From Chloroflexota bacterium (GTDB lineage: Bacteria; Chloroflexota; UBA11872; VXOZ01), in NCBI GenBank assembly GCA_012270555.1, contig JAAXIC010000017.1, forward strand, positions 106,151 to 170,150: 64,000 nucleotides of DNA, given 5' to 3'. Within the stretch, counting starts at the first letter, position 1. Each line of letters begins with the position of its first letter. Below the pieces are notes generated by a model that saw nothing but the letters and a program-made list of their open reading frames with translations, did not search any database and was not told the DNA's origin. Both the position numbers and the translations under genes were made by a program. Positions 1 through 64,000 of this stretch are shown here, piece after piece.

Positions 1-2
1 CC

Positions 3-1019
3 GGGACCATCAGCGAGGGTCCGTGGCTCAACGAACCGCAGGGCCTTGCGCCCTGGATGGCATGTCTGATTCCTCCCGATCGATCGTTTGCATTCGGTGG
101 TATTCCCAAAGAAGCTGGCATACCGGTGGCGGGTTTCGCGCCCGACCACTCGCGGGCGGCGCGTCTAATAGAGCTTGCAAAACAGATGCGCCAGCGGAGC
201 TTGGCACGGGCGCGCATCGGTTTGGACATGGACTTTGCGTCGGCAAGCGACCTGGAGCGGCTGCAAGAGCTTTTGCCGGAGGCGACGTTTGTTTCCGCCG
301 ACCTGCTGCTTGCAAAAGCGCGGGCGTCCAAGACGCCGCAGGAATTAAACTGGCTCCGCAAGGCGATTGCGGCTTCTGAAGCCGGCTACCGAGAAATGCT
401 CAAGGAAGTCAAGGTAGGCATCTCGTTCCAAGACCTCGTCACGGTGTGGGCGAAAGCCGTGTTGGACAATGGCGCCTTGCCGATCAACACGTCGCCGGTG
501 TCGTGGATGCTGCCCCACGGCGGCACAAGCCTGCGCGACCAGCCCAATGCGGCGGTCATTCGCGGACCTGGCATAGTGGAAGCTGGGCTTGTGTACCGCG
601 TCGATCTTGCCGCCATATCGGGTGGCTACTTTTCTGATCAGAAGTTCAACTTCAGCGTGGGCACGCCACGCAAAGAGAGCCTAGCCGTATGGCAGGAACA
701 CCGGGAGCGACAGCTCTTCATGGAGGAGTTTGTACGTCCAGGCAAGACCAAACGTGAGGTGTTCGAGGCGTGCCAGCGTGAATTTAAGGATACCGATGAG
801 TACGCCTGGTGGATTCACGGCGTTGGTATGGACAAGCACGAGGAACCGTTGATCGGCAGCCTATTGCCCGCGGCCGTCGACGTCAGGCCGGAAATCACGT
901 TTGCGGAAGGCAATGTGGTCTCGCTAGAGTCCTCGTGGCTTGAGGAGGACATGTACGTGCTTAGGCAAGATGGGTTTGAAAGGCTGGGGACGATACCGCA
1001 AGAAGTGGCGATTGTGTGA
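3..1019 (+). CDS. M24 family metallopeptidase (Xaa-Pro dipeptidase-like), 5'-truncated by window edge
   Basis: Pita-bread-fold metallopeptidase of the Xaa-Pro aminopeptidase/dipeptidase type, probably cleaving bonds next to proline or acting on a related small substrate. The frame is open to the left edge, so the true start lies outside; the first internal ATG is at 57. The M24 domain fills roughly the last 230 residues. The expected metal-ligand series is visible in order: Asp in YRVDLA, Asp in FSDQKF, His in HGVGMDKHEEP (resembling the family's GHGxGxxxHExP), Glu in SLESSW, and a final acidic residue near DGFERLG. The N-terminal part would be a creatinase-type domain, only partly present. 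The gene stands alone before the S8 protease gene. Exact substrate cannot be assigned; prolidase, creatinase and ectoine hydrolase relatives share this architecture. Confidence 0.8.
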   Translation, partial: GTISEGPWLNEPQGLAPWMACLIPPDRSFAFGGIPKEAGIPVAGFAPDHSRAARLIELAKQMRQRSLARARIGLDMDFASASDLERLQELLPEATFVSADLLLAKARASKTPQELNWLRKAIAASEAGYREMLKEVKVGISFQDLVTVWAKAVLDNGALPINTSPVSWMLPHGGTSLRDQPNAAVIRGPGIVEAGLVYRVDLAAISGGYFSDQKFNFSVGTPRKESLAVWQEHRERQLFMEEFVRPGKTKREVFEACQREFKDTDEYAWWIHGVGMDKHEEPLIGSLLPAAVDVRPEITFAEGNVVSLESSWLEEDMYVLRQDGFERLGTIPQEVAIV

Positions 1020-1186
1020 GAATGAAGACTGGATTCCTCGGTTTCCCAACCGCGCTTTCGCCGGAATGACGGAGGGAGGTTGTCACTCCTCGGGCTAGTG
1101 TCGCCCTTACGAGAGGAAGCGATTTCACCAAAGTTCGCCAATACTATAGATCAACCAGATAATAAGAGCTACGAAAGGGAAAACCT

Positions 1187-2527
1187 ATGGCCATTGCAGA
1201 GAAGCAGAGCGGCGTGCTGCCGGAGGGTGTGCGTGAGCCCTATGATTGGGCGCTGGATCAAATGCGGATACCGGAAGCCCATGCCATTACGCAAGGCAGT
1301 CCCGATGTCATTGTGGCGGTGATCGATCTCGGCTACCGCTTCCATCCCGACCATGAGGGCCATCTATGGGTTAACCCGCGTCCCACGCGGGGTGACATCC
1401 ATGGCTGGGACTTCGCGGAGGAAGACGCCACGCTTGAGTACGAGGGGATGCGCTCAGATGCCACCTACCAGCGCGGGCACCACGCGTTCGTCGTCGGGGA
1501 AGTGGCGGTAACGGCGCCCAAGTGTCCCATCATGGTCCTGCGTGTGGGCTACGAGCCCCACCATCAGAAGAGCTGGCCGCGCGCCATACGCTACGCGGTC
1601 GACCACGGCGCTAAGGTGCTGATCATGCCCCACGGGTATATCACGCTGGACCATACCGACGGCGTGCCATTGTTCTATAAGGGTACGGACTTCAATTATC
1701 CCTACGACAACATCGGCTTGATCGAGGCCATGGACTACGCCTACCAGTCGGGTTCCCTGATCTTCAAGGGGACGGCGGACAATCGCGGGCGGCGGGTGGC
1801 CACCGTGAATGCCGGCCTGGATAGTGTCTTCGCTGTCGGCTCGACGAACCGGCATGGCCGGGCGGCGAACATTGCGGCGTCGGCGGACTATGCGGAAGCG
1901 GCCACGCCCGGCGGCGAACGCCATACGGATGACCCGACTGATTCGATTTGGGGCACCGGCGGCGACCACGACTACATTCCTTTTCAGGGCGGATGCATGG
2001 CGTCCGCCTTTGGCGGCGGCGTCGCGGCGCTGGCGTTTTCCCAGTACCCACACCTCTCAAATCGCGAAATCCGGGAGATTCTGCGCAATACGTCCCAGGG
2101 AACCGGCTGGGATCCATTGCTCGGCCACGGTATTTTCGATGCCTACCGGGCGGTTTCGCTGAAGCCGGAGGAACTTTCGCCTGGCCTACGCATCGATCGG
2201 GAAGCTTCGCAGGTGCGGCACGAAAACGGACAGCTAGTGGCGGAGATTGTTGTTGAGAACACCGGCGTCTACGACGTTTCCCGCATGCTAACGGTTGCCT
2301 TCAATGGCGATCCGAAAACTGCCCCCGATTCCGGTGGTACCCGGGAGGAAGCGAACATCCTTATCCGACGGCAAATCGGACATTGCATTGCGGTGGCGAC
2401 GGGTCTCGAGCGGGTGCGCGTGTCCTTGGAGTTGGACGGTGATGCACAATCCGATGAGGTCTGGGTGCAGGTCAACCCGCTGGACCTCGGCATGGCGGGG
2501 GTCTACGATTCAGCACGGATATTCTAA
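1187..2527 (+). CDS. S8 (subtilisin-like) peptidase homologue with Cys at the nucleophile position
   Basis: Subtilase-fold protein of 446 residues. The Asp region is AVIDLGY (Asp47). The His region is GHHAFVVGEVA, where His98 aligns with the first His of the family's HGTHVAG. The usual nucleophile motif GTSMAxP is replaced by GGCMASA, with Cys270 (codon 1994-1996) where Ser is expected. An Asn in TADNRG could supply the oxyanion-hole role. No signal peptide is evident, so it is probably cytoplasmic, and the C-terminal ~100 residues form a beta-rich tail. The start ATG follows AAAGGGAAAACCT, a reasonable ribosome binding site. Activity is uncertain: Ser-to-Cys could give a thiol-subtilase, a slow peptidase, or a non-proteolytic binding protein. 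Confidence 0.8.
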   Translation: MAIAEKQSGVLPEGVREPYDWALDQMRIPEAHAITQGSPDVIVAVIDLGYRFHPDHEGHLWVNPRPTRGDIHGWDFAEEDATLEYEGMRSDATYQRGHHAFVVGEVAVTAPKCPIMVLRVGYEPHHQKSWPRAIRYAVDHGAKVLIMPHGYITLDHTDGVPLFYKGTDFNYPYDNIGLIEAMDYAYQSGSLIFKGTADNRGRRVATVNAGLDSVFAVGSTNRHGRAANIAASADYAEAATPGGERHTDDPTDSIWGTGGDHDYIPFQGGCMASAFGGGVAALAFSQYPHLSNREIREILRNTSQGTGWDPLLGHGIFDAYRAVSLKPEELSPGLRIDREASQVRHENGQLVAEIVVENTGVYDVSRMLTVAFNGDPKTAPDSGGTREEANILIRRQIGHCIAVATGLERVRVSLELDGDAQSDEVWVQVNPLDLGMAGVYDSARIF

Positions 2528-2697
2528 GTCTGTGAGAGGCAAAGCACACTTGCTCTCGTCAGCGAATTGGCGACTTTCCGTCACTCCGGCGAAAAGCCTG
2601 CCCCGTACTCGATACGGGGCCGGAGTCCAGGGAGCACACACGGAGGCCAGTCCCGCATCGAGCAAATGTTCGGCATTGCGGTACGTAGTGGCGGCCA

Positions 2698-2724
2698 GCG
2701 CAGGTTGCAAACCTGCGCTACCGG
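2698..2724. repeat. GCGCAGGTT...AACCTGCGC palindromic repeat, copy 1
   Basis: A 27-base element with perfectly complementary arms around TGC, followed by CTACCGG. A near-identical copy lies at 12816-12842 and a diverged one at 22190-22228, so it is a dispersed family rather than a local terminator. Confidence 0.7.
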
Positions 2725-2748
2725 AGTGATTACGTCTAGAACTGTCTA

Positions 2749-2777
2749 TTGCACGGCATCGGCAGAGAAGCTTTATA
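2749..2777 (+). promoter_or_regulatory. sigma70-like promoter for the deacetylase-like gene
   Basis: TTGCAC at 2749-2754, a 17-base spacer, and TTTATA at 2772-2777, about 60 bases upstream of the chosen start at 2839. Assigned from consensus match only. Confidence 0.45.
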
Positions 2778-2838
2778 GGGCTCCCACTTGCGGCTTGCTG
2801 ATTAGGTGACCCGTAGTTCGTGGGGTGAATGGGAACAT

Positions 2839-3861
2839 ATGCGTATCACATCCGTAGAGGTAGTCCCGTGGAAAGACGACGCCTCGTTCGTCTACTCAGT
2901 GGTCTTTGACGAAGGAACCGTCGATTGCCTGGCAAATGCCTTCCCGCTTGGGAAGCAATATGACATTCCCGGTGACGTCGCGGTTGTAGCCGGACAGCTG
3001 GGCGAGAAGCGCCACGTCGAGCGCAGTTCGCTCAATGACTACTTCCACATGGGGCCGGAGCACTTGAAGTTTCTCCTCTCCCAGGGCTGGAGCGTGAGCA
3101 ATCACAGCTATTCGCATCCGCCTCTGCGGGATCCGAGCAGCATTGACTACGAACAAGAGATCGTGGAGTCCTACCACGTGCTGGAGCGCGCGCTCGGGCA
3201 GCCGGCGCCGGTGTTCTCCTCATGGAATAGCTTTGAGGTATATGACACGGTGCGGGCATGGGTGGAGCGCACGCCGGGCTATCTTGCTCTGACACGCGCG
3301 TCCAACGATGCCGAGCACATCAATGAGCCGGACTTCGACCCCTTCAGCATTTGGCGCAACCGTCTTTCTGAGGATGACGAGATAGAATTTCTGCCGCCGT
3401 GGCTCTCGCGCGCCGGGTTCGAGCCGGCGCGCGTGCACGGCAAGTGGTTGGTCGACGTCACGCACCTGGTTATGTACAAGACGCCGCAGGGGCACAAGTG
3501 TATTTCGCCTTATGCGTTGGAAGGTCGATTCGACCAGATGCGCACGCACTTTGGCGACAGCATGTGGGCCGCTAATCCCGATGACGTGGTGCGCTACCGG
3601 TACCTGCGCCGTCATTGCTTGCCCACCATAGAGCAGGAATCAGATTCTCGCGCCACCATCACGTTGAGATTCCCAGAGTTGCCGCCGCAGATTGAGGAAG
3701 GCGAGTTGACGTTCCTTGTCTCGCTTGCGGATGACCATGGCCCGGTGAAAGCGAGCGGGCCTAATGGCACCATTGATGTCGTGCTGGCTGGAGAGCGGCG
3801 GCTGCGGTTTACATCCCGGGTGTCTGACGAAACACAGATTTTACTTACGAGCGGCAGTTAG
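2839..3861 (+). CDS. polysaccharide deacetylase-like (NodB-homology) protein
   Basis: Probable carbohydrate-esterase-4 fold protein of 340 residues. Near the N-terminus it has VFDEGT in place of the usual TFDDG motif, and further on NHSYSHPP, matching the HSxxHP metal-binding motif. The first Asp of the motif and both His residues are kept, so metal-dependent deacetylation is plausible. The start chosen is the ATG at 2839 (MRITSVEVV); a longer reading from 2806 has no better ribosome binding site. There is no signal peptide, which is unusual for a peptidoglycan deacetylase and more like the cytoplasmic or small-molecule amidohydrolase members. The C-terminal 80 residues form a beta-rich tail. 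It converges on the enolase-superfamily gene and has its own promoter. Substrate unknown. Confidence 0.65.
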   Translation: MRITSVEVVPWKDDASFVYSVVFDEGTVDCLANAFPLGKQYDIPGDVAVVAGQLGEKRHVERSSLNDYFHMGPEHLKFLLSQGWSVSNHSYSHPPLRDPSSIDYEQEIVESYHVLERALGQPAPVFSSWNSFEVYDTVRAWVERTPGYLALTRASNDAEHINEPDFDPFSIWRNRLSEDDEIEFLPPWLSRAGFEPARVHGKWLVDVTHLVMYKTPQGHKCISPYALEGRFDQMRTHFGDSMWAANPDDVVRYRYLRRHCLPTIEQESDSRATITLRFPELPPQIEEGELTFLVSLADDHGPVKASGPNGTIDVVLAGERRLRFTSRVSDETQILLTSGS

Positions 3862-3974
3862 CAGCAAGACTGCAGGGGTGGGGAGCGCCGCTTGGCACGT
3901 GGAATGCCCCACGCTGGGCCCGGGACTATTGCCGATTGAACAGTTGCCTTGCAGGGCAAAGTGCTGTAATCGGC

Positions 3975-5108
3975 TTACCAGTCCGTCAACGACCCGTCGT
4001 CGCGATGCAGGCGGGCGTGTTCCGAGTACTGATAGGGATACTGCTTGGCCGCCTCGGCGTTGAACTCGATGCCAATGCCGGGCACGTCGGCGGGATAGAG
4101 GTGTCCGGCCTCCACGCGGCACTGCGTGGGAAAGATATCGGTCATGGCGGGCGGGATCATCGAGAGTTCCTGAATGCCGAAATTGGGAATGCACAGGTCG
4201 AGTTGCACGCTGGCGGCGGTGTTCACGGGGCCCAACGGGTTGTGCAAGGCCGAGTCAATGTAGTGCACCTCGCTCATAGCTAAGATCTTCTTGCCCTCGG
4301 TTATGCCACCAACCAAGCCGAGGTCAGCGCGCATGTAGTCGATCAACTCGTTCTCGATGAGCTCGCGGAACTGCCACTTCGTGATGAGCTGCTCGCCGGT
4401 GGCAATGGGCACGCTCGTGTGATGCCGCAGGTTGGCGAACGACTGCGGGTTCTCCGAACGAATGGGGTCTTCGATGAAAAAGGGGCGCAGCGGCTCAAGT
4501 CGTTTACATAACTGTATAGCCCACGTGGGGTTGAGGCGCGTGTGCACGTCGAGGGCGATTTCGATTTCGTGCCCCACGGTCTCGCGCACCGCTTGAAACG
4601 CTTCCTCAGCGTCACACACGGCTCGCGCCGGTTCCAGAATGCCGCCCGGTTCGTTGGGCAGACCAAAGCGCACGACTTCAAAACCTTCATCCACGCGCGA
4701 CTGCGCGGCTTGCGCATATGCCTCCGGGCTGTCTCCGCTAAAGTGGGCGTAGCAACGCACCTTGTCGCGGGTCCTGCCGCCGAGCAGTTGGTACGTTGGG
4801 ACTTCAAGAGCTTTACCGAGCAGGTCCCACAGGGCGATGTCGAGGGCGGAAATCGTGGCCGTGAGCACCGGGCCCGCACGCCAGAAGTTGCCGCGAAAGT
4901 GGTCCTGCCAGATGTGCTCGATGCGCGCGGGGTCTTGTCCGATGAGCAGCGGCCGGTAGTGCTCCACGGCTGCTGCCACCGCCTTGTCCTTGCCGGAACA
5001 TCCGGACTCGCCGATGCCGTAGAGTCCGTTCTCCTCGGTAACGGTGACAAAGGTGTAATTGCGCGAACCGTTATTCACGATGTGGGTCTGGACGTCGCTG
5101 ATCTTCAT
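3975..5108 (-). CDS. enolase-superfamily dehydratase (mandelate racemase/galactonate dehydratase type)
   Basis: Sugar-acid dehydratase or racemase of the mandelate racemase/muconate lactonizing group, 377 residues, the normal family length. The N-terminal alpha+beta lid domain covers about residues 1-120 and a TIM barrel follows. The three Mg2+ ligands are visible as Asp in ALDVH, Glu in FIEDP and Glu in ATGEQL. The late His motif ALHNPLGPV resembles the catalytic His of galactonate and mannonate dehydratase-like enzymes. Translation starts at an ATG preceded by AGGAGGTAAGCC, a very strong ribosome binding site. It lies upstream of no partner on the same strand, so the pathway is inferred only from family: dehydration of an aldonic acid to a 2-keto-3-deoxy acid. 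Confidence 0.85.
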   Translation of the reverse strand: MKISDVQTHIVNNGSRNYTFVTVTEENGLYGIGESGCSGKDKAVAAAVEHYRPLLIGQDPARIEHIWQDHFRGNFWRAGPVLTATISALDIALWDLLGKALEVPTYQLLGGRTRDKVRCYAHFSGDSPEAYAQAAQSRVDEGFEVVRFGLPNEPGGILEPARAVCDAEEAFQAVRETVGHEIEIALDVHTRLNPTWAIQLCKRLEPLRPFFIEDPIRSENPQSFANLRHHTSVPIATGEQLITKWQFRELIENELIDYMRADLGLVGGITEGKKILAMSEVHYIDSALHNPLGPVNTAASVQLDLCIPNFGIQELSMIPPAMTDIFPTQCRVEAGHLYPADVPGIGIEFNAEAAKQYPYQYSEHARLHRDDGSLTDW

Positions 5109-5270
5109 GGCTTACCTCCTATGCAAACGTGCCGGTGCATGGTACAGCAGTCGGTTTCGGAGACAGGTAGCAGGAAATCATGATGTAGGTTCCAAACCGC
5201 CGCGCGATTGTAATTGTATCGTGTAACGGGCAACCACAAGGGCTGCCCCTACCGCTTTCAAGGCGGGATC

Positions 5271-6434
5271 CTAGGCCAGCTCTTGCAGCCGCTCCAGGGC
5301 TTCCTGCAGCTTCTCGCGGCTGGTGGCGTACGACATGCGCAGGTAGCCGTCGGCAAGGAACGAGGACCCTGGCACGGTAGCAACGTGGGCTTCCTCCAGC
5401 AGACGGTCGGCGACCGCCATATCCTGCTCATCTCCTTTGACTTGCGGAAAGGCATAGAACGCCCCACCGGGCAGCGCGCACGTATACCCAAGGTCACGCA
5501 GGCCTTCGACGAGCAGCGTACGACGCGCGCTAAACTCGGCAACCATCTCCTGCACGCAGTCCTGCGGACCGGTAAGCGCGGCAATGGCGGCCTTTTGGGC
5601 GGCAGACGTCGGATTGCTCGTGATCTGCGTCATCAAGTCGTTGATGGCCTTGATTACCGGTTCCGGGCCCGCCACATAGCCCAGGCGCCAGCCCGTCATG
5701 GCGTAGGTCTTGGAGACCGTATTGACCGTAATGACGTTGGCCTTCTCATCCGCCCCCATAGAAGCGGGCGACAGGTGTTCCGTAGCGCCGTAAAGGAAGT
5801 GCTCGTACGTCTCGTCGGCGATGAAATAGATGCCCCGTTCCACGCACGCCTGTGCGAGTTTGCGAATTTCTGCGGGATCGGCCACCTCGCCGGTGGGGTT
5901 GCACGGCGAGTTAAGGAGTATAGCGCGGGTCTTGGGCGTGATGCGCTCCACCAGCGGGTCAGCCGTAATTGAGAACGGCGAGGCGAGGGGAACCGTAACG
6001 GGATTCCCTTGCGCAAGTTTGATTTGTTCGAGGAAAGTCGGCCAGGTCGGCGCGTGCACGATCACCTCATCACCGGGATCGCAGATGGCGAGGAAGACGT
6101 TGCATACGGCCTGCTTCCCGCCGACGCACGCCACGACTTCGTTCGGGCTGTAGTCGACTCCGTTCTCGCGGGAGAGCTTTTCCGCGATGGCTTCCTTGAG
6201 TTCAGGAATGCCGCCGGCGGGCGTATATTTGTTGAAGCCTTCCTGAATCGCGGCAATGGCAGCTTCCTTGATGTGATCCGGTGTATCAAAGTCCGGTTCG
6301 CCGACGGAGAGGTTGATGACGTCAATGCCCGACCGCACCATGGCTTTGGCCTTGGCGTCCATCGCCATCGTCGGCGAAGGTGTCAGATTCAGTATGCGGT
6401 CGGCGACGGCCTGCGCGGTGCGAGGGGGTGCCAC
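5271..6434 (-). CDS. pyridoxal-phosphate aminotransferase, class I/II (aspartate aminotransferase-like)
   Basis: Fold-type I aminotransferase transferring the amino group of aspartate or a similar amino acid to a 2-oxo acid. Visible are the N-terminal substrate region LSVGEPDFDTP, the PLP-stacking SPCNPTG, the Asp of IADETYE that holds the pyridine nitrogen, the Schiff-base Lys in TVSKTYAMTGWRLGY, and the following Arg-containing stretch. The GTG at 6434 is preferred because GGAGG lies ten bases upstream; an ATG at 6461 would add nine residues but has no ribosome binding site. That gives 387 residues, normal for the Ib subgroup of aspartate aminotransferases. The gene is monocistronic as far as can be seen. 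Prephenate or other acceptor activity cannot be excluded. Confidence 0.88.
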   Translation of the reverse strand: MAPPRTAQAVADRILNLTPSPTMAMDAKAKAMVRSGIDVINLSVGEPDFDTPDHIKEAAIAAIQEGFNKYTPAGGIPELKEAIAEKLSRENGVDYSPNEVVACVGGKQAVCNVFLAICDPGDEVIVHAPTWPTFLEQIKLAQGNPVTVPLASPFSITADPLVERITPKTRAILLNSPCNPTGEVADPAEIRKLAQACVERGIYFIADETYEHFLYGATEHLSPASMGADEKANVITVNTVSKTYAMTGWRLGYVAGPEPVIKAINDLMTQITSNPTSAAQKAAIAALTGPQDCVQEMVAEFSARRTLLVEGLRDLGYTCALPGGAFYAFPQVKGDEQDMAVADRLLEEAHVATVPGSSFLADGYLRMSYATSREKLQEALERLQELA

Positions 6435-6601
6435 GAGCGGATTGCCTCCAGATGCTCTCATACGGAAGATCGTTCACTGGTGATTATATATCCATGCGGG
6501 ATGGTTTGGAAAAGGGCGCCGTGCGGCATTTCGCCGACTGGCGCGAATTGTACGGCACAGGTGTTGCCTAATCTTCTCTGGTTACGGCTGTCAGGGATGT
6601 T

Positions 6602-6638
6602 CACCCTCACCCCGGCCCTCTCCCAGCGGGAGAGGGGG
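6602..6638. repeat. CTCACCCCGGCCCTCTCCC repeat, copy at 6.6 kb
   Basis: CTC-rich element followed by its partial complement GGGAGAGGGG, able to form a hairpin. It sits downstream of the minus-strand YchF-like gene and belongs to a family with about ten more copies between 34 and 60 kb. Confidence 0.7.
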
Positions 6639-6659
6639 TTATCTCGTCCCAATTGGGAG

Positions 6660-7724
6660 TCAACGGGTGAATAGGATGTAGAGCACGTCGCCGTCTTGCA
6701 CGATGTAGTCGCGGCCTTCCTGGCGCACGAGTCCGTGTTTGCGCGCGTCGCCGTAGCCGTTGTGTTCGACCAACTGGTCCCATGCAATCACTTCCGCCCG
6801 CGCGAACCCCCGCGCCATGTCGGTGTGGATCTTGCCGGCGGCATCTTGCGCTCTCGTGCCTTGCGGAATTGCCCACGCGCGCACTTCCTTCTCATTGAGC
6901 GTATAGAAGTGGATCAGGCCCAAGAGCGCATGCGACTCGTGAACGACCCGCGCCGCGCCCGCTTCATCAAGGCCTAAGTCCTCGCGAAAGAGGTCGGCTT
7001 CTTCCTGCGGTAGCTGCGCGATCTCCATCTCCAATTGCGCGCAGAGGCTGATGACCGTGGTCTGCGCGTATGTGTACGCGGCGCGGACGTTCGCGGCCAA
7101 TTCGTCAGCCTGCGACACCTGCTCTTCAGAGAGATTGAGGACAACCAGAGTAGGCTTCATTGTGAGGAATTGGAACCCGCGGATTGCCTGTTCTTCGTCG
7201 GCGGCTAAGTCGAGTGCGCGTGCCGGTATGCCCTCTTCGAGCGCACTTTGCATGCGTTCCAAAAGACTCTGTTCACGCTCGAGGAAAAGGCGTTCGGCTG
7301 CCGGGGCCGTGCGCCACTGTTGCGCGATCCGCTGCAGGCGGCTTTCCACGATTTGCAGGTCCGGAAAGATGAGGTCCAGATGAATGCTTTCCAGTTCGGC
7401 AGCGGGATCCTGTGTCCCACTGAAGGCTCCGAGGACGATGAGCAGCGCGTCCACGGTGCGGAGCGTCCCTACCCAGGCGGCTTCCTTTTCTTGCCTGCCA
7501 AATCCCGCCCCGGGAAAGTCCAGGTACTGCACTTCCGTGGGGATACATAATTCGGTCTCGAACAGCGTGCAGAGCGCTTCGAGGCGCGCGTCGGGGAGAC
7601 GTACGGTGGCGAGGGTTGGTTCGAGGCCGTGCGCTTGGTGGTGCTGTTCCGCCGCGTCCCCCGCTAAGGCGTTGAAGACGGTGGTCTTGCCGGCGAACGG
7701 CAGCCCGACGATGCCAATTTGCAT
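6660..7724 (-). CDS. ychF: YchF/Obg-family ATPase
   Basis: P-loop NTPase of the YchF/OLA1 group, which binds ATP rather than GTP and is linked to ribosome and redox-stress functions. The 354 residues match the usual ~363. The P-loop is GLPFAGKTT at residues 6-14. The family usually has GLPNVGKST, so this copy is somewhat divergent. The switch-II region reads YLDFPGAG. The specificity loop is LNLSE, matching the NxxE that marks ATP-binding YchF proteins instead of the NKxD of GTPases. The C-terminal TGS-like domain ends with DYIVQDGDVLYILF, close to the conserved ending of YchF. The start ATG follows AAGGTAAGTAG. A DRG-type GTPase is excluded by the specificity motif. Confidence 0.85.
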   Translation of the reverse strand: MQIGIVGLPFAGKTTVFNALAGDAAEQHHQAHGLEPTLATVRLPDARLEALCTLFETELCIPTEVQYLDFPGAGFGRQEKEAAWVGTLRTVDALLIVLGAFSGTQDPAAELESIHLDLIFPDLQIVESRLQRIAQQWRTAPAAERLFLEREQSLLERMQSALEEGIPARALDLAADEEQAIRGFQFLTMKPTLVVLNLSEEQVSQADELAANVRAAYTYAQTTVISLCAQLEMEIAQLPQEEADLFREDLGLDEAGAARVVHESHALLGLIHFYTLNEKEVRAWAIPQGTRAQDAAGKIHTDMARGFARAEVIAWDQLVEHNGYGDARKHGLVRQEGRDYIVQDGDVLYILFTR

Positions 7725-8135
7725 CTACTTACCTTGCGGATTGCATGGAATTGCTCGACTAGCGCGCAGCTAAGGGATATTCGTCACAACAAGGCTGCGA
7801 ATCGCAAAAGAATTATGGGAGCCAGGAGAGTGCGGTCGTACTCTTACGCGGTTGTGCGGCCTGTTAGCGCACTGCCGCAGCCTGGCATCCGTTAGGTATT
7901 GTATGCCCCGATAACCGGAGCGACAAGCGAGGTTGTTTTGCCTAAGTTGCTACGCTATCATCATTCTAGTTGTCGCACTGCATTGCGTTTGGGCACGGCG
8001 ACGGGCGTATAGGGGGGGACTCTCCGCGTGTCGCAGACAATCGACGCAAGTACCTCGGTGCAATGGGAGTCCAACGATTGCAAGTGCTTAGAGTTTTTGA
8101 CAAGACTGTAGAACGTTGAGTTTGGAGGTAGTAGC
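7725..8135. other. intergenic region, divergent between ychF and the racemase operon
   Basis: No coding region, tRNA or repeat of the dispersed families is seen in these 411 bases. They separate two divergent transcription units, so both promoters should lie here. A TTGACA occurs at 8096-8101 but no convincing -10 follows it. A good ribosome binding site (TTGGAGG) ends the region. Confidence 0.5.
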
Positions 8136-8879
8136 ATGTTTGGTTGGCGCGGACGCATTGGTTTGCTCGTTCCGTCGGTGAATACGGTAGTGGAGCCGGA
8201 AGGCTGCGCGCTGCTGCCGGACGGTTACGCCGTCTACGCGACGCGCATGCGCAATTCTCGCTCGGACGCCGACGACATGGCGCAGATGTGCGCGCACGTG
8301 GACCGTGGGGTAGATGAGCTGCTCAGCGCGAATGTGGATGCTATCGCATTTGCCTGTACTGCGGGCAGTTTCTTTGAAGGCGCCGACGGCGAAGAGGCGC
8401 TGCGCGAACGTTTGCGGGGCGGCAGCCAGATTGAGGCAGTGACTACTGCCGGCGCAGTTGCCGGGGCTTTGCGGTCTTTGGATGCGCAGCGCGTGGCCAT
8501 GGTGACACCCTATATTCCTGAACTGAACGACCTGGAGGTCAAGTTTCTGCAGGATTGGGGTTTCGACGTGGTGAGCCAGGCCGGCATGAGCATTCTCACG
8601 GCGTTCGACATTGGTGTAGTTCCGCTTGAGGAAACCTATCGCTTTGCCCGCGAACACGCCGCCGCTGATGCCGATGCGCTCTTCATTAGCTGCACCAACC
8701 TCCGCACCATGGACGTAATCCAGGCGCTCGAAGAGGACTTGGGCATACCGGTAGTGACGAGCAATCAGGCCACCTACTGGCAGTGCCTACGCTCTTTGGG
8801 GCATACAGCGGCGATACCCGGCTATGGCAGGCTGTTCGAACTGCTTCCCGCGGCCCGGCCCGTGCCTGTGACCGTCTAG
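8136..8879 (+). CDS. Asp/Glu racemase-superfamily protein (maleate isomerase/arylmalonate decarboxylase type)
   Basis: Member of the Asp/Glu/hydantoin racemase superfamily, 247 residues, closest in appearance to maleate cis-trans isomerases and arylmalonate decarboxylases through its opening LLVPSVNTVVEPE. Two Cys residues typical of the two-base mechanism are in FACTAGSFFEG and ISCTNLRTM. Cytoplasmic, no signal peptide. The start ATG follows TTGGAGGTAGTAGC. It is followed only three bases later by the hydantoinase A gene, so the three genes are very likely one operon. In that setting it may racemise or isomerise a hydantoin-like or dicarboxylate substrate, but family and context do not decide between hydantoin racemase and maleate isomerase activity. 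Confidence 0.8.
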   Translation: MFGWRGRIGLLVPSVNTVVEPEGCALLPDGYAVYATRMRNSRSDADDMAQMCAHVDRGVDELLSANVDAIAFACTAGSFFEGADGEEALRERLRGGSQIEAVTTAGAVAGALRSLDAQRVAMVTPYIPELNDLEVKFLQDWGFDVVSQAGMSILTAFDIGVVPLEETYRFAREHAAADADALFISCTNLRTMDVIQALEEDLGIPVVTSNQATYWQCLRSLGHTAAIPGYGRLFELLPAARPVPVTV

Positions 8880-8882
8880 GCG

Positions 8883-10976
8883 ATGCCTGTGGACTCATCT
8901 TTGCGCGTCGGTGTCGATATCGGCGGTACCTTCACCGACCTCGTCTTCATGGATTCCCAGGGGCTGCGGGCGTGGACTAAGGTGTCTTCAACCGCCGCTG
9001 ACTTTGCCCAGGGCATTGTCCAGGGCCTTGACGCGCTCATTCGCGAAACGGAATCCGAGAGCGCGGACATTTGTGAAGTTATTCACGCGACCACCGTAGC
9101 GACCAACGCCATCCTGGAGGGCAGGGGCGCGCTCACGGGTCTTATCACGACGGCGGGCTTTCGCGACGTGCTGGAGATCCGGCGCTTGCGCATGCCGCGT
9201 CTCTACGACCTGCACTGGGAACCCCCGAAACCGCTGGTGCCGCGTGCGCTGCGGCGCGAGGTTGACGAGCGTGTCGACACGGACGGCGACGTGGTGCGCG
9301 CATTGGATGAGGAGAGTGTTCACGCGGCGATAGCGCACTTGCTGGACGCGAGCGTACGTTCGATTGCGGTTTGCCTCATCAACGCCTATCGCAATCCCGA
9401 TCACGAAGAACGCATTGGCGCGTTGCTTCACGCGGCCGCGCCGGACGTTTTCGTTTCCCTTTCGTCCCACGTGCTGCCTGAAATTCGCGAGTACGAGCGG
9501 ACAAGCACCACGGTGATCAATGCGTACATCGCGCCGGTGATGCGCTCGTATCTCAATCGCCTCCACGACTCTCTCGACGAGCGGCGCATTACCGCCCCCG
9601 TGTACATGATGCAGTCCGCCGGCGGCATGATGGGCGCCGCCAAGGCGGCGGAACAGCCGATTCACGTGATCGAGTCCGGGCCTGCCGCGGGCGTAATGGG
9701 GGCGCTTTCGCTGGCCAACGCCATGAATGCGGCAAATGTGATCACCCTCGATATGGGCGGCACGACGGCGAAAGCCTCGGTGATTGAAGATAGCCGCATT
9801 ACTCGTACCAATGACTACGAGGTGGGCGGCGGCATCAGTCTCAGCGCGCGGCTGCAACGGGGCGCGGGCTACGCGCTGCGGGTGCCGGCCATAGATATCG
9901 CGGAAGTCGGCGCAGGTGGCGGCAGCATCGCGTGGATCGACCCGGCCGGCGGGCTCCGTGTCGGACCCCATAGCGCGGGCGCTGAACCCGGTCCGGTGTG
10001 CTACGCGCTGGGTGGTGAAGAGCCGACGCTCACCGATGCCAACGTCGCGCTTGGGTACTTGAATCAGACACACTTCCTCGGCGGAGAATTGCCCATAGAT
10101 GCCGACCATGCACGCGCGAACTTGAGTAAAAAACTGGCTACTCCCCTTGACCTCAGTATTGAAGATACGGCTCTCGGCATTCATCGCATTGCGGTGTCGC
10201 ACATGAGCCGCGCCGTACGGGCGGTCACGGTGGAACGCGGGCGCTCGCCCGCGGATTTTGTGCTGTTTGCGTTTGGCGGCAGCGGGCCGCTGCATGCCGC
10301 CGAAATGGCGCAGGAGCTTGGCGTGGGGCAGGTCGTCGTACCGCCGTTTCCGGGGCTTTTCAGTTCACTGGGTCTGCTCTGCGTGGACGTGGCGCAGCAC
10401 GCGGTGCAAACGGTATTGCTGCCGCTTGACACGGTGAGTGAAGAAGAGATCAATCAACATTACCAAGCGCTGGAGTCGCGTTTGTCTGCCGAGTTGGGAG
10501 CGAGCGGCGCGGCGCGGCAGGACGGCGATTGGCAGCGATTTGCTGATCTGCGCTACGCCGGTCAGTCTTTCGAGCTTACCGTACCTTTCGAGGAATCTAA
10601 GCCGGCAGTGATGCGGCAGGCTTTTGAGAGGGAGCACGAGCGCACGTACGGACACAAGGCCCCTGACGACCCCGTGGAACTCGTAAACCTGCGTGTGGAG
10701 GTGACGCTGCCGCGTGAAGGCGCGCACCGCTGGGGCAGCACTGCTACCAGAAAGGGAATGCTTGACGGTCCGAAAGAGCGGACAGCGTATTTCGGCGCCG
10801 CAAGCGGCCAGCGCACAGTGCCGCTGCTCGCGCGCCATGAACTAGAGACGATTGATCGACCCGGTCCGCTGATCATAGAGGAGTACGACACGACGATTCT
10901 GGTACCGCCCAATTGCACTGCGAAACGCGACGCGTGGGACAATGTGGTGATCACCGTGGGAGAGGAGCGGACGTGA
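8883..10976 (+). CDS. hyuA: hydantoinase/oxoprolinase A subunit (N-methylhydantoinase A)
   Basis: ATP-dependent ring-opening amidohydrolase subunit of the N-methylhydantoinase, 5-oxoprolinase and acetone carboxylase family, 697 residues, the usual length. The N-terminal actin-like ATPase motif GVDIGGTFTDLV is at residues 10-21, followed by HATTVATNAILEG. A second nucleotide-binding region is seen around LDMGGTTAKAS and the glycine-rich GAGGGSIAWID. The C-terminal domain is the beta-rich HyuA C region. It is preceded by the racemase-like gene with a three-base gap and overlaps the B subunit by four bases (GTGA), showing translational coupling. The A and B subunits should form a cytoplasmic complex hydrolysing a cyclic amide. 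The actual substrate (hydantoin, 5-oxoproline or other) is not given by the sequence. Confidence 0.9.
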   Translation: MPVDSSLRVGVDIGGTFTDLVFMDSQGLRAWTKVSSTAADFAQGIVQGLDALIRETESESADICEVIHATTVATNAILEGRGALTGLITTAGFRDVLEIRRLRMPRLYDLHWEPPKPLVPRALRREVDERVDTDGDVVRALDEESVHAAIAHLLDASVRSIAVCLINAYRNPDHEERIGALLHAAAPDVFVSLSSHVLPEIREYERTSTTVINAYIAPVMRSYLNRLHDSLDERRITAPVYMMQSAGGMMGAAKAAEQPIHVIESGPAAGVMGALSLANAMNAANVITLDMGGTTAKASVIEDSRITRTNDYEVGGGISLSARLQRGAGYALRVPAIDIAEVGAGGGSIAWIDPAGGLRVGPHSAGAEPGPVCYALGGEEPTLTDANVALGYLNQTHFLGGELPIDADHARANLSKKLATPLDLSIEDTALGIHRIAVSHMSRAVRAVTVERGRSPADFVLFAFGGSGPLHAAEMAQELGVGQVVVPPFPGLFSSLGLLCVDVAQHAVQTVLLPLDTVSEEEINQHYQALESRLSAELGASGAARQDGDWQRFADLRYAGQSFELTVPFEESKPAVMRQAFEREHERTYGHKAPDDPVELVNLRVEVTLPREGAHRWGSTATRKGMLDGPKERTAYFGAASGQRTVPLLARHELETIDRPGPLIIEEYDTTILVPPNCTAKRDAWDNVVITVGEERT

Positions 10977-12691
10977 GCCGAGAGTTCGATCCGGTAGAAA
11001 CGGAAATTCTCAAGAACGCGCTGGAATCGCTGGTGGATGAGATGGCGATGACGGTGCTTCGGACGGCGTATTCGAACAACCTCAAGAACAGCATGGACTT
11101 TTCCACGGCGCTCTGCCAGCCCAGCGGCGAGCTCATTGCCCAGGGATTGACTCTCCCGCTGCATCTCGGTTCAGTGCCTCATGCTATGGAAAGCATTTTC
11201 GCGACGTTCGGCGGCGACGTGCAGCCGGGCGACATCTACATGCTCAACGATCCGTACGCCGGTGGTACGCACTTGCCGGACATCTATATCTTCAAGCCCG
11301 TATTCTTGGAGGGCGAACTTGCGTGTTTCTTGGTATCAATTGCCCATCACGCCGACGTGGGCGGCATGGTGGCAGGCGGCAACGGCTGTGACGCTACCGA
11401 AATCTTCCAGGAGGGCATCCGCATTCCGCCGCTCAAGCTCTACGCCGCCGGCGAACCGAACGAAGCCGTCTTTGAGCTCATGCGCGCGAATGTGCGCGTG
11501 CCGCGCCTCGTGCTGGGCGATATTCGCGCGCAACTTTCCGCCTGCCACGTGGGCGAGCGACGTGTGGCGACTCTCTTTGCGCGCTACGGACACGAGGATC
11601 TGCAGGCGCGGTTTTCCGCGCTACTCGACTACACGGAACGGCTGGCGCGGCAGGCTATTGCCGATCTGCCCGATGGTGAATACGCGTTCACCGACTACAT
11701 TGACGACGACGGTTTTGATCCGGGACCAATACCCATTGCCGTCACCGTGAAGGTGCACGGGGATTCGATGACGGTGGATTTTGCCGGCACGTCGCCCCAG
11801 GTGCGCGGCGGCATCAATTCACCAATACCGTTCACGCGCTCGGCGGTATACGCCTGCGTGCGCAGTCTCATGGGAGAAGAAATCCCGAACAACGAAGGGT
11901 ACTTCCGCCCGATCGAGGTGATTGCGCCCGAAAGCTCGGTTATCAATCCCAGCATGCCCGCGCCGGTGGCGGCGCGCGGCCTCACGGGTTACCGGACGGC
12001 AAATGCCGTGATGGGCGCTCTCGCCAAGCTGGCGCCGGAACGCATACCGGCGTGCGAGGTAGGCGGCGATACCGGCGTGAGCATTGGCGGCTACGACGAT
12101 GACGGCAACCCGTTTGTCTACCTCGAATTCCTCTTTGGCTCGTGGGGAGGCAAGCCTTGGAGCGACGGTACCGACGCCATGGCGAGCATTGTCGTGAACT
12201 TCTCGAACAATCCGGTGGAGGTTGTGGAAGCCGAGTTGCCCTTGCGCATCGAGCGCTACGGCTATGTGCCGGATTCCGAAGGCGCGGGTAAGTATCGCGG
12301 TGGCCTGGCGTTGGTGCGCGACTACCGCCTGCGCGAGCAGCGCGCCACCTTACAGTTGCGTTCTGATCGACATAAGAGGCATGCATACGGTCTGGCGGGC
12401 GGCCACGACGGCGCGCCATCGCAAAACATCCTCAATCCAGATACGGAAGCGCGCGTGCTTACGAGTAAGGCCACTGAGACGATATTTGAGGACGACCTGT
12501 TCCGGCACATGGTGTCAGGGGCCGGTGGCTGGGGCAATCCCCTGGAACGCGATCCGCAGCTTGTGCTGGATGACGTGCGCAATGAAAAGGTATCGCGTGA
12601 GCGGGCCCGGGAGGTCTACGGGGTCGTGGTAACTGCTGCGGGCGAGTTGGACCCTGAAGCTACGGAACGTTGCCGAGCCGGAAGCGGCTGA
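10973..12691 (+). CDS. hyuB: hydantoinase/oxoprolinase B subunit
   Basis: Partner of the A subunit, 572 residues, the typical HyuB length. It contains the conserved block DIYMLNDPYAGGTHLPD near residue 85 and, further on, IAHHADVGGMVAGG and the C-terminal GGYGDPLERDP-like ending GGWGNPLERDP. The GTG at 10973 is chosen because it forms the GTGA overlap with hyuA and is preceded by GAGAGGAG; an upstream in-frame ATG at 10913 lies deep in hyuA. The operon is racemase-like gene, hyuA, hyuB. The protein is cytoplasmic. No further gene follows on this strand; 320 non-coding bases separate it from the convergent DegT gene. Confidence 0.9.
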   Translation: MSREFDPVETEILKNALESLVDEMAMTVLRTAYSNNLKNSMDFSTALCQPSGELIAQGLTLPLHLGSVPHAMESIFATFGGDVQPGDIYMLNDPYAGGTHLPDIYIFKPVFLEGELACFLVSIAHHADVGGMVAGGNGCDATEIFQEGIRIPPLKLYAAGEPNEAVFELMRANVRVPRLVLGDIRAQLSACHVGERRVATLFARYGHEDLQARFSALLDYTERLARQAIADLPDGEYAFTDYIDDDGFDPGPIPIAVTVKVHGDSMTVDFAGTSPQVRGGINSPIPFTRSAVYACVRSLMGEEIPNNEGYFRPIEVIAPESSVINPSMPAPVAARGLTGYRTANAVMGALAKLAPERIPACEVGGDTGVSIGGYDDDGNPFVYLEFLFGSWGGKPWSDGTDAMASIVVNFSNNPVEVVEAELPLRIERYGYVPDSEGAGKYRGGLALVRDYRLREQRATLQLRSDRHKRHAYGLAGGHDGAPSQNILNPDTEARVLTSKATETIFEDDLFRHMVSGAGGWGNPLERDPQLVLDDVRNEKVSRERAREVYGVVVTAAGELDPEATERCRAGSG

Positions 12692-13011
12692 TTGTGAGAT
12701 CGTTTCGGGCGGTCAGGTTAGGAAAGTAACGTCGCGGCCTTTGCCAGCAGTCGGACGTCTTGGTCCCGCTATTTCAGCCTCGTTGGCGCGATTCCCTGAT
12801 GATGCGGTGACGCTGGCGCAGGTTACAAACCTGCGCTACCGGATACTGGCAACGACACCTGTGCCTTCGTCCGTTGCTTGCAGACTAAGCGATTCCTTGA
12901 CCCGGTTAGCATAGCCGGATCCAAGTGCCTAGATGGCACAATCCACGCTCTTGCTCCTACGCACCTCTAGTAATTTGCTGCGACTGCCTCTAGTCCGCGC
13001 AATTCATAGGT
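12692..13011. other. intergenic region between convergent genes
   Basis: 320 bases between convergent hyuB and a DegT-type gene. The only recognisable element is the GCGCAGGTT/AACCTGCGC palindrome at 12816-12842; the rest shows no gene or clear terminator. Confidence 0.6.
12816..12842. repeat. GCGCAGGTT...AACCTGCGC palindromic repeat, copy 2
   Basis: Differs from the copy at 2698-2724 by one base in the loop and shares the trailing CTACCGGA. Lying between two convergent genes it might also serve as a bidirectional terminator. Confidence 0.7.
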
Positions 13012-14304
13012 TCACGCCGGTGCCAGCTCTGCGAGCCGGTCTGCATTAGCGATTACTTTGCGGAAGGCGGCGCCGACTTGCTCCACCCACTCCGGGTTGG
13101 GATCAATCGGGGTCTGAATCCAGAACGCCGTACCGTGAATGCGTTCGCTCACGGGCAGAGAGCCGCGCTGCCTGCGCACGCGCGAGTCTGACGGCAGGTC
13201 CTTCCAGGGACCGCCGACATTGTCGAGCGCATAGTCGTTGAAGAGCGGCTCCAGGTGCATTACGCCATAGCCAAAGGGTGTTATCTCCGTCTTCGTCTGT
13301 ACGCCTTCAGCGACCAACGCTTTGAGAAGAGTATCTACAGGCACGCCGATTGCCTCAGTGTCGAACATCCCGGCGTAGTGTATCAAGCCGCCGCGTATTG
13401 CCTTGGAATAGACCTGCTGCGGATACACGCCCGGAATAGCGCTCAGCAGAGCGTCGAGCCGGTCGAACCACGCCCGGCGCTTCTCGTTCATTTCCGGCAA
13501 CCGCCGGAACTGGGCGCGCACCATGCCGATGGCGAGCGGATTGGCGCGGTATTTGACCCCCAGTCCCATGTTGCGCAAGTCGGCGAACTCGGCAGTCGAC
13601 CAGAGCTTGCCACAGCGCCCGTACTGGCCGAGCGCCAGCATGCGGTCGTAGAGCGCGTCATCGTCCGTCACGGCGACACCGGCCTCGATACCCGTCATGG
13701 CCTTGCCCTTCTGCAGGCTGAAACAGCCGATGTGACCGAACGAGCCGACCGGTTTGCCATCCCAGGTTGCGCCATGGGCGTGTGAAGCGTCCTCGATGAG
13801 GACGATGTCGGTGCCGTCCACGATCTCCCGAAACGCGTCGAGGTCCGCCGGGTTGCCATAAACGTGCGTGATGACAATGGCGCACGTGCGGTCGGTGATC
13901 TTGCGCCGGACATCCGCCGGGTCCGCGCAGAAAGTCTCCGGGTCTGCATCGCAGAACACCGGCGTCGCGCCGCAATGGAGTATGGGACTGATGGACGCGT
14001 GCCACGTCACGGAGGGCACGATCACCTCTTTGCCCGCATGGGCGCCCGCGGCAAAGATGGCGGAATGGATGGTGGCCGTGCCGTTGCACATGGCGAGCGC
14101 ATGCTTGGTGCCGATGAACTCGCGCCACTCTTGCTCGAACAGGTCTAACTCCGCATACGCATCCCCAAAGTTATCCATCACCCGCAGCACGTACTCCTTT
14201 TCCAGGTCGGTCACACGCTCCCAACGGTCGTTGATGGGAGCCGTCACTGTTTGTGGCCCGCCGTCTAGCGCTAATGCCGACGGGACGCTCAATGTCTTTG
14301 CCAT
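13012..14304 (-). CDS. DegT/DnrJ/EryC1/StrS-family PLP aminotransferase
   Basis: Sugar or cyclitol aminotransferase-type enzyme of fold-type I. It has the N-terminal WPxxxx-like ERVTDLEKEYV region, the CNGTATIHSAIFA cofactor phosphate loop, Asp in VLIEDASHAHGA, and the Schiff-base Lys in FSLQKGKAMTGIEAGVAV. The ATG at 14304 is selected because GGGAGG lies about eight bases upstream; a longer reading to 14376 begins with an unrelated Cys-rich stretch. The length of 430 residues is at the upper end of the family. No sugar-nucleotide genes flank it, so the substrate is unknown; a role in making an amino sugar or in a small secondary metabolite is possible. Confidence 0.85.
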   Translation of the reverse strand: MAKTLSVPSALALDGGPQTVTAPINDRWERVTDLEKEYVLRVMDNFGDAYAELDLFEQEWREFIGTKHALAMCNGTATIHSAIFAAGAHAGKEVIVPSVTWHASISPILHCGATPVFCDADPETFCADPADVRRKITDRTCAIVITHVYGNPADLDAFREIVDGTDIVLIEDASHAHGATWDGKPVGSFGHIGCFSLQKGKAMTGIEAGVAVTDDDALYDRMLALGQYGRCGKLWSTAEFADLRNMGLGVKYRANPLAIGMVRAQFRRLPEMNEKRRAWFDRLDALLSAIPGVYPQQVYSKAIRGGLIHYAGMFDTEAIGVPVDTLLKALVAEGVQTKTEITPFGYGVMHLEPLFNDYALDNVGGPWKDLPSDSRVRRQRGSLPVSERIHGTAFWIQTPIDPNPEWVEQVGAAFRKVIANADRLAELAPA

Positions 14305-14469
14305 GCCTAGCCTCCCTATATTGGCTTGGTTGCTTTGGCAACAACTATTGCCCATGTTCGCCCGCATGTCAAGCACACAGATGGCTGGCCTTTCGGCGTG
14401 CTATCGCGTGCGGAACGGCGCACGTCAGATTGGACCGAAGGAGAGGCCATTCGGTAGAAGAATAACGAA

Positions 14470-14498
14470 GGAGGTGCGTGCCAAAGTCGCGCACCTCC
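14470..14498 (-). terminator. terminator of the PspC-domain gene
   Basis: A nine-base-pair stem GGAGGTGCG/CGCACCTCC with an 11-base loop lies just past the stop of the minus-strand PspC gene and is followed on that strand by TTCGTTATTCTTC, a moderately U-rich tail. Confidence 0.6.
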
Positions 14499-14525
14499 CA
14501 TGCTTGCTAGTTGGTTGGCAAGCCG

Positions 14526-15686
14526 CTAGTGGCTGTTATTCGCTGCCCTCTTGCGGCTCCATTGCCAGAGCAGCAGTACGCCAAAGCCAATTATTGCGAG
14601 CGGCCAGGTGAGATCGGACACAAACGAGGGCAGGAGTTGGTTTATCAGAATGAGCGCCCCAAAGCCGACCAGCCCGCCACCGATCCAGGTGCGCCACGCC
14701 GGTCGCGGTATCACGCGATTTCTGTGGACCAGCATCGCCCCGCCAATTGCCATCATGAAGACTACAGGGATGATGCCGTCTGAAAACCAAAAGAGGCTCA
14801 GGCTGTCCAACAGCGTTAGGACACTGACAAGGACCAAGCCACCGCCGACCCAGAGGCGCCATGCCGGTCGCGGCGTGTCGTTATTGCGATAGAAGAGTAA
14901 GAGTGCGCCAATGACGAGGATTACCATCGACTCGGGGGAGAACCACAGCCATTCCGCGTTATCGGCAAGCGCAATGAGGCCGAGAGTGATCAGTCCCGCT
15001 CCAAGGAGGGGCAGCCAGCGGTGCTTTGCTTTAGACGTGGGCGCTGCGGCTGCTTGGCGCTGCTCGCTCTGTAGGTCCTCCTCGCTGATGCCGAGGATTT
15101 CGTTCTCCAACTCTTGCTCTTGGGCGCGCTTGGCAGCGGCGGGATCGGCAGCGCGCGGCTCTCTATTGAACGTCTCGCGCACGCGGTCGCCGATCCGCTC
15201 CACCATCGGGTCTACGCGCTCTGCCACGTCTTTGAAAGTGTCGTCGGCAGCCGAGGTTATCCGACCGCTTTCCGGCATGACCAGCCAGAAAACAGGATAG
15301 GCGATCAGGGTTACGCCGCCGCTGATGAAGGTGGCGACGACCCAGAGCACACGCATCAAAGTCGTATCCATGCCAAGGAATTCGGCCAGGCCGCCGCAAA
15401 CGCCGGCCAGCATGCGCTCGTCGCGGCTGCGCGTCAGGCGATTTTCGCGCGTGAACTCTTCTTCTGTATGAGCATAGGCCGGTGCTTCCGGCATGACGAA
15501 CCAGAAGACAATATATGCAAAGAGCGCCATGCCACTGGTGAGAAAGATGGCAAGTATCCAGAGCAGACGCACGATGGTGGGGTCCCAATCAATGTATGCT
15601 GCCAGGCCTCCACAGACACCGGCGCACGTGCGGTCGGCCCGGCTCCGCATGAGGCGCCGCACGGCGGGTTCTACCGTCTCTGCCAT
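14526..15686 (-). CDS. membrane protein with two PspC domains and a multi-helix LiaF-like tail
   Basis: Probable envelope-stress membrane protein of 386 residues. Residues ~8-70 and ~84-145 are two successive PspC domains, each starting with an R-S-R-x-x-R cluster followed by AGVCGGLA and ending in a hydrophobic helix with FWFVMPE or FWLVMPE. A charged linker of about 90 residues follows, then at least six short hydrophobic segments arranged in three similar WRxWxGGGLV units, resembling LiaF/DUF5668 membrane regions. PspC proteins anchor or regulate the phage-shock response; two copies in one chain is less common. The start ATG follows GAGGAGGAGTGAGCA. A strong promoter lies 45 bases upstream and a terminator downstream, so it is a single-gene unit. 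Confidence 0.85.
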   Translation of the reverse strand: MAETVEPAVRRLMRSRADRTCAGVCGGLAAYIDWDPTIVRLLWILAIFLTSGMALFAYIVFWFVMPEAPAYAHTEEEFTRENRLTRSRDERMLAGVCGGLAEFLGMDTTLMRVLWVVATFISGGVTLIAYPVFWLVMPESGRITSAADDTFKDVAERVDPMVERIGDRVRETFNREPRAADPAAAKRAQEQELENEILGISEEDLQSEQRQAAAAPTSKAKHRWLPLLGAGLITLGLIALADNAEWLWFSPESMVILVIGALLLFYRNNDTPRPAWRLWVGGGLVLVSVLTLLDSLSLFWFSDGIIPVVFMMAIGGAMLVHRNRVIPRPAWRTWIGGGLVGFGALILINQLLPSFVSDLTWPLAIIGFGVLLLWQWSRKRAANNSH

Positions 15687-15731
15687 TGCTCACTCCTCCT
15701 CGGTTCGTCAAGTCTAAACATGCTCTTTAGG

Positions 15732-15761
15732 ATTATAAAACTTATATTAGCAATTAGTCAA
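15732..15761 (-). promoter_or_regulatory. strong sigma70-type promoter of the PspC gene
   Basis: Read on the minus strand: TTGACT (15761-15756), an 18-base AT-rich spacer, then a perfect TATAAT (15737-15732). The expected transcription start is about 40 bases before the start codon at 15686. The surrounding 60 bases are far more AT-rich than the rest of the window. Confidence 0.75.
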
Positions 15762-15952
15762 GTATATTTGCACAAAAGTTGGCAAAAGTCCGAGGTATTG
15801 TGCCACAATCACATTCTCTCGCTGAAGATGACGATCGCTGCCGAGGTGAGGAAGAGATAATCTGCTGCTGACAGCACAATTCTTGTGGCTCCGCGTGTAC
15901 GCCCTTGCTGAGCAGATGATACACGCCTTTCAGCCGCTTTGCGGACAAGGTC

Positions 15953-16888
15953 TCAGCGTTTCGCGGCAGCGCTACCGGCAAGGGCAGGGGGCTTGGTCTC
16001 ATCAGGAAGCAAGCGAGCCTCGGCAAGGATCGAGCGCACGGTTTCGTGCTGATCAGGGGGTAGCGGCGCAAGTGGGTGGCGGGGTTCGCCGCCGTGGTAG
16101 CCGCAAAGGGTCATTGCGGCCTTGAGTCCGGCGACACCGAACCGGGTCGTAACAGCGGCATTCGGCGCCATGAGCCGGTACTGCAGTTCCCGCGCACTAT
16201 CCATCTCGCCCCGCTCGAAGTGCTCGAAGAGCTGCACGCACTCGCGCGGCGCGAGGTTCGCTAGTGCAGCTACGCCGCCGCTCGCGCCCACGCAGAGGGA
16301 CGTAAAGAGAAAGCTCGCCGAACCTGCCATGACCGCGAAGTCCTCGTCTTGCGTCTGCCGGATGATCTCGGTGATCTGCACGATGTTGCCGGAGCTATCC
16401 TTCAGGCCGATGATGCACGGGTGTTGCGCCAGGGGCACGGCTACGTCCGGGCCCAGGTTGATGCCAGTATTGGCGGGCATGTTGTAAATGAGGATCGGCA
16501 GGTCGGCTTCATCTGCCAGTGCCACGTAGTAATCGCGCAGAACCGCAGGCGTTAGGGCGGACTTATAGTAGGAAGGCGGCAGCACTAAGGCGGCGTGGGC
16601 GCCGCGCTCCGCGGCTTGCGAAATGAAGGCAAGGGCTTGCTTTGTCGATTCATAGGAAACGCCCACAAAAACCTGAGCGTCTGTAGGCGCGTTGGCAACG
16701 ACCGTGTCCACTACTAGCAGCTTCTCTGCTTCCGTGAGAGCCGGCAACTCGCCATTGGAGCCAAGGGCAACAAAGCCCGTGAGACCGGTGGGCGCGAGAT
16801 TCCTTACGTTTTCCGCAAGGAGGTCCAGTGCAAGCTCTTGATTCACAAAGGGTGTCGCTAGCGGTGGATAGATGCCGGTCAGTTGCAT
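15953..16888 (-). CDS. dihydrodipicolinate synthase/N-acetylneuraminate lyase-family aldolase
   Basis: Class I aldolase TIM barrel of the DapA family, 311 residues. The Schiff-base Lys lies in IIGLKDSSGN, the conserved Tyr in ILIYNMPANTG, and the phosphate/pyruvate-binding motif GSNGE is near residue 45 (in place of GTTGE). The start ATG at 16888 follows AGGAGTAATTCCC; an extension to 16975 has no ribosome binding site and is not family-like. It is transcribed divergently from the Gfo/Idh/MocA and sugar-isomerase genes. That context suggests a catabolic aldolase for 2-keto-3-deoxy sugar acids or 4-hydroxy-2-oxoglutarate instead of lysine biosynthesis, but the sequence does not prove it. Confidence 0.85.
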   Translation of the reverse strand: MQLTGIYPPLATPFVNQELALDLLAENVRNLAPTGLTGFVALGSNGELPALTEAEKLLVVDTVVANAPTDAQVFVGVSYESTKQALAFISQAAERGAHAALVLPPSYYKSALTPAVLRDYYVALADEADLPILIYNMPANTGINLGPDVAVPLAQHPCIIGLKDSSGNIVQITEIIRQTQDEDFAVMAGSASFLFTSLCVGASGGVAALANLAPRECVQLFEHFERGEMDSARELQYRLMAPNAAVTTRFGVAGLKAAMTLCGYHGGEPRHPLAPLPPDQHETVRSILAEARLLPDETKPPALAGSAAAKR

Positions 16889-17147
16889 GGGAATTACTCC
16901 TGTCGCAGTGGTCCGTTCACCGCCAAGTATAGTCCCAGGCGAACGCGTAGACAAAGTCGCGCTCCTGCCTGGCACGGTGCGGCCTGCTGCCGTATTGGGC
17001 TGTGGACGGTGTTTTCACTTGGAAAGTGCGGGAGTTTTGTGTTTCACCTTGGGGCACGTACAATAGGCGGAGAAGCCGCGGGCCTTGGCGGCCCCGGCGG
17101 AACCAAGGCAAGAAGACCTGGATTACCAAAGAAGGGAGCGAGACGCT

Positions 17148-18185
17148 GTGGGAGTGAGAATTGGCATCATAGGCGTTGGCGGGCGGTCCGTGCGCGAGAT
17201 GCACGACCTGGTTCAGATTCCCGAAGCAGAAATTGTAGGCTTATGCGATATCGATGAGCCGCGGTGCGCGGCGGCCGTGGACACGATCAATGGCTCTTTA
17301 CCGGAGGGGGCCAATCCGATTCAGCCAGGACTCTTTTCCGATCACCGGGCGATGCTCGACGCCGCGGAGTTGGACGCGGTATATATTTCATTGCCCACGT
17401 TTGCGCACGGCCAGATCGATCATGACGTGATTGCGGCCGGCAAGGCGGTGTTGATCGAAAAGCCCATTGCTCTCGAGCTTTCTGTAGCTAAGGAGATTGC
17501 GGCCCACATTGCAGAAAAAGGGATTGTGAACTCGGTCGGTTACCAGATGCGGTATGCGCCGTCCGTCGGTCAAACGCGCGCTTTGCTGGAGGGCGTGACG
17601 ATCGGTATGGTCATTGCCGTGCGCTGGGGACAGTTGCCGGGAACGCCGTGGTGGCGAGTGCAGGAGCAGTCCGGCGGCATGCTCATCGAACAGCACACTC
17701 ACGGCATCGACCTGGTGCGGTATTTCGTGGGCGAGCCGGATACCTTCTACGCCGCCGGCGATACTGTGTTGCTCACGGACGTGCCGAACTTGAACATCTT
17801 TGACGTGAATGCGGTGACCGTGCGGTTCAAGAACCGGGCGGTAGGCATGATTGGCAACTCGCCCGCGGCACATGCCGGCACACCGCCGAACATCACCAAC
17901 GTAGTCCACATTCTCGCGAAAGACCTGACCGTGACTGCGGGGTTCGACAGCACGACGGTATGGCGTACGGGCCAGGAGCCGGAGACAATCGCGTCCGATC
18001 AGGATTCCAACCTCCTGCTCAACCAGGCATTTGTGAACGCGGTTGCCAATAACACGCAGGATGGCATCCTGTCGCCCTACTCCGACTCACTGCGGTCGTT
18101 CGCCTTCACCTATGCCGCGCAGAAGTCGGCGGAACTGCGGCGCGAAGTGCGGATCACCGACGACCTGGAGGTGGTGCCGCAATGA
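17148..18185 (+). CDS. Gfo/Idh/MocA-family NAD(P)-dependent oxidoreductase
   Basis: Dehydrogenase acting on a sugar, inositol or related polyol. The N-terminal Rossmann fold begins RIGIIGVGGRS and is followed by GLCDID and the conserved EKPIAL at the catalytic Lys position. The C-terminal alpha/beta domain has GGMLIEQHTHGIDLVRYF, the usual HxxD-type catalytic motif. The start GTG at 17148 is preferred for its GGGAG ribosome binding site; an upstream ATG at 17085 would add 21 residues unlike the family. It overlaps the following isomerase gene by four bases (ATGA), showing translational coupling, and lies divergent from a DapA-type aldolase. The three may form a small sugar-acid catabolic module. 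Confidence 0.85.
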   Translation: MGVRIGIIGVGGRSVREMHDLVQIPEAEIVGLCDIDEPRCAAAVDTINGSLPEGANPIQPGLFSDHRAMLDAAELDAVYISLPTFAHGQIDHDVIAAGKAVLIEKPIALELSVAKEIAAHIAEKGIVNSVGYQMRYAPSVGQTRALLEGVTIGMVIAVRWGQLPGTPWWRVQEQSGGMLIEQHTHGIDLVRYFVGEPDTFYAAGDTVLLTDVPNLNIFDVNAVTVRFKNRAVGMIGNSPAAHAGTPPNITNVVHILAKDLTVTAGFDSTTVWRTGQEPETIASDQDSNLLLNQAFVNAVANNTQDGILSPYSDSLRSFAFTYAAQKSAELRREVRITDDLEVVPQ

Positions 18186-18967
18186 AAATAGGCACACGTA
18201 CGGGCTCGATTGGCGCTGAAGGGGAAGACGCCCTGCCGGTAGCCGCGGCACTGGGCTTTGCGGGCGTGGAGTTCTCCATCAGCGCCCGCGACCCTGCGGG
18301 GAACGTGCTTGCGGACCAGGCCGGTTGGGACGTGCTCAAGCGCCAATCGGCGGAGACGGGCGTGGCGGTCTGTTCGCTGTGCGTCGGCAATCTGGGCGTG
18401 ATGTTGACAGGGGAAAGCGACGCCCGCCGGCAGGGCATTCAGGTGGCGACGAACACAATCGCGGCTGCCGCGGAACTTGGCGCGCAGGTGATCCTCTGTG
18501 CTATGGACGCGCCGCCGGAACAGCCCTACGAAGAATCTTTTGCCCGTTGGGTGGATGGGTTTGGCGAGATCATGCCCGTGGCGGAACGCGCAGGCGTGAC
18601 CATGGCGCCAGAGAGTGTGGGCCGCACGCACCCGCAATCTGTAGAGCGTTTCCGCCGCTTGGTCGCCGCTATCGATTCACCGCAGATTGGGGTTTACTTC
18701 GATGTTGGCAACGCGCACACACAGGGGTTCGACGCCGCCGCTGATCTGCGGGCCCTCGGCGGCATGGTCAGCCAGATCCATACCAAAGAACCGGACCGCA
18801 TCCCGCTCATGGGCACGGGCCCGCTGGACTGGGATGCCATATTCGCGGCAATTGAGGCCATCGGCTACGACGGCTGGCTGGTGCTAGAAACTGCCACCGG
18901 CGACGATGCTCGCGCCTCGGCGGTGTATAACCGGGAGTTCTTGGAGCGGCGCCTGGGTATAGCATGA
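18182..18967 (+). CDS. sugar phosphate isomerase/epimerase (xylose isomerase-like TIM barrel)
   Basis: AP-endonuclease-2-type TIM barrel of 261 residues, a family that includes tagatose epimerases, hydroxypyruvate isomerase and inosose isomerases. Metal-binding residues appear as Glu in MAPESVGRT, Asp-Val-Gly-Asn in YFDVGNAH with His, His in IHTKEPD, and Glu near WLVLETATG. The start overlaps the stop of the oxidoreductase gene (ATGA). The partner enzyme suggests a polyol or sugar oxidation-isomerisation pathway, perhaps inositol-like, but neither protein shows a diagnostic substrate motif. Cytoplasmic. Confidence 0.85.
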   Translation: MKIGTRTGSIGAEGEDALPVAAALGFAGVEFSISARDPAGNVLADQAGWDVLKRQSAETGVAVCSLCVGNLGVMLTGESDARRQGIQVATNTIAAAAELGAQVILCAMDAPPEQPYEESFARWVDGFGEIMPVAERAGVTMAPESVGRTHPQSVERFRRLVAAIDSPQIGVYFDVGNAHTQGFDAAADLRALGGMVSQIHTKEPDRIPLMGTGPLDWDAIFAAIEAIGYDGWLVLETATGDDARASAVYNREFLERRLGIA

Positions 18968-19007
18968 AGGCATCGCGCGGCGCAAGTTTCGGATTTGCCA
19001 CCTCTTG

Positions 19008-19101
19008 TCCGTTCGTGCTGAGCTTGTCGAAGCATGAACGGGCGAGACATCATTAGACTATTCTGTTGCCAAGCGCCCTTCGACAGGCTCAGGGCGAACG
19101 G
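19008..19101. repeat. two TTCGACARGCTCAG-family repeats in opposite orientation
   Basis: An inverted copy at 19008-19041 (GCTGAGCTTGTCGAAG with flanking GTTCG and GAACGG) and a direct copy at 19077-19101. They fill most of the gap between the convergent sugar-isomerase and GNAT genes and could act as a terminator, since the two copies are complementary. Confidence 0.75.
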
Positions 19102-19119
19102 AAATCAGCTTGCCTAGGA

Positions 19120-19740
19120 CTACCGCGGCTCATCCGGCTTGAAGACCTCAGCCAGCACCGGGCTTGGTTGCCATTCTGATGCCAAGCACTCCATGTAGAT
19201 CACGTCCCAGGTCATGCCGCCCATCACGTAGCATTCACGGCGGCGGCCAAACTCCCTGAAGCCGGCTTTCGTGTAGGTGCGAAAGCCGGCGACATTGAAG
19301 GAGAAGACCCGAAGCATCACGTTGTGCAGGCCTAGCGCGGTGAACGCGTAGTCGAGCATCAGTCGCGTTGCTTCCGTGCCGTAGCCCCGGCCGCGCGCGT
19401 CCGGTTCAGCAATGGTGATGGCGAACTCGGCGGTGCGGTTGCGGTAGTCAACTCCGTAGAGGCCGGTTAGCCCAATTGAGCGTTCGGAGTTGCGCTCGAA
19501 TACTGTGAAAGTGATGTTCGAGCCACTGTCCGTATTTGCGTTTTCGTACCATTGCTCTTTCTGTACCGGGGTTAGCGGCCGTGGAATGTCGCCGAGCGAG
19601 CGTAGCATTTGCAGGTTGTTGTACCAGCGCACGTAGGCAGGAATCAGGTCCATGCGCATGGGACCGAGCGCCACTTTCTCGCCTACGATATTGACCGGGG
19701 GCGGCACTGATGGTGACACTGCTCTTGAATTGAAATCCAT
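19120..19740 (-). CDS. GNAT-family N-acetyltransferase, tandem paralogue 1
   Basis: RimJ/RimL-like acetyltransferase of 206 residues transferring acetyl from acetyl-CoA to an amine or protein N-terminus. After a short proline-rich N-terminus the conserved core begins VNIVGEKVALGPM, followed by a RGRGYGTEATRLML acetyl-CoA pyrophosphate loop (the family's Q/RxxGxG/A) and HNVMLRVFSFN. It ends PVLAEVFKPDEPR like its neighbours. It is the last of four tandem paralogues on the minus strand, separated from the second by 212 bases of repeats. The ATG at 19740 lacks a clear ribosome binding site. Substrate unknown. Confidence 0.8.
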   Translation of the reverse strand: MDFNSRAVSPSVPPPVNIVGEKVALGPMRMDLIPAYVRWYNNLQMLRSLGDIPRPLTPVQKEQWYENANTDSGSNITFTVFERNSERSIGLTGLYGVDYRNRTAEFAITIAEPDARGRGYGTEATRLMLDYAFTALGLHNVMLRVFSFNVAGFRTYTKAGFREFGRRRECYVMGGMTWDVIYMECLASEWQPSPVLAEVFKPDEPR

Positions 19741-19780
19741 CAGTGATCTACGCGGCTCGACTCTCGATGGGCACAGAGAG

Positions 19781-19947
19781 ACCCTTCGACAGGCTCAGGC
19801 GAACGGAGGGAAACCGGAGTATAGGAACTCCATTCCCGATCGTGCTGAGGGCTGCGCGAAGCCCCTGTCGAAGCAGGAACGACCACGAGTGGCTGGGCCA
19901 ATTCTCCCTTATATGGTTCACCCTTCGACAAGCTCAGGGCGAACGGA
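19781..19947. repeat. three TTCGACARGCTCAG-family repeats between GNAT 1 and 2
   Basis: Copies at 19781-19807, 19839-19882 (an extended form with a GGGCT...AGCCC inner stem) and 19921-19947. Almost the whole spacer between the two paralogues is made of this element. Confidence 0.75.
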
Positions 19948-19952
19948 GAAGA

Positions 19953-20576
19953 CTACCGCGGTTCATCCGGTTTGAAGACCTCGGCCAGCACCGGGCTGGG
20001 GCCCCACTCCGTGGCTAAGCACTCCATGTGGATCAAGTCCCAGAACTTGCCGCCCATGAAGTGGCATTCGCGGCGGCGACCGAACTCCTTGAAACCGGCT
20101 TTCGTGTAGGCGCGGATACCGGCGAGGTTGTATTCGTGGACGTGCAGCATGACGTTGTGCAGGCCTTGCACCGTGAAGGCAAAGTCGAGCATGAGTTGGG
20201 TCGCTTCCGTGCCGTAGCCCTGGCCGCGGGCGTCCGGCTCGCCGATGGCAATGCCGAAGGCGGCAGTGCGGTTGCGGTGATCGATATCACGGAGATCGAC
20301 GTTGCCGATGGGCCGGTCATTAGCCTTTACATAGATTGTGAAGGCAATGTCCGTGTCCCCGCGAGTGACCGCGCGCTCGTACCACTTCTCTTCTTGTTCC
20401 AATGTCAGCGGCACGGGCATCGCCCCCAGCGTGCGCAGGGTGCCGAAGTCGTTGAACCAGCGCAGGTATGTTGGAACCAGGTCTTTGCGCAGTGGGCCGA
20501 GCGCGACCTTATCGCCGACGATGTTGAAGATTGGCGCCGTGGCCTCGGGTGTCTTATCTCTTAGTTTCTCAGCCAT
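19953..20576 (-). CDS. GNAT-family N-acetyltransferase, tandem paralogue 2
   Basis: Second RimJ/RimL-like acetyltransferase, 207 residues from the ATG at 20576, which is placed well after AAGGAGTGAGA. Upstream in-frame sequence to 20657 runs into a dispersed repeat and is not part of the protein. The core FNIVGDKVALGPLRKDLVP, the acetyl-CoA loop RGQGYGTEATQLML and the ending PVLAEVFKPDEPR are shared with the other three. Most similar, by eye, to paralogues 3 and 4 in the N-terminal third. Catalytic base not obvious. Its role is unknown, and a tandem array of four suggests diversification on related substrates. Confidence 0.82.
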   Translation of the reverse strand: MAEKLRDKTPEATAPIFNIVGDKVALGPLRKDLVPTYLRWFNDFGTLRTLGAMPVPLTLEQEEKWYERAVTRGDTDIAFTIYVKANDRPIGNVDLRDIDHRNRTAAFGIAIGEPDARGQGYGTEATQLMLDFAFTVQGLHNVMLHVHEYNLAGIRAYTKAGFKEFGRRRECHFMGGKFWDLIHMECLATEWGPSPVLAEVFKPDEPR

Positions 20577-20619
20577 TCTCACTCCTTGGAAAACTGGCAT
20601 TCTTGTGCAGGGCTTTGCT

Positions 20620-20667
20620 CTTCGACAGGCCTGTACTGAGCTTGTCGAAGTGCTCAAGGCGAACGGA
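20620..20667. repeat. TTCGACARGCTCAG-family repeat between GNAT 2 and 3
   Basis: Contains CTTCGACAGGC and ACTGAGCTTGTCGAAG arranged as an inverted pair, then GAACGG. Able to form a stem. Confidence 0.7.
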
Positions 20668-20685
20668 TGTCGTCATTAGGAAATG

Positions 20686-21309
20686 CTATCGCGGCTCGTC
20701 CGGCTTGAACACATCTCCCAGTACCGGGCTTGGTCCCCACTCTGTGGACAAGCACTCCATATAAATGATGTCCCAGAGCCTGCCCCCCATGAATATGCTC
20801 TCGCGACGGCGGCCAAATTCATTAAACCCCGCTTTCGTGTACGCGCGGATGGCGGGGAGATTGTACTCGAACACCGTAAGCAACACGTTGTGCAAGCCCA
20901 AGCCGGTGAAGGCGTAATCGAGCACGAGTTGGGTGGTTTCCGTGCCATAGCCCTTGCCGCGGGCGTCCGGCTCGCCAATGCTGATGCCGAACTCGGCAGT
21001 ACGATTGCGCATGTCTACCTCGTCAAGGCCGGTAATGCCGATCGGATGCCCGCTGGAGCGCTCATATATTAGGAAAACTATCTCGGTCTCTTGGCGCGCG
21101 ATCAGCTTCTCGTACCGCTGCTCCTCTTGCTCCAATGTCCATGGGACGTCCGTATCTCCTAGCCTACTCATGGTGCGCAAATCGTTATACCAGCGATTGC
21201 AGTAAGGGACCAGGTCTTTGCGCAGCGGGCCGAGCGCGACTTTCTCGCCAACGATGTTGAAGAGCGGGGCCATGGATTCGGGTGTTTTGTTTGCTCGGTT
21301 CTCTTCCAT
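20686..21309 (-). CDS. GNAT-family N-acetyltransferase, tandem paralogue 3
   Basis: Third acetyltransferase of the array, 207 residues from the ATG at 21309 (MEENRANKTPES). A longer reading to 21468 overlaps the neighbouring paralogue and mimics its C-terminus in another frame, so it is rejected. The acetyl-CoA loop is RGKGYGTETTQLVL, and a core FNIVGEKVALGPLRKDLVP is present near residue 17. It ends PVLGDVFKPDEPR. Only 25 bases separate it from paralogue 4 upstream, so these two are probably cotranscribed. Confidence 0.82.
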   Translation of the reverse strand: MEENRANKTPESMAPLFNIVGEKVALGPLRKDLVPYCNRWYNDLRTMSRLGDTDVPWTLEQEEQRYEKLIARQETEIVFLIYERSSGHPIGITGLDEVDMRNRTAEFGISIGEPDARGKGYGTETTQLVLDYAFTGLGLHNVLLTVFEYNLPAIRAYTKAGFNEFGRRRESIFMGGRLWDIIYMECLSTEWGPSPVLGDVFKPDEPR

Positions 21310-21334
21310 TCTCAATCCAAAGGGGATTCTATTG

Positions 21335-21973
21335 CTATCGGACTCTAGCCGGTCTCGGCTCATCCGGCCTAAAGGTTTCTGCCAGCACGGGGCCTGGCTC
21401 CCACTCAGAGGACAGGCAATCCATAAGGATGATATCCCATAGCTTGCCGCCCATGAAAATGCTCTCACGGCGACGGCCGAATTCCCGAAATCCGACTTTC
21501 GTGTACACGTGGATGCCAGCCAGGTTGTACGCGAACACCGTAAGCATCACGTTGTGCAAGCCCAGGGCCGTAAACGCGTAGTCGACCACGAGTTGGGTAG
21601 TTTCCGTGCCATAGCCTTCGCCGCGCGCGCCCGGTTCGCCGATGGCAAGGGCGAATTCGGCACTCCTGTCGCGAAAGTCAATATCCAGCAGGCCGGCACT
21701 GCCGATGGGACGGCAACCGGAGCGCTCGTAGACCGTGAAGGAGACTTGGGTCTCGCTGAGCGCAACCAAGCGCTCATGCTGCCGCTCATCTTGCTCCAAC
21801 GTAAGCGACGCGGGCGTTGTATGCAATGTACGTAAGGTATAGAAGTTGTTGTACCACCGGGTGTACGTCGGCACCAGGTCTTTGCGCAGCGGACCGAGCG
21901 CGACCTTCTCGCCGACGATGTTGAAAACCGGCGGCGTGGCTTCAGGTGAAGCTGCGTGTGTTTTCGTGCTCAT
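21335..21973 (-). CDS. GNAT-family N-acetyltransferase, tandem paralogue 4
   Basis: First gene of the array in transcription order, 212 residues from the ATG at 21973 (MSTKTHAASPEA); AGGCAGG precedes it. The shared core FNIVGEKVALGPLRKDLVP and the loop RGEGYGTETTQLVV are present. The end is slightly extended beyond the common terminus, RPDEPRPARVR. The 25-base gap to paralogue 3 suggests one transcript. Function unknown beyond acetyl transfer. Confidence 0.82.
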   Translation of the reverse strand: MSTKTHAASPEATPPVFNIVGEKVALGPLRKDLVPTYTRWYNNFYTLRTLHTTPASLTLEQDERQHERLVALSETQVSFTVYERSGCRPIGSAGLLDIDFRDRSAEFALAIGEPGARGEGYGTETTQLVVDYAFTALGLHNVMLTVFAYNLAGIHVYTKVGFREFGRRRESIFMGGKLWDIILMDCLSSEWEPGPVLAETFRPDEPRPARVR

Positions 21974-22046
21974 TCGAGACCTGCCTGTCACATGATCTGG
22001 CCGGAGGTAAGTATCTCCGGCCGCCGACCGATCGACGATCAATATG

Positions 22047-22124
22047 CCGTTCGTACTGAGCCTGCCTGTTCTGAGCACTTCGACTAGCTTAGTGCCGGCT
22101 TTGTCGAAGGGTCGAGGTGTGAAC
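22047..22124. repeat. composite TTCGACARGCTCAG-type repeat
   Basis: Several partly complementary segments (GTTCGTACTGAGC, CTGAGCACTTCGAC, TTTGTCGAAGG) in a row, looking like nested or decayed copies of the element. Confidence 0.6.
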
Positions 22125-22189
22125 AGCTATCTAGTAGTCCAACAACATTGTAACCATGGGTAAGTGTCACCGGCGGCGCAGGACAATGA

Positions 22190-22228
22190 CGCAGGTTACG
22201 CGCACGTCCCGTGCGAACCTGCGCTACC
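22190..22228. repeat. GCGCAGGTT-type palindromic repeat, diverged copy 3
   Basis: Arms GCAGGTT and AACCTGC are kept while the loop is expanded by a small inner stem GCGCACG/CGTGCG. Ends with CTACC as in copies 1 and 2. Confidence 0.6.
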
Positions 22229-22529
22229 CATCAATCCAAAACAGTTGGATCACTAGCCGCCGCAGTGGACTGCTTGTCGCTCTCGTTCCGCCTCACGATG
22301 TAAGCGGCCAGTTCTGCGGGTGTTCCTTGGTCAATCCTCCGACTGAGGGGCAGAGGGTACGTGCTAGAATATCACATAGGGGCCTCCATAGACCCTAAGC
22401 AGCGGCTTATTCTGCAGTACACGTGATGTCTTTGGCTTTTGAATCCCTTGACTTCAACGTACTTCACGTTAAGCTTTGTAAGATCAATTACTCAGTCGAT
22501 TCAGTCAGTAGCCTTTAGCCGGGTTTCCA

Positions 22530-23531
22530 ATGACCGCGATCTCTGTAAAGAATCTCTCCAAGTACTATGAGGTCCACCAGAAAGAGCCGGGACTGGTGGG
22601 CTCGCTCAAGTCGTTTGTGCTGCGCAAGACGTACGACGTGAAGGCGGTGGACGACATCTCGTTCACCATCGAGAGTGGCGAACTGGTCGGATTCCTGGGT
22701 CCTAACGGTGCGGGCAAGACGACGACGCTCAAGGTTCTTTCCGGGCTGCTCTATCCCACGGGCGGCGACGTTTCGGTGCTGGGCTACACGCCGTGGCAGC
22801 GCCAGGCCGCCTTTCAACGGCGCTTTGCCTTGGTGATGGGACAGAAAAATCAGGTCTGGTGGGACCTGCCGCCCATGGAGACTTTTCTCATCAACAAGGA
22901 GATCTACGAGGTTCCGGACGCGCAGTTTCGGGAGACGCTCGATGAGCTTGTGCAGATCCTCGAATTGGAGAAAGTCATCAACGTGCAGGCGCGCAAGCTC
23001 TCCCTGGGCGAGCGCATGAAGTGCGAGTTGCTGGCCGCGCTCCTGCACCGGCCGCAGGTGCTGTTTCTCGACGAGCCGACCATCGGTCTTGACGTGGTGA
23101 TGCAGCAGAACATCCGCAACTTCGTGCGCGAGTACAATGCCCGCTACGGCGCGACCGTTATCCTCACGAGCCACTACATGCGCGACGTGGAGGCGCTCTG
23201 CGACCGGGTACTCATCATCGACCACGGGCATCTGGTGTTCGACGGCGATCTGGACACGGTCGTGCGCCGCTACGCCGACTACAAATTCATGACCGTGACC
23301 TTCGAGTCTCCGGTAGTGGAAGCCGCATTAGCAGCGTACGGCACGGTGGTTTCCTACCGTCCGCGCACTACGACCCTGCGCATCGCCCGCGACGCCGTGC
23401 CGCAGGTCTCCGCCCGACTGCTGCAGGACTACCCGGTGCTGGACCTCAACATCGTCGAGCCCGAGGTTGACGACGTGGTGCGCCAGCTCTTCTCCGGCGG
23501 AAAGCCCGCGTATGCTGAAGTCGTTTCGTAA
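22530..23531 (+). CDS. ABC transporter ATP-binding protein (ABC-2 exporter type)
   Basis: ATPase subunit of an ABC-2 type exporter, 333 residues. Walker A is GPNGAGKTT (about residues 66-74), the signature motif is LSLGERMK, Walker B is VLFLDEP followed by TIGLD, and the switch His is in LTSHYMRD. The C-terminal ~80 residues extend beyond the nucleotide-binding domain, as in the COG4586 group (assigned by eye). The following two genes are membrane subunits, the first overlapping by 20 bases, so the three form one operon. Members of this group export unknown substrates, often suggested to be lipids, drugs or glycans. A peripheral cytoplasmic protein. Confidence 0.9.
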   Translation: MTAISVKNLSKYYEVHQKEPGLVGSLKSFVLRKTYDVKAVDDISFTIESGELVGFLGPNGAGKTTTLKVLSGLLYPTGGDVSVLGYTPWQRQAAFQRRFALVMGQKNQVWWDLPPMETFLINKEIYEVPDAQFRETLDELVQILELEKVINVQARKLSLGERMKCELLAALLHRPQVLFLDEPTIGLDVVMQQNIRNFVREYNARYGATVILTSHYMRDVEALCDRVLIIDHGHLVFDGDLDTVVRRYADYKFMTVTFESPVVEAALAAYGTVVSYRPRTTTLRIARDAVPQVSARLLQDYPVLDLNIVEPEVDDVVRQLFSGGKPAYAEVVS

Positions 23532-24324
23532 GCTACGCGCGATCTTTCTCGCCTCCTGGCAAGAGTCCCTGATGTATCGCGCTGAGAGCCTCGTCTGGTT
23601 CATCGGCGAGGCGATCATCCCGCTCATCATGATCGCGCTTTGGCTGGCGGCGTACCGCACCGTGGACCGCATCGGCGAATACACCGTGCAAGACATGGTG
23701 AACTACTACGTCATGTTCTTGGTGTTGAGCAACCTGCTGACGCCGCATCTGGAGTGGAATACGGGTGAATGGATCCGCAGCGGCGCCTTTTCGGCGCACC
23801 TTGTACGCCCGTTCCCCTATCAACTGTGGCAGCTTGCCGTAGAGGTCGCGTTCAAGGGCGTGCGCGTGGTCTTTCTGGTGCCGATGCTGCTGCTCTTCTT
23901 TCTGCTGTTTGGGCCGGAGATGCTCGGCGGCTTTGCGCTCAGGTGGGAAATTGCGCCCATTCTGCTGGCCAGTATGGTTTTGTCATTCTTGCTGAACTAC
24001 TGCCTCAAGCTGTGCCTGGGTCTCCTGGCGTTCTGGGTGGGCCAGACGGACGGGATCATCGAATCATACGCGGTAGTCACAATGTTCCTCGCCGGAAGCA
24101 TCATCCCCTTGGACCTCATGCCGGCGGCCGTGGAGCGTGTGACACATTTCCTGCCGTTCCGCTATCTCTACTTCTTCCAGGTGCAGTTGCTCCAGGGCAG
24201 GCTTGACCTCCTGTCTGCACTCAGTGGGCTCGCCATACAGGCGGGATGGCTGTTGGTGTGCTACATGCTTGCGCAGTGGGTGTTTGCCGCCGGTGTGCGC
24301 CGCTATGGCGCGTATGGAGGGTAG
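23512..24324 (+). CDS. ABC-2 type transporter permease (COG4587-like)
   Basis: Integral membrane subunit of the exporter, 270 residues with about six hydrophobic segments (first near residues 25-45, IGEAIIPLIMIALWLAAY). The ATG at 23512 is used; it overlaps the ATPase gene by 20 bases. The gene ends three bases before the next permease gene. Pairing of two non-identical permeases with one long ATPase is characteristic of the COG4586/4587/3694 systems. Substrate unknown. Confidence 0.85.
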   Translation: MLKSFRKLRAIFLASWQESLMYRAESLVWFIGEAIIPLIMIALWLAAYRTVDRIGEYTVQDMVNYYVMFLVLSNLLTPHLEWNTGEWIRSGAFSAHLVRPFPYQLWQLAVEVAFKGVRVVFLVPMLLLFFLLFGPEMLGGFALRWEIAPILLASMVLSFLLNYCLKLCLGLLAFWVGQTDGIIESYAVVTMFLAGSIIPLDLMPAAVERVTHFLPFRYLYFFQVQLLQGRLDLLSALSGLAIQAGWLLVCYMLAQWVFAAGVRRYGAYGG

Positions 24325-24327
24325 CGG

Positions 24328-25116
24328 ATGCAACGGTACGCGCGACTCTACCTGGCCTTTGCCAAGAATTCTTTCCTCAATGCGCTGGAATACCGGCTGA
24401 GTTTCACGGTGTGGAGCATCGCGACCATCTGCTATGCCGTGGTCTACGTGGCCTCCGTCCAAATCATCTTCGGCCACGTGCAGACCATCGGCGGCTGGCG
24501 CGTGGAACAGATGCTCGTGCTGGCGGCCACGGTGATGATCGTGGACGGCATCGTGGAGTCGATCTTTGGCGAAAACATGAATGCGCTCTCCGGGCTCATA
24601 AATCGCGGCGAATTGGACTTTGTACTCAGCAAGCCGGTGAACACGCGCTTCTACGTTTCGACCCGCAAGTTCGATTGGGACCCGCTGGTGCAGGTGGTGC
24701 TCGGCGGCGGCGTACTGTGGTACGCGGTCGGCCTGCTGGCGGAGCCGGTCACGTGGCTCGGCGCGCTGCTCTACCTCGGGATGGTGGTGTGCGCGTGCCT
24801 GATTGCCTATTCGCTCTGGTTCATCATCATCTCGGTGACGTTTTTTGTCGGACGGCTTAACAACGTGGCCCACCTCTACTACAACCTCATCGAGGCCTCC
24901 CGCGTGCCCACCGATGTCTTTCGCGGCGCACTCCGCCTGGGCCTGACGTTCCTGCTGCCGGTGGCCTTCATCGCCACGGTCCCTAGCCAAGCCCTCATGG
25001 GCCTGCTCAGCCCCACCTTCGCCTTGGCCGCCGTCGCCATGACCGCCGGCCTCCTCATCCTCTCCCACCTCTTCTGGCAACTGGCGCTGACGAAATACTC
25101 CAGCGCGAGCAGCTAG
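24328..25116 (+). CDS. ABC-2 type transporter permease (COG3694-like)
   Basis: Second membrane subunit, 262 residues with six predicted hydrophobic helices. Typical opening: short charged N-terminus (MQRYARLYLAFAKNSF) then a helix around residues 28-50. It follows the first permease by three bases. It should heterodimerise with it to form the membrane pore. No periplasmic binding protein is encoded nearby, consistent with export. Confidence 0.85.
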   Translation: MQRYARLYLAFAKNSFLNALEYRLSFTVWSIATICYAVVYVASVQIIFGHVQTIGGWRVEQMLVLAATVMIVDGIVESIFGENMNALSGLINRGELDFVLSKPVNTRFYVSTRKFDWDPLVQVVLGGGVLWYAVGLLAEPVTWLGALLYLGMVVCACLIAYSLWFIIISVTFFVGRLNNVAHLYYNLIEASRVPTDVFRGALRLGLTFLLPVAFIATVPSQALMGLLSPTFALAAVAMTAGLLILSHLFWQLALTKYSSASS

Positions 25117-25178
25117 GTTTCAGCAGGAATCAGACTGATTGAACGGCGAGACAATGCAGCAGATTACACAAAGGACGT

Positions 25179-25204
25179 GCTTTGACAGGCTCAGCATGAA
25201 CGGA
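25179..25204. repeat. TTCGACARGCTCAG-family repeat (variant)
   Basis: GCTTTGACAGGCTCAGCATGAACGG, a slightly decayed copy between the exporter operon and the convergent ceramidase-like gene. Confidence 0.6.
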
Positions 25205-25243
25205 CCTAGTGGACCTTTTGCCGCTCTGAGAGCGGGTACTAAC

Positions 25244-26617
25244 TCAAAGGGCAGCTAAAAGCCCCAGGCTCGCCTTGATAATTTTGTCCGCACTATTTGG
25301 GGCGATGGTGTGGGGCAGGCGGTACACGGTGTGGGCGCGGTGGACTTCGTAGCCGCCGGCGGGATAGGCGGCGACGGTGGGGATATAGCCCAGGCAGCCG
25401 TTGGTGTAGCCCAGGAAGATGGTGTGGGGGATGGTGGAGCGCTCCTTTACGGCCAGGCCGATTTCCACGAATGCTTCGCCCGCGACGCCCACGAGCGCCG
25501 CGTCGCCGATGCGCAGCGCCTGCACCGCGCACTCCACCTTGCCCTCCACCAGCGGCGGCGTGAGGTAGGGAAACGTCTGATGCGAGTGGCCTGATTCACC
25601 AATGGGCGGCTGGTCCATCCAGAGGTCGAGCAAGAGGGTTTCTGATGCGGCGGCGAGCAGCGGTGATTGGGACGTGGGTGCTGCGCCGGCTGTCTCGCGC
25701 GCGGACTCCTCAGTACGCGAGATTGCCCCTAGCGCTTCCTCACGGGCACGAGATTCTTTGCCAGCGGCTGCCCGAGACTGTTTGTCCTCCTCGTTGGGCA
25801 TGCCTTGCGCCTGCCGGTTTGTCTGGCTGAGCGCTGTGTGCACGCGCAGAGCCTCCTCGCCGAGCATTCTCCCTGTCAGATCCAATCGTTCTTCCATCTC
25901 CATCTCAGGGCCGATTGGTACCAGATTGCCGGCCGCGCCTTGGGCGAAGAGCATCGGCGCGCCAATCTGTGGCTCGACCCTCTCACGCAGGGCGTAGACA
26001 AAGTCCGCCGAATAAGCGTGGCTGGGCGGGCGCAGCGCCACCGGATGGCAGGCGTAGGCGGTTACCGCTGCTATCGGCATTCCGTCCAGGCCGTCAATGC
26101 GTACCACGTGCAGGTCGGGGTCCACCGTGCCCTCCGGTGACTCCCGCGTCACCGCATCGCTGTAGCCGTTGCGCTTGCGCCGGTTGATGCTCGCCCGCAC
26201 AGCACCCTTGCCCGCCGCGACTTGGCAAGGCACGCGCTTTGCCGCCGCCTGAACCACCGACTCTGCGATCCCATCAAGCAGATCCAGCACGATGCGCCGC
26301 AGACCTGCAGGGGTCTCCTCATTGAAGGTAGTCAACGGCCCCGAGTGAGCGTGAGAAGTGTTGACCAAAATGTGCTCCGGCGGGATGCCGGTGCGTTCCT
26401 CGATCCGCTGCTGTACATAGCGCACCTGCTGAATAGGTAGCGCGCAGAGGTCGCAGGTGACGAAGACTACCGTTGTAGCGCCGTCCGAGAGCACCAACGA
26501 CGTGGCGTAGATGTCGTCACGGATGGCGTCCGCGCCGCGCTCACGTCCGCCGTAGCCGATGAGCGGCGTGCCGAGCGGGGGCGTGAGGGTAGTTCGGCCG
26601 ACACCGGCAAGAAGCAT
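25244..26617 (-). CDS. neutral/alkaline ceramidase-like protein (N-terminal ceramidase domain)
   Basis: Protein of 457 residues with the neutral/alkaline non-lysosomal ceramidase N-terminal fold. Hallmarks: opening GVGRTTLTPPLGTPLIGYGGR, then DDIYATSLVLSDG, CDLCALP, and VNTSHAHSGPL whose His residues would bind the catalytic zinc. It lacks the C-terminal Ig-like domain of true ceramidases, so substrate may be another N-acyl compound. A charged Glu/Arg-rich insert occupies roughly residues 255-320. No signal peptide is visible. The ATG at 26617 fits the family start, with AAGGAAAA upstream at a somewhat long spacing; an ATG at 26650 adds 11 residues. The gene heads a minus-strand cassette region with an aminotransferase, two binding lipoproteins and a fucosidase. 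Confidence 0.8.
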   Translation of the reverse strand: MLLAGVGRTTLTPPLGTPLIGYGGRERGADAIRDDIYATSLVLSDGATTVVFVTCDLCALPIQQVRYVQQRIEERTGIPPEHILVNTSHAHSGPLTTFNEETPAGLRRIVLDLLDGIAESVVQAAAKRVPCQVAAGKGAVRASINRRKRNGYSDAVTRESPEGTVDPDLHVVRIDGLDGMPIAAVTAYACHPVALRPPSHAYSADFVYALRERVEPQIGAPMLFAQGAAGNLVPIGPEMEMEERLDLTGRMLGEEALRVHTALSQTNRQAQGMPNEEDKQSRAAAGKESRAREEALGAISRTEESARETAGAAPTSQSPLLAAASETLLLDLWMDQPPIGESGHSHQTFPYLTPPLVEGKVECAVQALRIGDAALVGVAGEAFVEIGLAVKERSTIPHTIFLGYTNGCLGYIPTVAAYPAGGYEVHRAHTVYRLPHTIAPNSADKIIKASLGLLAAL

Positions 26618-26700
26618 GGTCAAGTTTTCCTTCTGATGTATTTTGGCCAAGGCGGCGAAGATTCAAGGAAAATCAAGTTACGGCGAGACGTGCCGCAAAG

Positions 26701-26728
26701 CGCTTCGACAAGCTCAGCGCGAACGGAC
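26701..26728. repeat. TTCGACARGCTCAG-family repeat
   Basis: Direct copy CTTCGACAAGCTCAGC followed by GCGAACGG, in the gap between the ceramidase-like and DegT-type genes. Confidence 0.7.
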
Positions 26729-26819
26729 AGAGGGTGTACTGCGACGTTCGCTAACTCTGTCGGCACTAACAGGATGTTTGGTTACTCAGATACGAATAAA
26801 TCCACGTCTCGGTTATCTT

Positions 26820-28082
26820 CTATATTGCTGCCGCAGTGAGTGCTGATTGGTTAGCGTGTATCTTGCCAACGGCGTCCACGATGTCCTGCATGTCTTCGCG
26901 CGTACCAAGTAGAAGCGGCTGGTTGAAGCGCAGCGCCTCTTCGGCGCAGAGGCGCTCCACGTTGGGCAGGTGCAGGTTGGCGTAGTCCATGTTCACCATT
27001 GCGGGATGGTTGCAGGCGACGGGGCACTGGTCCTGCATGCGTGTGTGCGCCTCTTGGAAGAGCGGCGACCTGTAGACCGGGTCGCCGTAACCCAGAGCGC
27101 AGGGTATGCCTTCCGCGCGCAGGGCTTTGGCAAATGCGTCCCGCGATACGGGAGCGCCGTCGCTGAACTCGGCGCTGATAAAGCGCACGCCCAACCCGTG
27201 CAGGCCGTCGGCGGTGACGAACGGGTCTACGCGCGTGGGGGCAATGCCGGGAATTGCCGCCAAGGCGTCGCGCAGGAAGGCGGCATTGGCTTGGCGGCGG
27301 GCTTGCAACGCCGGAAAGCGTTCAAGCTGTGAGAGAATCAACGCGGCCGTCATGCCCGTCAGCCGGTAGTTCCAGCCCAGCACCTCATAGTTGATGTGCA
27401 TCAGCATGAACGCCTTTTCGGCAATTTCAGGGTCGTTGGTGACCACCGCGCCGCCCTCGCCGCCGGGCAGGTTCTTGCTCGCCTGGAAGGAGTACTCCCC
27501 CACGTCCCCGATCGTCCCGACGCGCTGTCCGTTCCACATGCCGCCGATGCCTTGGGCGGCATCCTCGATGACGCGGAGGCCGCGCCGCGCCGCCAGCGCG
27601 TTGATGGCATCCATATCGCAGGGCAGCCCGGAAACATGGACAGGCAAGAGCGCCCGTGTGCGCTCGGTGATTAGTGATTCCATCGAAGCGGGATCGACGT
27701 TTTCCGTTTCCGGGATGATGTCGGCAAACACCGGCACGCCGCCCACCTGCAAGACCGCCGTGGCGGTAGCGACGTAGGTGTAGGCGGGCACGATGACCTC
27801 GTCGCCGGGACGCACGCCCGCGGCTTTGAGCGCGACCTCGATGCCGGCGGTGCCGCTGGCCAGGGCAATCACATGGGCCGCGCCGGTGAACTCCTGCAGC
27901 GCTTCTTCCAAGGCCACCACGCGGTCGGTGCGCCAGCGGTTCCACTTGCCGCTGCGCAGCACGTCGGCTACGGCGGCGATGTCCTCTTCGGTGGCCGCGG
28001 GCCAGGCAGGCCACGGGCGCGCGTTAGTATCCCGCACCGGCGTGCCACCGGCGACGGCGAGTTGAGCCACGGAAACGGACAT
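26820..28082 (-). CDS. DegT/DnrJ/EryC1/StrS-family PLP aminotransferase (second copy)
   Basis: Sugar aminotransferase-type enzyme of 420 residues. Recognisable: ALASGTAGIEVALKAAGVRPGDEVIVPAYT split as the phosphate loop region, Asp in RVIEDAAQGIGG, and the Schiff-base Lys in SFQASKNLPGGEGG. The start ATG lies about ten bases after AAAGG. It differs substantially from the DegT-type protein at 13-14 kb, so they are not recent duplicates. In the neighbourhood of carbohydrate-binding lipoproteins and a fucosidase it may make or break an amino sugar or aminocyclitol. No dedicated sugar-nucleotide genes are adjacent. Confidence 0.88.
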   Translation of the reverse strand: MSVSVAQLAVAGGTPVRDTNARPWPAWPAATEEDIAAVADVLRSGKWNRWRTDRVVALEEALQEFTGAAHVIALASGTAGIEVALKAAGVRPGDEVIVPAYTYVATATAVLQVGGVPVFADIIPETENVDPASMESLITERTRALLPVHVSGLPCDMDAINALAARRGLRVIEDAAQGIGGMWNGQRVGTIGDVGEYSFQASKNLPGGEGGAVVTNDPEIAEKAFMLMHINYEVLGWNYRLTGMTAALILSQLERFPALQARRQANAAFLRDALAAIPGIAPTRVDPFVTADGLHGLGVRFISAEFSDGAPVSRDAFAKALRAEGIPCALGYGDPVYRSPLFQEAHTRMQDQCPVACNHPAMVNMDYANLHLPNVERLCAEEALRFNQPLLLGTREDMQDIVDAVGKIHANQSALTAAAI

Positions 28083-28242
28083 GCGGCAACACCTTTCTAT
28101 GGCTGAGGGGCACGGCCCACCGTGCCCCTCAGATTCTCCTGCTCATTGACAACCACCGGCCCGCCGACGAGAGCAAGCACTTTACCCCGCGCGATTACTG
28201 GCGCGGCAGTCATCACGAGTCTTGACGTTTGCTGCAGACAGG

Positions 28243-29655
28243 TTAATCGGGAATCTCAGCCTGGATTTGCTGGCGCAGGGCGTTCATCGTTTCCACCACG
28301 TCGCCTTGGCCGCGATACAGGGCATCCAACGCGGGCGTGATGATCTGGTCGTAGATGGGATTACGCCAGTTGGGCAGCACCCGCAGGCCGTCGTACCGCC
28401 CCGCGTTTGCCAGCGAGTGGGCGTAGGCATCTACGCGAATCTTCTCGGCTACGTCGCCGCCGTAGAGTTCACGCGCCCACACTTCAAAGTGGTCAAGGCG
28501 CGCCGGCGCGTTGCCGCGGCCGATGGCCCAGTTGGGATGATTGGCATGCCACTTGATGAGTTCCCAGCCCTCGTCCTGCACCTGGCTCGCGCCGATCAGG
28601 CCATTGGAGTCGAGTGCCTGTGCCGAGGCCGTGTGCATGAACGTGGGCAGCGGCGCATAGGCAAACGGCTTGCCTTCCTGCACGCCCTGGGCGATGGCAA
28701 ACGTGCCGCCGCCGGAAGTCTGCAAGAACGCGAGCTTGCCGTTGAGGAAGTTGTTGCGCGTATTGCCGGTGCCAAAGGTGTCATTGAGCTCCCCCGGCAC
28801 GGGCATGACACGATGCTTCGATGACAGCTCGGTGAGGTAGCGGATGGCGTCGATCATTTCAGGCGAATCGCAGACCACGGTCTTGAAGTCTTCCGCCACC
28901 CAGCGGGCGCCCCAAAAGGGTCCCCAGTTTGCCGCGATCACGCCGCGGCCGATGTTGCCGATGCCGAAGTGGAGCGGGTTCTCGCCCTCGCGCTGCGTGG
29001 TCTTCACCAGCGCTTCGAGGAAGGTCTCCGCGTTCCAACTCGGGTCACCCCACTCCACCGGCGGATCGGAAACACCCGCGTTAGCGAGGATTTCCTTGTT
29101 GTACGGCATCACCGGCCAGTTGCCGCCCGACTGGTTCGGCAGACCGAGTACGTTCTCCTCGTACATGACGCCGTCGCGGAAGAGTTGCTCCGGGTAGATG
29201 CTGAGATCGAAATTGTCGCGCTTGATCAGCGGCCCGACATCAATGGTATGGCCTTGAGTGAAGACTTCGGTCTGGGAGAGCCAAAGCACGTCCGGCGGTT
29301 CGCCGGCAGCCACCAGGGTGTTGAATTTATCGTAGTATGGCCCTTCTCTGAGGATCGTCTCGAGGTCGATGTTTGGATGGTCATTCTCGAAGGGTTCTTC
29401 GATGAGGGTGGGATAGAGTTCGAGATGTCGCGCATTGAGGGCCACGTAGTGCGAAACCGTGACGCGTTCCGCAGGCGCGGGCGCTTCTTCGGTCTTAGCG
29501 GGGGCTTCTTCCTCTGCGGCTTGCTCCGGTTGGTCGGCCGGAGCCGTTGCCACGGTCCCACAGGCGGCCAAGAAACTGGCGGCGCCAAGAGCGCCAAACC
29601 CCATGAGCATGTTGCGGCGCGTGAGCGCGTTGAGTGCCGAATCGCGTTTCGTCAT
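28243..29655 (-). CDS. extracellular solute-binding lipoprotein, family 1 (Tat-type signal)
   Basis: Substrate-binding protein of an ABC importer, 470 residues, exported folded and lipid-anchored. The N-terminus has the twin-arginine motif LTRRNMLMGF and then lipobox FLAACG (Cys ~32), followed by an acidic Ala/Glu/Pro-rich linker. The mature part shows type-1 sugar-binding features (for example NQSGGNWPVMPYNKEIL). GGAGG precedes the ATG by nine bases. It is a tandem paralogue of the next gene, with shared stretches such as VLGLPNQSGG. No permease or ATPase gene is adjacent. Substrate probably an oligosaccharide or polyol, inferred from family and the nearby fucosidase. Confidence 0.88.
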   Translation of the reverse strand: MTKRDSALNALTRRNMLMGFGALGAASFLAACGTVATAPADQPEQAAEEEAPAKTEEAPAPAERVTVSHYVALNARHLELYPTLIEEPFENDHPNIDLETILREGPYYDKFNTLVAAGEPPDVLWLSQTEVFTQGHTIDVGPLIKRDNFDLSIYPEQLFRDGVMYEENVLGLPNQSGGNWPVMPYNKEILANAGVSDPPVEWGDPSWNAETFLEALVKTTQREGENPLHFGIGNIGRGVIAANWGPFWGARWVAEDFKTVVCDSPEMIDAIRYLTELSSKHRVMPVPGELNDTFGTGNTRNNFLNGKLAFLQTSGGGTFAIAQGVQEGKPFAYAPLPTFMHTASAQALDSNGLIGASQVQDEGWELIKWHANHPNWAIGRGNAPARLDHFEVWARELYGGDVAEKIRVDAYAHSLANAGRYDGLRVLPNWRNPIYDQIITPALDALYRGQGDVVETMNALRQQIQAEIPD

Positions 29656-29882
29656 GATACTCTACCTCCGATTGTTGTGAATCAGACAACGCTTTACCTG
29701 CACTCCGTTGAGGCTTGTCGTAGACCTCCTTTCGTTTTGTTGGCGGGTACTTCACCTGGGGATAGGGTTGCAATTGCGGCCCTATCCCCGATGGCTCTTC
29801 TTGGAAAGCAGCAACTTTCCAGTCGTAGCCTGACTGCGCTCCCTGCATCCAATGAAGTGATCGGATGCGGGCGCAAAGGCGG

Positions 29883-31292
29883 CTACTCGACCTCCGGCAT
29901 CTCGCCTTCGATCTGGACCTTGAGCTGTTCCAAGGTCTCCTTTACGTCGCCTTCGCCGTTGTAGAGCTTGGTCATGGCTGGTCCGACCATATCCCGCCAG
30001 ATGGGGATGCGCCAGTTCGGCAGCGAGAAGACGGGATCGATAGTGACGGCGTGGGAGAGAGAATCGCGGTATACTTCGACCCGCGCTTCCGCGGCAAAGC
30101 CACCGTACACGGCTTCGCCCCACGCGGTGAAGTGGTCTTGGCGCGAGGGCGCATTGCCGCGCGTGATCGCCCAATTGGGCGTATCAGCCTGCCACTTGAT
30201 GAATTCCCAGCCTTCGTCGGGATGCTTGGCCCCGCTGATGATGCCGTTGGGGTCAACCGCTTGACCCGAGCCGACGATGCCGAACTTCGGAATAGGCGCG
30301 AACCCGTAGGGCTTGCCGTCTTTCACGGCCTCGGCCACGGCAAAGGTCTGGCCGCCTGATGTGCGGAAGAAGGCCAGTTTGCCGTCGAAGAACAGGTTAC
30401 GCGCGTTGCCGGTGCCAAAGACCTCGTTTAGTTGGCCGGGCTTGTCCATGACCCGATAGCGTGCCACGAGATCAGTGATGTACTGAATGCCCGCGATCAT
30501 CTCCTCGCTATCGCACGTAACCGTCTTCAGGTCTTCGCTCACCCAACTGCCGGCCCACATGGGGCCCCAGTAGACCATCACGCCCGCGCCGATACCGTTG
30601 ATGCCGAAGCGCGTTGGGTTGTCACCCTCCCACTTGGCGACCTTCTGCAAGGCTTCGAGCCAGGTTTCGGCGTTCCAGCTATCGTCCGTCCACGTGAGCG
30701 GCGGATCGCTGATGCCCTCGCTAGCCAGGATTTCCTTGTTGTACGGCATCACCGGCCACGAACCGCCCGACTGGTTCGGGAGGCCGAGCACGTCGCCTTG
30801 CCACATGGCGAGGGTCTTCATGGCGCCGGCCGGGAAGACGCTGATGTCGTAATTGTCGCGCTTTACATAATCAGTAACATGGGTGAACACGCCGCGCAGA
30901 TACGCTTCGGGATAGGAGAACCACGAAGTATCCGGCGGCTCACCGGCGGCGACAAGCGCGTGGAGCTTGTCGTAGAACGGCCCCTCGCGGAGCACCGTCT
31001 CGACCTGGATTCCGGGGAACGCAGCTTGAAACTCATCCACGACCATCGTGGGATAGAGTTCTGTTTGACGGTCGTTGAGCGCCGTGTAGTACTGGATGGT
31101 GACAGGCTCCATCTCTTGGGGCGCTTCGGCCTCTGCAGGGGCCTCTTCTTCAGCAGCCTGTTCCGGCTCTGCCGCAGGCGCGGTGGTCACGGTGCCGCAG
31201 GCGGCGAGTCCCAACATGCCTGCCGATAGCACCGAATACTGCAAGAGGTCGCGGCGACGAAGACCGCGTGTGGATATATTCCGAGCGTCCAT
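29883..31292 (-). CDS. extracellular solute-binding lipoprotein, family 1 (Tat-type signal), tandem paralogue
   Basis: Second sugar-type binding lipoprotein, 469 residues. Twin arginines in GLRRRDLLQY and lipobox GLAACG define a Tat lipoprotein signal; an Ala/Glu-rich linker follows. Shared blocks with the upstream paralogue include NQSGG and MPYNKEILAS. AAGGAGGCAAAA precedes the ATG, a strong ribosome binding site. In transcription order this gene comes before the 28-29 kb paralogue, 227 bases apart. Both lack cognate permeases here, so they may share a transporter encoded elsewhere. Confidence 0.88.
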   Translation of the reverse strand: MDARNISTRGLRRRDLLQYSVLSAGMLGLAACGTVTTAPAAEPEQAAEEEAPAEAEAPQEMEPVTIQYYTALNDRQTELYPTMVVDEFQAAFPGIQVETVLREGPFYDKLHALVAAGEPPDTSWFSYPEAYLRGVFTHVTDYVKRDNYDISVFPAGAMKTLAMWQGDVLGLPNQSGGSWPVMPYNKEILASEGISDPPLTWTDDSWNAETWLEALQKVAKWEGDNPTRFGINGIGAGVMVYWGPMWAGSWVSEDLKTVTCDSEEMIAGIQYITDLVARYRVMDKPGQLNEVFGTGNARNLFFDGKLAFFRTSGGQTFAVAEAVKDGKPYGFAPIPKFGIVGSGQAVDPNGIISGAKHPDEGWEFIKWQADTPNWAITRGNAPSRQDHFTAWGEAVYGGFAAEARVEVYRDSLSHAVTIDPVFSLPNWRIPIWRDMVGPAMTKLYNGEGDVKETLEQLKVQIEGEMPEVE

Positions 31293-31601
31293 TTTTGCCT
31301 CCTTGTTGCGCAGGGCGCAAGACTGACGCTAGGTTGTCACGACCGGTAGCTGTCTTACTACTAAGCACCTTACTTTGGGAGGGAACTGTGGGTTCGCGCC
31401 AAGTCGCCGCGGGCAATGCCCCGCTACTTCGGCCCATTAGAGGTCAAAATCGGTGCAGGAGCTTTCCCGCATCAGCGTGGCGAGGGATAAGTACACCGAG
31501 AGCGGATCCTTGCGCCACGCTGTTTCAACCGGGCCAGACTTGACGCTGCAACATTGAATTCTGCGTGTCAAGGTGCTAAGTCTACCGTTGACGTTAGTGT
31601 A
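31293..31601. other. intergenic region upstream of the solute-binding paralogues
   Basis: 309 bases without gene or dispersed repeat. It separates the fucosidase gene from the binding-protein genes, all on the minus strand, and should contain the promoter of the latter; none could be assigned with confidence. Confidence 0.4.
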
Positions 31602-32900
31602 TCATTCACATAAGAAAAGCTCAACCACCGGCGTATGTACGTCCGGTTTTTGGATGGGCAATTCCAGCGTGAGCAAATCTTCGCCCCCGCTGGGGTAGCG
31701 GTGGTGTTGGGTGAAGTCGAAGGTCTTGACTCCGGAGCCGTCGTTGAGCAGTTGGGCGTAGCGCACGCGGTTGCGCAGGCCGGGCAGGTGCAGGTACTTG
31801 AGCGGCCAGGCGAAAACGTGGAGGTACAGCCGGTTGGTTTCGGGGTTGTAGGTGTAGCGGCAGTCTCTTGGCGGTGTGTACGGCGCTTGCGTGCAGCCGT
31901 AGATCGCGCGTCCATGCTGCCGCATCCACCCGCCAATCTCCGCCAGGGTCGCCTGCGCCCGTGGATCGAACTCACCCCGGCCCGTGGGACCCACGTTCAT
32001 GAGCATGTTCCCGCCCTTGGAGACGCAATCGATGAGCATCTCCACGAGCAGTTGCGGCGACTTCCAGTCCAGGTTGTCGCGGTGATAGCCCCACGAGCCG
32101 TTGAGGGTCTGGCAAGACTCCCAATTCACGGGCTTGCCGTCGATGTGCAGCCAGCTTGGCGGAATGAACTGCTCGGGCGTGTGGAAGTCCTGCTCGATTT
32201 CGCTGCGGTTGTTGATGATGATGTCGGGGTTAATCTCGCGCACCATCTCAATCAGTTTCTCGCTCTGCCAGTCGTCTTTGCCCTTGCCTTTGCTCCAGCC
32301 ATAGTCCTGCTGCGAATAGGAGAAGTCGAGCCAGAGCAGGTCGATGGTGCCGAACATGGTCAGGATTTCGCGCACCTGGCCGTGGAGGTATTCAGCGTAC
32401 TTGCGCACGTCGCGGTCTTTCGTGGCCTCTCGGAAGGCAAGATCGTTCGCCTGGGGATGCACGCCGTCCACGGGAAACTCGGGATGGTGCCAGTCAATCA
32501 GCGAGTAGTAGAAGCCGACCTTGAGTCCTTCGGCACGGAAGGCCTCGACAAAAGGCCGCAGCAAGTCCCGACCGGCGGGAGTGTTGGTAGCCCTATAGTC
32601 GGTGAGTTGGCTATCCCACAGGCAGAAGCCATCGTGGTGCTTGCTCGTGAGCACGACGTAGCGCATGCCGGCCTCGCGGGCGATGCGCGCCCATTCCGCC
32701 GGGTCGTAAAGGTCGGGGTCGAAGTGGTCGAAATAGGGCTGATAGTCCGCGTCGCTGATCTGCTCGTACTTCTTCACCCACTCGTGGCGCGCGGCCAGGG
32801 CATAGATACCCCAGTGAATGAAGAGGCCGAAACGGTCGTGGGTCCACCACGCGGTGTTACCGGGCGTAGGTTCCGGTTGGGGGAGAGTGGGATTGCTCAT
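31602..32900 (-). CDS. alpha-L-fucosidase (glycoside hydrolase family 29)
   Basis: Retaining exo-fucosidase removing terminal L-fucose from glycans, 432 residues, compatible with GH29. The N-terminus carries FGLFIHWGIYA, a family hallmark. YVVLTSKHHDGFCLW matches the conserved KHHDGF motif that binds fucose, and the nucleophile Asp is probably in LLWLDFSYS. The C-terminal ~80 residues form a beta-sandwich. No signal peptide is visible, so the enzyme would act in the cytoplasm on imported fucosides. AAGGAGTCGCAAAG precedes the ATG. It lies just upstream of two sugar-binding lipoproteins and a ceramidase-like gene, supporting degradation of fucosylated glycoconjugates. Confidence 0.9.
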   Translation of the reverse strand: MSNPTLPQPEPTPGNTAWWTHDRFGLFIHWGIYALAARHEWVKKYEQISDADYQPYFDHFDPDLYDPAEWARIAREAGMRYVVLTSKHHDGFCLWDSQLTDYRATNTPAGRDLLRPFVEAFRAEGLKVGFYYSLIDWHHPEFPVDGVHPQANDLAFREATKDRDVRKYAEYLHGQVREILTMFGTIDLLWLDFSYSQQDYGWSKGKGKDDWQSEKLIEMVREINPDIIINNRSEIEQDFHTPEQFIPPSWLHIDGKPVNWESCQTLNGSWGYHRDNLDWKSPQLLVEMLIDCVSKGGNMLMNVGPTGRGEFDPRAQATLAEIGGWMRQHGRAIYGCTQAPYTPPRDCRYTYNPETNRLYLHVFAWPLKYLHLPGLRNRVRYAQLLNDGSGVKTFDFTQHHRYPSGGEDLLTLELPIQKPDVHTPVVELFLCE

Positions 32901-33145
32901 CTTTGCGACTCCTTGAGCGCTGTAGTGGTCTTTCCGACAAGCCTATCACAGGTATAGTGACGTAGTTGTCGCGTGTGAGGTCAAGGCGACTGGAACACGT
33001 CGACGATTCACGCTACGATAAGACCTAACGGAGGATGTTGGCCGCATTGCCGTGCGCGGCAGGTTGGTAGAGCGGCTCACCGAGACAAACAGCGAGTTAG
33101 AGTACCCGCGGCAAGCCCGCACGAAAGCGATTGGAGAAAAGTACC

Positions 33146-33799
33146 ATGCGACGACGATCTGTTTGTTCCCTTCTGCTCAGCGGCACATCCGCAGCCGCGC
33201 TCGCAGCCTGCGGCGGTGGCTCAACGCTGATCGAAACCGAGAAAGAGGAGCCCGCGGCCGCGAAGGAAGAGGTCAAGGCGGAGCCAACCGCCGCCCCGGC
33301 TGAAACCGCGAAGCAGGCTGAAGTTGCGCCGACTGCGGCGCCAGCACTCGATATGCCCAATCTTGGCAAAGCGCCCGAGATTACGCTCACCGGCTGGTTC
33401 AACTCGGAGCCCATTACGTTGGCGAGCTTGGAGGGCAAAGCCTCCGCCCTCATTGTATTCTGGACGTACACCTGACCGGTCTGCCGCAGTGAAATCCCCA
33501 GTTTGGTGGATCTCTTTGATACGTACCACGACGACCGCTTCAAGCTGATCACCGTGCACTTTCCGCACGCCGGTTCTTCCAGAGACATCAGCGGAATCAA
33601 AGACCGGGCTGATGCCCTCGGCGTCACCTATCCGGTGGTAGTGGACAACGATTTGGTGCTCTGGAATGCCTTTGGCACCCGCACGTGGCCGGCCTTCTAC
33701 GGCATCGATCGGCAGGGCAACATCCGCTTTGCAAAATTCGGCGGTGGCAGTTTCGAGATAGTGGTCGATGCCGTGAAGCAGCTCAAGGAGTTGGGCTAA
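33146..33799 (+). CDS. selenocysteine-containing TlpA-like redoxin lipoprotein, copy 1 (TGA = Sec110)
   Basis: Thioredoxin-fold lipoprotein of 217 residues when the in-frame TGA at 33473-33475 is read as selenocysteine. The signal peptide has RRR and lipobox ALAAC (Cys22), then an Ala/Glu/Pro linker to about residue 70, then the redoxin domain. The active site reads FWTYT-U-PVC, with Sec110 replacing the first Cys of CxxC and Cys113 the second; WTYTCxxC is the usual form in DipZ-type redoxins. The frame continues past TGA with a complete fold: IDRQGNIRF, a WP cis-Pro region and an amphipathic C-terminal helix. GGAG nine bases before the ATG at 33146 sets the start; a TTG at 33131 is less likely. 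A hairpin terminator follows. Conventional annotation would call this two short ORFs or a pseudogene. Confidence 0.85.
33491..33514 (+). promoter_or_regulatory. bacterial SECIS-like hairpin of redoxin copy 1
   Basis: Begins 15 bases after the TGA. Stem: G-C, A-T, mismatch, A-T, T-A, C-G, C-G, mismatch, C-G, closing a loop AGTTTG that starts 24 bases after TGA with G as its second base. This matches known bacterial SECIS geometry (apical loop 16-37 bases from UGA, G in the first two loop positions). Confidence 0.7.
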
Positions 33800-33860
33800 G
33801 CGGAAGGGGCGTTGACCACTTGGCCTAGATCCCAGTGGCGCTGCCTCAGAGACACGAATT

Positions 33861-33900
33861 CAGTGCGCGGTGTACGTACGGACACCGCGCACTGTTCTTG
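33861..33900 (+). terminator. terminator of redoxin copy 1
   Basis: Perfect 13-base-pair stem (33861-33873 with 33882-33894, CAGTGCGCGGTGT/ACACCGCGCACTG), 8-base loop, then TTCTTG. Sixty bases after the stop codon. Confidence 0.75.
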
Positions 33901-33967
33901 CCATGGGTACAGCCATGCAGGAACGTTCTTTGAAGATCTTTGTACAACACTTGATGAAGCGAAACTG

Positions 33968-34009
33968 TCCCCTCTCCGTCAAGGGAGAGGGCTAGGGTGA
34001 GGGTGATTC
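33968..34009. repeat. CTCACCCCGGCCCTCTCCC-family repeat (inverted copy)
   Basis: CCCTCTCCGTCAAGGGAGAGGG stem followed by CTAGGGTGAGGG, complementary to the family consensus. Confidence 0.65.
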
Positions 34010-34092
34010 CTTAGGATTTCAACCGCTTTTCGGCGGCTGATTGGTGTTTTGGGTAGGAGGTCTGGAGTTGTTCTGCTGGAAAGCCATGGATT

Positions 34093-34127
34093 CCCCTCAC
34101 CCCAACCCTCTCCCCGAGGAGAGGGCG
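34093..34127. repeat. CTCACCCCGGCCCTCTCCC-family repeat
   Basis: CCCTCACCCCAACCCTCTCC followed by CGAGGAGAGGG. Opposite orientation to the copy at 33968-34009, so the pair could form a long hairpin. Confidence 0.65.
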
Positions 34128-34239
34128 CACCTCCTTTGCCGCTGGCATTTGTTATGCAAGGATTTCCTTTGAAGGCGCAAGTCGCCGTGTCTGGGAGGCA
34201 GCGGCAATAATCTGGCAAGCAGGCTGTCGCGCCTTAAAT

Positions 34240-34279
34240 GAAAACCGTCTGCGGTGCAATCAGCACACCACAGACGGTT
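34240..34279 (-). terminator. terminator of redoxin copy 2
   Basis: Read on the minus strand: ACCGTCTGTGGTG and CACCGCAGACGGT form a 13-pair stem with one G-U pair and a 9-base loop, followed by TTTCATTTAA. About 40 bases after the stop codon. Confidence 0.8.
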
Positions 34280-34316
34280 CACTTATTGCGACCGATGTCC
34301 AAATGCCGCAGGTAGG

Positions 34317-34985
34317 CTAGCCCGCAGCCTTCAGTTTGCCGATCACTTCAAGGATAGAGTCGATGCCGGCGCCAACTTGCTTGAAGCGGATGTCTCCTTG
34401 TTTATCGACTGCGTAGGCAACTGGCCAGGCATTGTTGCCGTAGTCGTTCCAGGCCGACAGGTCGTTGTCAATCGCCACCGGGAAATTGACATTGAGATTC
34501 CCAGCATTTTCGGCAATGACGCTCACGTCCGTGGAAGCACCCAAGGCCGGGAAGTGAATGCTGATGAGCTTGAAGCTGTCGTCAACGAGCGTGTTCTGGA
34601 TGTCCACCCAACTGGGGACTTCGCCGCGGCACACCGGTCAGGTGTAGGTCCAGAATACGATGAGGGCGGAGGCTTTGCCCTCCAAGCTCGCCAACGTAAT
34701 GGGCTCGGAGTTGAGCCATTCCGTAAGCGTGATCTCCGGCGCCTTGCCAAGGTTCGGCAGGTCGAGTTCGGGCGCTGCCGTCGGCTCAGGCTCCGCTTTT
34801 TGTTCCGGTTCAGCCGTCGGCTGGGCCTCCTCGGGGGCCGCGGTTGGCTCCACCTTGGCCTCCTGCGTGGTTTCGGCCGGCTTCTCCTCCTCTGTGTCGA
34901 GCAGCGTTGAGCCACCACCGCAGGCCGCGAGCGCGGCCATGGAAGCGCCGCTTAGCAGCAGCGTACAAACAGATCGACGTCGCAT
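34317..34985 (-). CDS. selenocysteine-containing TlpA-like redoxin lipoprotein, copy 2 (TGA = Sec116)
   Basis: Paralogue of the 33-kb selenoprotein, 222 residues with TGA at 34640-34638 read as Sec116. Lipoprotein signal MRRRSVCTLLLSG... with lipobox ALAAC (Cys22), a longer Glu/Pro/Ala linker to about residue 76, and the redoxin domain with active site FWTYT-U-PVCRGE (Cys119 resolving). After the TGA the frame continues uninterrupted with VPSWVDI, DKQGDIRF and a final helix. AAGGAGGAG lies six bases before the ATG, a very strong ribosome binding site. The two genes converge. ccdA lies 209 bases upstream on the same strand. The protein should act outside the cytoplasmic membrane as a thiol/selenol reductant or peroxide-scavenging redoxin; which partner it reduces is unknown. 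Confidence 0.85.
34599..34622 (-). promoter_or_regulatory. bacterial SECIS-like hairpin of redoxin copy 2
   Basis: Same position and pairing as in copy 1: stem G-C, A-T, mismatch, G-C, T-A, C-G, C-G, mismatch, C-G; loop AGTTGG. The fourth pair is G-C here and A-T in copy 1, a compensatory change supporting a selected RNA structure. Confidence 0.7.
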
Positions 34986-35194
34986 CGTGCGCTCCTCCTT
35001 ACTCTTGCTTCACACTATCCCACAGCTCTTGGTTGCCTATAGCTCCAAATCTGCCAACGCCAATTGTTGACATTTATCGGGTCCCCAACGATTCCTTCAG
35101 ATCGGACTATGCCGATAAATCCTCGCGAGCCAGCTTATCGGACAATTGCTAGCGAACCGCGAAGGCGGCCTCTCCTTTGCTACCTTAGCTCCTA

Positions 35195-35947
35195 TCACTC
35201 GAACGCCAATATCTCCAATGAGAAGAAGCCGAGCACGCCGGATATCATTGCCAGGAAATTCGTGGCTACGGCAATACCCATCAAGATCAAGAAGACGCCA
35301 CTCGTGCGTTCCACAACCAGCATGTGGGACTTGAGCCAGTTCAGAAGGGAAGCGGCACGTTCGACTGCGGCGGCCATCGCGAGAAACGGAATGCCCATCC
35401 CCAATGCGTAGATTGCCAGGAGGATTCCCCCGCGCACAACAGTGTCAGAGCCGGAAGCCTGCAGCAATATGGCGCCGAGAATTGGTCCCACACAGGGAGT
35501 CCAGCCCGTGCCAAACACGAGACCGATGAGGAAGGAGGTGACCGGACCGGTTTTTTCGGTGTCGATGCGCCCCAAAGGCGTGTTGCGGAGCGAGACTTCG
35601 CGCTGCAAGATCTGCTGCAGCCATGGAATGCGGAGCAAGCCGAGGAAACTCAGGCCAAAGATGACGAGCAACCCGCCGCCGACGAGCCGCATCGTGGGCA
35701 GGCCTTGCTGAAACGCGAGGCCCACAAACGTGATGGCAACGCCCAGGGCAACGAAGATCACACCAAAGCCGAGAACGAAGGCGATCGCGTTGATGAAGAC
35801 CGCGCGCCGGGCCGACGTTTCGTTGCGAACCGCATTTACATGGCGGCCGCCGAGATACACGAGATACGCGGGAATCAAGGGAAGGAAGCAAGGCGATAGA
35901 AAGGAAAGAACGCCAGCGGCAAATGCAATGCCAACATCAACAAACAT
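35195..35947 (-). CDS. ccdA: CcdA-family transmembrane electron transporter
   Basis: Cytochrome c biogenesis/thiol-reduction membrane protein of 250 residues with six hydrophobic segments. It carries the two Cys residues that shuttle electrons from cytoplasmic thioredoxin outward: one in FLSPCFLPLIP (Cys20) and one in GWTPCVGPILG. AGGGGTCTAACCC precedes the ATG. It is upstream of the selenocysteine redoxin gene on the same strand (209-base gap), and in DipZ-type proteins a CcdA domain is fused directly to a WTYTCxxC redoxin, so CcdA is the likely electron donor to the two Sec-redoxins. A role in haem/cytochrome c assembly is possible as well. Confidence 0.9.
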   Translation of the reverse strand: MFVDVGIAFAAGVLSFLSPCFLPLIPAYLVYLGGRHVNAVRNETSARRAVFINAIAFVLGFGVIFVALGVAITFVGLAFQQGLPTMRLVGGGLLVIFGLSFLGLLRIPWLQQILQREVSLRNTPLGRIDTEKTGPVTSFLIGLVFGTGWTPCVGPILGAILLQASGSDTVVRGGILLAIYALGMGIPFLAMAAAVERAASLLNWLKSHMLVVERTSGVFLILMGIAVATNFLAMISGVLGFFSLEILAFE

Positions 35948-36107
35948 GGGTTAGACCCCTACCACTCACCACAGTTCCCCAATGCTGTCACTAGTATACC
36001 GAAACCAAGGACGGGAATTTGTAACCGTGCCAACAATTGACCGTATTTTGTAAGTGCCGGACGAGCATCGTCAGGGAGGGAGAGCTCGAACGTATCGCTC
36101 AATGTCT

Positions 36108-37058
36108 TTACGTGAGCAGGTAGAGGCCGCTGACTGAAGTCTCATTGTGCACGCGGTGAATCGCCTCGGCGAAGAGTTGGGCCACGGAGAGGATGGTCAT
36201 GTTGGGCGTGTGTTTCTCCGCAGGAATATGCACGGTGTCAGTGAGAAGTACCTCTTGGATGAAGTCCAGATTCAATCTATCCGGGGCGGAACCGGCCAGG
36301 AGACCGTGCACTGCCGCTAAGCGCAGACGAGGTCTGGCACCGGCATTTAGGACGGCGTGGGCCGTCTCGACGATGGTGCCGCCGGTGGTGATGATGTCAT
36401 CGATGATGATAGGCGACTTTCCCTCAAGGTCGCCGATCATGCCGACGATGCGCGCTGTGGTCGCGGACTCGCGCGCTTTGTGGATCAGCGCAAGTGGCAC
36501 TCCCAGACGTTCCGCATATTGCTCTGCCAGTTTGGCGCGGCCGACGTCCGGCGCGACAATTACAGAATCCGATAGGTCTTGCTGCTTCAGGTAGTCAATG
36601 ATCAGAGGCACTGCCGAAAGGGTCTCCATGGGGATGTTGAAGAAGCCCTGCATGGCCGGCGCGTGGATGTCGGTGAGGATAATGCGGTTCACGCCTACGG
36701 CTTGGAGCATATCCGCCACCACCTTGGCGCTGATTGGCTCGCGTCCGTGGGCCATGCGTTCCTGGCGGGAATAGCCGAAGTAGGGTATGACCGCGGTAAT
36801 GCGCTTGGCGGAGGCACGCCGGAGCGCGTCAACGATGAGCAGAAGTTGCATGAGGTTGTCGTTCACCGGGGCCGAGGTTGGTTGCACGACGTACACGTCG
36901 CAACCGCGGACGCTCTCGTTCACCATGACGAGGGTCTCAGTATCCGGGGCGTCTTCGATGCTTACGTCACCGAGACCCGTCCCTAGGAGATCAGCAATCT
37001 CGGCCGCCAAGGGATTATTGGCCAGACCCGAGAATATCTTGATGTCCCCATTAACCAT
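36108..37058 (-). CDS. prs: ribose-phosphate pyrophosphokinase (PRPP synthetase)
   Basis: Makes PRPP from ribose 5-phosphate and ATP for nucleotide, His and Trp synthesis. The 316 residues from the ATG at 37058 are the standard bacterial length; a longer reading to 37115 is not family-like. Motifs seen: FSGLANNPLA start, the ATP region PYFGYSRQER, DIHAPAMQGFF (usually DLHAGQIQGFF), flexible-loop KARES, and the PRPP-binding loop IIDDIITTGGTI. GAGAGGG lies upstream at good spacing. Several substitutions at normally invariant positions (for example APAMQ, and D-I-I-T in place of D-M-I-D) mark it as a divergent copy. Cytoplasmic. ddl lies upstream on the same strand. Confidence 0.92.
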   Translation of the reverse strand: MVNGDIKIFSGLANNPLAAEIADLLGTGLGDVSIEDAPDTETLVMVNESVRGCDVYVVQPTSAPVNDNLMQLLLIVDALRRASAKRITAVIPYFGYSRQERMAHGREPISAKVVADMLQAVGVNRIILTDIHAPAMQGFFNIPMETLSAVPLIIDYLKQQDLSDSVIVAPDVGRAKLAEQYAERLGVPLALIHKARESATTARIVGMIGDLEGKSPIIIDDIITTGGTIVETAHAVLNAGARPRLRLAAVHGLLAGSAPDRLNLDFIQEVLLTDTVHIPAEKHTPNMTILSVAQLFAEAIHRVHNETSVSGLYLLT

Positions 37059-37146
37059 CGCGGTTGCCCTCTCTTTTTTTGTTTCCCATTGTTGCGCGGT
37101 GGCGCGAGCGTGCATTCTTGCGAGTGAGCACTCTTGCGAGTGAGCA

Positions 37147-38256
37147 TCAGCGCGCAGTATCCTGCTCGCTGATTTCTCGGTAGCGTTCTTGCGCCAGTCT
37201 GATCAGTTCGTCTAACAAGGCCGGATATGCCAGCCCGGAGGCTTCCCACAGTTTCGGATACATGCTTATGGACGTAAAGCCGGGTATGGTGTTGATCTCA
37301 CTCACGTACGCCTCATCAGTTTCGCCATCCAGGAGAAAGTCCACGCGCGCCATGCCGCAGCATTCCAGCGCCTGGAAAGCGCGGACGGCCATTGCTTGCA
37401 ACTCCTGCGTTCGTTCCTCCGGGATCTGCGCGGGTACGTGCAATTCCGAATCCGCCTCGTACTTGGCGGCGTAGTCATAGAATTCATGCGCGGCCACGAT
37501 TTCTCCCGGCACTGAGACGATGGGGTCGTCGTTGCCGAGCACCGAGAACTCGATCTCGCGTGCATGGGGCACCGCGTTCTCGACGATGATCTTGGGACCG
37601 TAGCGCGCCGCCAGATCCAGGGCGGGACCCAAATCGTCCCGATGGTGGGCCTTCGAAATGCCTACGCTCGAACCGAGGGCCGCCGGCTTGACAAAGACCG
37701 GATAGGAGAGGCTGGCCTCGATTTCGTCTTTACATGTATCCGGCTGTGCGCGCCATTGCTTGCGGCGCAGCGGGACGAAGTCGGCAACCGGGAGACCCGC
37801 GTGGCTGAAGAGCCGCTTCTGTACGATCTTGTCCATGCCCAGTGCCGAGCTGAGCACGTCGCAGCCGACGTAGGGCACGTCAGCAAGCTGGAGCAGGCCT
37901 TGGATACTGCCATCCTCACCGTTGGGGCCGTGAAGGATGGGAAGCACTACATCCAGCGGACCAATTCGTGACGGATCGCGTACAGCTTGAGGCGAATTGC
38001 GTTCGGCCAACGCGGTCGGCCCACTGAGGGCAAGGCCCGTTGCAGCCACATCGGCTGCCAAATGCATTTGGTCCGCCAACGCTTGCTGAGGGTCTACGTT
38101 CAGCAGCCAGCGTCCGTCGCGTGTGATGCCGATGGGTATCACCTCGTACTTTTCCGAATCGAGCGCTGCCATAACGGAGCGGGCTGAGACCACCGAGACG
38201 TCATGTTCGGCTGAACGGCCGCCAAACAGCAGGCCAACACGGAGCCTTTTGCTCAT
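37147..38256 (-). CDS. ddl: D-alanine--D-alanine ligase
   Basis: ATP-grasp ligase joining two D-Ala for peptidoglycan, 369 residues (long Ddl subgroup). Starts RLRVGLLFGGRSAEHDVSVVSA, with the hallmark FGGRSxEHxVS. The motif HGPNGEDGSIQGLL matches the conserved HGxxGEDGxxQG. Further, KPAALGSSVGISK is the nucleotide-binding loop and INTIPGFTSISMYPKL the C-terminal active-site block. The Tyr/Phe region controlling D-Ala versus D-Lac looks normal, with no sign of vancomycin-type specificity that could be judged here. Ribosome binding site weak. Divergent from murF, with which it shares the pathway. Confidence 0.93.
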   Translation of the reverse strand: MSKRLRVGLLFGGRSAEHDVSVVSARSVMAALDSEKYEVIPIGITRDGRWLLNVDPQQALADQMHLAADVAATGLALSGPTALAERNSPQAVRDPSRIGPLDVVLPILHGPNGEDGSIQGLLQLADVPYVGCDVLSSALGMDKIVQKRLFSHAGLPVADFVPLRRKQWRAQPDTCKDEIEASLSYPVFVKPAALGSSVGISKAHHRDDLGPALDLAARYGPKIIVENAVPHAREIEFSVLGNDDPIVSVPGEIVAAHEFYDYAAKYEADSELHVPAQIPEERTQELQAMAVRAFQALECCGMARVDFLLDGETDEAYVSEINTIPGFTSISMYPKLWEASGLAYPALLDELIRLAQERYREISEQDTAR

Positions 38257-38383
38257 AGTAAAAGAAGCACCGGTGTCCGTTTGCTTTGCTGAAGAGGGGT
38301 AGCATCATTATAGCAGGTTGGTGTAGACTCTCCTAGAGCGTGGTGACGGCTCGTGGCATGCAATTCAAGGAGCGTTTTCCCTC

Positions 38384-39808
38384 TTGTTCATGCTCGTTGA
38401 TCTCTACCGCGCGCTGCGACGCGATCCACCGCAAAGCCCTACGGTGGCGGGCATCGCGTGTACGGGCTTGAGCCACGATACTCGCATCTTGCAGCCGGGC
38501 GAGGTCTTTCTCGCGCTGCGCACCGATCAGCGCGACGGGCATGACTTCATTCCGGACGCCGCAGCCAAAGGCGCCGCCGCTATTCTTTGCCAAAGACCTC
38601 TGCCTGACATTCGCATCCCACAAATCCGCGTCAGGGATCCAAACGACGCCGCGTGGAAACTTGCCAGTTACTTGGTGCGACAGCGCTCCAACATGCGCAT
38701 CGTTGCTATCACGGGCAGTTATGGCAAGACCACCACGAAAGAGGCGATCGCGACGGTGCTTGCGGAGCGCTTTGCGGTCTGCCGGGCGCTGGGAACGGAG
38801 AATAACGAGATCGGCATTCCGCGTACTGTGGCCCGCTGCGTGCCTGAAGATGAGGTACTCGTGCTTGAGATGGGCGCGCAGTGGCGGGGTGAGATTGCCG
38901 GCTACTGCCGCAGGATTCGGCCGCATGTCGGCGTGGTAACGGCGGTGGGCCCCGTTCATCTTGAACTCTTTGGCTCACTCGACCGCGTGCAGCACGCCAA
39001 GGCCGAGCTCGTACAGGCGCTGCCGGCGCGCGGCACCGCCGTACTCAACGGAGACGACCCGCGCGTCAGGCAGATGTCCGCCACAACGCGCGCGGATGTG
39101 GTGACCTACGGTGTCGAGGGCATGGCGGATGTTTCGGCACAGAACGTGAAGGTGCTGCCTGAGGGCTGGACCCAGTTCGACGTGCAGGCCGGATCAGATC
39201 GAGGGCAGTTGAAGACGCAAGTGCTCGGCCAGGCCGGGGTCTACGCGGCGCTCGCCGCCACTGCTGTGGGGCGTACGCTCGGACTCACGTTAGACGAGAT
39301 AACGAAGGGGCTAGCGAATGTGCGTCCCGCGCCCGGCCGTCTCCACGTGCGGCAGGGCCGCAACGGCTCGATCTTGCTCGACGATGCCTACAATGCCAAT
39401 CGCGTTTCCGCGACGCTCGCTTTGCAGTCCCTCGCGCAGTTGGGCGGGCAAGGCAGGAAGTTTGCGGTGTTCGGCGACATGCTCGAGCTTGGGGAATATG
39501 CCTCTGAAGAGCACCGCCTATTAGGCGAGGCCGCGGCCCGCTATGCTGACCGCTTGGTAACCATAGGCAACGATAGCGCTGCAACTGCGGCGGGTGCCCG
39601 CGCGGCCGGCATGGACCCAGCGCACATCACTGAGTTCGTAGCGAGTCATGCCGACGATGATGCGCTGGAAGCCGCATTAGACTCTGCCGAGACGCTCTTA
39701 AAAAAGGAGGTTAAGCAACACGACGTCGTTTTGATTAAGGGATCGCACGGAATGGGACTCTACAGGCTCGCTGAACGCTGGGCCCTAGTTGATCCCGCCG
39801 AAGGGTAG
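38384..39808 (+). CDS. murF: UDP-N-acetylmuramoyl-tripeptide--D-alanyl-D-alanine ligase
   Basis: Adds the D-Ala-D-Ala product of Ddl to the UDP-MurNAc tripeptide. About 474 residues. N-terminal domain with GIACTGLSHDTRILQPGEVF split across MurF motif 1; P-loop ITGSYGKTTTKEA; ENNEIGIP; and DDAYNANRVSA near residue 330, the typical MurF substrate block. Start uncertain: TTG at 38384 has AAGGAG eleven bases upstream, ATG at 38390 is 17 away. Divergent from ddl with 127 bases between, so the last two steps of the D-Ala-D-Ala branch share a control region. Cytoplasmic. Confidence 0.92.
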   Translation: MFMLVDLYRALRRDPPQSPTVAGIACTGLSHDTRILQPGEVFLALRTDQRDGHDFIPDAAAKGAAAILCQRPLPDIRIPQIRVRDPNDAAWKLASYLVRQRSNMRIVAITGSYGKTTTKEAIATVLAERFAVCRALGTENNEIGIPRTVARCVPEDEVLVLEMGAQWRGEIAGYCRRIRPHVGVVTAVGPVHLELFGSLDRVQHAKAELVQALPARGTAVLNGDDPRVRQMSATTRADVVTYGVEGMADVSAQNVKVLPEGWTQFDVQAGSDRGQLKTQVLGQAGVYAALAATAVGRTLGLTLDEITKGLANVRPAPGRLHVRQGRNGSILLDDAYNANRVSATLALQSLAQLGGQGRKFAVFGDMLELGEYASEEHRLLGEAAARYADRLVTIGNDSAATAAGARAAGMDPAHITEFVASHADDDALEAALDSAETLLKKEVKQHDVVLIKGSHGMGLYRLAERWALVDPAEG

Positions 39809-39992
39809 GCCCACCGCTAGGCGGAGCCGCAACGTCAATTGCAGGGGATGCAGTTGAGCGTGCGATAGGAAGAGTCCTCTCTTCTTGTTGCGGGTGGTTA
39901 GTTTCGGTGCGCTGGACATAGCGCACGGGGATAGTGGATACGTGTGCGTCCGAGTTGGTGCGGGCGCGCTACTACAGTTTAAAGGATGGTAT

Positions 39993-40991
39993 ATGTTGGC
40001 GCTATTTTTAGCGGCCGTATGGTTTGCTATCACAATCGATGGCGGACCCACGGCGGAACTTTGCACGCAACTCGATACTGCGCGGGAGAGCTTGAGAGTC
40101 GCGGGCTGGCAGGGTGTAGACGTTTTCTACGAGGCTAATTGCGTACCGGAGCAGACGACTCCAACCACGACGGACATTGCGGGGCTGCAACTCAAAACCG
40201 CTCCGGAATCTGATGGCGGCCTTGCCTACGGACGCTGGATGTACGAACAGAACGGCTGGGATGATGCCGACGACGACGGCTGCAACACACGGGAAGAAGT
40301 GCTTGTTGCCGAGGCTCGCACGCTGGACACGGATGAAGATGCGTGCGTACCTCCCGGCACGTGGTATTCATGGTACGACGAAGAAACCATTACGAGTGCT
40401 AGAGGTGTGGACATAGACCACATGGTGCCCCTCGCAGAAGTGCACGATTCAGGGGGATGGCGGTGGTCCTACGCACGGCGCTTCGCGTATGCCAACGACC
40501 TGACGCTCTCTCAGACCTTGACTGCGGTCTCGGCGTCGAGCAATCGCTCCAAGGGCGGGCGTGATCCCGCGGAATGGAAGCCGTCTGCGGAGTCGGCGTG
40601 GTGCCAGTATGCGCAAGATTGGATTGCGGTGAAAGTGTTCTGGGGACTCAGCGTGGATGATGCAGAAGTAACGGCATTGCGCACGATGTTGGAGAAGTGT
40701 GATGGGACGCCGCAAATTGTCCTGCCCACGCCAACACCGACGCCAATCCCCACGGCGACGCCAACGCCAACTCCTACGCCTACGGCGACTGCGACCCCGA
40801 CATCCACTCCTACGCTTACGCCCACGCCTACTCCGACGCCAACAACCGTGTATGCAAGCTGTGCGGCGGCGGAAGCGGCCGGTGTGGAAAGAGTTCAAGG
40901 CAGTAACGGCGACGGTCGCGGCTTCCCGATAGAGATCATTGCCGACCCGCCGCGCGATGGTGACGGCGATGGAATCGTGTGTGAAACCTAG
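39993..40991 (+). CDS. secreted HNH nuclease (GmrSD C-terminal-like) with PT-rich linker and excalibur domain
   Basis: Predicted exported nuclease of 332 residues. A short hydrophobic signal (MLALFLAAVWFAITI) starts at 39993 after AAAGGATGG. The middle carries the GmrSD_C/HNH type motif VDIDHMVPLAEVHDSG followed by ASSNRSKGGRDPAEW and WCQYAQDWIAVK, the conserved block of these secreted HNH proteins. A threonine/proline repeat linker (about 40728-40848) joins it to a C-terminal excalibur domain with CAAAEAAG and the calcium-binding DGDGDGIVCE. Role likely extracellular DNA degradation or nutrient release; a toxin function cannot be excluded. No immunity gene is adjacent. Confidence 0.82.
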   Translation: MLALFLAAVWFAITIDGGPTAELCTQLDTARESLRVAGWQGVDVFYEANCVPEQTTPTTTDIAGLQLKTAPESDGGLAYGRWMYEQNGWDDADDDGCNTREEVLVAEARTLDTDEDACVPPGTWYSWYDEETITSARGVDIDHMVPLAEVHDSGGWRWSYARRFAYANDLTLSQTLTAVSASSNRSKGGRDPAEWKPSAESAWCQYAQDWIAVKVFWGLSVDDAEVTALRTMLEKCDGTPQIVLPTPTPTPIPTATPTPTPTPTATATPTSTPTLTPTPTPTPTTVYASCAAAEAAGVERVQGSNGDGRGFPIEIIADPPRDGDGDGIVCET

Positions 40992-41118
40992 GAACCAATG
41001 GAGAGTGTCCTGCCAGAGTTGCCAGACAAAGTGACTCTATGGCGTAGTTAACGGTGAATCTCGGGAGTGACCGCTAACGCCCGGTAAGTCTCGTCACGGA
41101 ACCACAGGGATCACTCCC

Positions 41119-42171
41119 ATGACCACGTACGCTTCTACCTTCATTCCCGGCATGGGAGAGGTCGTGGTGACCGCGCTGCAGCGGTCGCTCCGAGACTTCG
41201 AAGTAGACCTCCTGCTCGACGGTCTTGTTGTATACCGGTCTTCGTCCACCGTGGCAGACGTGCGGGCACTGCGCTTCTGCAACAATAGTTTTGTCTGTGT
41301 CATGTCGTTTGACGGACTGGGGCGTAATCCCATGGCGCAGATCAGCCAGACCGTCCTTGCGGACGGGCAACTGTTGCGCCGCGTTGCGCCGTACCTACCG
41401 CGCAAGAATCTGACGTACCGCTTTGTGGCCTCGGCAGAGAACCGGTTTGTGCCTGTGCCGCAGCGCACGCGCTTGGCTTTGGAACAACTCCTTGCCGCCG
41501 AACCGCGCCTCAGGCCTCACCCGAGCAATCCCGACGTCGAGTTCTGGCTCCTGGCGCGTCGGGAAGGATTTGGCTTTGTAGGCATGCGGGTAACTCGTCA
41601 GCGGGCAAGTGAGAAGACCTTGGCGCAGGGAGAATTGCGGCCTGAACTCTGTCATTTGCTTTGCTTACTCTCCGAGCCAACAGCAGACGACGTCGTATTG
41701 GACCCGTTTTGCGGTTCGGGGGCAATCCCCTTGGAAAGAGCACGATCCTTCCCGTATCGCAGGGTGCTTGCCGGAGACATTGACGCAAAGCACGTGAAGG
41801 GCTTGCGCGCGAAGGTGCGGCAACTGCGCTGGATTCAGCGCAAGCGACAACAGAACATCGTCATCGGACGCTGGGAAGCCTTGAACCTGCACACGTTTGC
41901 GTCGGAGTCTGTGGACAAGATCGTCACCGACCCACCGTGGGGTTTCTACCAGAGTCAGCTGACTGACCTCGAAAGATTTCAACACAGTATGCTGCAAGAA
42001 TTTCAGCGAGTCCTGCGCTGGAACGGCCTCATGGTGCTGCTCGTGGGGAGACCCCAACTCTTTGAAAACTGTCTGCGTGACTTCAAGGGAACGTTGACCG
42101 TGTTGCAGCGCTACGACGTGCTCGTTTCGGGAAAGAAGGCGAGCGTGTTCAAGATAGGCAAGTCGGCCTAA
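41119..42171 (+). CDS. THUMP-like RNA N2-guanine methyltransferase family protein
   Basis: AdoMet-dependent RNA methyltransferase of 350 residues. N-terminal ~150 residues form a THUMP-like RNA-binding region (starts TTYASTFIPGMGEVVV). The C-terminal Rossmann methyltransferase has motif I DPFCGSGAIPLERA and motif IV TDPPWGFY, resembling the DPPYG/NPPWG of tRNA or rRNA guanine-N2 methyltransferases (Trm14/RlmL group). The gene is 209 bases upstream of selB on the same strand; a functional link is not shown by the sequence. Target nucleotide unknown. Confidence 0.85.
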   Translation: MTTYASTFIPGMGEVVVTALQRSLRDFEVDLLLDGLVVYRSSSTVADVRALRFCNNSFVCVMSFDGLGRNPMAQISQTVLADGQLLRRVAPYLPRKNLTYRFVASAENRFVPVPQRTRLALEQLLAAEPRLRPHPSNPDVEFWLLARREGFGFVGMRVTRQRASEKTLAQGELRPELCHLLCLLSEPTADDVVLDPFCGSGAIPLERARSFPYRRVLAGDIDAKHVKGLRAKVRQLRWIQRKRQQNIVIGRWEALNLHTFASESVDKIVTDPPWGFYQSQLTDLERFQHSMLQEFQRVLRWNGLMVLLVGRPQLFENCLRDFKGTLTVLQRYDVLVSGKKASVFKIGKSA

Positions 42172-42380
42172 ACAGATGCACCCATGGTTCTTTTAAAAGT
42201 GGCGACGTTCCAACGCTCCATTCCCTGAAAAGGCAAGTTCGACCGGAAAGCGTTTGCGTCACCGCGTAGCGGCGAAAGGCCCTTTTGGCTAAGGTCGTGA
42301 AAGGCCGAGCAAGGTATATTGGATTACGTAGGTGCGCTGGCGCGCTTTAGACCGCACCTCGATTGTGTAGGGGTTTCCGA

Positions 42381-44252
42381 ATGTACACCATTGGCACTGC
42401 CGGACACGTCGACCACGGCAAGTCGACGCTGATTCAGGCGCTGACTGGCATCGACCCGGACCGGCTGCGCGAAGAGAAAGAGCGCGGGCTGACCATCGAT
42501 CTCGGCTTCGCGTGGCTGACGTTGCCTAGTGGCAAAGAAATCTCGATTGTCGACGTGCCCGGTCACGAACGGTTCATCAAGAACATGCTGGCGGGAGTAG
42601 GTGGCATCGACGCAGCGTTGCTCGTCATTGCGGCGGATGAAGGCGTCATGCCCCAGACGCGCGAGCACCTGGACATCCTCGACCTGTTGCGCGTTCCGGC
42701 GGGAATCCTGGTGCTTACCCGGTGTGATCTTGTAGAAGATGAAGAGTGGCTGCAGCTTGTCGAAGACGACGTGCGGGAAACGGTGGCAGGGACGGTCCTG
42801 GCCCAAAGCCCGCTCGTGCGCGTTTCCGCGGTTACCGGCGAGGGTCTCGACGCTCTGCGCGCGGCGCTCGACGCATTGCTCGCGGAAACGGATGCGAAAC
42901 GGGACGTGGGCCGTCCGCGTCTGCCTATCGACCGGGCCTTTACGCTCACCGGCTTCGGCACGATTGTCACCGGGACCCTGCTCGACGGCCAGCTCCACAC
43001 GGGAGATGAAGTGGAAATCGTGCCCGGCAACGTGAGCGGCCGCATGCGCGGGTTGCAGAGTCATAAGCACAAGATTGAGACTGCGCTGCCGGGAAACCGT
43101 GTCGCCGTGAACGTCGGCGGGGTTGACGTGGAGGACATCTATCGCGGTCAGGTGCTCACCCTCCCTCGCATGCTCACCGCGACGCGCTTTGCCGACGTGC
43201 GCATCCGGCTCCTGTCCTCCGCGCCGCAGCCGCTCGAGCACGGGATGGTGCTGACGCTGCATAGTGGGACGATGGAGACGCTGGCCCGCGTGCGGCTACT
43301 CGACCGCGAGGAAATCCCGCCGGGTGAAGAAGGGCTGGCGCAACTGCTATTGATTAAGCCGGTGAGCTTGATTAAGGGCGACCTCTTCATTATCCGCCAA
43401 CTCAGCCCGGCGGCGACGCTTGGCGGAGGCGAGGTCCTCGACCCCTACCCGCCGCGCCACAAACGCTTTGCCGCTGACGTAGTTTCGGCGCTAGAGACTC
43501 TGGAGCGCGGCTCGCCGGCAGACATGGTGCTCCAGGCCATCCGGCAGCGGGAACCCTGCACTCAGGCGGAAATCGCCGGAGCGCTTCCATTCACCGCTGT
43601 GGAGGTAGAGGAAGTCCTGGCGAGGCTCATGGGAGCGGAACAGGTGATAGACCTGGGGCGCTCCCTGTACTCCGCTGGAGGCTGGGCCAGCATAACGGAA
43701 CGCGTAACCACGCTGCTCGAGCAGTTCCACGCGCGTTACCCCCTGCGCAACGGGCAGGGCAAGGAGGAGGTGCGGCGAAGTCTGGGCCTGGAGAGCCGGG
43801 TTTTCAACGAGATAGTGCAGCGGCTTTGCGCCGATGAAGTGATTGCCGAAAGAGAAGGCGCTTTGCGCGCGTTCGACTTTCGCATTGCACTGAGCCCGAC
43901 GCAAGAAGAAACCGCGGCGACACTGCTCGCAGTGCTGGAACGAGAGCCGTTAGCCCCGCCGAGTTTGAGCGACATCCGCGAAAGGCTTGCAGTAGATGAC
44001 GATTTCTTGAATGTGCTGGTGGAGCAGGGCCGGATTGTCCGGGTGGACACCGATCTCATCTACTCGCGCCAGGCGTATGCACAGGCGGTGGAGAGAGTGC
44101 GGGAACTCCTGACCCGCGTAGAGCGGGTAACGGTGGCACAGGTCCGCGACGCCTTTGGCACTAGCCGGAAGTACGTGCTGCCGTTGTTGGAGCAAATGGA
44201 CCGCGACAGTGTGACTCAGCGTGATGGGGATGAGCGCACCCTTGCCAAATAA
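42381..44252 (+). CDS. selB: selenocysteine-specific translation elongation factor SelB
   Basis: Delivers Sec-tRNA to ribosomes paused at UGA codons with a SECIS element. 623 residues, near the E. coli length of 614. GTPase motifs: GHVDHGKS (8-15), DVPGHE (58-63), TRCD (113-116, a TKCD/NKxD variant), VSAVTGEG. Domains II and III follow, and the C-terminal ~240 residues contain the winged-helix repeats typical of SelB that bind the SECIS hairpin (for example [22 protein letters not shown]). AGGGG precedes the ATG. This supports selenocysteine use by this genome and fits the two UGA-containing genes at 33-35 kb. selA, selD and tRNA-Sec were not found in the window. Confidence 0.93.
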
Positions 44253-44892
44253 CCTTGCGGGTTTTCCTACAAGCGGAGCACCAAGTGCCGGAGTGGAGCA
44301 ACGAGCGGTTGCACCCCATGACGATCTCGACGCGCGGCAACTCGTTGAGCAGATCGGAGTGCTGCTGGCGAGGCGGGGACATACGCTTGCCGTGGGAGAA
44401 ACTTCGGCGGGCGGCGCGCTTGCTTCGCTTATCCACGTCGTGCCGCTGAGTGAATCGTGGTTTCGTGGTGGCATTGTGCTGTACGCCGGGCGTGATGTTC
44501 CACTCGCGCAGAGCATTCGCGGCGTCGCAAGTTTCCACGGTGTGGTCAGCGAGGAGTATGTGGCAGCGCTGGCGGGGTTGGTGCAGCGCACGTTTGCGTG
44601 TGAGTGGGCGCTGGCGGAGAGTGGCATTGCCGGTCCTCAAATCGGACGCCGCTCAGCCAAGCCGGTGGGCATGGTGTGTCTCGCCGTCGCCGGCCCGAAG
44701 CCCTCACGAAACTTCACCCAAGCGCGGGGGACAAGCCTCCGCGCTACGGCGGACATGCTGGTGGGAGAAGAGCCGGTCTGGGCAACTACCCGCGTTCTCG
44801 TGGACAGTGGACGCAACGCAAATCAGCGACAGTTTGCCGTGGAAGCGCTACGTCTCTGCCTGCATGTGCTCGAAGCATATGTTGGAGAATAG
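44221..44892 (+). CDS. CinA-like protein (nicotinamide-nucleotide amidase domain only, divergent)
   Basis: Short CinA C-terminal/PncC-type protein of up to 223 residues, lacking the N-terminal CinA domain. The family's AESCTGG motif appears as GETSAGG, and GIAGPGGG as SGIAGPQIGRR, so active-site residues are altered while KPVGMVCLAV is kept. Start codon uncertain (GTG 44221, ATG 44224 or 44230); the domain itself begins ~30 residues in. It overlaps the end of selB by about 30 bases, indicating coupled translation. Function likely NMN deamidation or related amide hydrolysis if still active; otherwise unknown. Confidence 0.7.
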   Translation: MMGMSAPLPNNLAGFPTSGAPSAGVEQRAVAPHDDLDARQLVEQIGVLLARRGHTLAVGETSAGGALASLIHVVPLSESWFRGGIVLYAGRDVPLAQSIRGVASFHGVVSEEYVAALAGLVQRTFACEWALAESGIAGPQIGRRSAKPVGMVCLAVAGPKPSRNFTQARGTSLRATADMLVGEEPVWATTRVLVDSGRNANQRQFAVEALRLCLHVLEAYVGE

Positions 44893-44957
44893 TAGCGTTT
44901 GCACGTTTGACACGATAGTGGTAGAGTAAACGGCGTCGGACAACTGAAGAGTGGCGT

Positions 44958-45055
44958 GATAGGGGTGCCCGGGAGCCCGGGCTGAGACGAGAGACGCGAC
45001 TACGTCCTCACACCCTTGAACCTGATCAGGGTAATACCTGCGGAGGGAATGCACC
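44958..45055 (+). ncRNA. TPP riboswitch (THI element)
   Basis: Contains the consensus core GGGGTGCCC, GGGCTGAGA, ACCCTTGAACCTGATC and GGGTAATACCTGCGGAGGGAA in order with canonical spacing, and a variable P3 stem between. Binds thiamin pyrophosphate in the 5' leader of the NCS1 permease gene. Followed by a terminator hairpin, so repression is probably by premature termination. Confidence 0.95.
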
Positions 45056-45074
45056 GCTGAGCCTAGAATGCATG

Positions 45075-45106
45075 GGCGTGCTGAATCCGCAGCACGCCTG
45101 TTTTCG
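45075..45106 (+). terminator. intrinsic terminator of the TPP riboswitch expression platform
   Basis: Nine-pair stem GGCGTGCTG/CAGCACGCC with loop AATCCG, then TGTTTTCG, located between aptamer and start codon. When TPP is bound this stem would form and stop transcription. Confidence 0.85.
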
Positions 45107-45190
45107 TTAATAGGAGTGCCAAAGGAACTCCAGGCGATTTTGAATCCGTCATTCCGGCACGAGCCGGAATACACTAGGAGGTTTATTCCT

Positions 45191-46618
45191 ATGCTCGGAT
45201 CACTATCCAAGATTCTCCCCAGGGTCGAAATACCACCGGAGAGGGGTCCGGAACCCGTACCTCCCTCAGAGCAACAGATGACATTTCGGCAGCACTTTGT
45301 GCTGTGGTTCAACCTCGGGATCGGCTTGCTCGTAATCCTCACCGGCGCATTGTTGGTGTTGCCCGCGGAAGACCACGGCTTGGGCATGGCGCCCCGGCAG
45401 GCGCTGCTGGCCGTCATTGTCGGCAGCGCAATTGGGGTCTTCCTGCTGGCACTCATGTCGTATGCCGGTGCGCGCGTGCACGTACCGACCATGGTGCTGC
45501 TGCGACCCGTGCTGGGAATTCGCGGCTCATACGTCCCCAGTTTCCTTAATTTTCTCCAACTCGTGGGTTGGACGGCGTTCGAACTGTGGGCCATGGCGTG
45601 GGCGGCCAATCACGTTGCGAAGACCATATTTGGCTTCGACGCGTACATCCTCTGGCTGCTGATCTTTGCCGTGATTTGTACCTCGTTTGCCCTGGGCGGA
45701 CCCATTGTCGTGGTGCGCCAGTGGATGGAAAAATTCGGCATCTGGGTTATGACCGCGGCGTCGCTGTGGTTGACCTACTCCATTGTCAGCAGTTTCAATC
45801 TCGGCGACGTACTTGCTCAAACGAGTACCGATGGCGCGCCCTTCTGGGTAGGAATAGACCTCGTCATAGCCATGCCGATTTCCTGGATACCGCTCATTGC
45901 GGACTACAGCCGCTTTGGCAGGAGTGAAGGGGGCGCGTTTGCCGGCACGTGGTTGGGCTACTTCCTGGCGAACTCTTGGTTCTATGGGCTCGGCGTCTTG
46001 CTGGTAGCTACCGTGACTCTCGGAGATATGAGTAATCCTGCCGTAGCTATTGCGGGTGCGATTATTGTCTTTACCGCCGGCTGGCTGGCGCTGCTGGCCA
46101 CCTTGGCCGTGGAGACTGATCAGGCCTTTGCCGACATTTACTCAGCAGCCGTCACCGCCCAGAACGTCTTCTCGCGCATCCCGCAACGGGTCTTCGTCGT
46201 GATTGTCGCGTTGATTGGGCTTGTTTTGGCGTCATTCCTGAATATGGTGACCTATGAAATCTTCATGCTGCTCATCGGTTCCGTCTTCATCTCACTCTTC
46301 GGCGTGATGGCGGCGGACTTCTTTGTCGTGCGGCGGCAAGAGTACGAAACGGCCGACCTTACTTCGCGTGAAGGCGCCTACTGGTACCTGGGCGGCGTGA
46401 ACTGGCTGGCACTGGTCTGCTGGGCGGCCGGGGTCAGTTTCTATCACTTGTTAAACCCCAATCTCTTGAGCAATTTCGTGGATGGCGTGCAGGGCCTGGC
46501 ACCGGAGATATTGACCGGCTATGGCGGTTCTTTGCCTTCATTCATCTTGGCATTCGTGCTCTATGCGGTGCTGAGTCAGCTATTGCTGCGGCGTAACGCT
46601 GAGGAAGGATTGAGCTAA
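45191..46618 (+). CDS. NCS1-family permease under TPP control (CytX-like; HMP/thiamine precursor transport)
   Basis: Nucleobase:cation symporter-1 (purine-cytosine permease) protein of 475 residues with about 12 hydrophobic segments. Opening GNFFALWFNLGIG-like stretch HFVLWFNLGIGLLVI, then GARVHVPTMVLLRP, WLPIADYSRFG-like WIPLIADYSRFG, typical of the CodB/CytX group. ATG at 45191 preceded by AGGAGG at ideal spacing; upstream in-frame codons overlap the terminator and are not translated. A TPP riboswitch in front strongly suggests transport of hydroxymethylpyrimidine or thiamine rather than cytosine, as known for CytX. Integral cytoplasmic membrane. Confidence 0.9.
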   Translation: MLGSLSKILPRVEIPPERGPEPVPPSEQQMTFRQHFVLWFNLGIGLLVILTGALLVLPAEDHGLGMAPRQALLAVIVGSAIGVFLLALMSYAGARVHVPTMVLLRPVLGIRGSYVPSFLNFLQLVGWTAFELWAMAWAANHVAKTIFGFDAYILWLLIFAVICTSFALGGPIVVVRQWMEKFGIWVMTAASLWLTYSIVSSFNLGDVLAQTSTDGAPFWVGIDLVIAMPISWIPLIADYSRFGRSEGGAFAGTWLGYFLANSWFYGLGVLLVATVTLGDMSNPAVAIAGAIIVFTAGWLALLATLAVETDQAFADIYSAAVTAQNVFSRIPQRVFVVIVALIGLVLASFLNMVTYEIFMLLIGSVFISLFGVMAADFFVVRRQEYETADLTSREGAYWYLGGVNWLALVCWAAGVSFYHLLNPNLLSNFVDGVQGLAPEILTGYGGSLPSFILAFVLYAVLSQLLLRRNAEEGLS

Positions 46619-46652
46619 ATCCTTCCTCTAGACAGTCTTGTTGAAGCCCCCG

Positions 46653-46787
46653 CGCCGTTCGCCCTGAGCTTGTCGAAGGGTGAACGGCGGAAGCGGCAGG
46701 CAAGTGGGTCACGCTCTCCGTCCGTACTTCGACAAGGGCTTTCTTAAAGCCCAGGCTTCGCGCAGCCCTCAGCACGAACGGAGAGCG
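46653..46787. repeat. TTCGACARGCTCAG-family repeats with long inverted arms
   Basis: Inverted copy at 46653-46688 and an extended element at 46718-46787 with CTCTCCGT and ACGGAGAG arms and an inner GGGCTTTC/AAAGCCC stem. Fills the gap between the permease and the convergent pterin dehydratase gene. Confidence 0.7.
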
Positions 46788-46887
46788 TTTTTTCGGCTGG
46801 AATCTGAGCTTCATCTGGCCGAAGCGTATCGTTCTCACTTACAAAGGTGTGGGATTGGTCCGCGCGTAGAAGGCGCGTATAGGCCTG

Positions 46888-47232
46888 TTATCCGCTCTCG
46901 TATATCGCGTCGGTCTTGGCCGCCATGATGAAGTCGTTGCGGTGCAGTCCCTTGATCTTGTGCGTCCACCACGTCACCGTCACGCTCCCCCACTCGGTGA
47001 GGAGCGCGGGGTGATGGCCTTCGTCTTCCGCAATCTCCCCAACCGCGTTCGTGAACGCCAGCGCCTGGACAAAGTTCTTAAATCTGTAGACCCGCTCTAA
47101 TTGCGGGATTCCCCGGCGCTCTTCCAGATGCCACTCCGGGATCTGGGGCTGCAACTCCGCAATCTCCTCGGCTGTCACCTGCGGCGCACCCTTGCGGCAG
47201 GCCACGCACTTCTCTGCTGTTAGCGAGGCCAT
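46888..47232 (-). CDS. phhB: 4a-hydroxytetrahydrobiopterin dehydratase (pterin-4-alpha-carbinolamine dehydratase)
   Basis: Regenerates the pterin cofactor after aromatic hydroxylation, 114 residues. Starts with the typical [16 protein letters not shown] and holds the active-site motif [10 protein letters not shown] followed by W-H and a late Asp in HRNDF. AAGGAGGGGAGC precedes the ATG at 47232, a very strong ribosome binding site; the upstream ATG at 47316 is rejected. No phenylalanine hydroxylase gene is seen nearby, so it may serve molybdopterin or other pterin metabolism. Cytoplasmic. Confidence 0.92.
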
Positions 47233-47563
47233 GCTCCCCTCCTTTCTGGCTTTTATCTTGTTTGCATTTGAAATCCATTTAGTTCTCCAACGGGTTGTTT
47301 TCAGCATAGCAAACAAGCGTGAAAGGAGGGCAATCTGTATTGCTTTAACCCTAGCTGCGCAAGACTCGAAAGCGAACGATAGGTCCAGAAACGTAGACCA
47401 TTACATAAACGCAGTGAATCGCTTTAGAGCAAGAATTCTTCACTAGTGCATCATTCAGTAAGCACAGATCGGTTAGTTCCATGGAGACTTGTCAGTGTTA
47501 ATCTGCAGGAGTAAACTTCCGGTAGGTAAAACGTGTTGCATCTAATCTTGAGGAGGGGTACCG
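47233..47563. other. intergenic region between divergent phhB and a solute-binding gene
   Basis: 331 AT-richer bases with no gene or dispersed repeat. Both promoters should lie here; AGGAGGGG at its right end is the ribosome binding site of the solute-binding gene. Confidence 0.5.
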
Positions 47564-48937
47564 ATGCGTCTCAATCAACTTACACGCCGGCGTGTCCTTG
47601 GTGGCGTGCTCGGAGGCAGCGGCGCGCTGCTGCTGGCGGCGTGCGGACAGGCCACGATGACGGGCGAACCGCAGGAGCAGATGGCTGAGAAACCGGCGGA
47701 AGAGGCTAAACCGGCAGAGCCGGAAACTGTCACGCTCAATGTGATTTGCTATACGGAAGCGCAGGGCGGCGACTATGAGCGTTCGATTGCCGGCTACCGG
47801 GCGGAGGTCGGCACAGACATCGATCTTTCGATCGATGTCACGGCCTGGGCGGAGTACTGGCCGAAGCTCAAGACTTCCGCCGCCGCGGGTACGCCGTTCG
47901 ACGTGATGATCATGAACGGCCCCAACATCATGTTCCACGCGGCGAACAATATCCTCTATGACCTTTCCCCTTACGTTGCCGCCGACAACATTGACATGCT
48001 GGAGACGTTCCCGGCCTATCTCGTGAACGTCTACACGTTGTTCGGCAAGGTCTGGGGTCTGCCGAATTTCCACGCCACCATCGGCATGTATTACAACCGC
48101 GAGCATCTGGGCGAGGCGGGCCTCGACGAGCCGGCGGAGGACTGGACGTTCGACGACTGGTTGGAGATGTCGCAGAAGCTCACCATCCGCCAGGGTGAAA
48201 CGCCGGAACGCTGGGGCACGTACGTGTCGGTCTGGGGGCAGACCGAAGGGTACAACTACGTCCTGGCAAACGGCGGTGAAATCTTGAACCAGGAGAAAAC
48301 GGAGTTTCTCTTTGGGCAACCCGCCGGGCTGGAAGCGTTCAATTTCATGCACGGTCTCATTCACCAGCATGGTGTCGCGCCCACGCGACCGGAGGCCTCC
48401 GACGCCGGCGGCAAGCGCAACATGTTCCATAATGGCTTGCTGACGTTCCGCGCCAGTGGGCCCTGGGAATTTGGCCATCTCGCGCCGCTGGACCACATCA
48501 ACTGGGGTGTGCAGTACCTGCCGCGAAACGTCCGCCAAGCCAACGTGGTGCACGGCTCGTCCTTCGCGGCCGGCGACCAAGTGAAGACGCCCGACCACTC
48601 GTGGGCTTTCATCAAGTACGCCACCACGTCGGACACCGGCGAGGCCTCTACTGCCGAGTTCACCATGCCCGGCAGTTGGAAGGGCTCCCGCAATTGGACC
48701 GCCAACAACGACTTCCCCGAACTGGCCCAGAAGTTCCTCGACTCCATGGACTGGGGCTTCGACTATCCGCAGTCGTATTCCACCCTGGAGTGGAACTCCG
48801 CTATTCCGGCCGAACTCAATAAGGCCGTGGACAACGAGGTGACCATGGATGAAGCCGTTGCCACCGCCGTCGCTATCGGCAACAAGATTCTCGATGAGGA
48901 GCAGGTAGAGCTAAGGCGGCTGGGTGTCATCAGCTAG
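47564..48937 (+). CDS. extracellular solute-binding lipoprotein, family 1 (Tat-type), third orphan copy
   Basis: Substrate-binding protein of 457 residues with twin-arginine LTRRRVLGG and lipobox LLAACG (Cys ~27), then an acidic linker. The mature part has type-1 features (IMNGPNIM, IGMYYNREHLGEAGL, TWGTYVSVWG-like). AGGAGGGG precedes the ATG. It is only distantly related to the 28-31 kb paralogues. No permease follows; a strong hairpin does. Binds probably a sugar or polyol; substrate unknown. Confidence 0.88.
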   Translation: MRLNQLTRRRVLGGVLGGSGALLLAACGQATMTGEPQEQMAEKPAEEAKPAEPETVTLNVICYTEAQGGDYERSIAGYRAEVGTDIDLSIDVTAWAEYWPKLKTSAAAGTPFDVMIMNGPNIMFHAANNILYDLSPYVAADNIDMLETFPAYLVNVYTLFGKVWGLPNFHATIGMYYNREHLGEAGLDEPAEDWTFDDWLEMSQKLTIRQGETPERWGTYVSVWGQTEGYNYVLANGGEILNQEKTEFLFGQPAGLEAFNFMHGLIHQHGVAPTRPEASDAGGKRNMFHNGLLTFRASGPWEFGHLAPLDHINWGVQYLPRNVRQANVVHGSSFAAGDQVKTPDHSWAFIKYATTSDTGEASTAEFTMPGSWKGSRNWTANNDFPELAQKFLDSMDWGFDYPQSYSTLEWNSAIPAELNKAVDNEVTMDEAVATAVAIGNKILDEEQVELRRLGVIS

Positions 48938-48959
48938 CAGCGTGGGCCTAGAGCCAATT

Positions 48960-48995
48960 GTACAGAGGCGCTCCGAATAGGAAGCGCCTCTGTAC
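48960..48995 (+). terminator. terminator-like hairpin after the third solute-binding gene
   Basis: A perfect 13-base-pair stem, GTACAGAGGCGCT paired with its complement, with a 10-base loop, 20 bases past the stop codon. The tail GCTTAA is not strongly U-rich. Confidence 0.6.
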
Positions 48996-49064
48996 GCTTA
49001 ATGGCCGCAGGCCTTCAAAGAGGGCGCTGCCGGGCAGGCGCGGCGCGTTTGCCCTGTCACGGAG

Positions 49065-49877
49065 CTAAACCCGCCGCCTGAACATCCACGTGGCCACCGG
49101 CATGGCAATCACGATGATGCCAACGCACCAGAAGAGCGCCAGCCAGCCGCTATTGCCAATCGGCGTGCCGACCATCCAGGCGCGCATAGCTTCGATGACG
49201 TGGGTAACCGGTTGGTTCTCGGCAAAGATGCGCAGCACCGTCGGCATGCTGCCGGTGGGCACGAAGGCGCTGCTGGCAAAGGTGAGCGGCATCAGCACCA
49301 TGAAGCCGGACCACTGCGCGGCCTCCAGCGACTTGACAACCATACCTAATATCGCCGATATCCAGGAAATTGCCAGGGTAAAGAGCAGCAGCAGGCCAAG
49401 TACCAGCAGCCACTCGGCGGGGTCAGCCGTGGGGCGAAAGCCAACGAGAAAACTCGCCGCGAGCATTATGAGAGCCGATATGGTGTTGCGCACGAGATCG
49501 GCGATGACGTGTGCCGCGAGCAGCGCGGAACTCGCCATCGGCAGCGCGCGGAAACGGTCCACAATACCCTTCTGAAGGTCCACTAACACGCTGAAGGTGG
49601 TTGTATTCGCCCCGAAAGCCGCGGTCTGCACCAAGATTCCCGCCACGAGAAAATTGACATAACTTGTCTCGCCCGTGTTGATGGCGCCGCCAAAGACGTA
49701 GCGAAAGAGCAACAAGAACATTACGGGCATGAGGAAGGTTGAGAGCAACTGATCGATGTTGCGTAAGATGTGCGTGAGGCTGCGTTTCGTCAGCACCCAG
49801 TAGTTATCAAGCGTCCAGAAGATCTCCGGACGGGCCTCCGTTTGGGTGTCGGCAAGCAGAGAGACCGATTGCTTCAT
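49065..49877 (-). CDS. ABC-2 type transporter permease (DrrB-like)
   Basis: Membrane subunit of a daunorubicin-resistance-type exporter, 270 residues with about six hydrophobic segments and the ABC-2 motif in its second half. Its ATG overlaps the stop of the ATPase gene by four bases (ATGA), so translation is coupled. A short polar N-terminus precedes the first helix near residue 40. Exports a drug, lipid or antibiotic-like compound; substrate unknown. Confidence 0.88.
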   Translation of the reverse strand: MKQSVSLLADTQTEARPEIFWTLDNYWVLTKRSLTHILRNIDQLLSTFLMPVMFLLLFRYVFGGAINTGETSYVNFLVAGILVQTAAFGANTTTFSVLVDLQKGIVDRFRALPMASSALLAAHVIADLVRNTISALIMLAASFLVGFRPTADPAEWLLVLGLLLLFTLAISWISAILGMVVKSLEAAQWSGFMVLMPLTFASSAFVPTGSMPTVLRIFAENQPVTHVIEAMRAWMVGTPIGNSGWLALFWCVGIIVIAMPVATWMFRRRV

Positions 49878-50902
49878 TGCGTCTTCTTCTCCTGATATTC
49901 TTCTCCATTGTTGTTTGCTTGTGGCGTAGCCGCAGCCCCGGTGAGCGTGAGAAAGACATCGTCCAGGGTGGGACGATGCAGCGAGACGTTTTCCACTTCT
50001 ACGTCGGCGTCTTCCAGGCGTTGCAGCACCTCTTTCAACTCGTGAACGCCGCGTTGGCTGGCGATGCTCAGCAAACGCCGCTTGCTATCCAGGTGCAGGG
50101 CTTGGCCGTCCAGCGTTTGCTCCGCCCTTACGAAATCACTCGATGCGGCAATGGTGAGATCCAAGCGTGCAGTGCCGATGCGTTCCTTCAATTCGTCCGC
50201 TGTCCCGGCCGCAATTATGGCGCCATGATCGATGACGACGATTTGGTCAGCTAGCTGGTCCGCTTCCTCCATGTACTGCGTCGTCAGCAGGATGGTCACG
50301 TCGCTGGCGGAGAGCCGCTTGATCATCTCCCAGAGCGCCAGCCGGCTGCGGGGATCGAGTCCGGTGGTGGGTTCGTCCAGGAAGAGCACGGGCGGCGAGG
50401 CGATCAGGCTCATGGCGAGATCGAGGCGGCGGCGCATCCCGCCCGAGTAGGTTTTCACGCGGCGCCGGGCCGCGTCGGTGAGCTCGAAGAGTTCGAGGAG
50501 GTCGCGGGTGCGCTTCTTCGTGTCAGCTCGGCTCAGGCGGTAGAGCCGCCCCAGCATCAGCAAGTTCTCTTCGCCGGTCAGATATTCGTCCACCGCCGCG
50601 TACTGGCCCGTGAGCCCAATGCTCTTGCGCACCTGTCCCGCTTCACGCGTTACGTCATGGCCGTTCACGACCGCAGTGCCCCCATCGGGCGGGAGCAAAG
50701 TGCTCAATATGCGAATCATCGTCGTCTTGCCGGCGCCGTTCGGACCCAGCAGCGCCAAGATGCTCCCGCGCTCGACGGCGAGGTCGATGCCCTTGAGCAC
50801 CTCGAGCTCCTTGAAGGACTTGCGCAGCCCAGTAACGACGATCGCGTCTTTCTGGGTAGCGGTATCCGCATTCACGGCAGACGGAGCGAGGCTTTCTATC
50901 AT
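49874..50902 (-). CDS. ABC transporter ATP-binding protein (DrrA-like)
   Basis: ATPase subunit, 342 residues. Walker A GPNGAGKTT (about residues 54-62), signature YSGGMRRRLDLA, Walker B VLFLDEPTTGLD, and switch TTQYMEEADQLAD. The C-terminal domain with GVHELKEVLQRLEDADVEVENVS is typical of DrrA. AAGGAATTGCA precedes the ATG. Forms the exporter with the downstream permease. Self-resistance to a natural product is the classical role, but no biosynthetic cluster is seen nearby. Confidence 0.9.
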   Translation of the reverse strand: MIESLAPSAVNADTATQKDAIVVTGLRKSFKELEVLKGIDLAVERGSILALLGPNGAGKTTMIRILSTLLPPDGGTAVVNGHDVTREAGQVRKSIGLTGQYAAVDEYLTGEENLLMLGRLYRLSRADTKKRTRDLLELFELTDAARRRVKTYSGGMRRRLDLAMSLIASPPVLFLDEPTTGLDPRSRLALWEMIKRLSASDVTILLTTQYMEEADQLADQIVVIDHGAIIAAGTADELKERIGTARLDLTIAASSDFVRAEQTLDGQALHLDSKRRLLSIASQRGVHELKEVLQRLEDADVEVENVSLHRPTLDDVFLTLTGAAATPQANNNGEEYQEKKTQ

Positions 50903-51247
50903 TGCAATTCCTTACGTGAGATGTGTGCTGGTTCGTAGGAGGACACGTTCTATAATTCGATCCGGTTGAGAAAAGGCAACCCGCGCCCAGAGAACGTGAG
51001 CAAACGTGCAGTGAGGAGTAGCATTTTCACCTGGGTTCCCGACACCTTACAGGATTAATAGGCATGCGCTCTTAGGTTGTTCCGACGCGTTTCCCTACGA
51101 AGCCTCTGTGTAACTCTGTGGGACAGTTGGCATTGGCTGATGGGTATTGATTTCCCCTCACCCCGGCCCTCTCCCCAAGGAGAGGGTGTAAATCCTTCGC
51201 TTCCAGCATTAGTTGCGCAAAGGTCTCACTCGGTGGGGAAGTGCGCA
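50903..51247. other. intergenic region with a CTCACCC-family repeat
   Basis: 345 bases between the DrrA-like and YdeI-like genes, both on the minus strand. Contains one CTCACCCCGGCCCTCTCCC copy (51153-51187) and no gene. Confidence 0.6.
51153..51187. repeat. CTCACCCCGGCCCTCTCCC-family repeat
   Basis: Consensus left arm followed by CCAAGGAGAGGG, forming a short stem. Confidence 0.7.
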
Positions 51248-51808
51248 TTACGTTTTCTCGGTAAGCTCTTTGGCATAGCCGAATGTCTTGTTCTGGGCGG
51301 TCATCTTGACGAGATTGTTCAGGCGTTTCGTGAACTCCTCCGGTCGGTTGCGCGCCGTATGGATGAATGCCACGCGGATGCGTTGGTAATCCTCCGGGAA
51401 GGCTTGGAAGTTTTGCCACGTTTGCGCGTCTTGTTGCAGGGCTGCCGCGATATCCGGCGGAATATCGAACGGTTCATCCAATTGCACGCCCTGTGCGGCG
51501 GCAAGCCCGGCCGGGGTCATCTTGCCTTGGGCAATGAGTTTGCGCATACGCACTTTATTTGCCTCCGACCAGTTGCTGCCCGGCTTGCGGGGCGAGAACC
51601 GCTGGGCGAAGCGCTCCTCGTCGATGCCCTTTTGCTGGCTGTCTACCCAGCCAAAGCAGAGCGCCTCTTCCACGGCGTCGTTATAGGAGACGCGGGGCTT
51701 GCCGGTGGCCTTGCGGTAATAGACGAGCCAGATTTCCTTGGCGTCGGCGTGGTGCTCATGCAGCCAGGCCCGCCACTCGTCTCTATGCTTAGCGTAGAAG
51801 GTATCCAT
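51248..51808 (-). CDS. YdeI/OmpD-associated family protein
   Basis: Protein of 186 residues resembling the bacteriocin-protection YdeI/OmpD-associated family. Opening FYAKHRDEWRAWLHEHHADAKEIWLVYYRK, split here, has the conserved W-x-W-L and the block SYNDAVEEALCFGWVDSQ with GID, then RFSPRKPGSNWSEANKVR, all family hallmarks. Probably cytoplasmic despite the family name. Its molecular role is not established. Ribosome binding site weak. Confidence 0.85.
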   Translation of the reverse strand: MDTFYAKHRDEWRAWLHEHHADAKEIWLVYYRKATGKPRVSYNDAVEEALCFGWVDSQQKGIDEERFAQRFSPRKPGSNWSEANKVRMRKLIAQGKMTPAGLAAAQGVQLDEPFDIPPDIAAALQQDAQTWQNFQAFPEDYQRIRVAFIHTARNRPEEFTKRLNNLVKMTAQNKTFGYAKELTEKT

Positions 51809-51906
51809 AATTCAGTGTTCCGTTAGCGGTACGTGTGCTTGGACGGTACGGTTTTGCAGACGCGACGTTGAAGGGCTCCGCTTTCCCGGTAGCGCAGGCC
51901 CTTCGG

Positions 51907-51940
51907 CCCTTCGACAAGCTCAGGACAGGCAGGCTCAGGG
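51907..51940. repeat. TTCGACARGCTCAG-family repeat
   Basis: CCTTCGACAAGCTCAGGACA followed by GGCAGGCTCAGGG, with GGTAGCGCAGG close upstream. Confidence 0.65.
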
Positions 51941-52040
51941 CACGTTTGCGACCTGCGACAGCGTGGCGCAATGGTTATCTTTAATGCTGCGCCTTTCCTT
52001 CGTGGCAGTGCCTTCGAAGATTGACACCCTCATCTCCAGA

Positions 52041-52262
52041 CCTCACCCCGGCCCTCTCCCCTAGGAGACCTTCGGATAACCCATGCGCCAAGACCCCCTC
52101 ACCCTAACCCTCTCCCCCAGGAGAGGGAACTTTGTCGGCTTCGCATTCAAGTTGTTAAGCTATCTGCTCCCTCTTCCCAGGGGAGGGAACTGGAGCCGCT
52201 CCGCGTTCACGTGGCTCCGCATTCTGCACCCTCTCCCACTGGGAGAGGGCCGGGGTGAGGGG
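52041..52262. repeat. cluster of CTCACCCCGGCCCTCTCCC-family repeats
   Basis: Copies at 52041-52066, 52094-52129, 52166-52190 and an inverted one at 52228-52262. Four elements in 222 bases, the densest cluster in the window; direct and inverted copies could pair. Confidence 0.7.
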
Positions 52263-52394
52263 AAACTTTCACCGTTCCAGCCTTATGCCACATGCTTATC
52301 AGAGTTACACAAAGCTCTCCGCAGGGAGAGGGAGACGGTATCGCAGTGACAGCGACGTTCCCTTGAGTGCAGCAGCATTGTGCCGCAAGGGTAA

Positions 52395-52889
52395 CTATTC
52401 CACGTCGTCGGCAGGCTGTTCCGGCGCAGGCTCGATGAGAGCGAGGGGCTGGCCGTATTCAACCGGCTGCCGCGATTCCACCAGGAAGCGCTCCAAGGTG
52501 CCAGCAAACGGCGCGTGGACTTCATTGAGCACGTTGAGCACCTCGATGTAGCCCAGCAACTGCCCCTCCTCTACCACTGCGCCTTCATCAACAACCGGAA
52601 GTTGTTCCTGGCTGCGGCTGCGGGAAAAGACTCCGACTCTCCCCGCGTGCACAACGTGCAACTCCGGCTCGGTCTCTGTCGCGGCCGGCGGGGGGGATGA
52701 CGAGACCACCGACAGCGTTTGGGCCGTGCGCTTGATTGCCACGCGCACGCCGTCGTGTTCAAGCGATAGCTCTTCCACGTCGGAGCCGCTGATGAGTTCG
52801 ATGAGCGGCTTCAGGCGCTCATCGATGACCTGGGACAGCGGCGTGGCTTGCCCGTCCGTTTGTTCCTGCTGTTCATCGGGACTGCTCAC
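52395..52889 (-). CDS. biotin carboxyl carrier protein-like (AccB-type) lacking the biotinyl lysine
   Basis: BCCP-type protein of 164 residues. N-terminal acidic part, a Pro-rich linker around residues 64-75, and a C-terminal biotinyl/lipoyl-like domain with VDEGAVVEEGQLLGYIE and NEVHAPFAGTLERFLV. The normal attachment motif EAMKM appears as EVLNV (116-120), so Asn119 occupies the position of the biotinylated Lys. It starts with GTG overlapping the efp stop (GTGA), as in the classic efp-accB pair. It therefore probably cannot carry biotin; roles could be structural, lost function, or a different carrier. accC is not seen downstream. Confidence 0.85.
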   Translation of the reverse strand: MSSPDEQQEQTDGQATPLSQVIDERLKPLIELISGSDVEELSLEHDGVRVAIKRTAQTLSVVSSSPPPAATETEPELHVVHAGRVGVFSRSRSQEQLPVVDEGAVVEEGQLLGYIEVLNVLNEVHAPFAGTLERFLVESRQPVEYGQPLALIEPAPEQPADDVE

Positions 52890-53452
52890 GACGAACGCAC
52901 CCGTTCTATATAGTCGTTTGTGCGCGTATCCACGCGTATTGTCTCTCCCACGTTCACAAAGAGCGGCACGTTGACGACGAGCCCCGTTTCCACCGTGGCG
53001 GGTTTCGTACCGCCAGCGGCAGTATCTCCCTTGAATCCGGGAGCGGTCTCCGCGACTTCAAGCTCAACAGAAGGCGGCAAAGTCGCATCGAGGACGCGCT
53101 CGCCGTGCATCTCCAGCTCGATGGTAGCGCCGTCCTTGAGGTAATTTACGGCATTGCCCAGCAAGTCGCCGCTAACGAGAATTTCGTCGTACGACTCCGT
53201 ATCCATAAAGTGAAAGACCTCGCCATCCTGATAGAGGAATTGCGCCGGACGCTGCTCCAGCCGGATCTGGCGGAAGCGGGCGCCGGCATCGCAGGTACGA
53301 TCGATGATGTGGCCGTCTTGCACGTGCCGGAGCTTAAGCCGCACGACTGCGCCGCCGCGTCCCATTTTGATGTGTTTTACCTCTTCCAGACGGAAGATGG
53401 CATCCTCATATTCGATTACGACGCCCCGTCGTAAGTTGCCAGTGTCGATCAA
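52886..53452 (-). CDS. efp: translation elongation factor P
   Basis: Relieves ribosome stalling at consecutive prolines, 188 residues, the standard length, when TTG at 53452 is used as start (AGGAGG nine bases upstream). Starts IDTGNLRRG, with KMGRGGAVVRLKLRHV as the tip loop: the modified position, Lys34 in E. coli, is Arg32 here, as in the EarP-rhamnosylated subgroup. Domains II and III with DGATIELEMHGERV and ETGLVVNVPLFVNVGE follow. It sits between pepP and the accB-like gene, a conserved order. The 53485 ATG would add 11 unusual residues. Confidence 0.92.
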   Translation of the reverse strand: MIDTGNLRRGVVIEYEDAIFRLEEVKHIKMGRGGAVVRLKLRHVQDGHIIDRTCDAGARFRQIRLEQRPAQFLYQDGEVFHFMDTESYDEILVSGDLLGNAVNYLKDGATIELEMHGERVLDATLPPSVELEVAETAPGFKGDTAAGGTKPATVETGLVVNVPLFVNVGETIRVDTRTNDYIERVRSS

Positions 53453-53506
53453 TGCGCAATGCCTCCTGTAAGCGTACCCTTTCAAGTAAGTTTCGTTCTG
53501 ATGTTA

Positions 53507-53584
53507 CACCCTCACCCCCGTATCATCCGATACTGTGTATCGGCGTACGGGGCAGGCTCTAGCCCTCTCCTTCAGGGAGAGGGG
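53507..53584. repeat. composite CTCACCC and CCCCGTATC palindrome repeat
   Basis: CACCCTCACCCCCGTATC... and GTACGGGGCAGGCTCTAGCC with a CCCTCTCC...GGGAGAGGGG end. The same composite occurs at 60351-60412. Confidence 0.65.
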
Positions 53585-53642
53585 ACAAGCTGGAGCCTCG
53601 CTATCTGCCAAATCCATTTGGAAGTGGTACTGGGGATTATAC

Positions 53643-54731
53643 TTAGAATCTCAATTTGGGCGATCCGGTGAGTACGTCCGCACCGTCCTCACGGAGCACA
53701 ACCAAGTCCTCGATGCGCACGCCGCCGAGCCCGGGCAAATACACGCCGGGCTCGATAGAGACCACGGCGCCGGCGGGCAGCGGTGTGTCGCCCGCCAGGG
53801 GTGAAAGGCGAGGCGCCTCGTGGATCTCCAGTCCGACGCCATGTCCGAGGCCGTGGCCGAAGTGATCGCCGTGTCCGGCGGCCACAATTACCTCACGAGC
53901 TAGAGCATCGGCTTCGACGCCGGACATGCCGGCGCGTACCTGACTGGCGGCAGTTTCCTGCGCTTTGTAGACAAGCTCATAGATTGCCTGCATCTCCGGG
54001 GAGGGTGTGCCGAGCGCCACCGTCCGTGTCATGTCCGAGCAGTAGCCGTCGGCAATGCAGCCAAAGTCCATGACGATGAACGTGTCGCGGGGAATAGTGT
54101 CGTTCCCCGGACGGTGGTGCGGCATGGCGCCGTTCGGGCCGGCCGCCACTATCGAGGGGAAGGAAAGACCCTCCGCGCCAGCCTCCCGCATCAAGACCTC
54201 CAAGCGCCACGCCACGTCTTTCTCGGTGACGCCGGGACGCAGCCACGTGAGCAACTCGGCCAAGGCGTCATCTGCAATGGTTATCGCACGTTGCAAGGCG
54301 GCTACTTCGTCCGGTTCTTTGGCTACGCGGAGATCCTCTACGACTCCCTGAGATGCGACGAGATCGACTTCACCTGCCAAAGCCTCTCGGTATGTATCGT
54401 ACGTGGCTACGCTCACGTGGTCCGATTCGAAGGACAGCCGACCAAAGCCGTGCTGTTTACTGAGGTCCAAGAGCAGGGGAGCTACTTGGCCTGACTGCGG
54501 TACGACCGTGAAGTCTGGAGCTTGTTTACCCGCCTGTTCGGTGTAGCGGGAGTCCGTTATCAGCAAAGCGGCCGTGGCGTTTATCAGCAGCCAGCCGGAA
54601 GAACCCGTGAAGCCGGAGAGGTAGCGGCGGTTGTAGTCGCTGCTCACGAGCAGCGCGTCCGCCTCAGACTCCAAGAGCCAATCACGCACGCGCTGTACGC
54701 GCCGGGCGGTTGAAGAGGGTACAGGACTCAT
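53643..54731 (-). CDS. Xaa-Pro aminopeptidase/dipeptidase (M24B)
   Basis: Cytoplasmic prolidase-type peptidase of 362 residues. N-terminal creatinase-like domain (LLVSSDYNRRYLSGFTGSSGW) about residues 15-125, then the M24 catalytic domain with metal ligands Asp in VMDFGC, Asp in CSDMTRTV, His in FGHGLGHGVGLEIHEAP, Glu in SIEPGVY and Glu in RIEDLVV. In Firmicutes a homologous gene precedes efp, and the same order is seen here. Start ATG at 54731 without strong ribosome binding site. It probably recycles proline peptides. Confidence 0.92.
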   Translation of the reverse strand: MSPVPSSTARRVQRVRDWLLESEADALLVSSDYNRRYLSGFTGSSGWLLINATAALLITDSRYTEQAGKQAPDFTVVPQSGQVAPLLLDLSKQHGFGRLSFESDHVSVATYDTYREALAGEVDLVASQGVVEDLRVAKEPDEVAALQRAITIADDALAELLTWLRPGVTEKDVAWRLEVLMREAGAEGLSFPSIVAAGPNGAMPHHRPGNDTIPRDTFIVMDFGCIADGYCSDMTRTVALGTPSPEMQAIYELVYKAQETAASQVRAGMSGVEADALAREVIVAAGHGDHFGHGLGHGVGLEIHEAPRLSPLAGDTPLPAGAVVSIEPGVYLPGLGGVRIEDLVVLREDGADVLTGSPKLRF

Positions 54732-54801
54732 CGTGATAATGCTTGTGGTAGCTCGTGAAACCGTGTCTTTTCAATTGTAGCACGCTATACGGACTGGGGT
54801 T

Positions 54802-55530
54802 CTATGGCTGCGGTATCGCAGCGACTGCGCTCAACCCGATGAGCCAGCGCGCGATGTGGCCGGTCACGTTCACCTCGACCCAAGCGGCAATCACGATGAG
54901 CGGGATTACCAGGAAGACGTATCCCTTGATGACGTTCACTGCGGCCCAGACGAGATTCTCCATCGCAGTGAGGGAGGGCACCGGTCGCAACAACGACCAT
55001 GCCAGCCGCAGGGAGAGGGCACTGCCGCACAGTATGGCGGGTATTTCGAACACACCATGGGGCAGCACGAGCAAGAGGCCGACAATGATCTTCAGTGGGA
55101 TCATCGCGTCGATTTGCACGGCCAGCATGCCTAGGATCACACCGGGCAGTGCCGCGACGAGCAGCGGGTAGAGGCCGAGCGTGACTAAGGTGAGTAGGGG
55201 GCTGAGGAGCAGAATGCGCAGGTTGTTGCGCAGGATCGCACCGGTAGAGATAGACTCGATGCCGCCGAGACGCTCGATCTGCGCGGCGTAGGCGCGGAGG
55301 AGGGTTTCGGTTGCATTGGGATAGCCTAGCGCGAGCACGGCCCCGGCGACAATACCGGCAAAGAAAGAACCGGCGGTGAAAAGTATCAACCACCGGTTAG
55401 TCTTCAGGATGGCCGGGATGTCCTGCGCGTAGACACGGATGAGCGAAAAATCAGATTCCGGTTCGCGGGGAGCGCCTTTGGCATCACACGTGGCATTCCA
55501 AAGCCAGTACAGGCGCTTCCAATTCAGCAA
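54802..55530 (-). CDS. stage II sporulation protein M-like membrane protein (SpoIIM/DUF95)
   Basis: Membrane protein of 242 residues with about six hydrophobic segments and the family signature SFFAGIVAGAVLALGYPN, NNLRILLLSPLLTLVTLGLYPLL (split here) and LPHGVFEIPAILCGSALSLRLAW. SpoIIM-like proteins are widespread outside spore formers; the role here is unknown. It starts with TTG six bases after tatA's stop, so the two are cotranscribed. Confidence 0.85.
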   Translation of the reverse strand: MLNWKRLYWLWNATCDAKGAPREPESDFSLIRVYAQDIPAILKTNRWLILFTAGSFFAGIVAGAVLALGYPNATETLLRAYAAQIERLGGIESISTGAILRNNLRILLLSPLLTLVTLGLYPLLVAALPGVILGMLAVQIDAMIPLKIIVGLLLVLPHGVFEIPAILCGSALSLRLAWSLLRPVPSLTAMENLVWAAVNVIKGYVFLVIPLIVIAAWVEVNVTGHIARWLIGLSAVAAIPQP

Positions 55531-55536
55531 AACGCG

Positions 55537-55794
55537 CTAGCTCTTCTTAGCTTCTTTCTCGTCGCTTTCAGACTGGTCCGAATCCTCTTTCTTTTCGCCG
55601 GAATCTCCAGATGAATCGGCTTTCTTTTCCCCGTCCGATTCGGTCGGTTCGTCCTCTTCCTTCATCGCCGTGCGGAATTCGCGGATGCTCTTGCCCAGCG
55701 AACCGCCGAGACCGGCAATCCGGCTGCCCCCGAAGAGGATTACGATGATCACAAGGATGATGAGGAGCTCCGTCCACCCAAATGTGCCAAGCAT
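55537..55794 (-). CDS. tatA: Sec-independent protein translocase TatA/E
   Basis: Pore-type component of the Tat system, 85 residues. N-terminal transmembrane helix (GWTELLIILVIIVILFGGSRI, split here), the conserved FG hinge at LFGGSRI, the amphipathic helix LGGSLGKSIREFRTAMKE, and an acidic Lys/Glu/Ser tail. Consistent with several Tat-type lipoproteins in the window. tatC is not seen nearby. Confidence 0.92.
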   Translation of the reverse strand: MLGTFGWTELLIILVIIVILFGGSRIAGLGGSLGKSIREFRTAMKEEDEPTESDGEKKADSSGDSGEKKEDSDQSESDEKEAKKS

Positions 55795-56182
55795 TCCCGT
55801 TTACCCTTTCCTGCCAGTGGTCATTCTTAGCCTGAATTCCATAATACGCGCCCAGCAACAGAGAATCAAATTGACTCAATGCAACCGGTAGCGAGATTGC
55901 CTCTGAGATTGACACGTCGCGCCCACGTGAGATGTGTTTGGAACTGAATTGTCTGGAGACGCGCTTCCGCTCGCTAAAGGCTGGTCGTCAAGTCGCTCAA
56001 GAGCAGTACCAGGCAGCGTACAGCCGGAAAACCCTGTCCACTGGGTGCAAATCGCTGCCTGCAACTACGACGATGAGGCGGTTGTCTCTCGCATAGTGCT
56101 ATGCTATCGTGAAAGTACGTAGGGTGCCGCAAGACCACCGACTCCACCAGAGCGGATACCATTGGAATTCGAGGCTTGACCT

Positions 56183-57433
56183 ATGAAGCGCAAGCACCTT
56201 TTCACGATTGTCCTGTCGTTCTCGCTTGTTCTGACGGTTGTCACCGGCGCCTTTGCGGCGGGGTACTCGGCGGGTTCCCAAGACTCACCGATACGCCCCC
56301 TGGGTGAAGTCATATCCGGTGTACTTCCCACTATCGTTCCCACTACTCCCCCAGTCAACCAGGATGAGAAGTGGAAACTCTTCGTAGAGGTCTGGGAAAT
56401 TGTCTCGCAGACCTTCTACCGGCCGGTAGACAAAGATATCATGGTACGCGCCGCTATTCGCGGCATGCTGGAGGCCCTCGAAGATCCGCACACCGTTCTG
56501 CTGGACCCCTCAGTGAGCCAACGAGCGCGGGAGCAAACGCGCCAGAAATTCCAGGGCATTGGCGCGCGCATCGAGGAAAAAGATGGGCAAATCATCATTC
56601 ACTCGGTATTTCCCGATTCTCCGGCACAGAGCGGAGGCTTGCAACCGGGAGACATCATCATGGCGGTGGATGGCGACCCAATCGCGGGCGATACGCCAGA
56701 ACAGACCGCGTTGCGCATCCGCGGCCCCGCAGACACTGATGTTGTACTGACGATCAAGCGGGGCGAAGAGGAGCCGTTTGATGTGACCTTGACGCGCGCG
56801 GAAATCAGAATCCCCTCACTTTCAACGCAAACGCTGGAAGGGAATGTTGGCTACATACGGCTTTGGGGCTTTGGCGCGCTTACTGCCGATGACTTGCGTG
56901 AGACGCTGCAGCCGCTGGTTGACGCTGGAGCGCCCGGTGTCATTCTGGACTTGCGAGATAACCCCGGCGGACTGCTGAGAGCTGCGATCAGCGTAACCGG
57001 CGAATTCCTGCCGCGGAGAACGGTGGTGCTCTACGAGGAGCAGGCGCAGCAGTTGCGCCCGTATCGCGTACCCGGGGAAGGGGTGGCCCTTGACATTCCT
57101 CTGGTTGTCTTGGTGAATGAGCGCAGCGCCAGTGCCTCGGAGATCGTGGCCGGCGCGTTAGCACACTACGACCGTGCCGTCATTATCGGCCAGCGCACGT
57201 TTGGCAAGGGCACGGTTCAGTTGCCCCACGACCTGAGCGACGGCTCGCAACTACGCGTTACCATTTCCCGTTGGCTTACGCCCGGCAAGGAGTCAATCTC
57301 TGACGTTGGTATTACCCCCTCCATAGTGGTGGAGGAGGAATTCGATGGCACGAAGCCGCTTGAAGAGGATGCGGCGATACAACGTGCCCTGCAAGAGCTT
57401 GCGCAGGTCCCCTCTATACCCAACGCTGCCTAA
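56183..57433 (+). CDS. S41 C-terminal processing protease
   Basis: Exported serine/lysine-dyad protease of 416 residues. Signal peptide MKRKHLFTIVLSFSLVLTVV..., PDZ domain about residues 125-200 (DGQIIIHSVFPDSPAQSGGLQPGD, split), and catalytic Ser in NERSASASEIVAGAL with Lys in TFGKGTVQLP. The typical LRDNPGG motif (LDLRDNPGGLL) is present. GAGG precedes the ATG. It lies 23 bases upstream of the M16 gene, so they form an operon, with the TPR gene possibly included. Confidence 0.92.
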   Translation: MKRKHLFTIVLSFSLVLTVVTGAFAAGYSAGSQDSPIRPLGEVISGVLPTIVPTTPPVNQDEKWKLFVEVWEIVSQTFYRPVDKDIMVRAAIRGMLEALEDPHTVLLDPSVSQRAREQTRQKFQGIGARIEEKDGQIIIHSVFPDSPAQSGGLQPGDIIMAVDGDPIAGDTPEQTALRIRGPADTDVVLTIKRGEEEPFDVTLTRAEIRIPSLSTQTLEGNVGYIRLWGFGALTADDLRETLQPLVDAGAPGVILDLRDNPGGLLRAAISVTGEFLPRRTVVLYEEQAQQLRPYRVPGEGVALDIPLVVLVNERSASASEIVAGALAHYDRAVIIGQRTFGKGTVQLPHDLSDGSQLRVTISRWLTPGKESISDVGITPSIVVEEEFDGTKPLEEDAAIQRALQELAQVPSIPNAA

Positions 57434-57456
57434 CCTAATTTGGTGAAATTGGACTA

Positions 57457-58740
57457 ATGGAAGAGCAGACGCTGCGTAGGCATACCCTACCGAATGGGCT
57501 GCGGGTGCTCATACTGCCCATGCCGCACACCCGTGCGGTAACCGTTAGTCTGTTCTGCGGGGCCGGCTCGCGCTATGAACCGTACGACCTTATGGGGCTA
57601 TCCCATTTTCTGGAACACATGCTCTTCAAGGGCACCGTGCGACGGCCTGATCCCCAGGAAATAGCGGAAGCAATTGAACGAACCGGCGGTCTCCTGAACG
57701 CGAGCACGGGACGCGAGGCCACCGTCTTTTGGACGAAAGTGGCGTCGCAGCATCTCCCAATCGCATTCGACATCCTTTCCGATATCGCCCTGAATCCCGC
57801 GCTGAATCCCGATGACGTCGAGCGGGAGCGCAGTGTAATCCTGGAAGAACTCGAACTCTACCAGGATACGCCCTCGGATTGGGTACACGTGCTCATGTCG
57901 CGTTTGCTCTGGCCGGGACACCCGCTCGGGGAAGACATTGGCGGACGTCCAGAGTCCATCATGAACATCACCCGCGACGATCTGTTGCAGCATGTGGAAG
58001 ATTTCTACCGCGCCAACAATATGGTGCTTGTCGTTGCAGGCGGCGTGGACCCCGACATTGCTCTTTCCCATGCGGAAGAGGCGTTTGGCAGCTTGCGTAA
58101 GGGAACCGGCCCGGCGTGGCTCCCAGCGGTCGCCACGCAACCGTTGGATAGAGTGATTACCCAGGCCGAGGACCAAAATCAGGTGCTGCTCTGCATTGGC
58201 GGCAAGGGCCTTTCCCACGCCGACCCTGATCGCCATGCCTTTGAACTGCTCAACACCGCGTTGGGCGACGGCTTGAGTTCGCGCTTGGCAGTGGAGGTAC
58301 GCGAGCGTCTGGGCTTGGCGTATGACATCTACTCATATGTTGAGCAGTATTTCGATACAGGCTCTTTCGTCATTGCGGCTGGAGTGGACGACGGGCATCT
58401 GGGGAGCGCGCTGGCTGCCATTTGGGAGCAGGTAGACCGCATTCGGCAGCACAGGCTGCCGGCGGAAGAGTTGGATAAGGTGCGGGAGTTCACAAAGGGG
58501 CGGCTGCTGCTGAGCATGGAAGATAGCTGGAATGTGGCGAGTTGGTACGGTAGTCAAGAGGTGCTGATGCACACCACAATTACACTGGACGAAATGCTGG
58601 CTACTATCGATGCCATCACCGCTGACGACATCCTGCGTGTGGCGCAACGTATCTTCGTGCCCGGATGGGCGCACGTGGCGTTAGTGGGACCGGGGCTGGA
58701 CCGCGCGGCCATGGAAGACCTCGTGAGCATGTGGAACTAG
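57457..58740 (+). CDS. M16 family zinc metallopeptidase (PqqL/YmxG-like)
   Basis: Insulinase-fold peptidase of 427 residues. The inverted zinc motif HxxEH is visible in LSHFLEHMLFKGT, with the downstream Glu in EELELYQDTPSDW. The second half is the inactive M16 C-domain (for example ERLGLAYDIYSYVEQYFDTG, split). No signal peptide, so likely cytoplasmic, as in YmxG-type proteins. Follows the S41 gene by 23 bases. Confidence 0.9.
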   Translation: MEEQTLRRHTLPNGLRVLILPMPHTRAVTVSLFCGAGSRYEPYDLMGLSHFLEHMLFKGTVRRPDPQEIAEAIERTGGLLNASTGREATVFWTKVASQHLPIAFDILSDIALNPALNPDDVERERSVILEELELYQDTPSDWVHVLMSRLLWPGHPLGEDIGGRPESIMNITRDDLLQHVEDFYRANNMVLVVAGGVDPDIALSHAEEAFGSLRKGTGPAWLPAVATQPLDRVITQAEDQNQVLLCIGGKGLSHADPDRHAFELLNTALGDGLSSRLAVEVRERLGLAYDIYSYVEQYFDTGSFVIAAGVDDGHLGSALAAIWEQVDRIRQHRLPAEELDKVREFTKGRLLLSMEDSWNVASWYGSQEVLMHTTITLDEMLATIDAITADDILRVAQRIFVPGWAHVALVGPGLDRAAMEDLVSMWN

Positions 58741-58808
58741 GTTTGGCCAGGGTGGGCCTGTCGTAATCTCCGGCCAAGTCTGAGGAACCGCATAGGACCA
58801 TAGGGGAA

Positions 58809-60047
58809 ATGAAGCTAAGAGATTTCCTGCAGTGGGGAGAACAGGCGCTCGCGCTGAATCACAGCGAGCTTGCGGAAGAAATCGCCCGCTATCTTCTCAA
58901 GCAGTCCCCAAGCAATCTGGCAGCGCGCACCTTGCTTGGCAATGTTTTCCTGCAATCGGGCCAAATAGAGGAAGCGGAAGAGCACCTCCTGCAGGCGCTC
59001 GACATGGATCCGGAGAGCCCCGACATACTCACAAGCCTCGCTGAGGTGTTGGAGACCCAAGGACGAGACGAGGAAAGACTCGCCGTGATCCGCCGTGCCT
59101 TTGAGTGCGATCCCACCCGCACTGAGGTTAAGCAACATCTCCTGGCACTCAGACAGGAAGTGGGAGGCGCTGCGCATGAGAATGGACTCTTGACGCGCGT
59201 CGGTCTGGCGCGCATACACCTGCGCAGTGGCTTGCTGGAGCATGCAATTGCCGAGTTTCGCTATGTGCTTGCGGAGTCCCAGATTCACTGGAACGCGCGT
59301 GTCGCCCTCATGGAGGCGCACTGGCTCAACGGGGAGAGGCAGGCGGCCAGTGGAATTGCGGATGAAATCGTCCGCGAGCACCCAAACTGCCTGAAGGCGA
59401 TCTTGCTTTCGGCAGACGTGCGGGCGCACATGGGTCTCATAGACCAGGCGCGGCAACTCCTGGAGCGCGCCCGGCAAGTTGACCCTGACTTTACGCTGGC
59501 CCGTGCGCTGTATCCTGCCAACGGCCCTTCACGCTTGCCGTTGCCGAATGATGATGCGGAGATTGAGGTGCCGCTTGATTTCTTGCAGCGGATCGAAGCC
59601 ACGTTGACCGCGGAAGAAGAGCCGGAAGAGGTGGATGCACAAACGCGCGCAGCGGCGCGCATCAGTGCACGCACCGCCGCGGCCGCGCCGGAAGGACAAA
59701 AGCGCGTTCTTGTGACGCCTGCGCAGGACACCGCCCCTGAGAAAGAAGAGCCGCCAGCCGTGGAGCCGACACCGGCAACGGGTGCTGCTCCTGACGATAG
59801 CAAGAGTCAGGAAAGTTCCGAGAACTGGGATGATCTCTTGCGTACGCTGGAACAAGCAGGGCCGCAAATGGATGAACCCACACTTGCTGCTCTTGCGCAA
59901 CAGCTAGAGGCGATCGCGGCAGCGGCGCCTAACAAGCTGCAGGCCTGGCAACAGCTTGGCGACGTGTATCAACGCATCGAGCAGACCGACCGGGCCATGC
60001 GCGCGTATATGCGGGCTTTAGATAGCAGTTCCGAATCGCGGCAGTAA
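58809..60047 (+). CDS. tetratricopeptide-repeat protein
   Basis: 412-residue TPR protein. Repeats are visible around residues 15-120 (ALNHSELAEEIARYLLKQSP, LQSGQIEEAEEHLLQALDMDPE), 130-230 and 360-412 (WQQLGDVYQRIEQTDRAMRAYMRALD, split). The middle (about 265-340) is a charged, Ala/Pro/Glu-rich linker. No signal peptide. Scaffold role inferred from fold; partners unknown. It follows the M16 gene by 68 bases on the same strand. Confidence 0.8.
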   Translation: MKLRDFLQWGEQALALNHSELAEEIARYLLKQSPSNLAARTLLGNVFLQSGQIEEAEEHLLQALDMDPESPDILTSLAEVLETQGRDEERLAVIRRAFECDPTRTEVKQHLLALRQEVGGAAHENGLLTRVGLARIHLRSGLLEHAIAEFRYVLAESQIHWNARVALMEAHWLNGERQAASGIADEIVREHPNCLKAILLSADVRAHMGLIDQARQLLERARQVDPDFTLARALYPANGPSRLPLPNDDAEIEVPLDFLQRIEATLTAEEEPEEVDAQTRAAARISARTAAAAPEGQKRVLVTPAQDTAPEKEEPPAVEPTPATGAAPDDSKSQESSENWDDLLRTLEQAGPQMDEPTLAALAQQLEAIAAAAPNKLQAWQQLGDVYQRIEQTDRAMRAYMRALDSSSESRQ

Positions 60048-60478
60048 CACGGAAACGCCGCCAATGACGGACCCCGTTGCCAGCGCCTTATGCTGACTCA
60101 GGATCTTTCCCGTGCCGATAGCCGGGAGACAGTAACGGACAAGAAGCCTCAGACCCGCGTGCAATCCGAATGCGATAGGTCGGAAGCCTAGACACTTGGG
60201 TAACCACCTGCAAGGCGAGAAAACCTCCCTCTCCCTGGGGAGAGGGTCGGGGTGAGGGGGTCTTTTTGCTACAATGGTCACTTACGTTGTGCAATGTCAA
60301 TATGTCATAGAGCAAGAGTCGGTATGCTTAGTGTAGAGATTTCAGAAGATTCACCCTCACCCCCGTATCGAGTACGGGGCAGGCTCTAGCCCTCTCCCGT
60401 CGAGGGAGAGGGAACTCTCTCGCTTCCGCTAGGGTTACGCAAAGGTCTCCATCGTAGAGTGGAGGTATACATGGCCGC
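60048..60478. other. intergenic region with repeats
   Basis: 431 bases without a gene. CTCACCC-family copies at 60225-60260 (inverted) and 60351-60412 (composite with CCCCGTATC). GGAGG at 60461-60465 precedes an ATG at 60471 that opens a three-codon ORF (M-A-A-stop) overlapping the true ATG at 60479. Confidence 0.6.
60225..60412. repeat. inverted and direct CTCACCC-family repeats
   Basis: 60225-60260 reads as the complement of the family consensus; 60351-60412 is a composite copy like the one at 53507-53584. Confidence 0.65.
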
Positions 60479-62164
60479 ATGAAGAAGCTGATAATCGTCT
60501 TGACCGGCTTGCTGATGCTGCTGGGGGCAGTAGTCTTTGTCGGATTTCTGTCTTACTTCTCTTTCGGATTCGCAGAGGAGGGGCTCTTCATCGGAGCAGG
60601 CGCCTCCTCTGCTGCAATGGAAGAATCTGCTGCAGACTATGCCCCCGCGGATCGAATGGAAGCGGCTCAGCCGGAAATCGCCGCACCCGCCGCTGAAAGC
60701 AGCGCGCAAAAAGTAGCGGCGTCCGCCCCACTCTCGACTGCGGCCTTTGCAGCGGATGCCAAGGTAATTCGCAACGCAACGCTCAGCATCGTCGTGGAGA
60801 ACCCCGCAGCCGCTCTCGCCAGTGTCGAGCAGATAGTTGTAGGCATTCCCGGCGCATTCATTGCCACTGCTGAAGTGAGGCGCGCCGGCGCTAGCCAGCC
60901 GACCGCGCTCACGTTGCGGGTGCCCGCAGAGACATTCGACCAAGCCCTGTCTGCGCTGCGCGCCCTCGCTCAGGAAGTATTGGCTGAGCAAACTGCCGCC
61001 CGTGACGTTACTGAAGAGTATACCGATCTCGATGCGCGACTCCGCAACCTGCAGGCCGCTGAGACCCAACTCCTCGCCTTGCTGGAACAAGCCGATGCCG
61101 TGGAAGACCTCCTGAAAGTCGAGAACCGGCTGGCGGAAGTGCGCGGAGAGATCGAGCAACTCCAGGGACGCTTGAACGTCCTCGATAATCGCATTGCGCT
61201 CGCGACGATCCATGTGCTGCTGCATGCCCCGCCGGATGTCTCGGTCGAGGTTACAGCGGAGAATGTGCCTTCCGCCCACGCCGTGTCCGCCTTTACGCTC
61301 ACCTATCGTAATAGTGGGAGTGTCGCGGCGCGTGACGGCATTCTGACGCTCCACGTGCCGGAGCGCCTCAGCGTGTTCGATATGGGTCAGGGAGGCCGCT
61401 ACGATTCCATCGCGCGCGAGATCCAGTGGACTCTGTCCGATATTGCGCCCGGCACCGTGGGTAGTATCTATGCGCATCTCCGGGTGGAGTCCACGGAACA
61501 CGACATCCTCTTGCGTGCGGAGATTCAGACAATAAGCGTTGATGCCAACTCTGCGAACAACACGGCCGACCTAACGCTTTCATTTGCGCCCGATCTCACG
61601 CTGGAGGTAGAGGGGCCCGCTGCCGGCGCTCAGGGAAGTGAAGTACCCATTTGGATTTCCTATGCCAACGTTGGTACTGCAGATGCCACTGACGTAACCA
61701 TCGAGGCAAACCTGCCACCCGGACTTACCTTTGTTCGCGCCGACTTTGGCGGCAGCTTTGCCACCAAGCCCGATACCGTGGAATGGAAGTTGGGACGCGT
61801 ACAAGCCGCAAGGGGCGGCCAGGTGCTCATGTACGTTCGCGTTGACGTGGCCGAGGGCCGCCTGCAGATACCGGTCACCATTGCGGCAGAACAGGTTGAC
61901 GCGGTGGACTTCAACAATCGTACCGATGTCTATCTGACGGCACTGCGGGAAGACCTGTCCGAGCGCTCGATTTGGCAACCGGGAGAGACCGTTGAGACGA
62001 GCATTGCGGCGCTCATAGTCGTCGCTCGAGCTGCCGTGGACGTGCTCATTTGGGTGCTTGTATTTGGTATTCCCTTGGCAATCATCGGTTTGCTCGGGCT
62101 CGGTATATGGAAGGGCATGCGCCGCTTGCGGCGAAGGCAAAGCGCGCAAGCGCTTGACGAGTGA
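60479..62164 (+). CDS. membrane protein with DUF4349 and DUF11-type repeats
   Basis: 561-residue surface protein. An N-terminal hydrophobic helix (about 5-28), a low-complexity Ala-rich stretch, then a DUF4349 region (about 95-260) with VIRNATLSIVVENPAAAL, LTLRVPAETFDQALSAL and a coiled coil RLAEVRGEIEQLQGRLNVLDNRIA (split). Two DUF11/CARDB-like beta-sandwich repeats follow (for example SYANVGTADATDVTIEANLPPGL, split), and a C-terminal transmembrane helix (about 510-545) with a basic tail. Probably anchored at both ends. Function unknown. Confidence 0.8.
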   Translation: MKKLIIVLTGLLMLLGAVVFVGFLSYFSFGFAEEGLFIGAGASSAAMEESAADYAPADRMEAAQPEIAAPAAESSAQKVAASAPLSTAAFAADAKVIRNATLSIVVENPAAALASVEQIVVGIPGAFIATAEVRRAGASQPTALTLRVPAETFDQALSALRALAQEVLAEQTAARDVTEEYTDLDARLRNLQAAETQLLALLEQADAVEDLLKVENRLAEVRGEIEQLQGRLNVLDNRIALATIHVLLHAPPDVSVEVTAENVPSAHAVSAFTLTYRNSGSVAARDGILTLHVPERLSVFDMGQGGRYDSIAREIQWTLSDIAPGTVGSIYAHLRVESTEHDILLRAEIQTISVDANSANNTADLTLSFAPDLTLEVEGPAAGAQGSEVPIWISYANVGTADATDVTIEANLPPGLTFVRADFGGSFATKPDTVEWKLGRVQAARGGQVLMYVRVDVAEGRLQIPVTIAAEQVDAVDFNNRTDVYLTALREDLSERSIWQPGETVETSIAALIVVARAAVDVLIWVLVFGIPLAIIGLLGLGIWKGMRRLRRRQSAQALDE

Positions 62165-62254
62165 TGTTGCTCACACTGAGACTGCGCGTGTGACAGCGTG
62201 CTGCTATAGGCGGTGGCCCGTAAGAATAAACCGGATCAGAGTATCTTTCATTAG

Positions 62255-63910
62255 ATGAGCGCGTCTGTTTCCACCGACGTGATCATGGCCCGTGCTGCGG
62301 TGGTGTTGCTTCTCGGCAACGTGCTCAGCCGCATTCTCGGGCTCGTTCGCGAACAGACCATCGCGTACCTCTTCGGGGTGAGCGGGGCGGCCTCCTCATT
62401 TGTGGCGGCGTCCCAAGTGCCGACGATGGTCTACGACCTCTTGCTCGGCGGCGCGGTGACGGCGGCGTTGGTCCCCGTCTTTGCCGACTATGCGCGCCCT
62501 AACGGGCACGGGCGGAACAACCGCGAATTCTCGGCCCTGTTCGGCGCAATGCTGGCGCTGGCGGCGGTGGTGCTCGGCGGCATGGTGTTGGTGCTGAGCA
62601 TCTTTGCCGAGCCGCTCGTCCGCATTCTCGTTCCCGGCTTTGCCGCAAATCTTGCCGACCAGTGCATCATTGCGTCGCAGGCTGCCACCGCTACGACCGC
62701 TGAAAGCGCCGCGCCTGAGTTGCTGACGCAGACGGTCGCGTTGACCCGTCTGGCACTGCCCGCCGCGGCTTTCTTGGGCCTGTCGGGCGTGGTCAACGCC
62801 GCGCTCTACGCCGGTCAGCGACCCCACTATCCGGCCTTCTGCGCGGCGGTGTATAACGTGTGCATTATCCTCACCGCGCTGCTCTTTGTCGGTCGTTTTG
62901 GTGTTGCGAGTCTTGCGCTCGGCGTGCTGGTGGGATCGGTTGGGCAACTCATCTTCCAACTGCCGGGCCTGTGGCGGATGGGCTTGCGGCCGCGTGTGGC
63001 CTTATCGCATCCCGCGGTGCCGCGCATTCTGCGGCTCTATGCGCCCGTCTTTGCGGGGTTGATCATCACGCAGTTTGCCATTGTCTTGGATCGCAATCTT
63101 GCATCGTGCACGGGCCAGGACAGCATCGCCGCAATGAACTATGCAACCCGCTTGGTGCAGCTTCCCCTCGGCTTGGTCGGCTCCGCGATTGCCCTTGCCG
63201 TGCTCCCGCTGTTGGCCGCGGAAGGAAGTACCGCCAATCTGGAGAACTTTCGGCGCATACTCAACCGAGGGATGCGGCTCATTCTGCTCCTCATGCTGCC
63301 GATCTTTGCCCTGATGTTGATCTGGCACTGGCCCATCGTCGAGCTTGTCTATCAGCGCGGCGCGTTCGATGCCGCCGACGCGGAAGCGACCGGCCTGGCG
63401 CTCTTTCTCTACAGTTGGCAACTGCCGCTGACGGGGTTGGACCAACTCTTCATCTTCGCGTACTATGCCCGCAAGAATACACGCACGCCGGTGCTCGTCG
63501 GCATCTTGGGTATAGGGTTCTATCTCGCCGTTGCCTTGCCGTTGCTGCAGCCACTCGGCATGCCGGGGCTCGTGCTGGCGAACACGGTGCAGAATTCCGG
63601 CCATGCGCTCGTCATGCTCTGGCTGCTTAGCCGCCTCTTGGGGGGTGTGGGCGGTGAGGGCTTTGGTCGCTTCATGGCGACTATTGGTGCTGCCACTTTG
63701 CTTGTAGCTCTTGCGGCCGGCGGCATGCTCTACGTGCAACGCGTGTTGACCGATGGCGGCGGCACGGTTGGCTTGTTGGCATTGGTCGTGGGAGGCGGCG
63801 GGGTGTTGCTGCTGGCGTATCTGGGGATGTTGCGGCTGCTCAAGTTACCAGAACTCGCTCTCTTGGCCGCAATGGTGCCCGCTTCCTTTCGCGCGGCGGT
63901 GCGCCGCTAG
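62255..63910 (+). CDS. murJ: lipid II flippase MurJ (MviN)
   Basis: Peptidoglycan precursor flippase, 551 residues with about 14 hydrophobic segments. Family landmarks: GNVLSRILGLVREQTIAYLFG near the start (split), the long periplasmic loop, and LARAFYA-like FAYYARKNTRTPVLVG. Cytoplasmic membrane. The ATG at 62255 has no clear ribosome binding site; ATG at 62285 is an alternative. It lies 90 bases after the DUF4349 gene, perhaps cotranscribed. Essential in most bacteria; with ddl and murF it is a cell-wall gene. Confidence 0.92.
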   Translation: MSASVSTDVIMARAAVVLLLGNVLSRILGLVREQTIAYLFGVSGAASSFVAASQVPTMVYDLLLGGAVTAALVPVFADYARPNGHGRNNREFSALFGAMLALAAVVLGGMVLVLSIFAEPLVRILVPGFAANLADQCIIASQAATATTAESAAPELLTQTVALTRLALPAAAFLGLSGVVNAALYAGQRPHYPAFCAAVYNVCIILTALLFVGRFGVASLALGVLVGSVGQLIFQLPGLWRMGLRPRVALSHPAVPRILRLYAPVFAGLIITQFAIVLDRNLASCTGQDSIAAMNYATRLVQLPLGLVGSAIALAVLPLLAAEGSTANLENFRRILNRGMRLILLLMLPIFALMLIWHWPIVELVYQRGAFDAADAEATGLALFLYSWQLPLTGLDQLFIFAYYARKNTRTPVLVGILGIGFYLAVALPLLQPLGMPGLVLANTVQNSGHALVMLWLLSRLLGGVGGEGFGRFMATIGAATLLVALAAGGMLYVQRVLTDGGGTVGLLALVVGGGGVLLLAYLGMLRLLKLPELALLAAMVPASFRAAVRR

Positions 63911-63970
63911 GCGGAACGACGTACAGCGTTTCTAGAACTCATCTCATACTACATAGTCTGTGCAGACCTG

Positions 63971-63997
63971 CCCTTCGACAGGCTCAGAAACTGTCTT
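63971..63997. repeat. TTCGACARGCTCAG-family repeat at the right edge
   Basis: CCCTTCGACAGGCTCAG followed by AAACTG; the element may continue past the window end. Confidence 0.6.
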
Positions 63998-64000
63998 GGC

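Follow-up and report, generated by a model that had tools for sequence, protein, structure and literature searches.

Predicted selenocysteine-containing redoxin lipoproteins encoded by two convergent paralogous genes near ccdA in a Chloroflexota bacterium

Two convergent paralogous genes of a Chloroflexota bacterium, here termed gene A and gene B, are predicted to encode selenoproteins in which an in-frame TGA, placed where DipZ/ResA-type redoxins have their first catalytic cysteine, is read as selenocysteine (Sec), and we give this reading a probability of about 0.9. The genes lie in a stretch of 64,000 nucleotides (contig JAAXIC010000017.1, positions 106,151 to 170,150), called the window below. 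A preliminary description of the window had already proposed that the pair are selenoproteins, and the proposal is now supported by cysteine-containing homologues, by the Sec machinery of the genome, and by the presence of the TGA in five genomes. The features are given with their positions in the window.

33146..33799, plus strand: gene A, predicted selenocysteine redoxin lipoprotein (217 residues, Sec110, Cys113, WP motif at 181-182)
33473..33475, plus strand: in-frame TGA of gene A, predicted Sec codon
33494..33511, plus strand: SECIS-like hairpin of gene A, ATCCCC-AGTTT-GG(T)GGAT
33861..33894, plus strand: terminator-like hairpin 3' of gene A (-26.4 kcal/mol, z -5.80)
34243..34279, minus strand: terminator-like hairpin 3' of gene B (-28.8 kcal/mol, z -6.81)
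34317..34985, minus strand: gene B, predicted selenocysteine redoxin lipoprotein (222 residues, Sec116, Cys119), convergent with gene A
34602..34619, minus strand: SECIS-like hairpin of gene B, GTCCCC-AGTTG-GG(T)GGAC
34638..34640, minus strand: in-frame TGA of gene B, predicted Sec codon
35195..35947, minus strand: CcdA/DsbD-type transmembrane protein (PF02683, E 3.9e-20), upstream of gene B and co-directional with it
42363..44252, plus strand: selB, Sec-specific elongation factor (TIGR00475, 377.6 bits, over the cut-off; SelB domains)

Each gene contains exactly one in-frame TGA, and the frame is otherwise open from ATG to TAA in gene A and to TAG in gene B, which bears out the earlier observation that both paralogues are broken by a TGA and continue in the same frame. 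The two convergent paralogues share about 61% amino acid identity, and the context of the TGA is identical in both (FWTYT-TGA-PVC, giving WTYT-U-P-V-C). Both N-termini read MRRRSVC...LAACGGGS, a signal-peptide-like stretch followed by a low-complexity linker rich in proline, alanine and glutamate, and the L-x-x-C pattern of a lipobox is found as LAAC at residues 19-22 of both translations; lipobox and linker were assigned by eye. The predicted structure of the gene A product has low confidence for the first ~60 residues, and the redoxin domain is confident from about residue 71. Sequences resembling ribosome binding sites (GGAG and AGGAGG) precede the two starts, and each gene is followed by a strong terminator-like hairpin, in line with the signals that had been reported as intact, although these hairpins were selected by eye and a consensus terminator scan listed neither of them; its only hit, with 1.5 expected, was a weak one where gene B starts. 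The region between the genes also holds two inverted copies of a dispersed G-rich repeat, GAGAGGGYYRGGGTGAGGG, which has six matches in the window (33983-34003, 34094-34114, 6603-6622, 51154-51173, 52095-52114 and 52243-52262) against 0.01 expected. Elsewhere in the window, positions 39885-40991 may encode a secreted nuclease, with a GmrSD C-terminal domain barely over the cut-off and a long Thr-Pro repeat linker.

Standard gene calling splits both genes, as had been anticipated: an open reading frame listing with translation table 11 breaks gene A into 33131-33475 and 33503-33799, and gene B into 34985-34638 and 34634-34317. These are exactly the pieces that would be obtained if the TGA were a true stop, leaving either pseudogenes or a short lipoprotein together with a re-initiated C-terminal piece, and two public fragments among the database homologues (P0003 and P0011) end precisely at WTYT, the kind of caller-truncated relative that the preliminary description had expected. 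However, we regard a true stop as very improbable, as the piece after the TGA would be without the strand preceding the active site and without the first active-site residue, and the comparisons with relatives below also speak against it.

The claim that the TGA sits at the first active-site cysteine agrees with all homologues that could be compared. Cysteine occupies the TGA position in 32 of the 32 database homologues aligned, out of 66 found, the other 34, including the truncated P0003 and P0011, having been left out of the alignment; its columns 110, 113, 181 and 182 are invariant or nearly so. The genome search covered 121 Chloroflexota genomes, 111 of which gave matches with E ≤ 0.001. 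Among 45 non-duplicate fetched rows, which combine the best 30 loci of this search with hand-chosen regions, the site codon is TGA in 22, a cysteine codon (TGC or TGT) in 23, and anything else in none; same-locus duplicates (L024-L029, L041 and L054-L056) and the distant ResA-like L074 had been dropped before this comparison. One of the cysteine rows (L037) is without the second cysteine. The 22 TGA rows comprise five copies of A, five of B, six of a third paralogue C, one free-standing redoxin, and five redoxin-NHL fusions. The free-standing redoxin (G112, L067:7711-8238) comes from another class of the phylum; its motif is WTFG-TGA-INC, and its 8-bp hairpin is displaced by one base.

Within the genus, six genomes were compared (G000-G005), of which G000 is the genome of the window (97% complete) and G005 is 69% complete. 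The TGA and the downstream frame of A and B are kept in all five genomes that hold the pair (G000-G004), and neither gene was found in G005. Paralogue C (motif WTYG-TGA-INC; L061:7914-8474 on G000:C37, and L062-L066) lies in G000 on a different contig from the pair, and keeps its TGA in all six genomes. Taken together, all 16 matches to A, B and C carry one TGA each, and all are within the genus, a constancy that speaks against a true stop. Gene A is present at 78-89% identity in three Chloroflexota loci. A sequencing error behind the TGAs, which the preliminary description had named as a condition to be checked, is very unlikely, as the identical TGA is found in five genomes of the genus.

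The ratio of dN to dS after the TGA, calculated across the genus, is 0.045-0.112 for A, 0.035-0.143 for B and 0.011-0.099 for C. These values indicate that the part downstream of the TGA is under purifying selection, and the overall range of 0.011-0.143 argues against a true stop. In the phylogenetic tree, which took in 13 of the 23 cysteine loci and 12 database homologues, A and B are sisters with C as their neighbour, and the three form one genus-specific clade (100/99) that adjoins two cysteine redoxins of the same class (89/84). As A, B and C form one clade, the TGAs of A and B do not count as separate events, and the TGA was most simply present already before the duplication that gave rise to A and B. 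The earlier argument that nonsense mutations at the same codon of both copies are unlikely is therefore weak, since the tree makes common descent the simplest source of the shared TGA. Sec may have arisen among these redoxins in a single event or in several, as the tree gives three label changes, with long branches meeting.

The genome of the window encodes the components required for Sec insertion, whose possible absence had been named as a point to be checked. A tRNA-Sec with the anticodon TCA was found at 67.1 bits (over the cut-off), selA at 571.8 bits (above the curated cut-off) and selD at 381.6 bits (over the cut-off), in addition to selB inside the window. The selD gene (L020, G000:C48:24402-25331) itself contains one TGA, near its start, in the context ACAG-TGA-AGK. 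In the genus, selA is found in six of six genomes, and a tRNA-Sec over the cut-off in four of the other five, the miss being the incomplete G005. The presence of selA discriminates little, since it is found in 167 of 201 Chloroflexota genomes, and among these 201 it fails to set carriers of Sec apart from carriers of Cys.

The same data bear on the possibility that a non-standard tRNA inserts cysteine or some other amino acid at UGA, or that UGA is reassigned genome-wide. Cys-inserting suppressor tRNAs exist, and the cysteine at the aligned site of the relatives would suit such a tRNA. However, ARAGORN assigned other anticodons to 46 of the 47 other tRNA matches in the genome and did not recognise the remaining, weak one, so that TCA was seen only in the tRNA-Sec. 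Furthermore, TGA terminates three of the 14 neighbouring genes checked, and is thus a normal stop in this genome, and a hairpin downstream of the codon would be unnecessary for such decoding. We therefore hold this alternative to be highly unlikely, and return to the reading of the TGA as Sec.

A SECIS-like hairpin, predicted from the aligned sequences and conserved across relatives, is found just after the TGA. It consists of 18 bases beginning 18 nt past the TGA, with five fixed pairs, which are formed in 99.0% of the cells of 21 distinct TGA rows and in 23.8% of the cells of 21 distinct Cys rows, a comparison that is biased toward the TGA rows, on which the stem was selected. RNAalifold, unprompted, predicts this stem from the TGA rows. 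In none of 500 shuffles were the values of the TGA rows matched for paired cells, for cells changed on both sides, or for the covariation score, and both-sided change is seen in three of the five pairs, a count reached by 138 of 500 shuffles; the rows in these tests are related by descent, five of them being NHL-fused redoxins, and the shuffles ignore this kinship. At codons for invariant amino acids, synonymous variation is found in 1 of 16 within the hairpin versus 138 of 234 elsewhere (Fisher p 2.9e-5). The sole varying hairpin codon is GAT/GAC in B, and it is paired with an ATC/GTC change on the opposite side of the stem; among the B orthologues, one stem pair is G-C in G000 and G004 versus A-U in G001-G003. 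The scarcity of synonymous changes and the covarying hairpin directly downstream likewise argue against a true stop.

The first or second loop base is a G, and the loop is situated 24 nt past the TGA in both A and B. The bacterial SECIS model stated in a published inventory places the loop 16-37 nt after the TGA and sets an energy limit of -7.5 kcal/mol (PMC13188914), and the loop size, the loop G and the 24-nt spacing of the A and B hairpins fit this model. Their stability is not unusual versus shuffled sequence: the 27-nt hairpin stretches have -6.3 kcal/mol (z -1.16) in A and -7.9 kcal/mol (z -0.68) in B. Depending on the stretch folded, energies range from -6.3 to -9.2 kcal/mol in A and from -7.9 to -8.4 kcal/mol for the proposed stem in B, set against the limit of -7.5 kcal/mol, and four of the six C hairpins (-5.4 to -5.7 kcal/mol) and three of the five B hairpins (-6.9 kcal/mol) lie above that limit. 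When all model-compliant hairpins are considered, synonymous recodings equal the energy in 45 of 200 cases for A and 106 of 200 for B, and the lowest-energy compliant hairpin differs from the proposed stem in B of G000, B of G004 and C of G003. All five fixed pairs arise in 294 of 5000 recodings of A and 423 of 5000 of B. Tests for a SECIS element on energy alone thus do not distinguish A and B from recoded or shuffled sequence. The search for a bacterial SECIS that the preliminary description had suggested therefore had a divided outcome, as a conserved, covarying hairpin was found, while the energies of the single hairpins are not unusual.

With respect to the protein family, AhpC-TSA (PF00578, the best family) and Redoxin (PF08534) exceed the Pfam cut-offs for A and B, and no NCBIfam model exceeds its own for either. 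WAxxUGC_long (NF041054) scores 32.1 and 33.4 bits for A and B, under the curated cut-off of 300, and the ResA subfamily (NF002854) 46.3 and 42.8 bits, under the curated cut-off of 170. The closest solved structure by sequence and by fold is the C-terminal domain of Mycobacterium tuberculosis DipZ (2hyx, 5cyy; sequence E 2.8e-27, structure E 4.1e-15), and ResA, Etrx2, YkuV, SOQ1 and human NHLRC2 are further matches by sequence or structure. Modelling and comparison place A and B among the TlpA/ResA/DipZ-type redoxins, with a predicted thioredoxin fold, a CxxC-type centre and a WP motif of the cis-Pro type. In DipZ, a CcdA-type membrane part is fused to the redoxin domain, and cysteine aligns opposite the TGA position, whereas A and B have the TGA there and are separate redoxin proteins with a lipobox-like N-terminus.

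A ccdA gene adjoins gene B in five of five genomes (the window and G001-G004); the arrangement fucosidase, A, B, ccdA, prs, ddl is conserved in G001-G004. The spacing between ccdA and B is 209 nt in the window, which leaves co-transcription uncertain, and gene A has no adjacent ccdA on its own strand. The neighbours of paralogue C, including leucyl-tRNA synthetase and sulfatase genes, give no functional hint. As the adjacency to ccdA is kept and B is co-directional with it, we favour a role as CcdA-fed extracytoplasmic disulfide reductases, a "split DipZ" with Sec in its outward-facing half, as the likeliest function, and give it even odds. In the mechanism that we infer, which extends to the electron donor, lipidation, the substrates and the actual insertion of Sec, the TGA would be decoded by the genome's own SelA, SelB, SelD and tRNA-Sec, with help from the SECIS-like hairpin. 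The lipobox-like N-terminus suggests that the products would be lipid-anchored redoxins at the outer face of the membrane, carrying their U-P-V-C redox centre on a flexible linker rich in proline, alanine and glutamate. The CcdA-type protein encoded beside B would then pass electrons across the membrane to the Sec-Cys selenenylsulfide, and the selenolate so released would in turn attack the disulfides of substrates outside the cytoplasm.

A and B could also be selenoproteins of another kind, namely peroxidases or other Sec-dependent reductases that are not fed by CcdA. This is a serious possibility, if clearly short of even odds, given that AhpC-TSA is the best Pfam family, that no NCBIfam family assigns a narrower function, and that Sec-containing peroxiredoxins are already known, as recorded in the inventory (PMC13188914). 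The UxxC motif, the ranking of DipZ and then of ResA-type thiol-disulfide oxidoreductases as the best solved relatives, and the ccdA gene next to B speak instead for the disulfide reductase.

Sec in a UxxC redoxin is in itself already known. Table 1 of the 2026 inventory has entries for a Redoxin family selenoprotein (UxxC, PF08534), a Prx-like thiol:disulfide oxidoreductase (UxxC, PF00578) and a thiol-disulfide isomerase-like protein (UxxC, cd02966), which share with A and B the replacement of the first cysteine by Sec, the thioredoxin fold and the Pfam families; the table mentions neither a lipoprotein form nor a pair of paralogues or a CcdA partner for these entries, and a close relative may be among them (PMC13188914). 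The ResA-like WAxxUGC selenoproteins (NF041054), or UGC-containing TlpA family, likewise have Sec first in a ResA-like active site, but their motif is UGC, whereas that of A and B is UPVC. A separate AhpC-TSA gene in the genome of the window (L109, G000:C41:8221-8571) has the motif WASW-TGA-GC and resembles these catalogued UGC-type selenoproteins. Judged from search listings of the open-licence literature, which covered Sec in DipZ and NHLRC2, NHL repeats in selenoproteins and thioredoxins, and the selenoproteins of Chloroflexota, we found no description of a trio of Sec lipoproteins with a ccdA neighbour, and a term search of the main texts of PMC5029168 and PMC2398784 gave no match. In 2006, three selenoproteins of three families were listed for Chloroflexi (Table 2 of PMC1794560).

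A further observation concerns redoxins fused to NHL repeats, which are NHLRC2-like, mostly have the sequence WTFC-TGA-INC (CUINC motif), and are widespread in Chloroflexota (L116-L145, L068-L072). Matches with E < 1e-75 are found in 45 of 201 Chloroflexota genomes, 36 of them with a TGA. Of the 30 loci fetched, 28 carry the TGA at the site and two read CC (second Cys of CCINC); the TGA is also at the site in G014 and G064, so that it was placed in 30 of the 36. All seven stem pairs of a hairpin with an AGTT loop are present in 24 of the 28 loci with the TGA at the site. The redoxin-NHL proteins are possibly an uncatalogued selenoprotein family; the word NHL is absent from the text and table of the 119-family inventory (PMC13188914).

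Overall, we tentatively propose, at somewhat less than even odds, an extracytoplasmic selenium relay in which CcdA would feed three Sec-lipoprotein redoxins that were duplicated in one Chloroflexota genus, within a wider tendency of Chloroflexota to use Sec in DipZ/NHLRC2-type redoxins, including the TGA-containing redoxin-NHL family. As standard gene calling cuts such proteins at their catalytic residue, outward-facing redox proteins of Chloroflexota are likely to be missing from databases or misread in them. The Sec paralogues, their cysteine relatives and the position-matched hairpins with and without Sec would make a good natural system in which to ask why a ResA/DipZ-type reductase keeps Sec, and how little of a hairpin this SelB needs.
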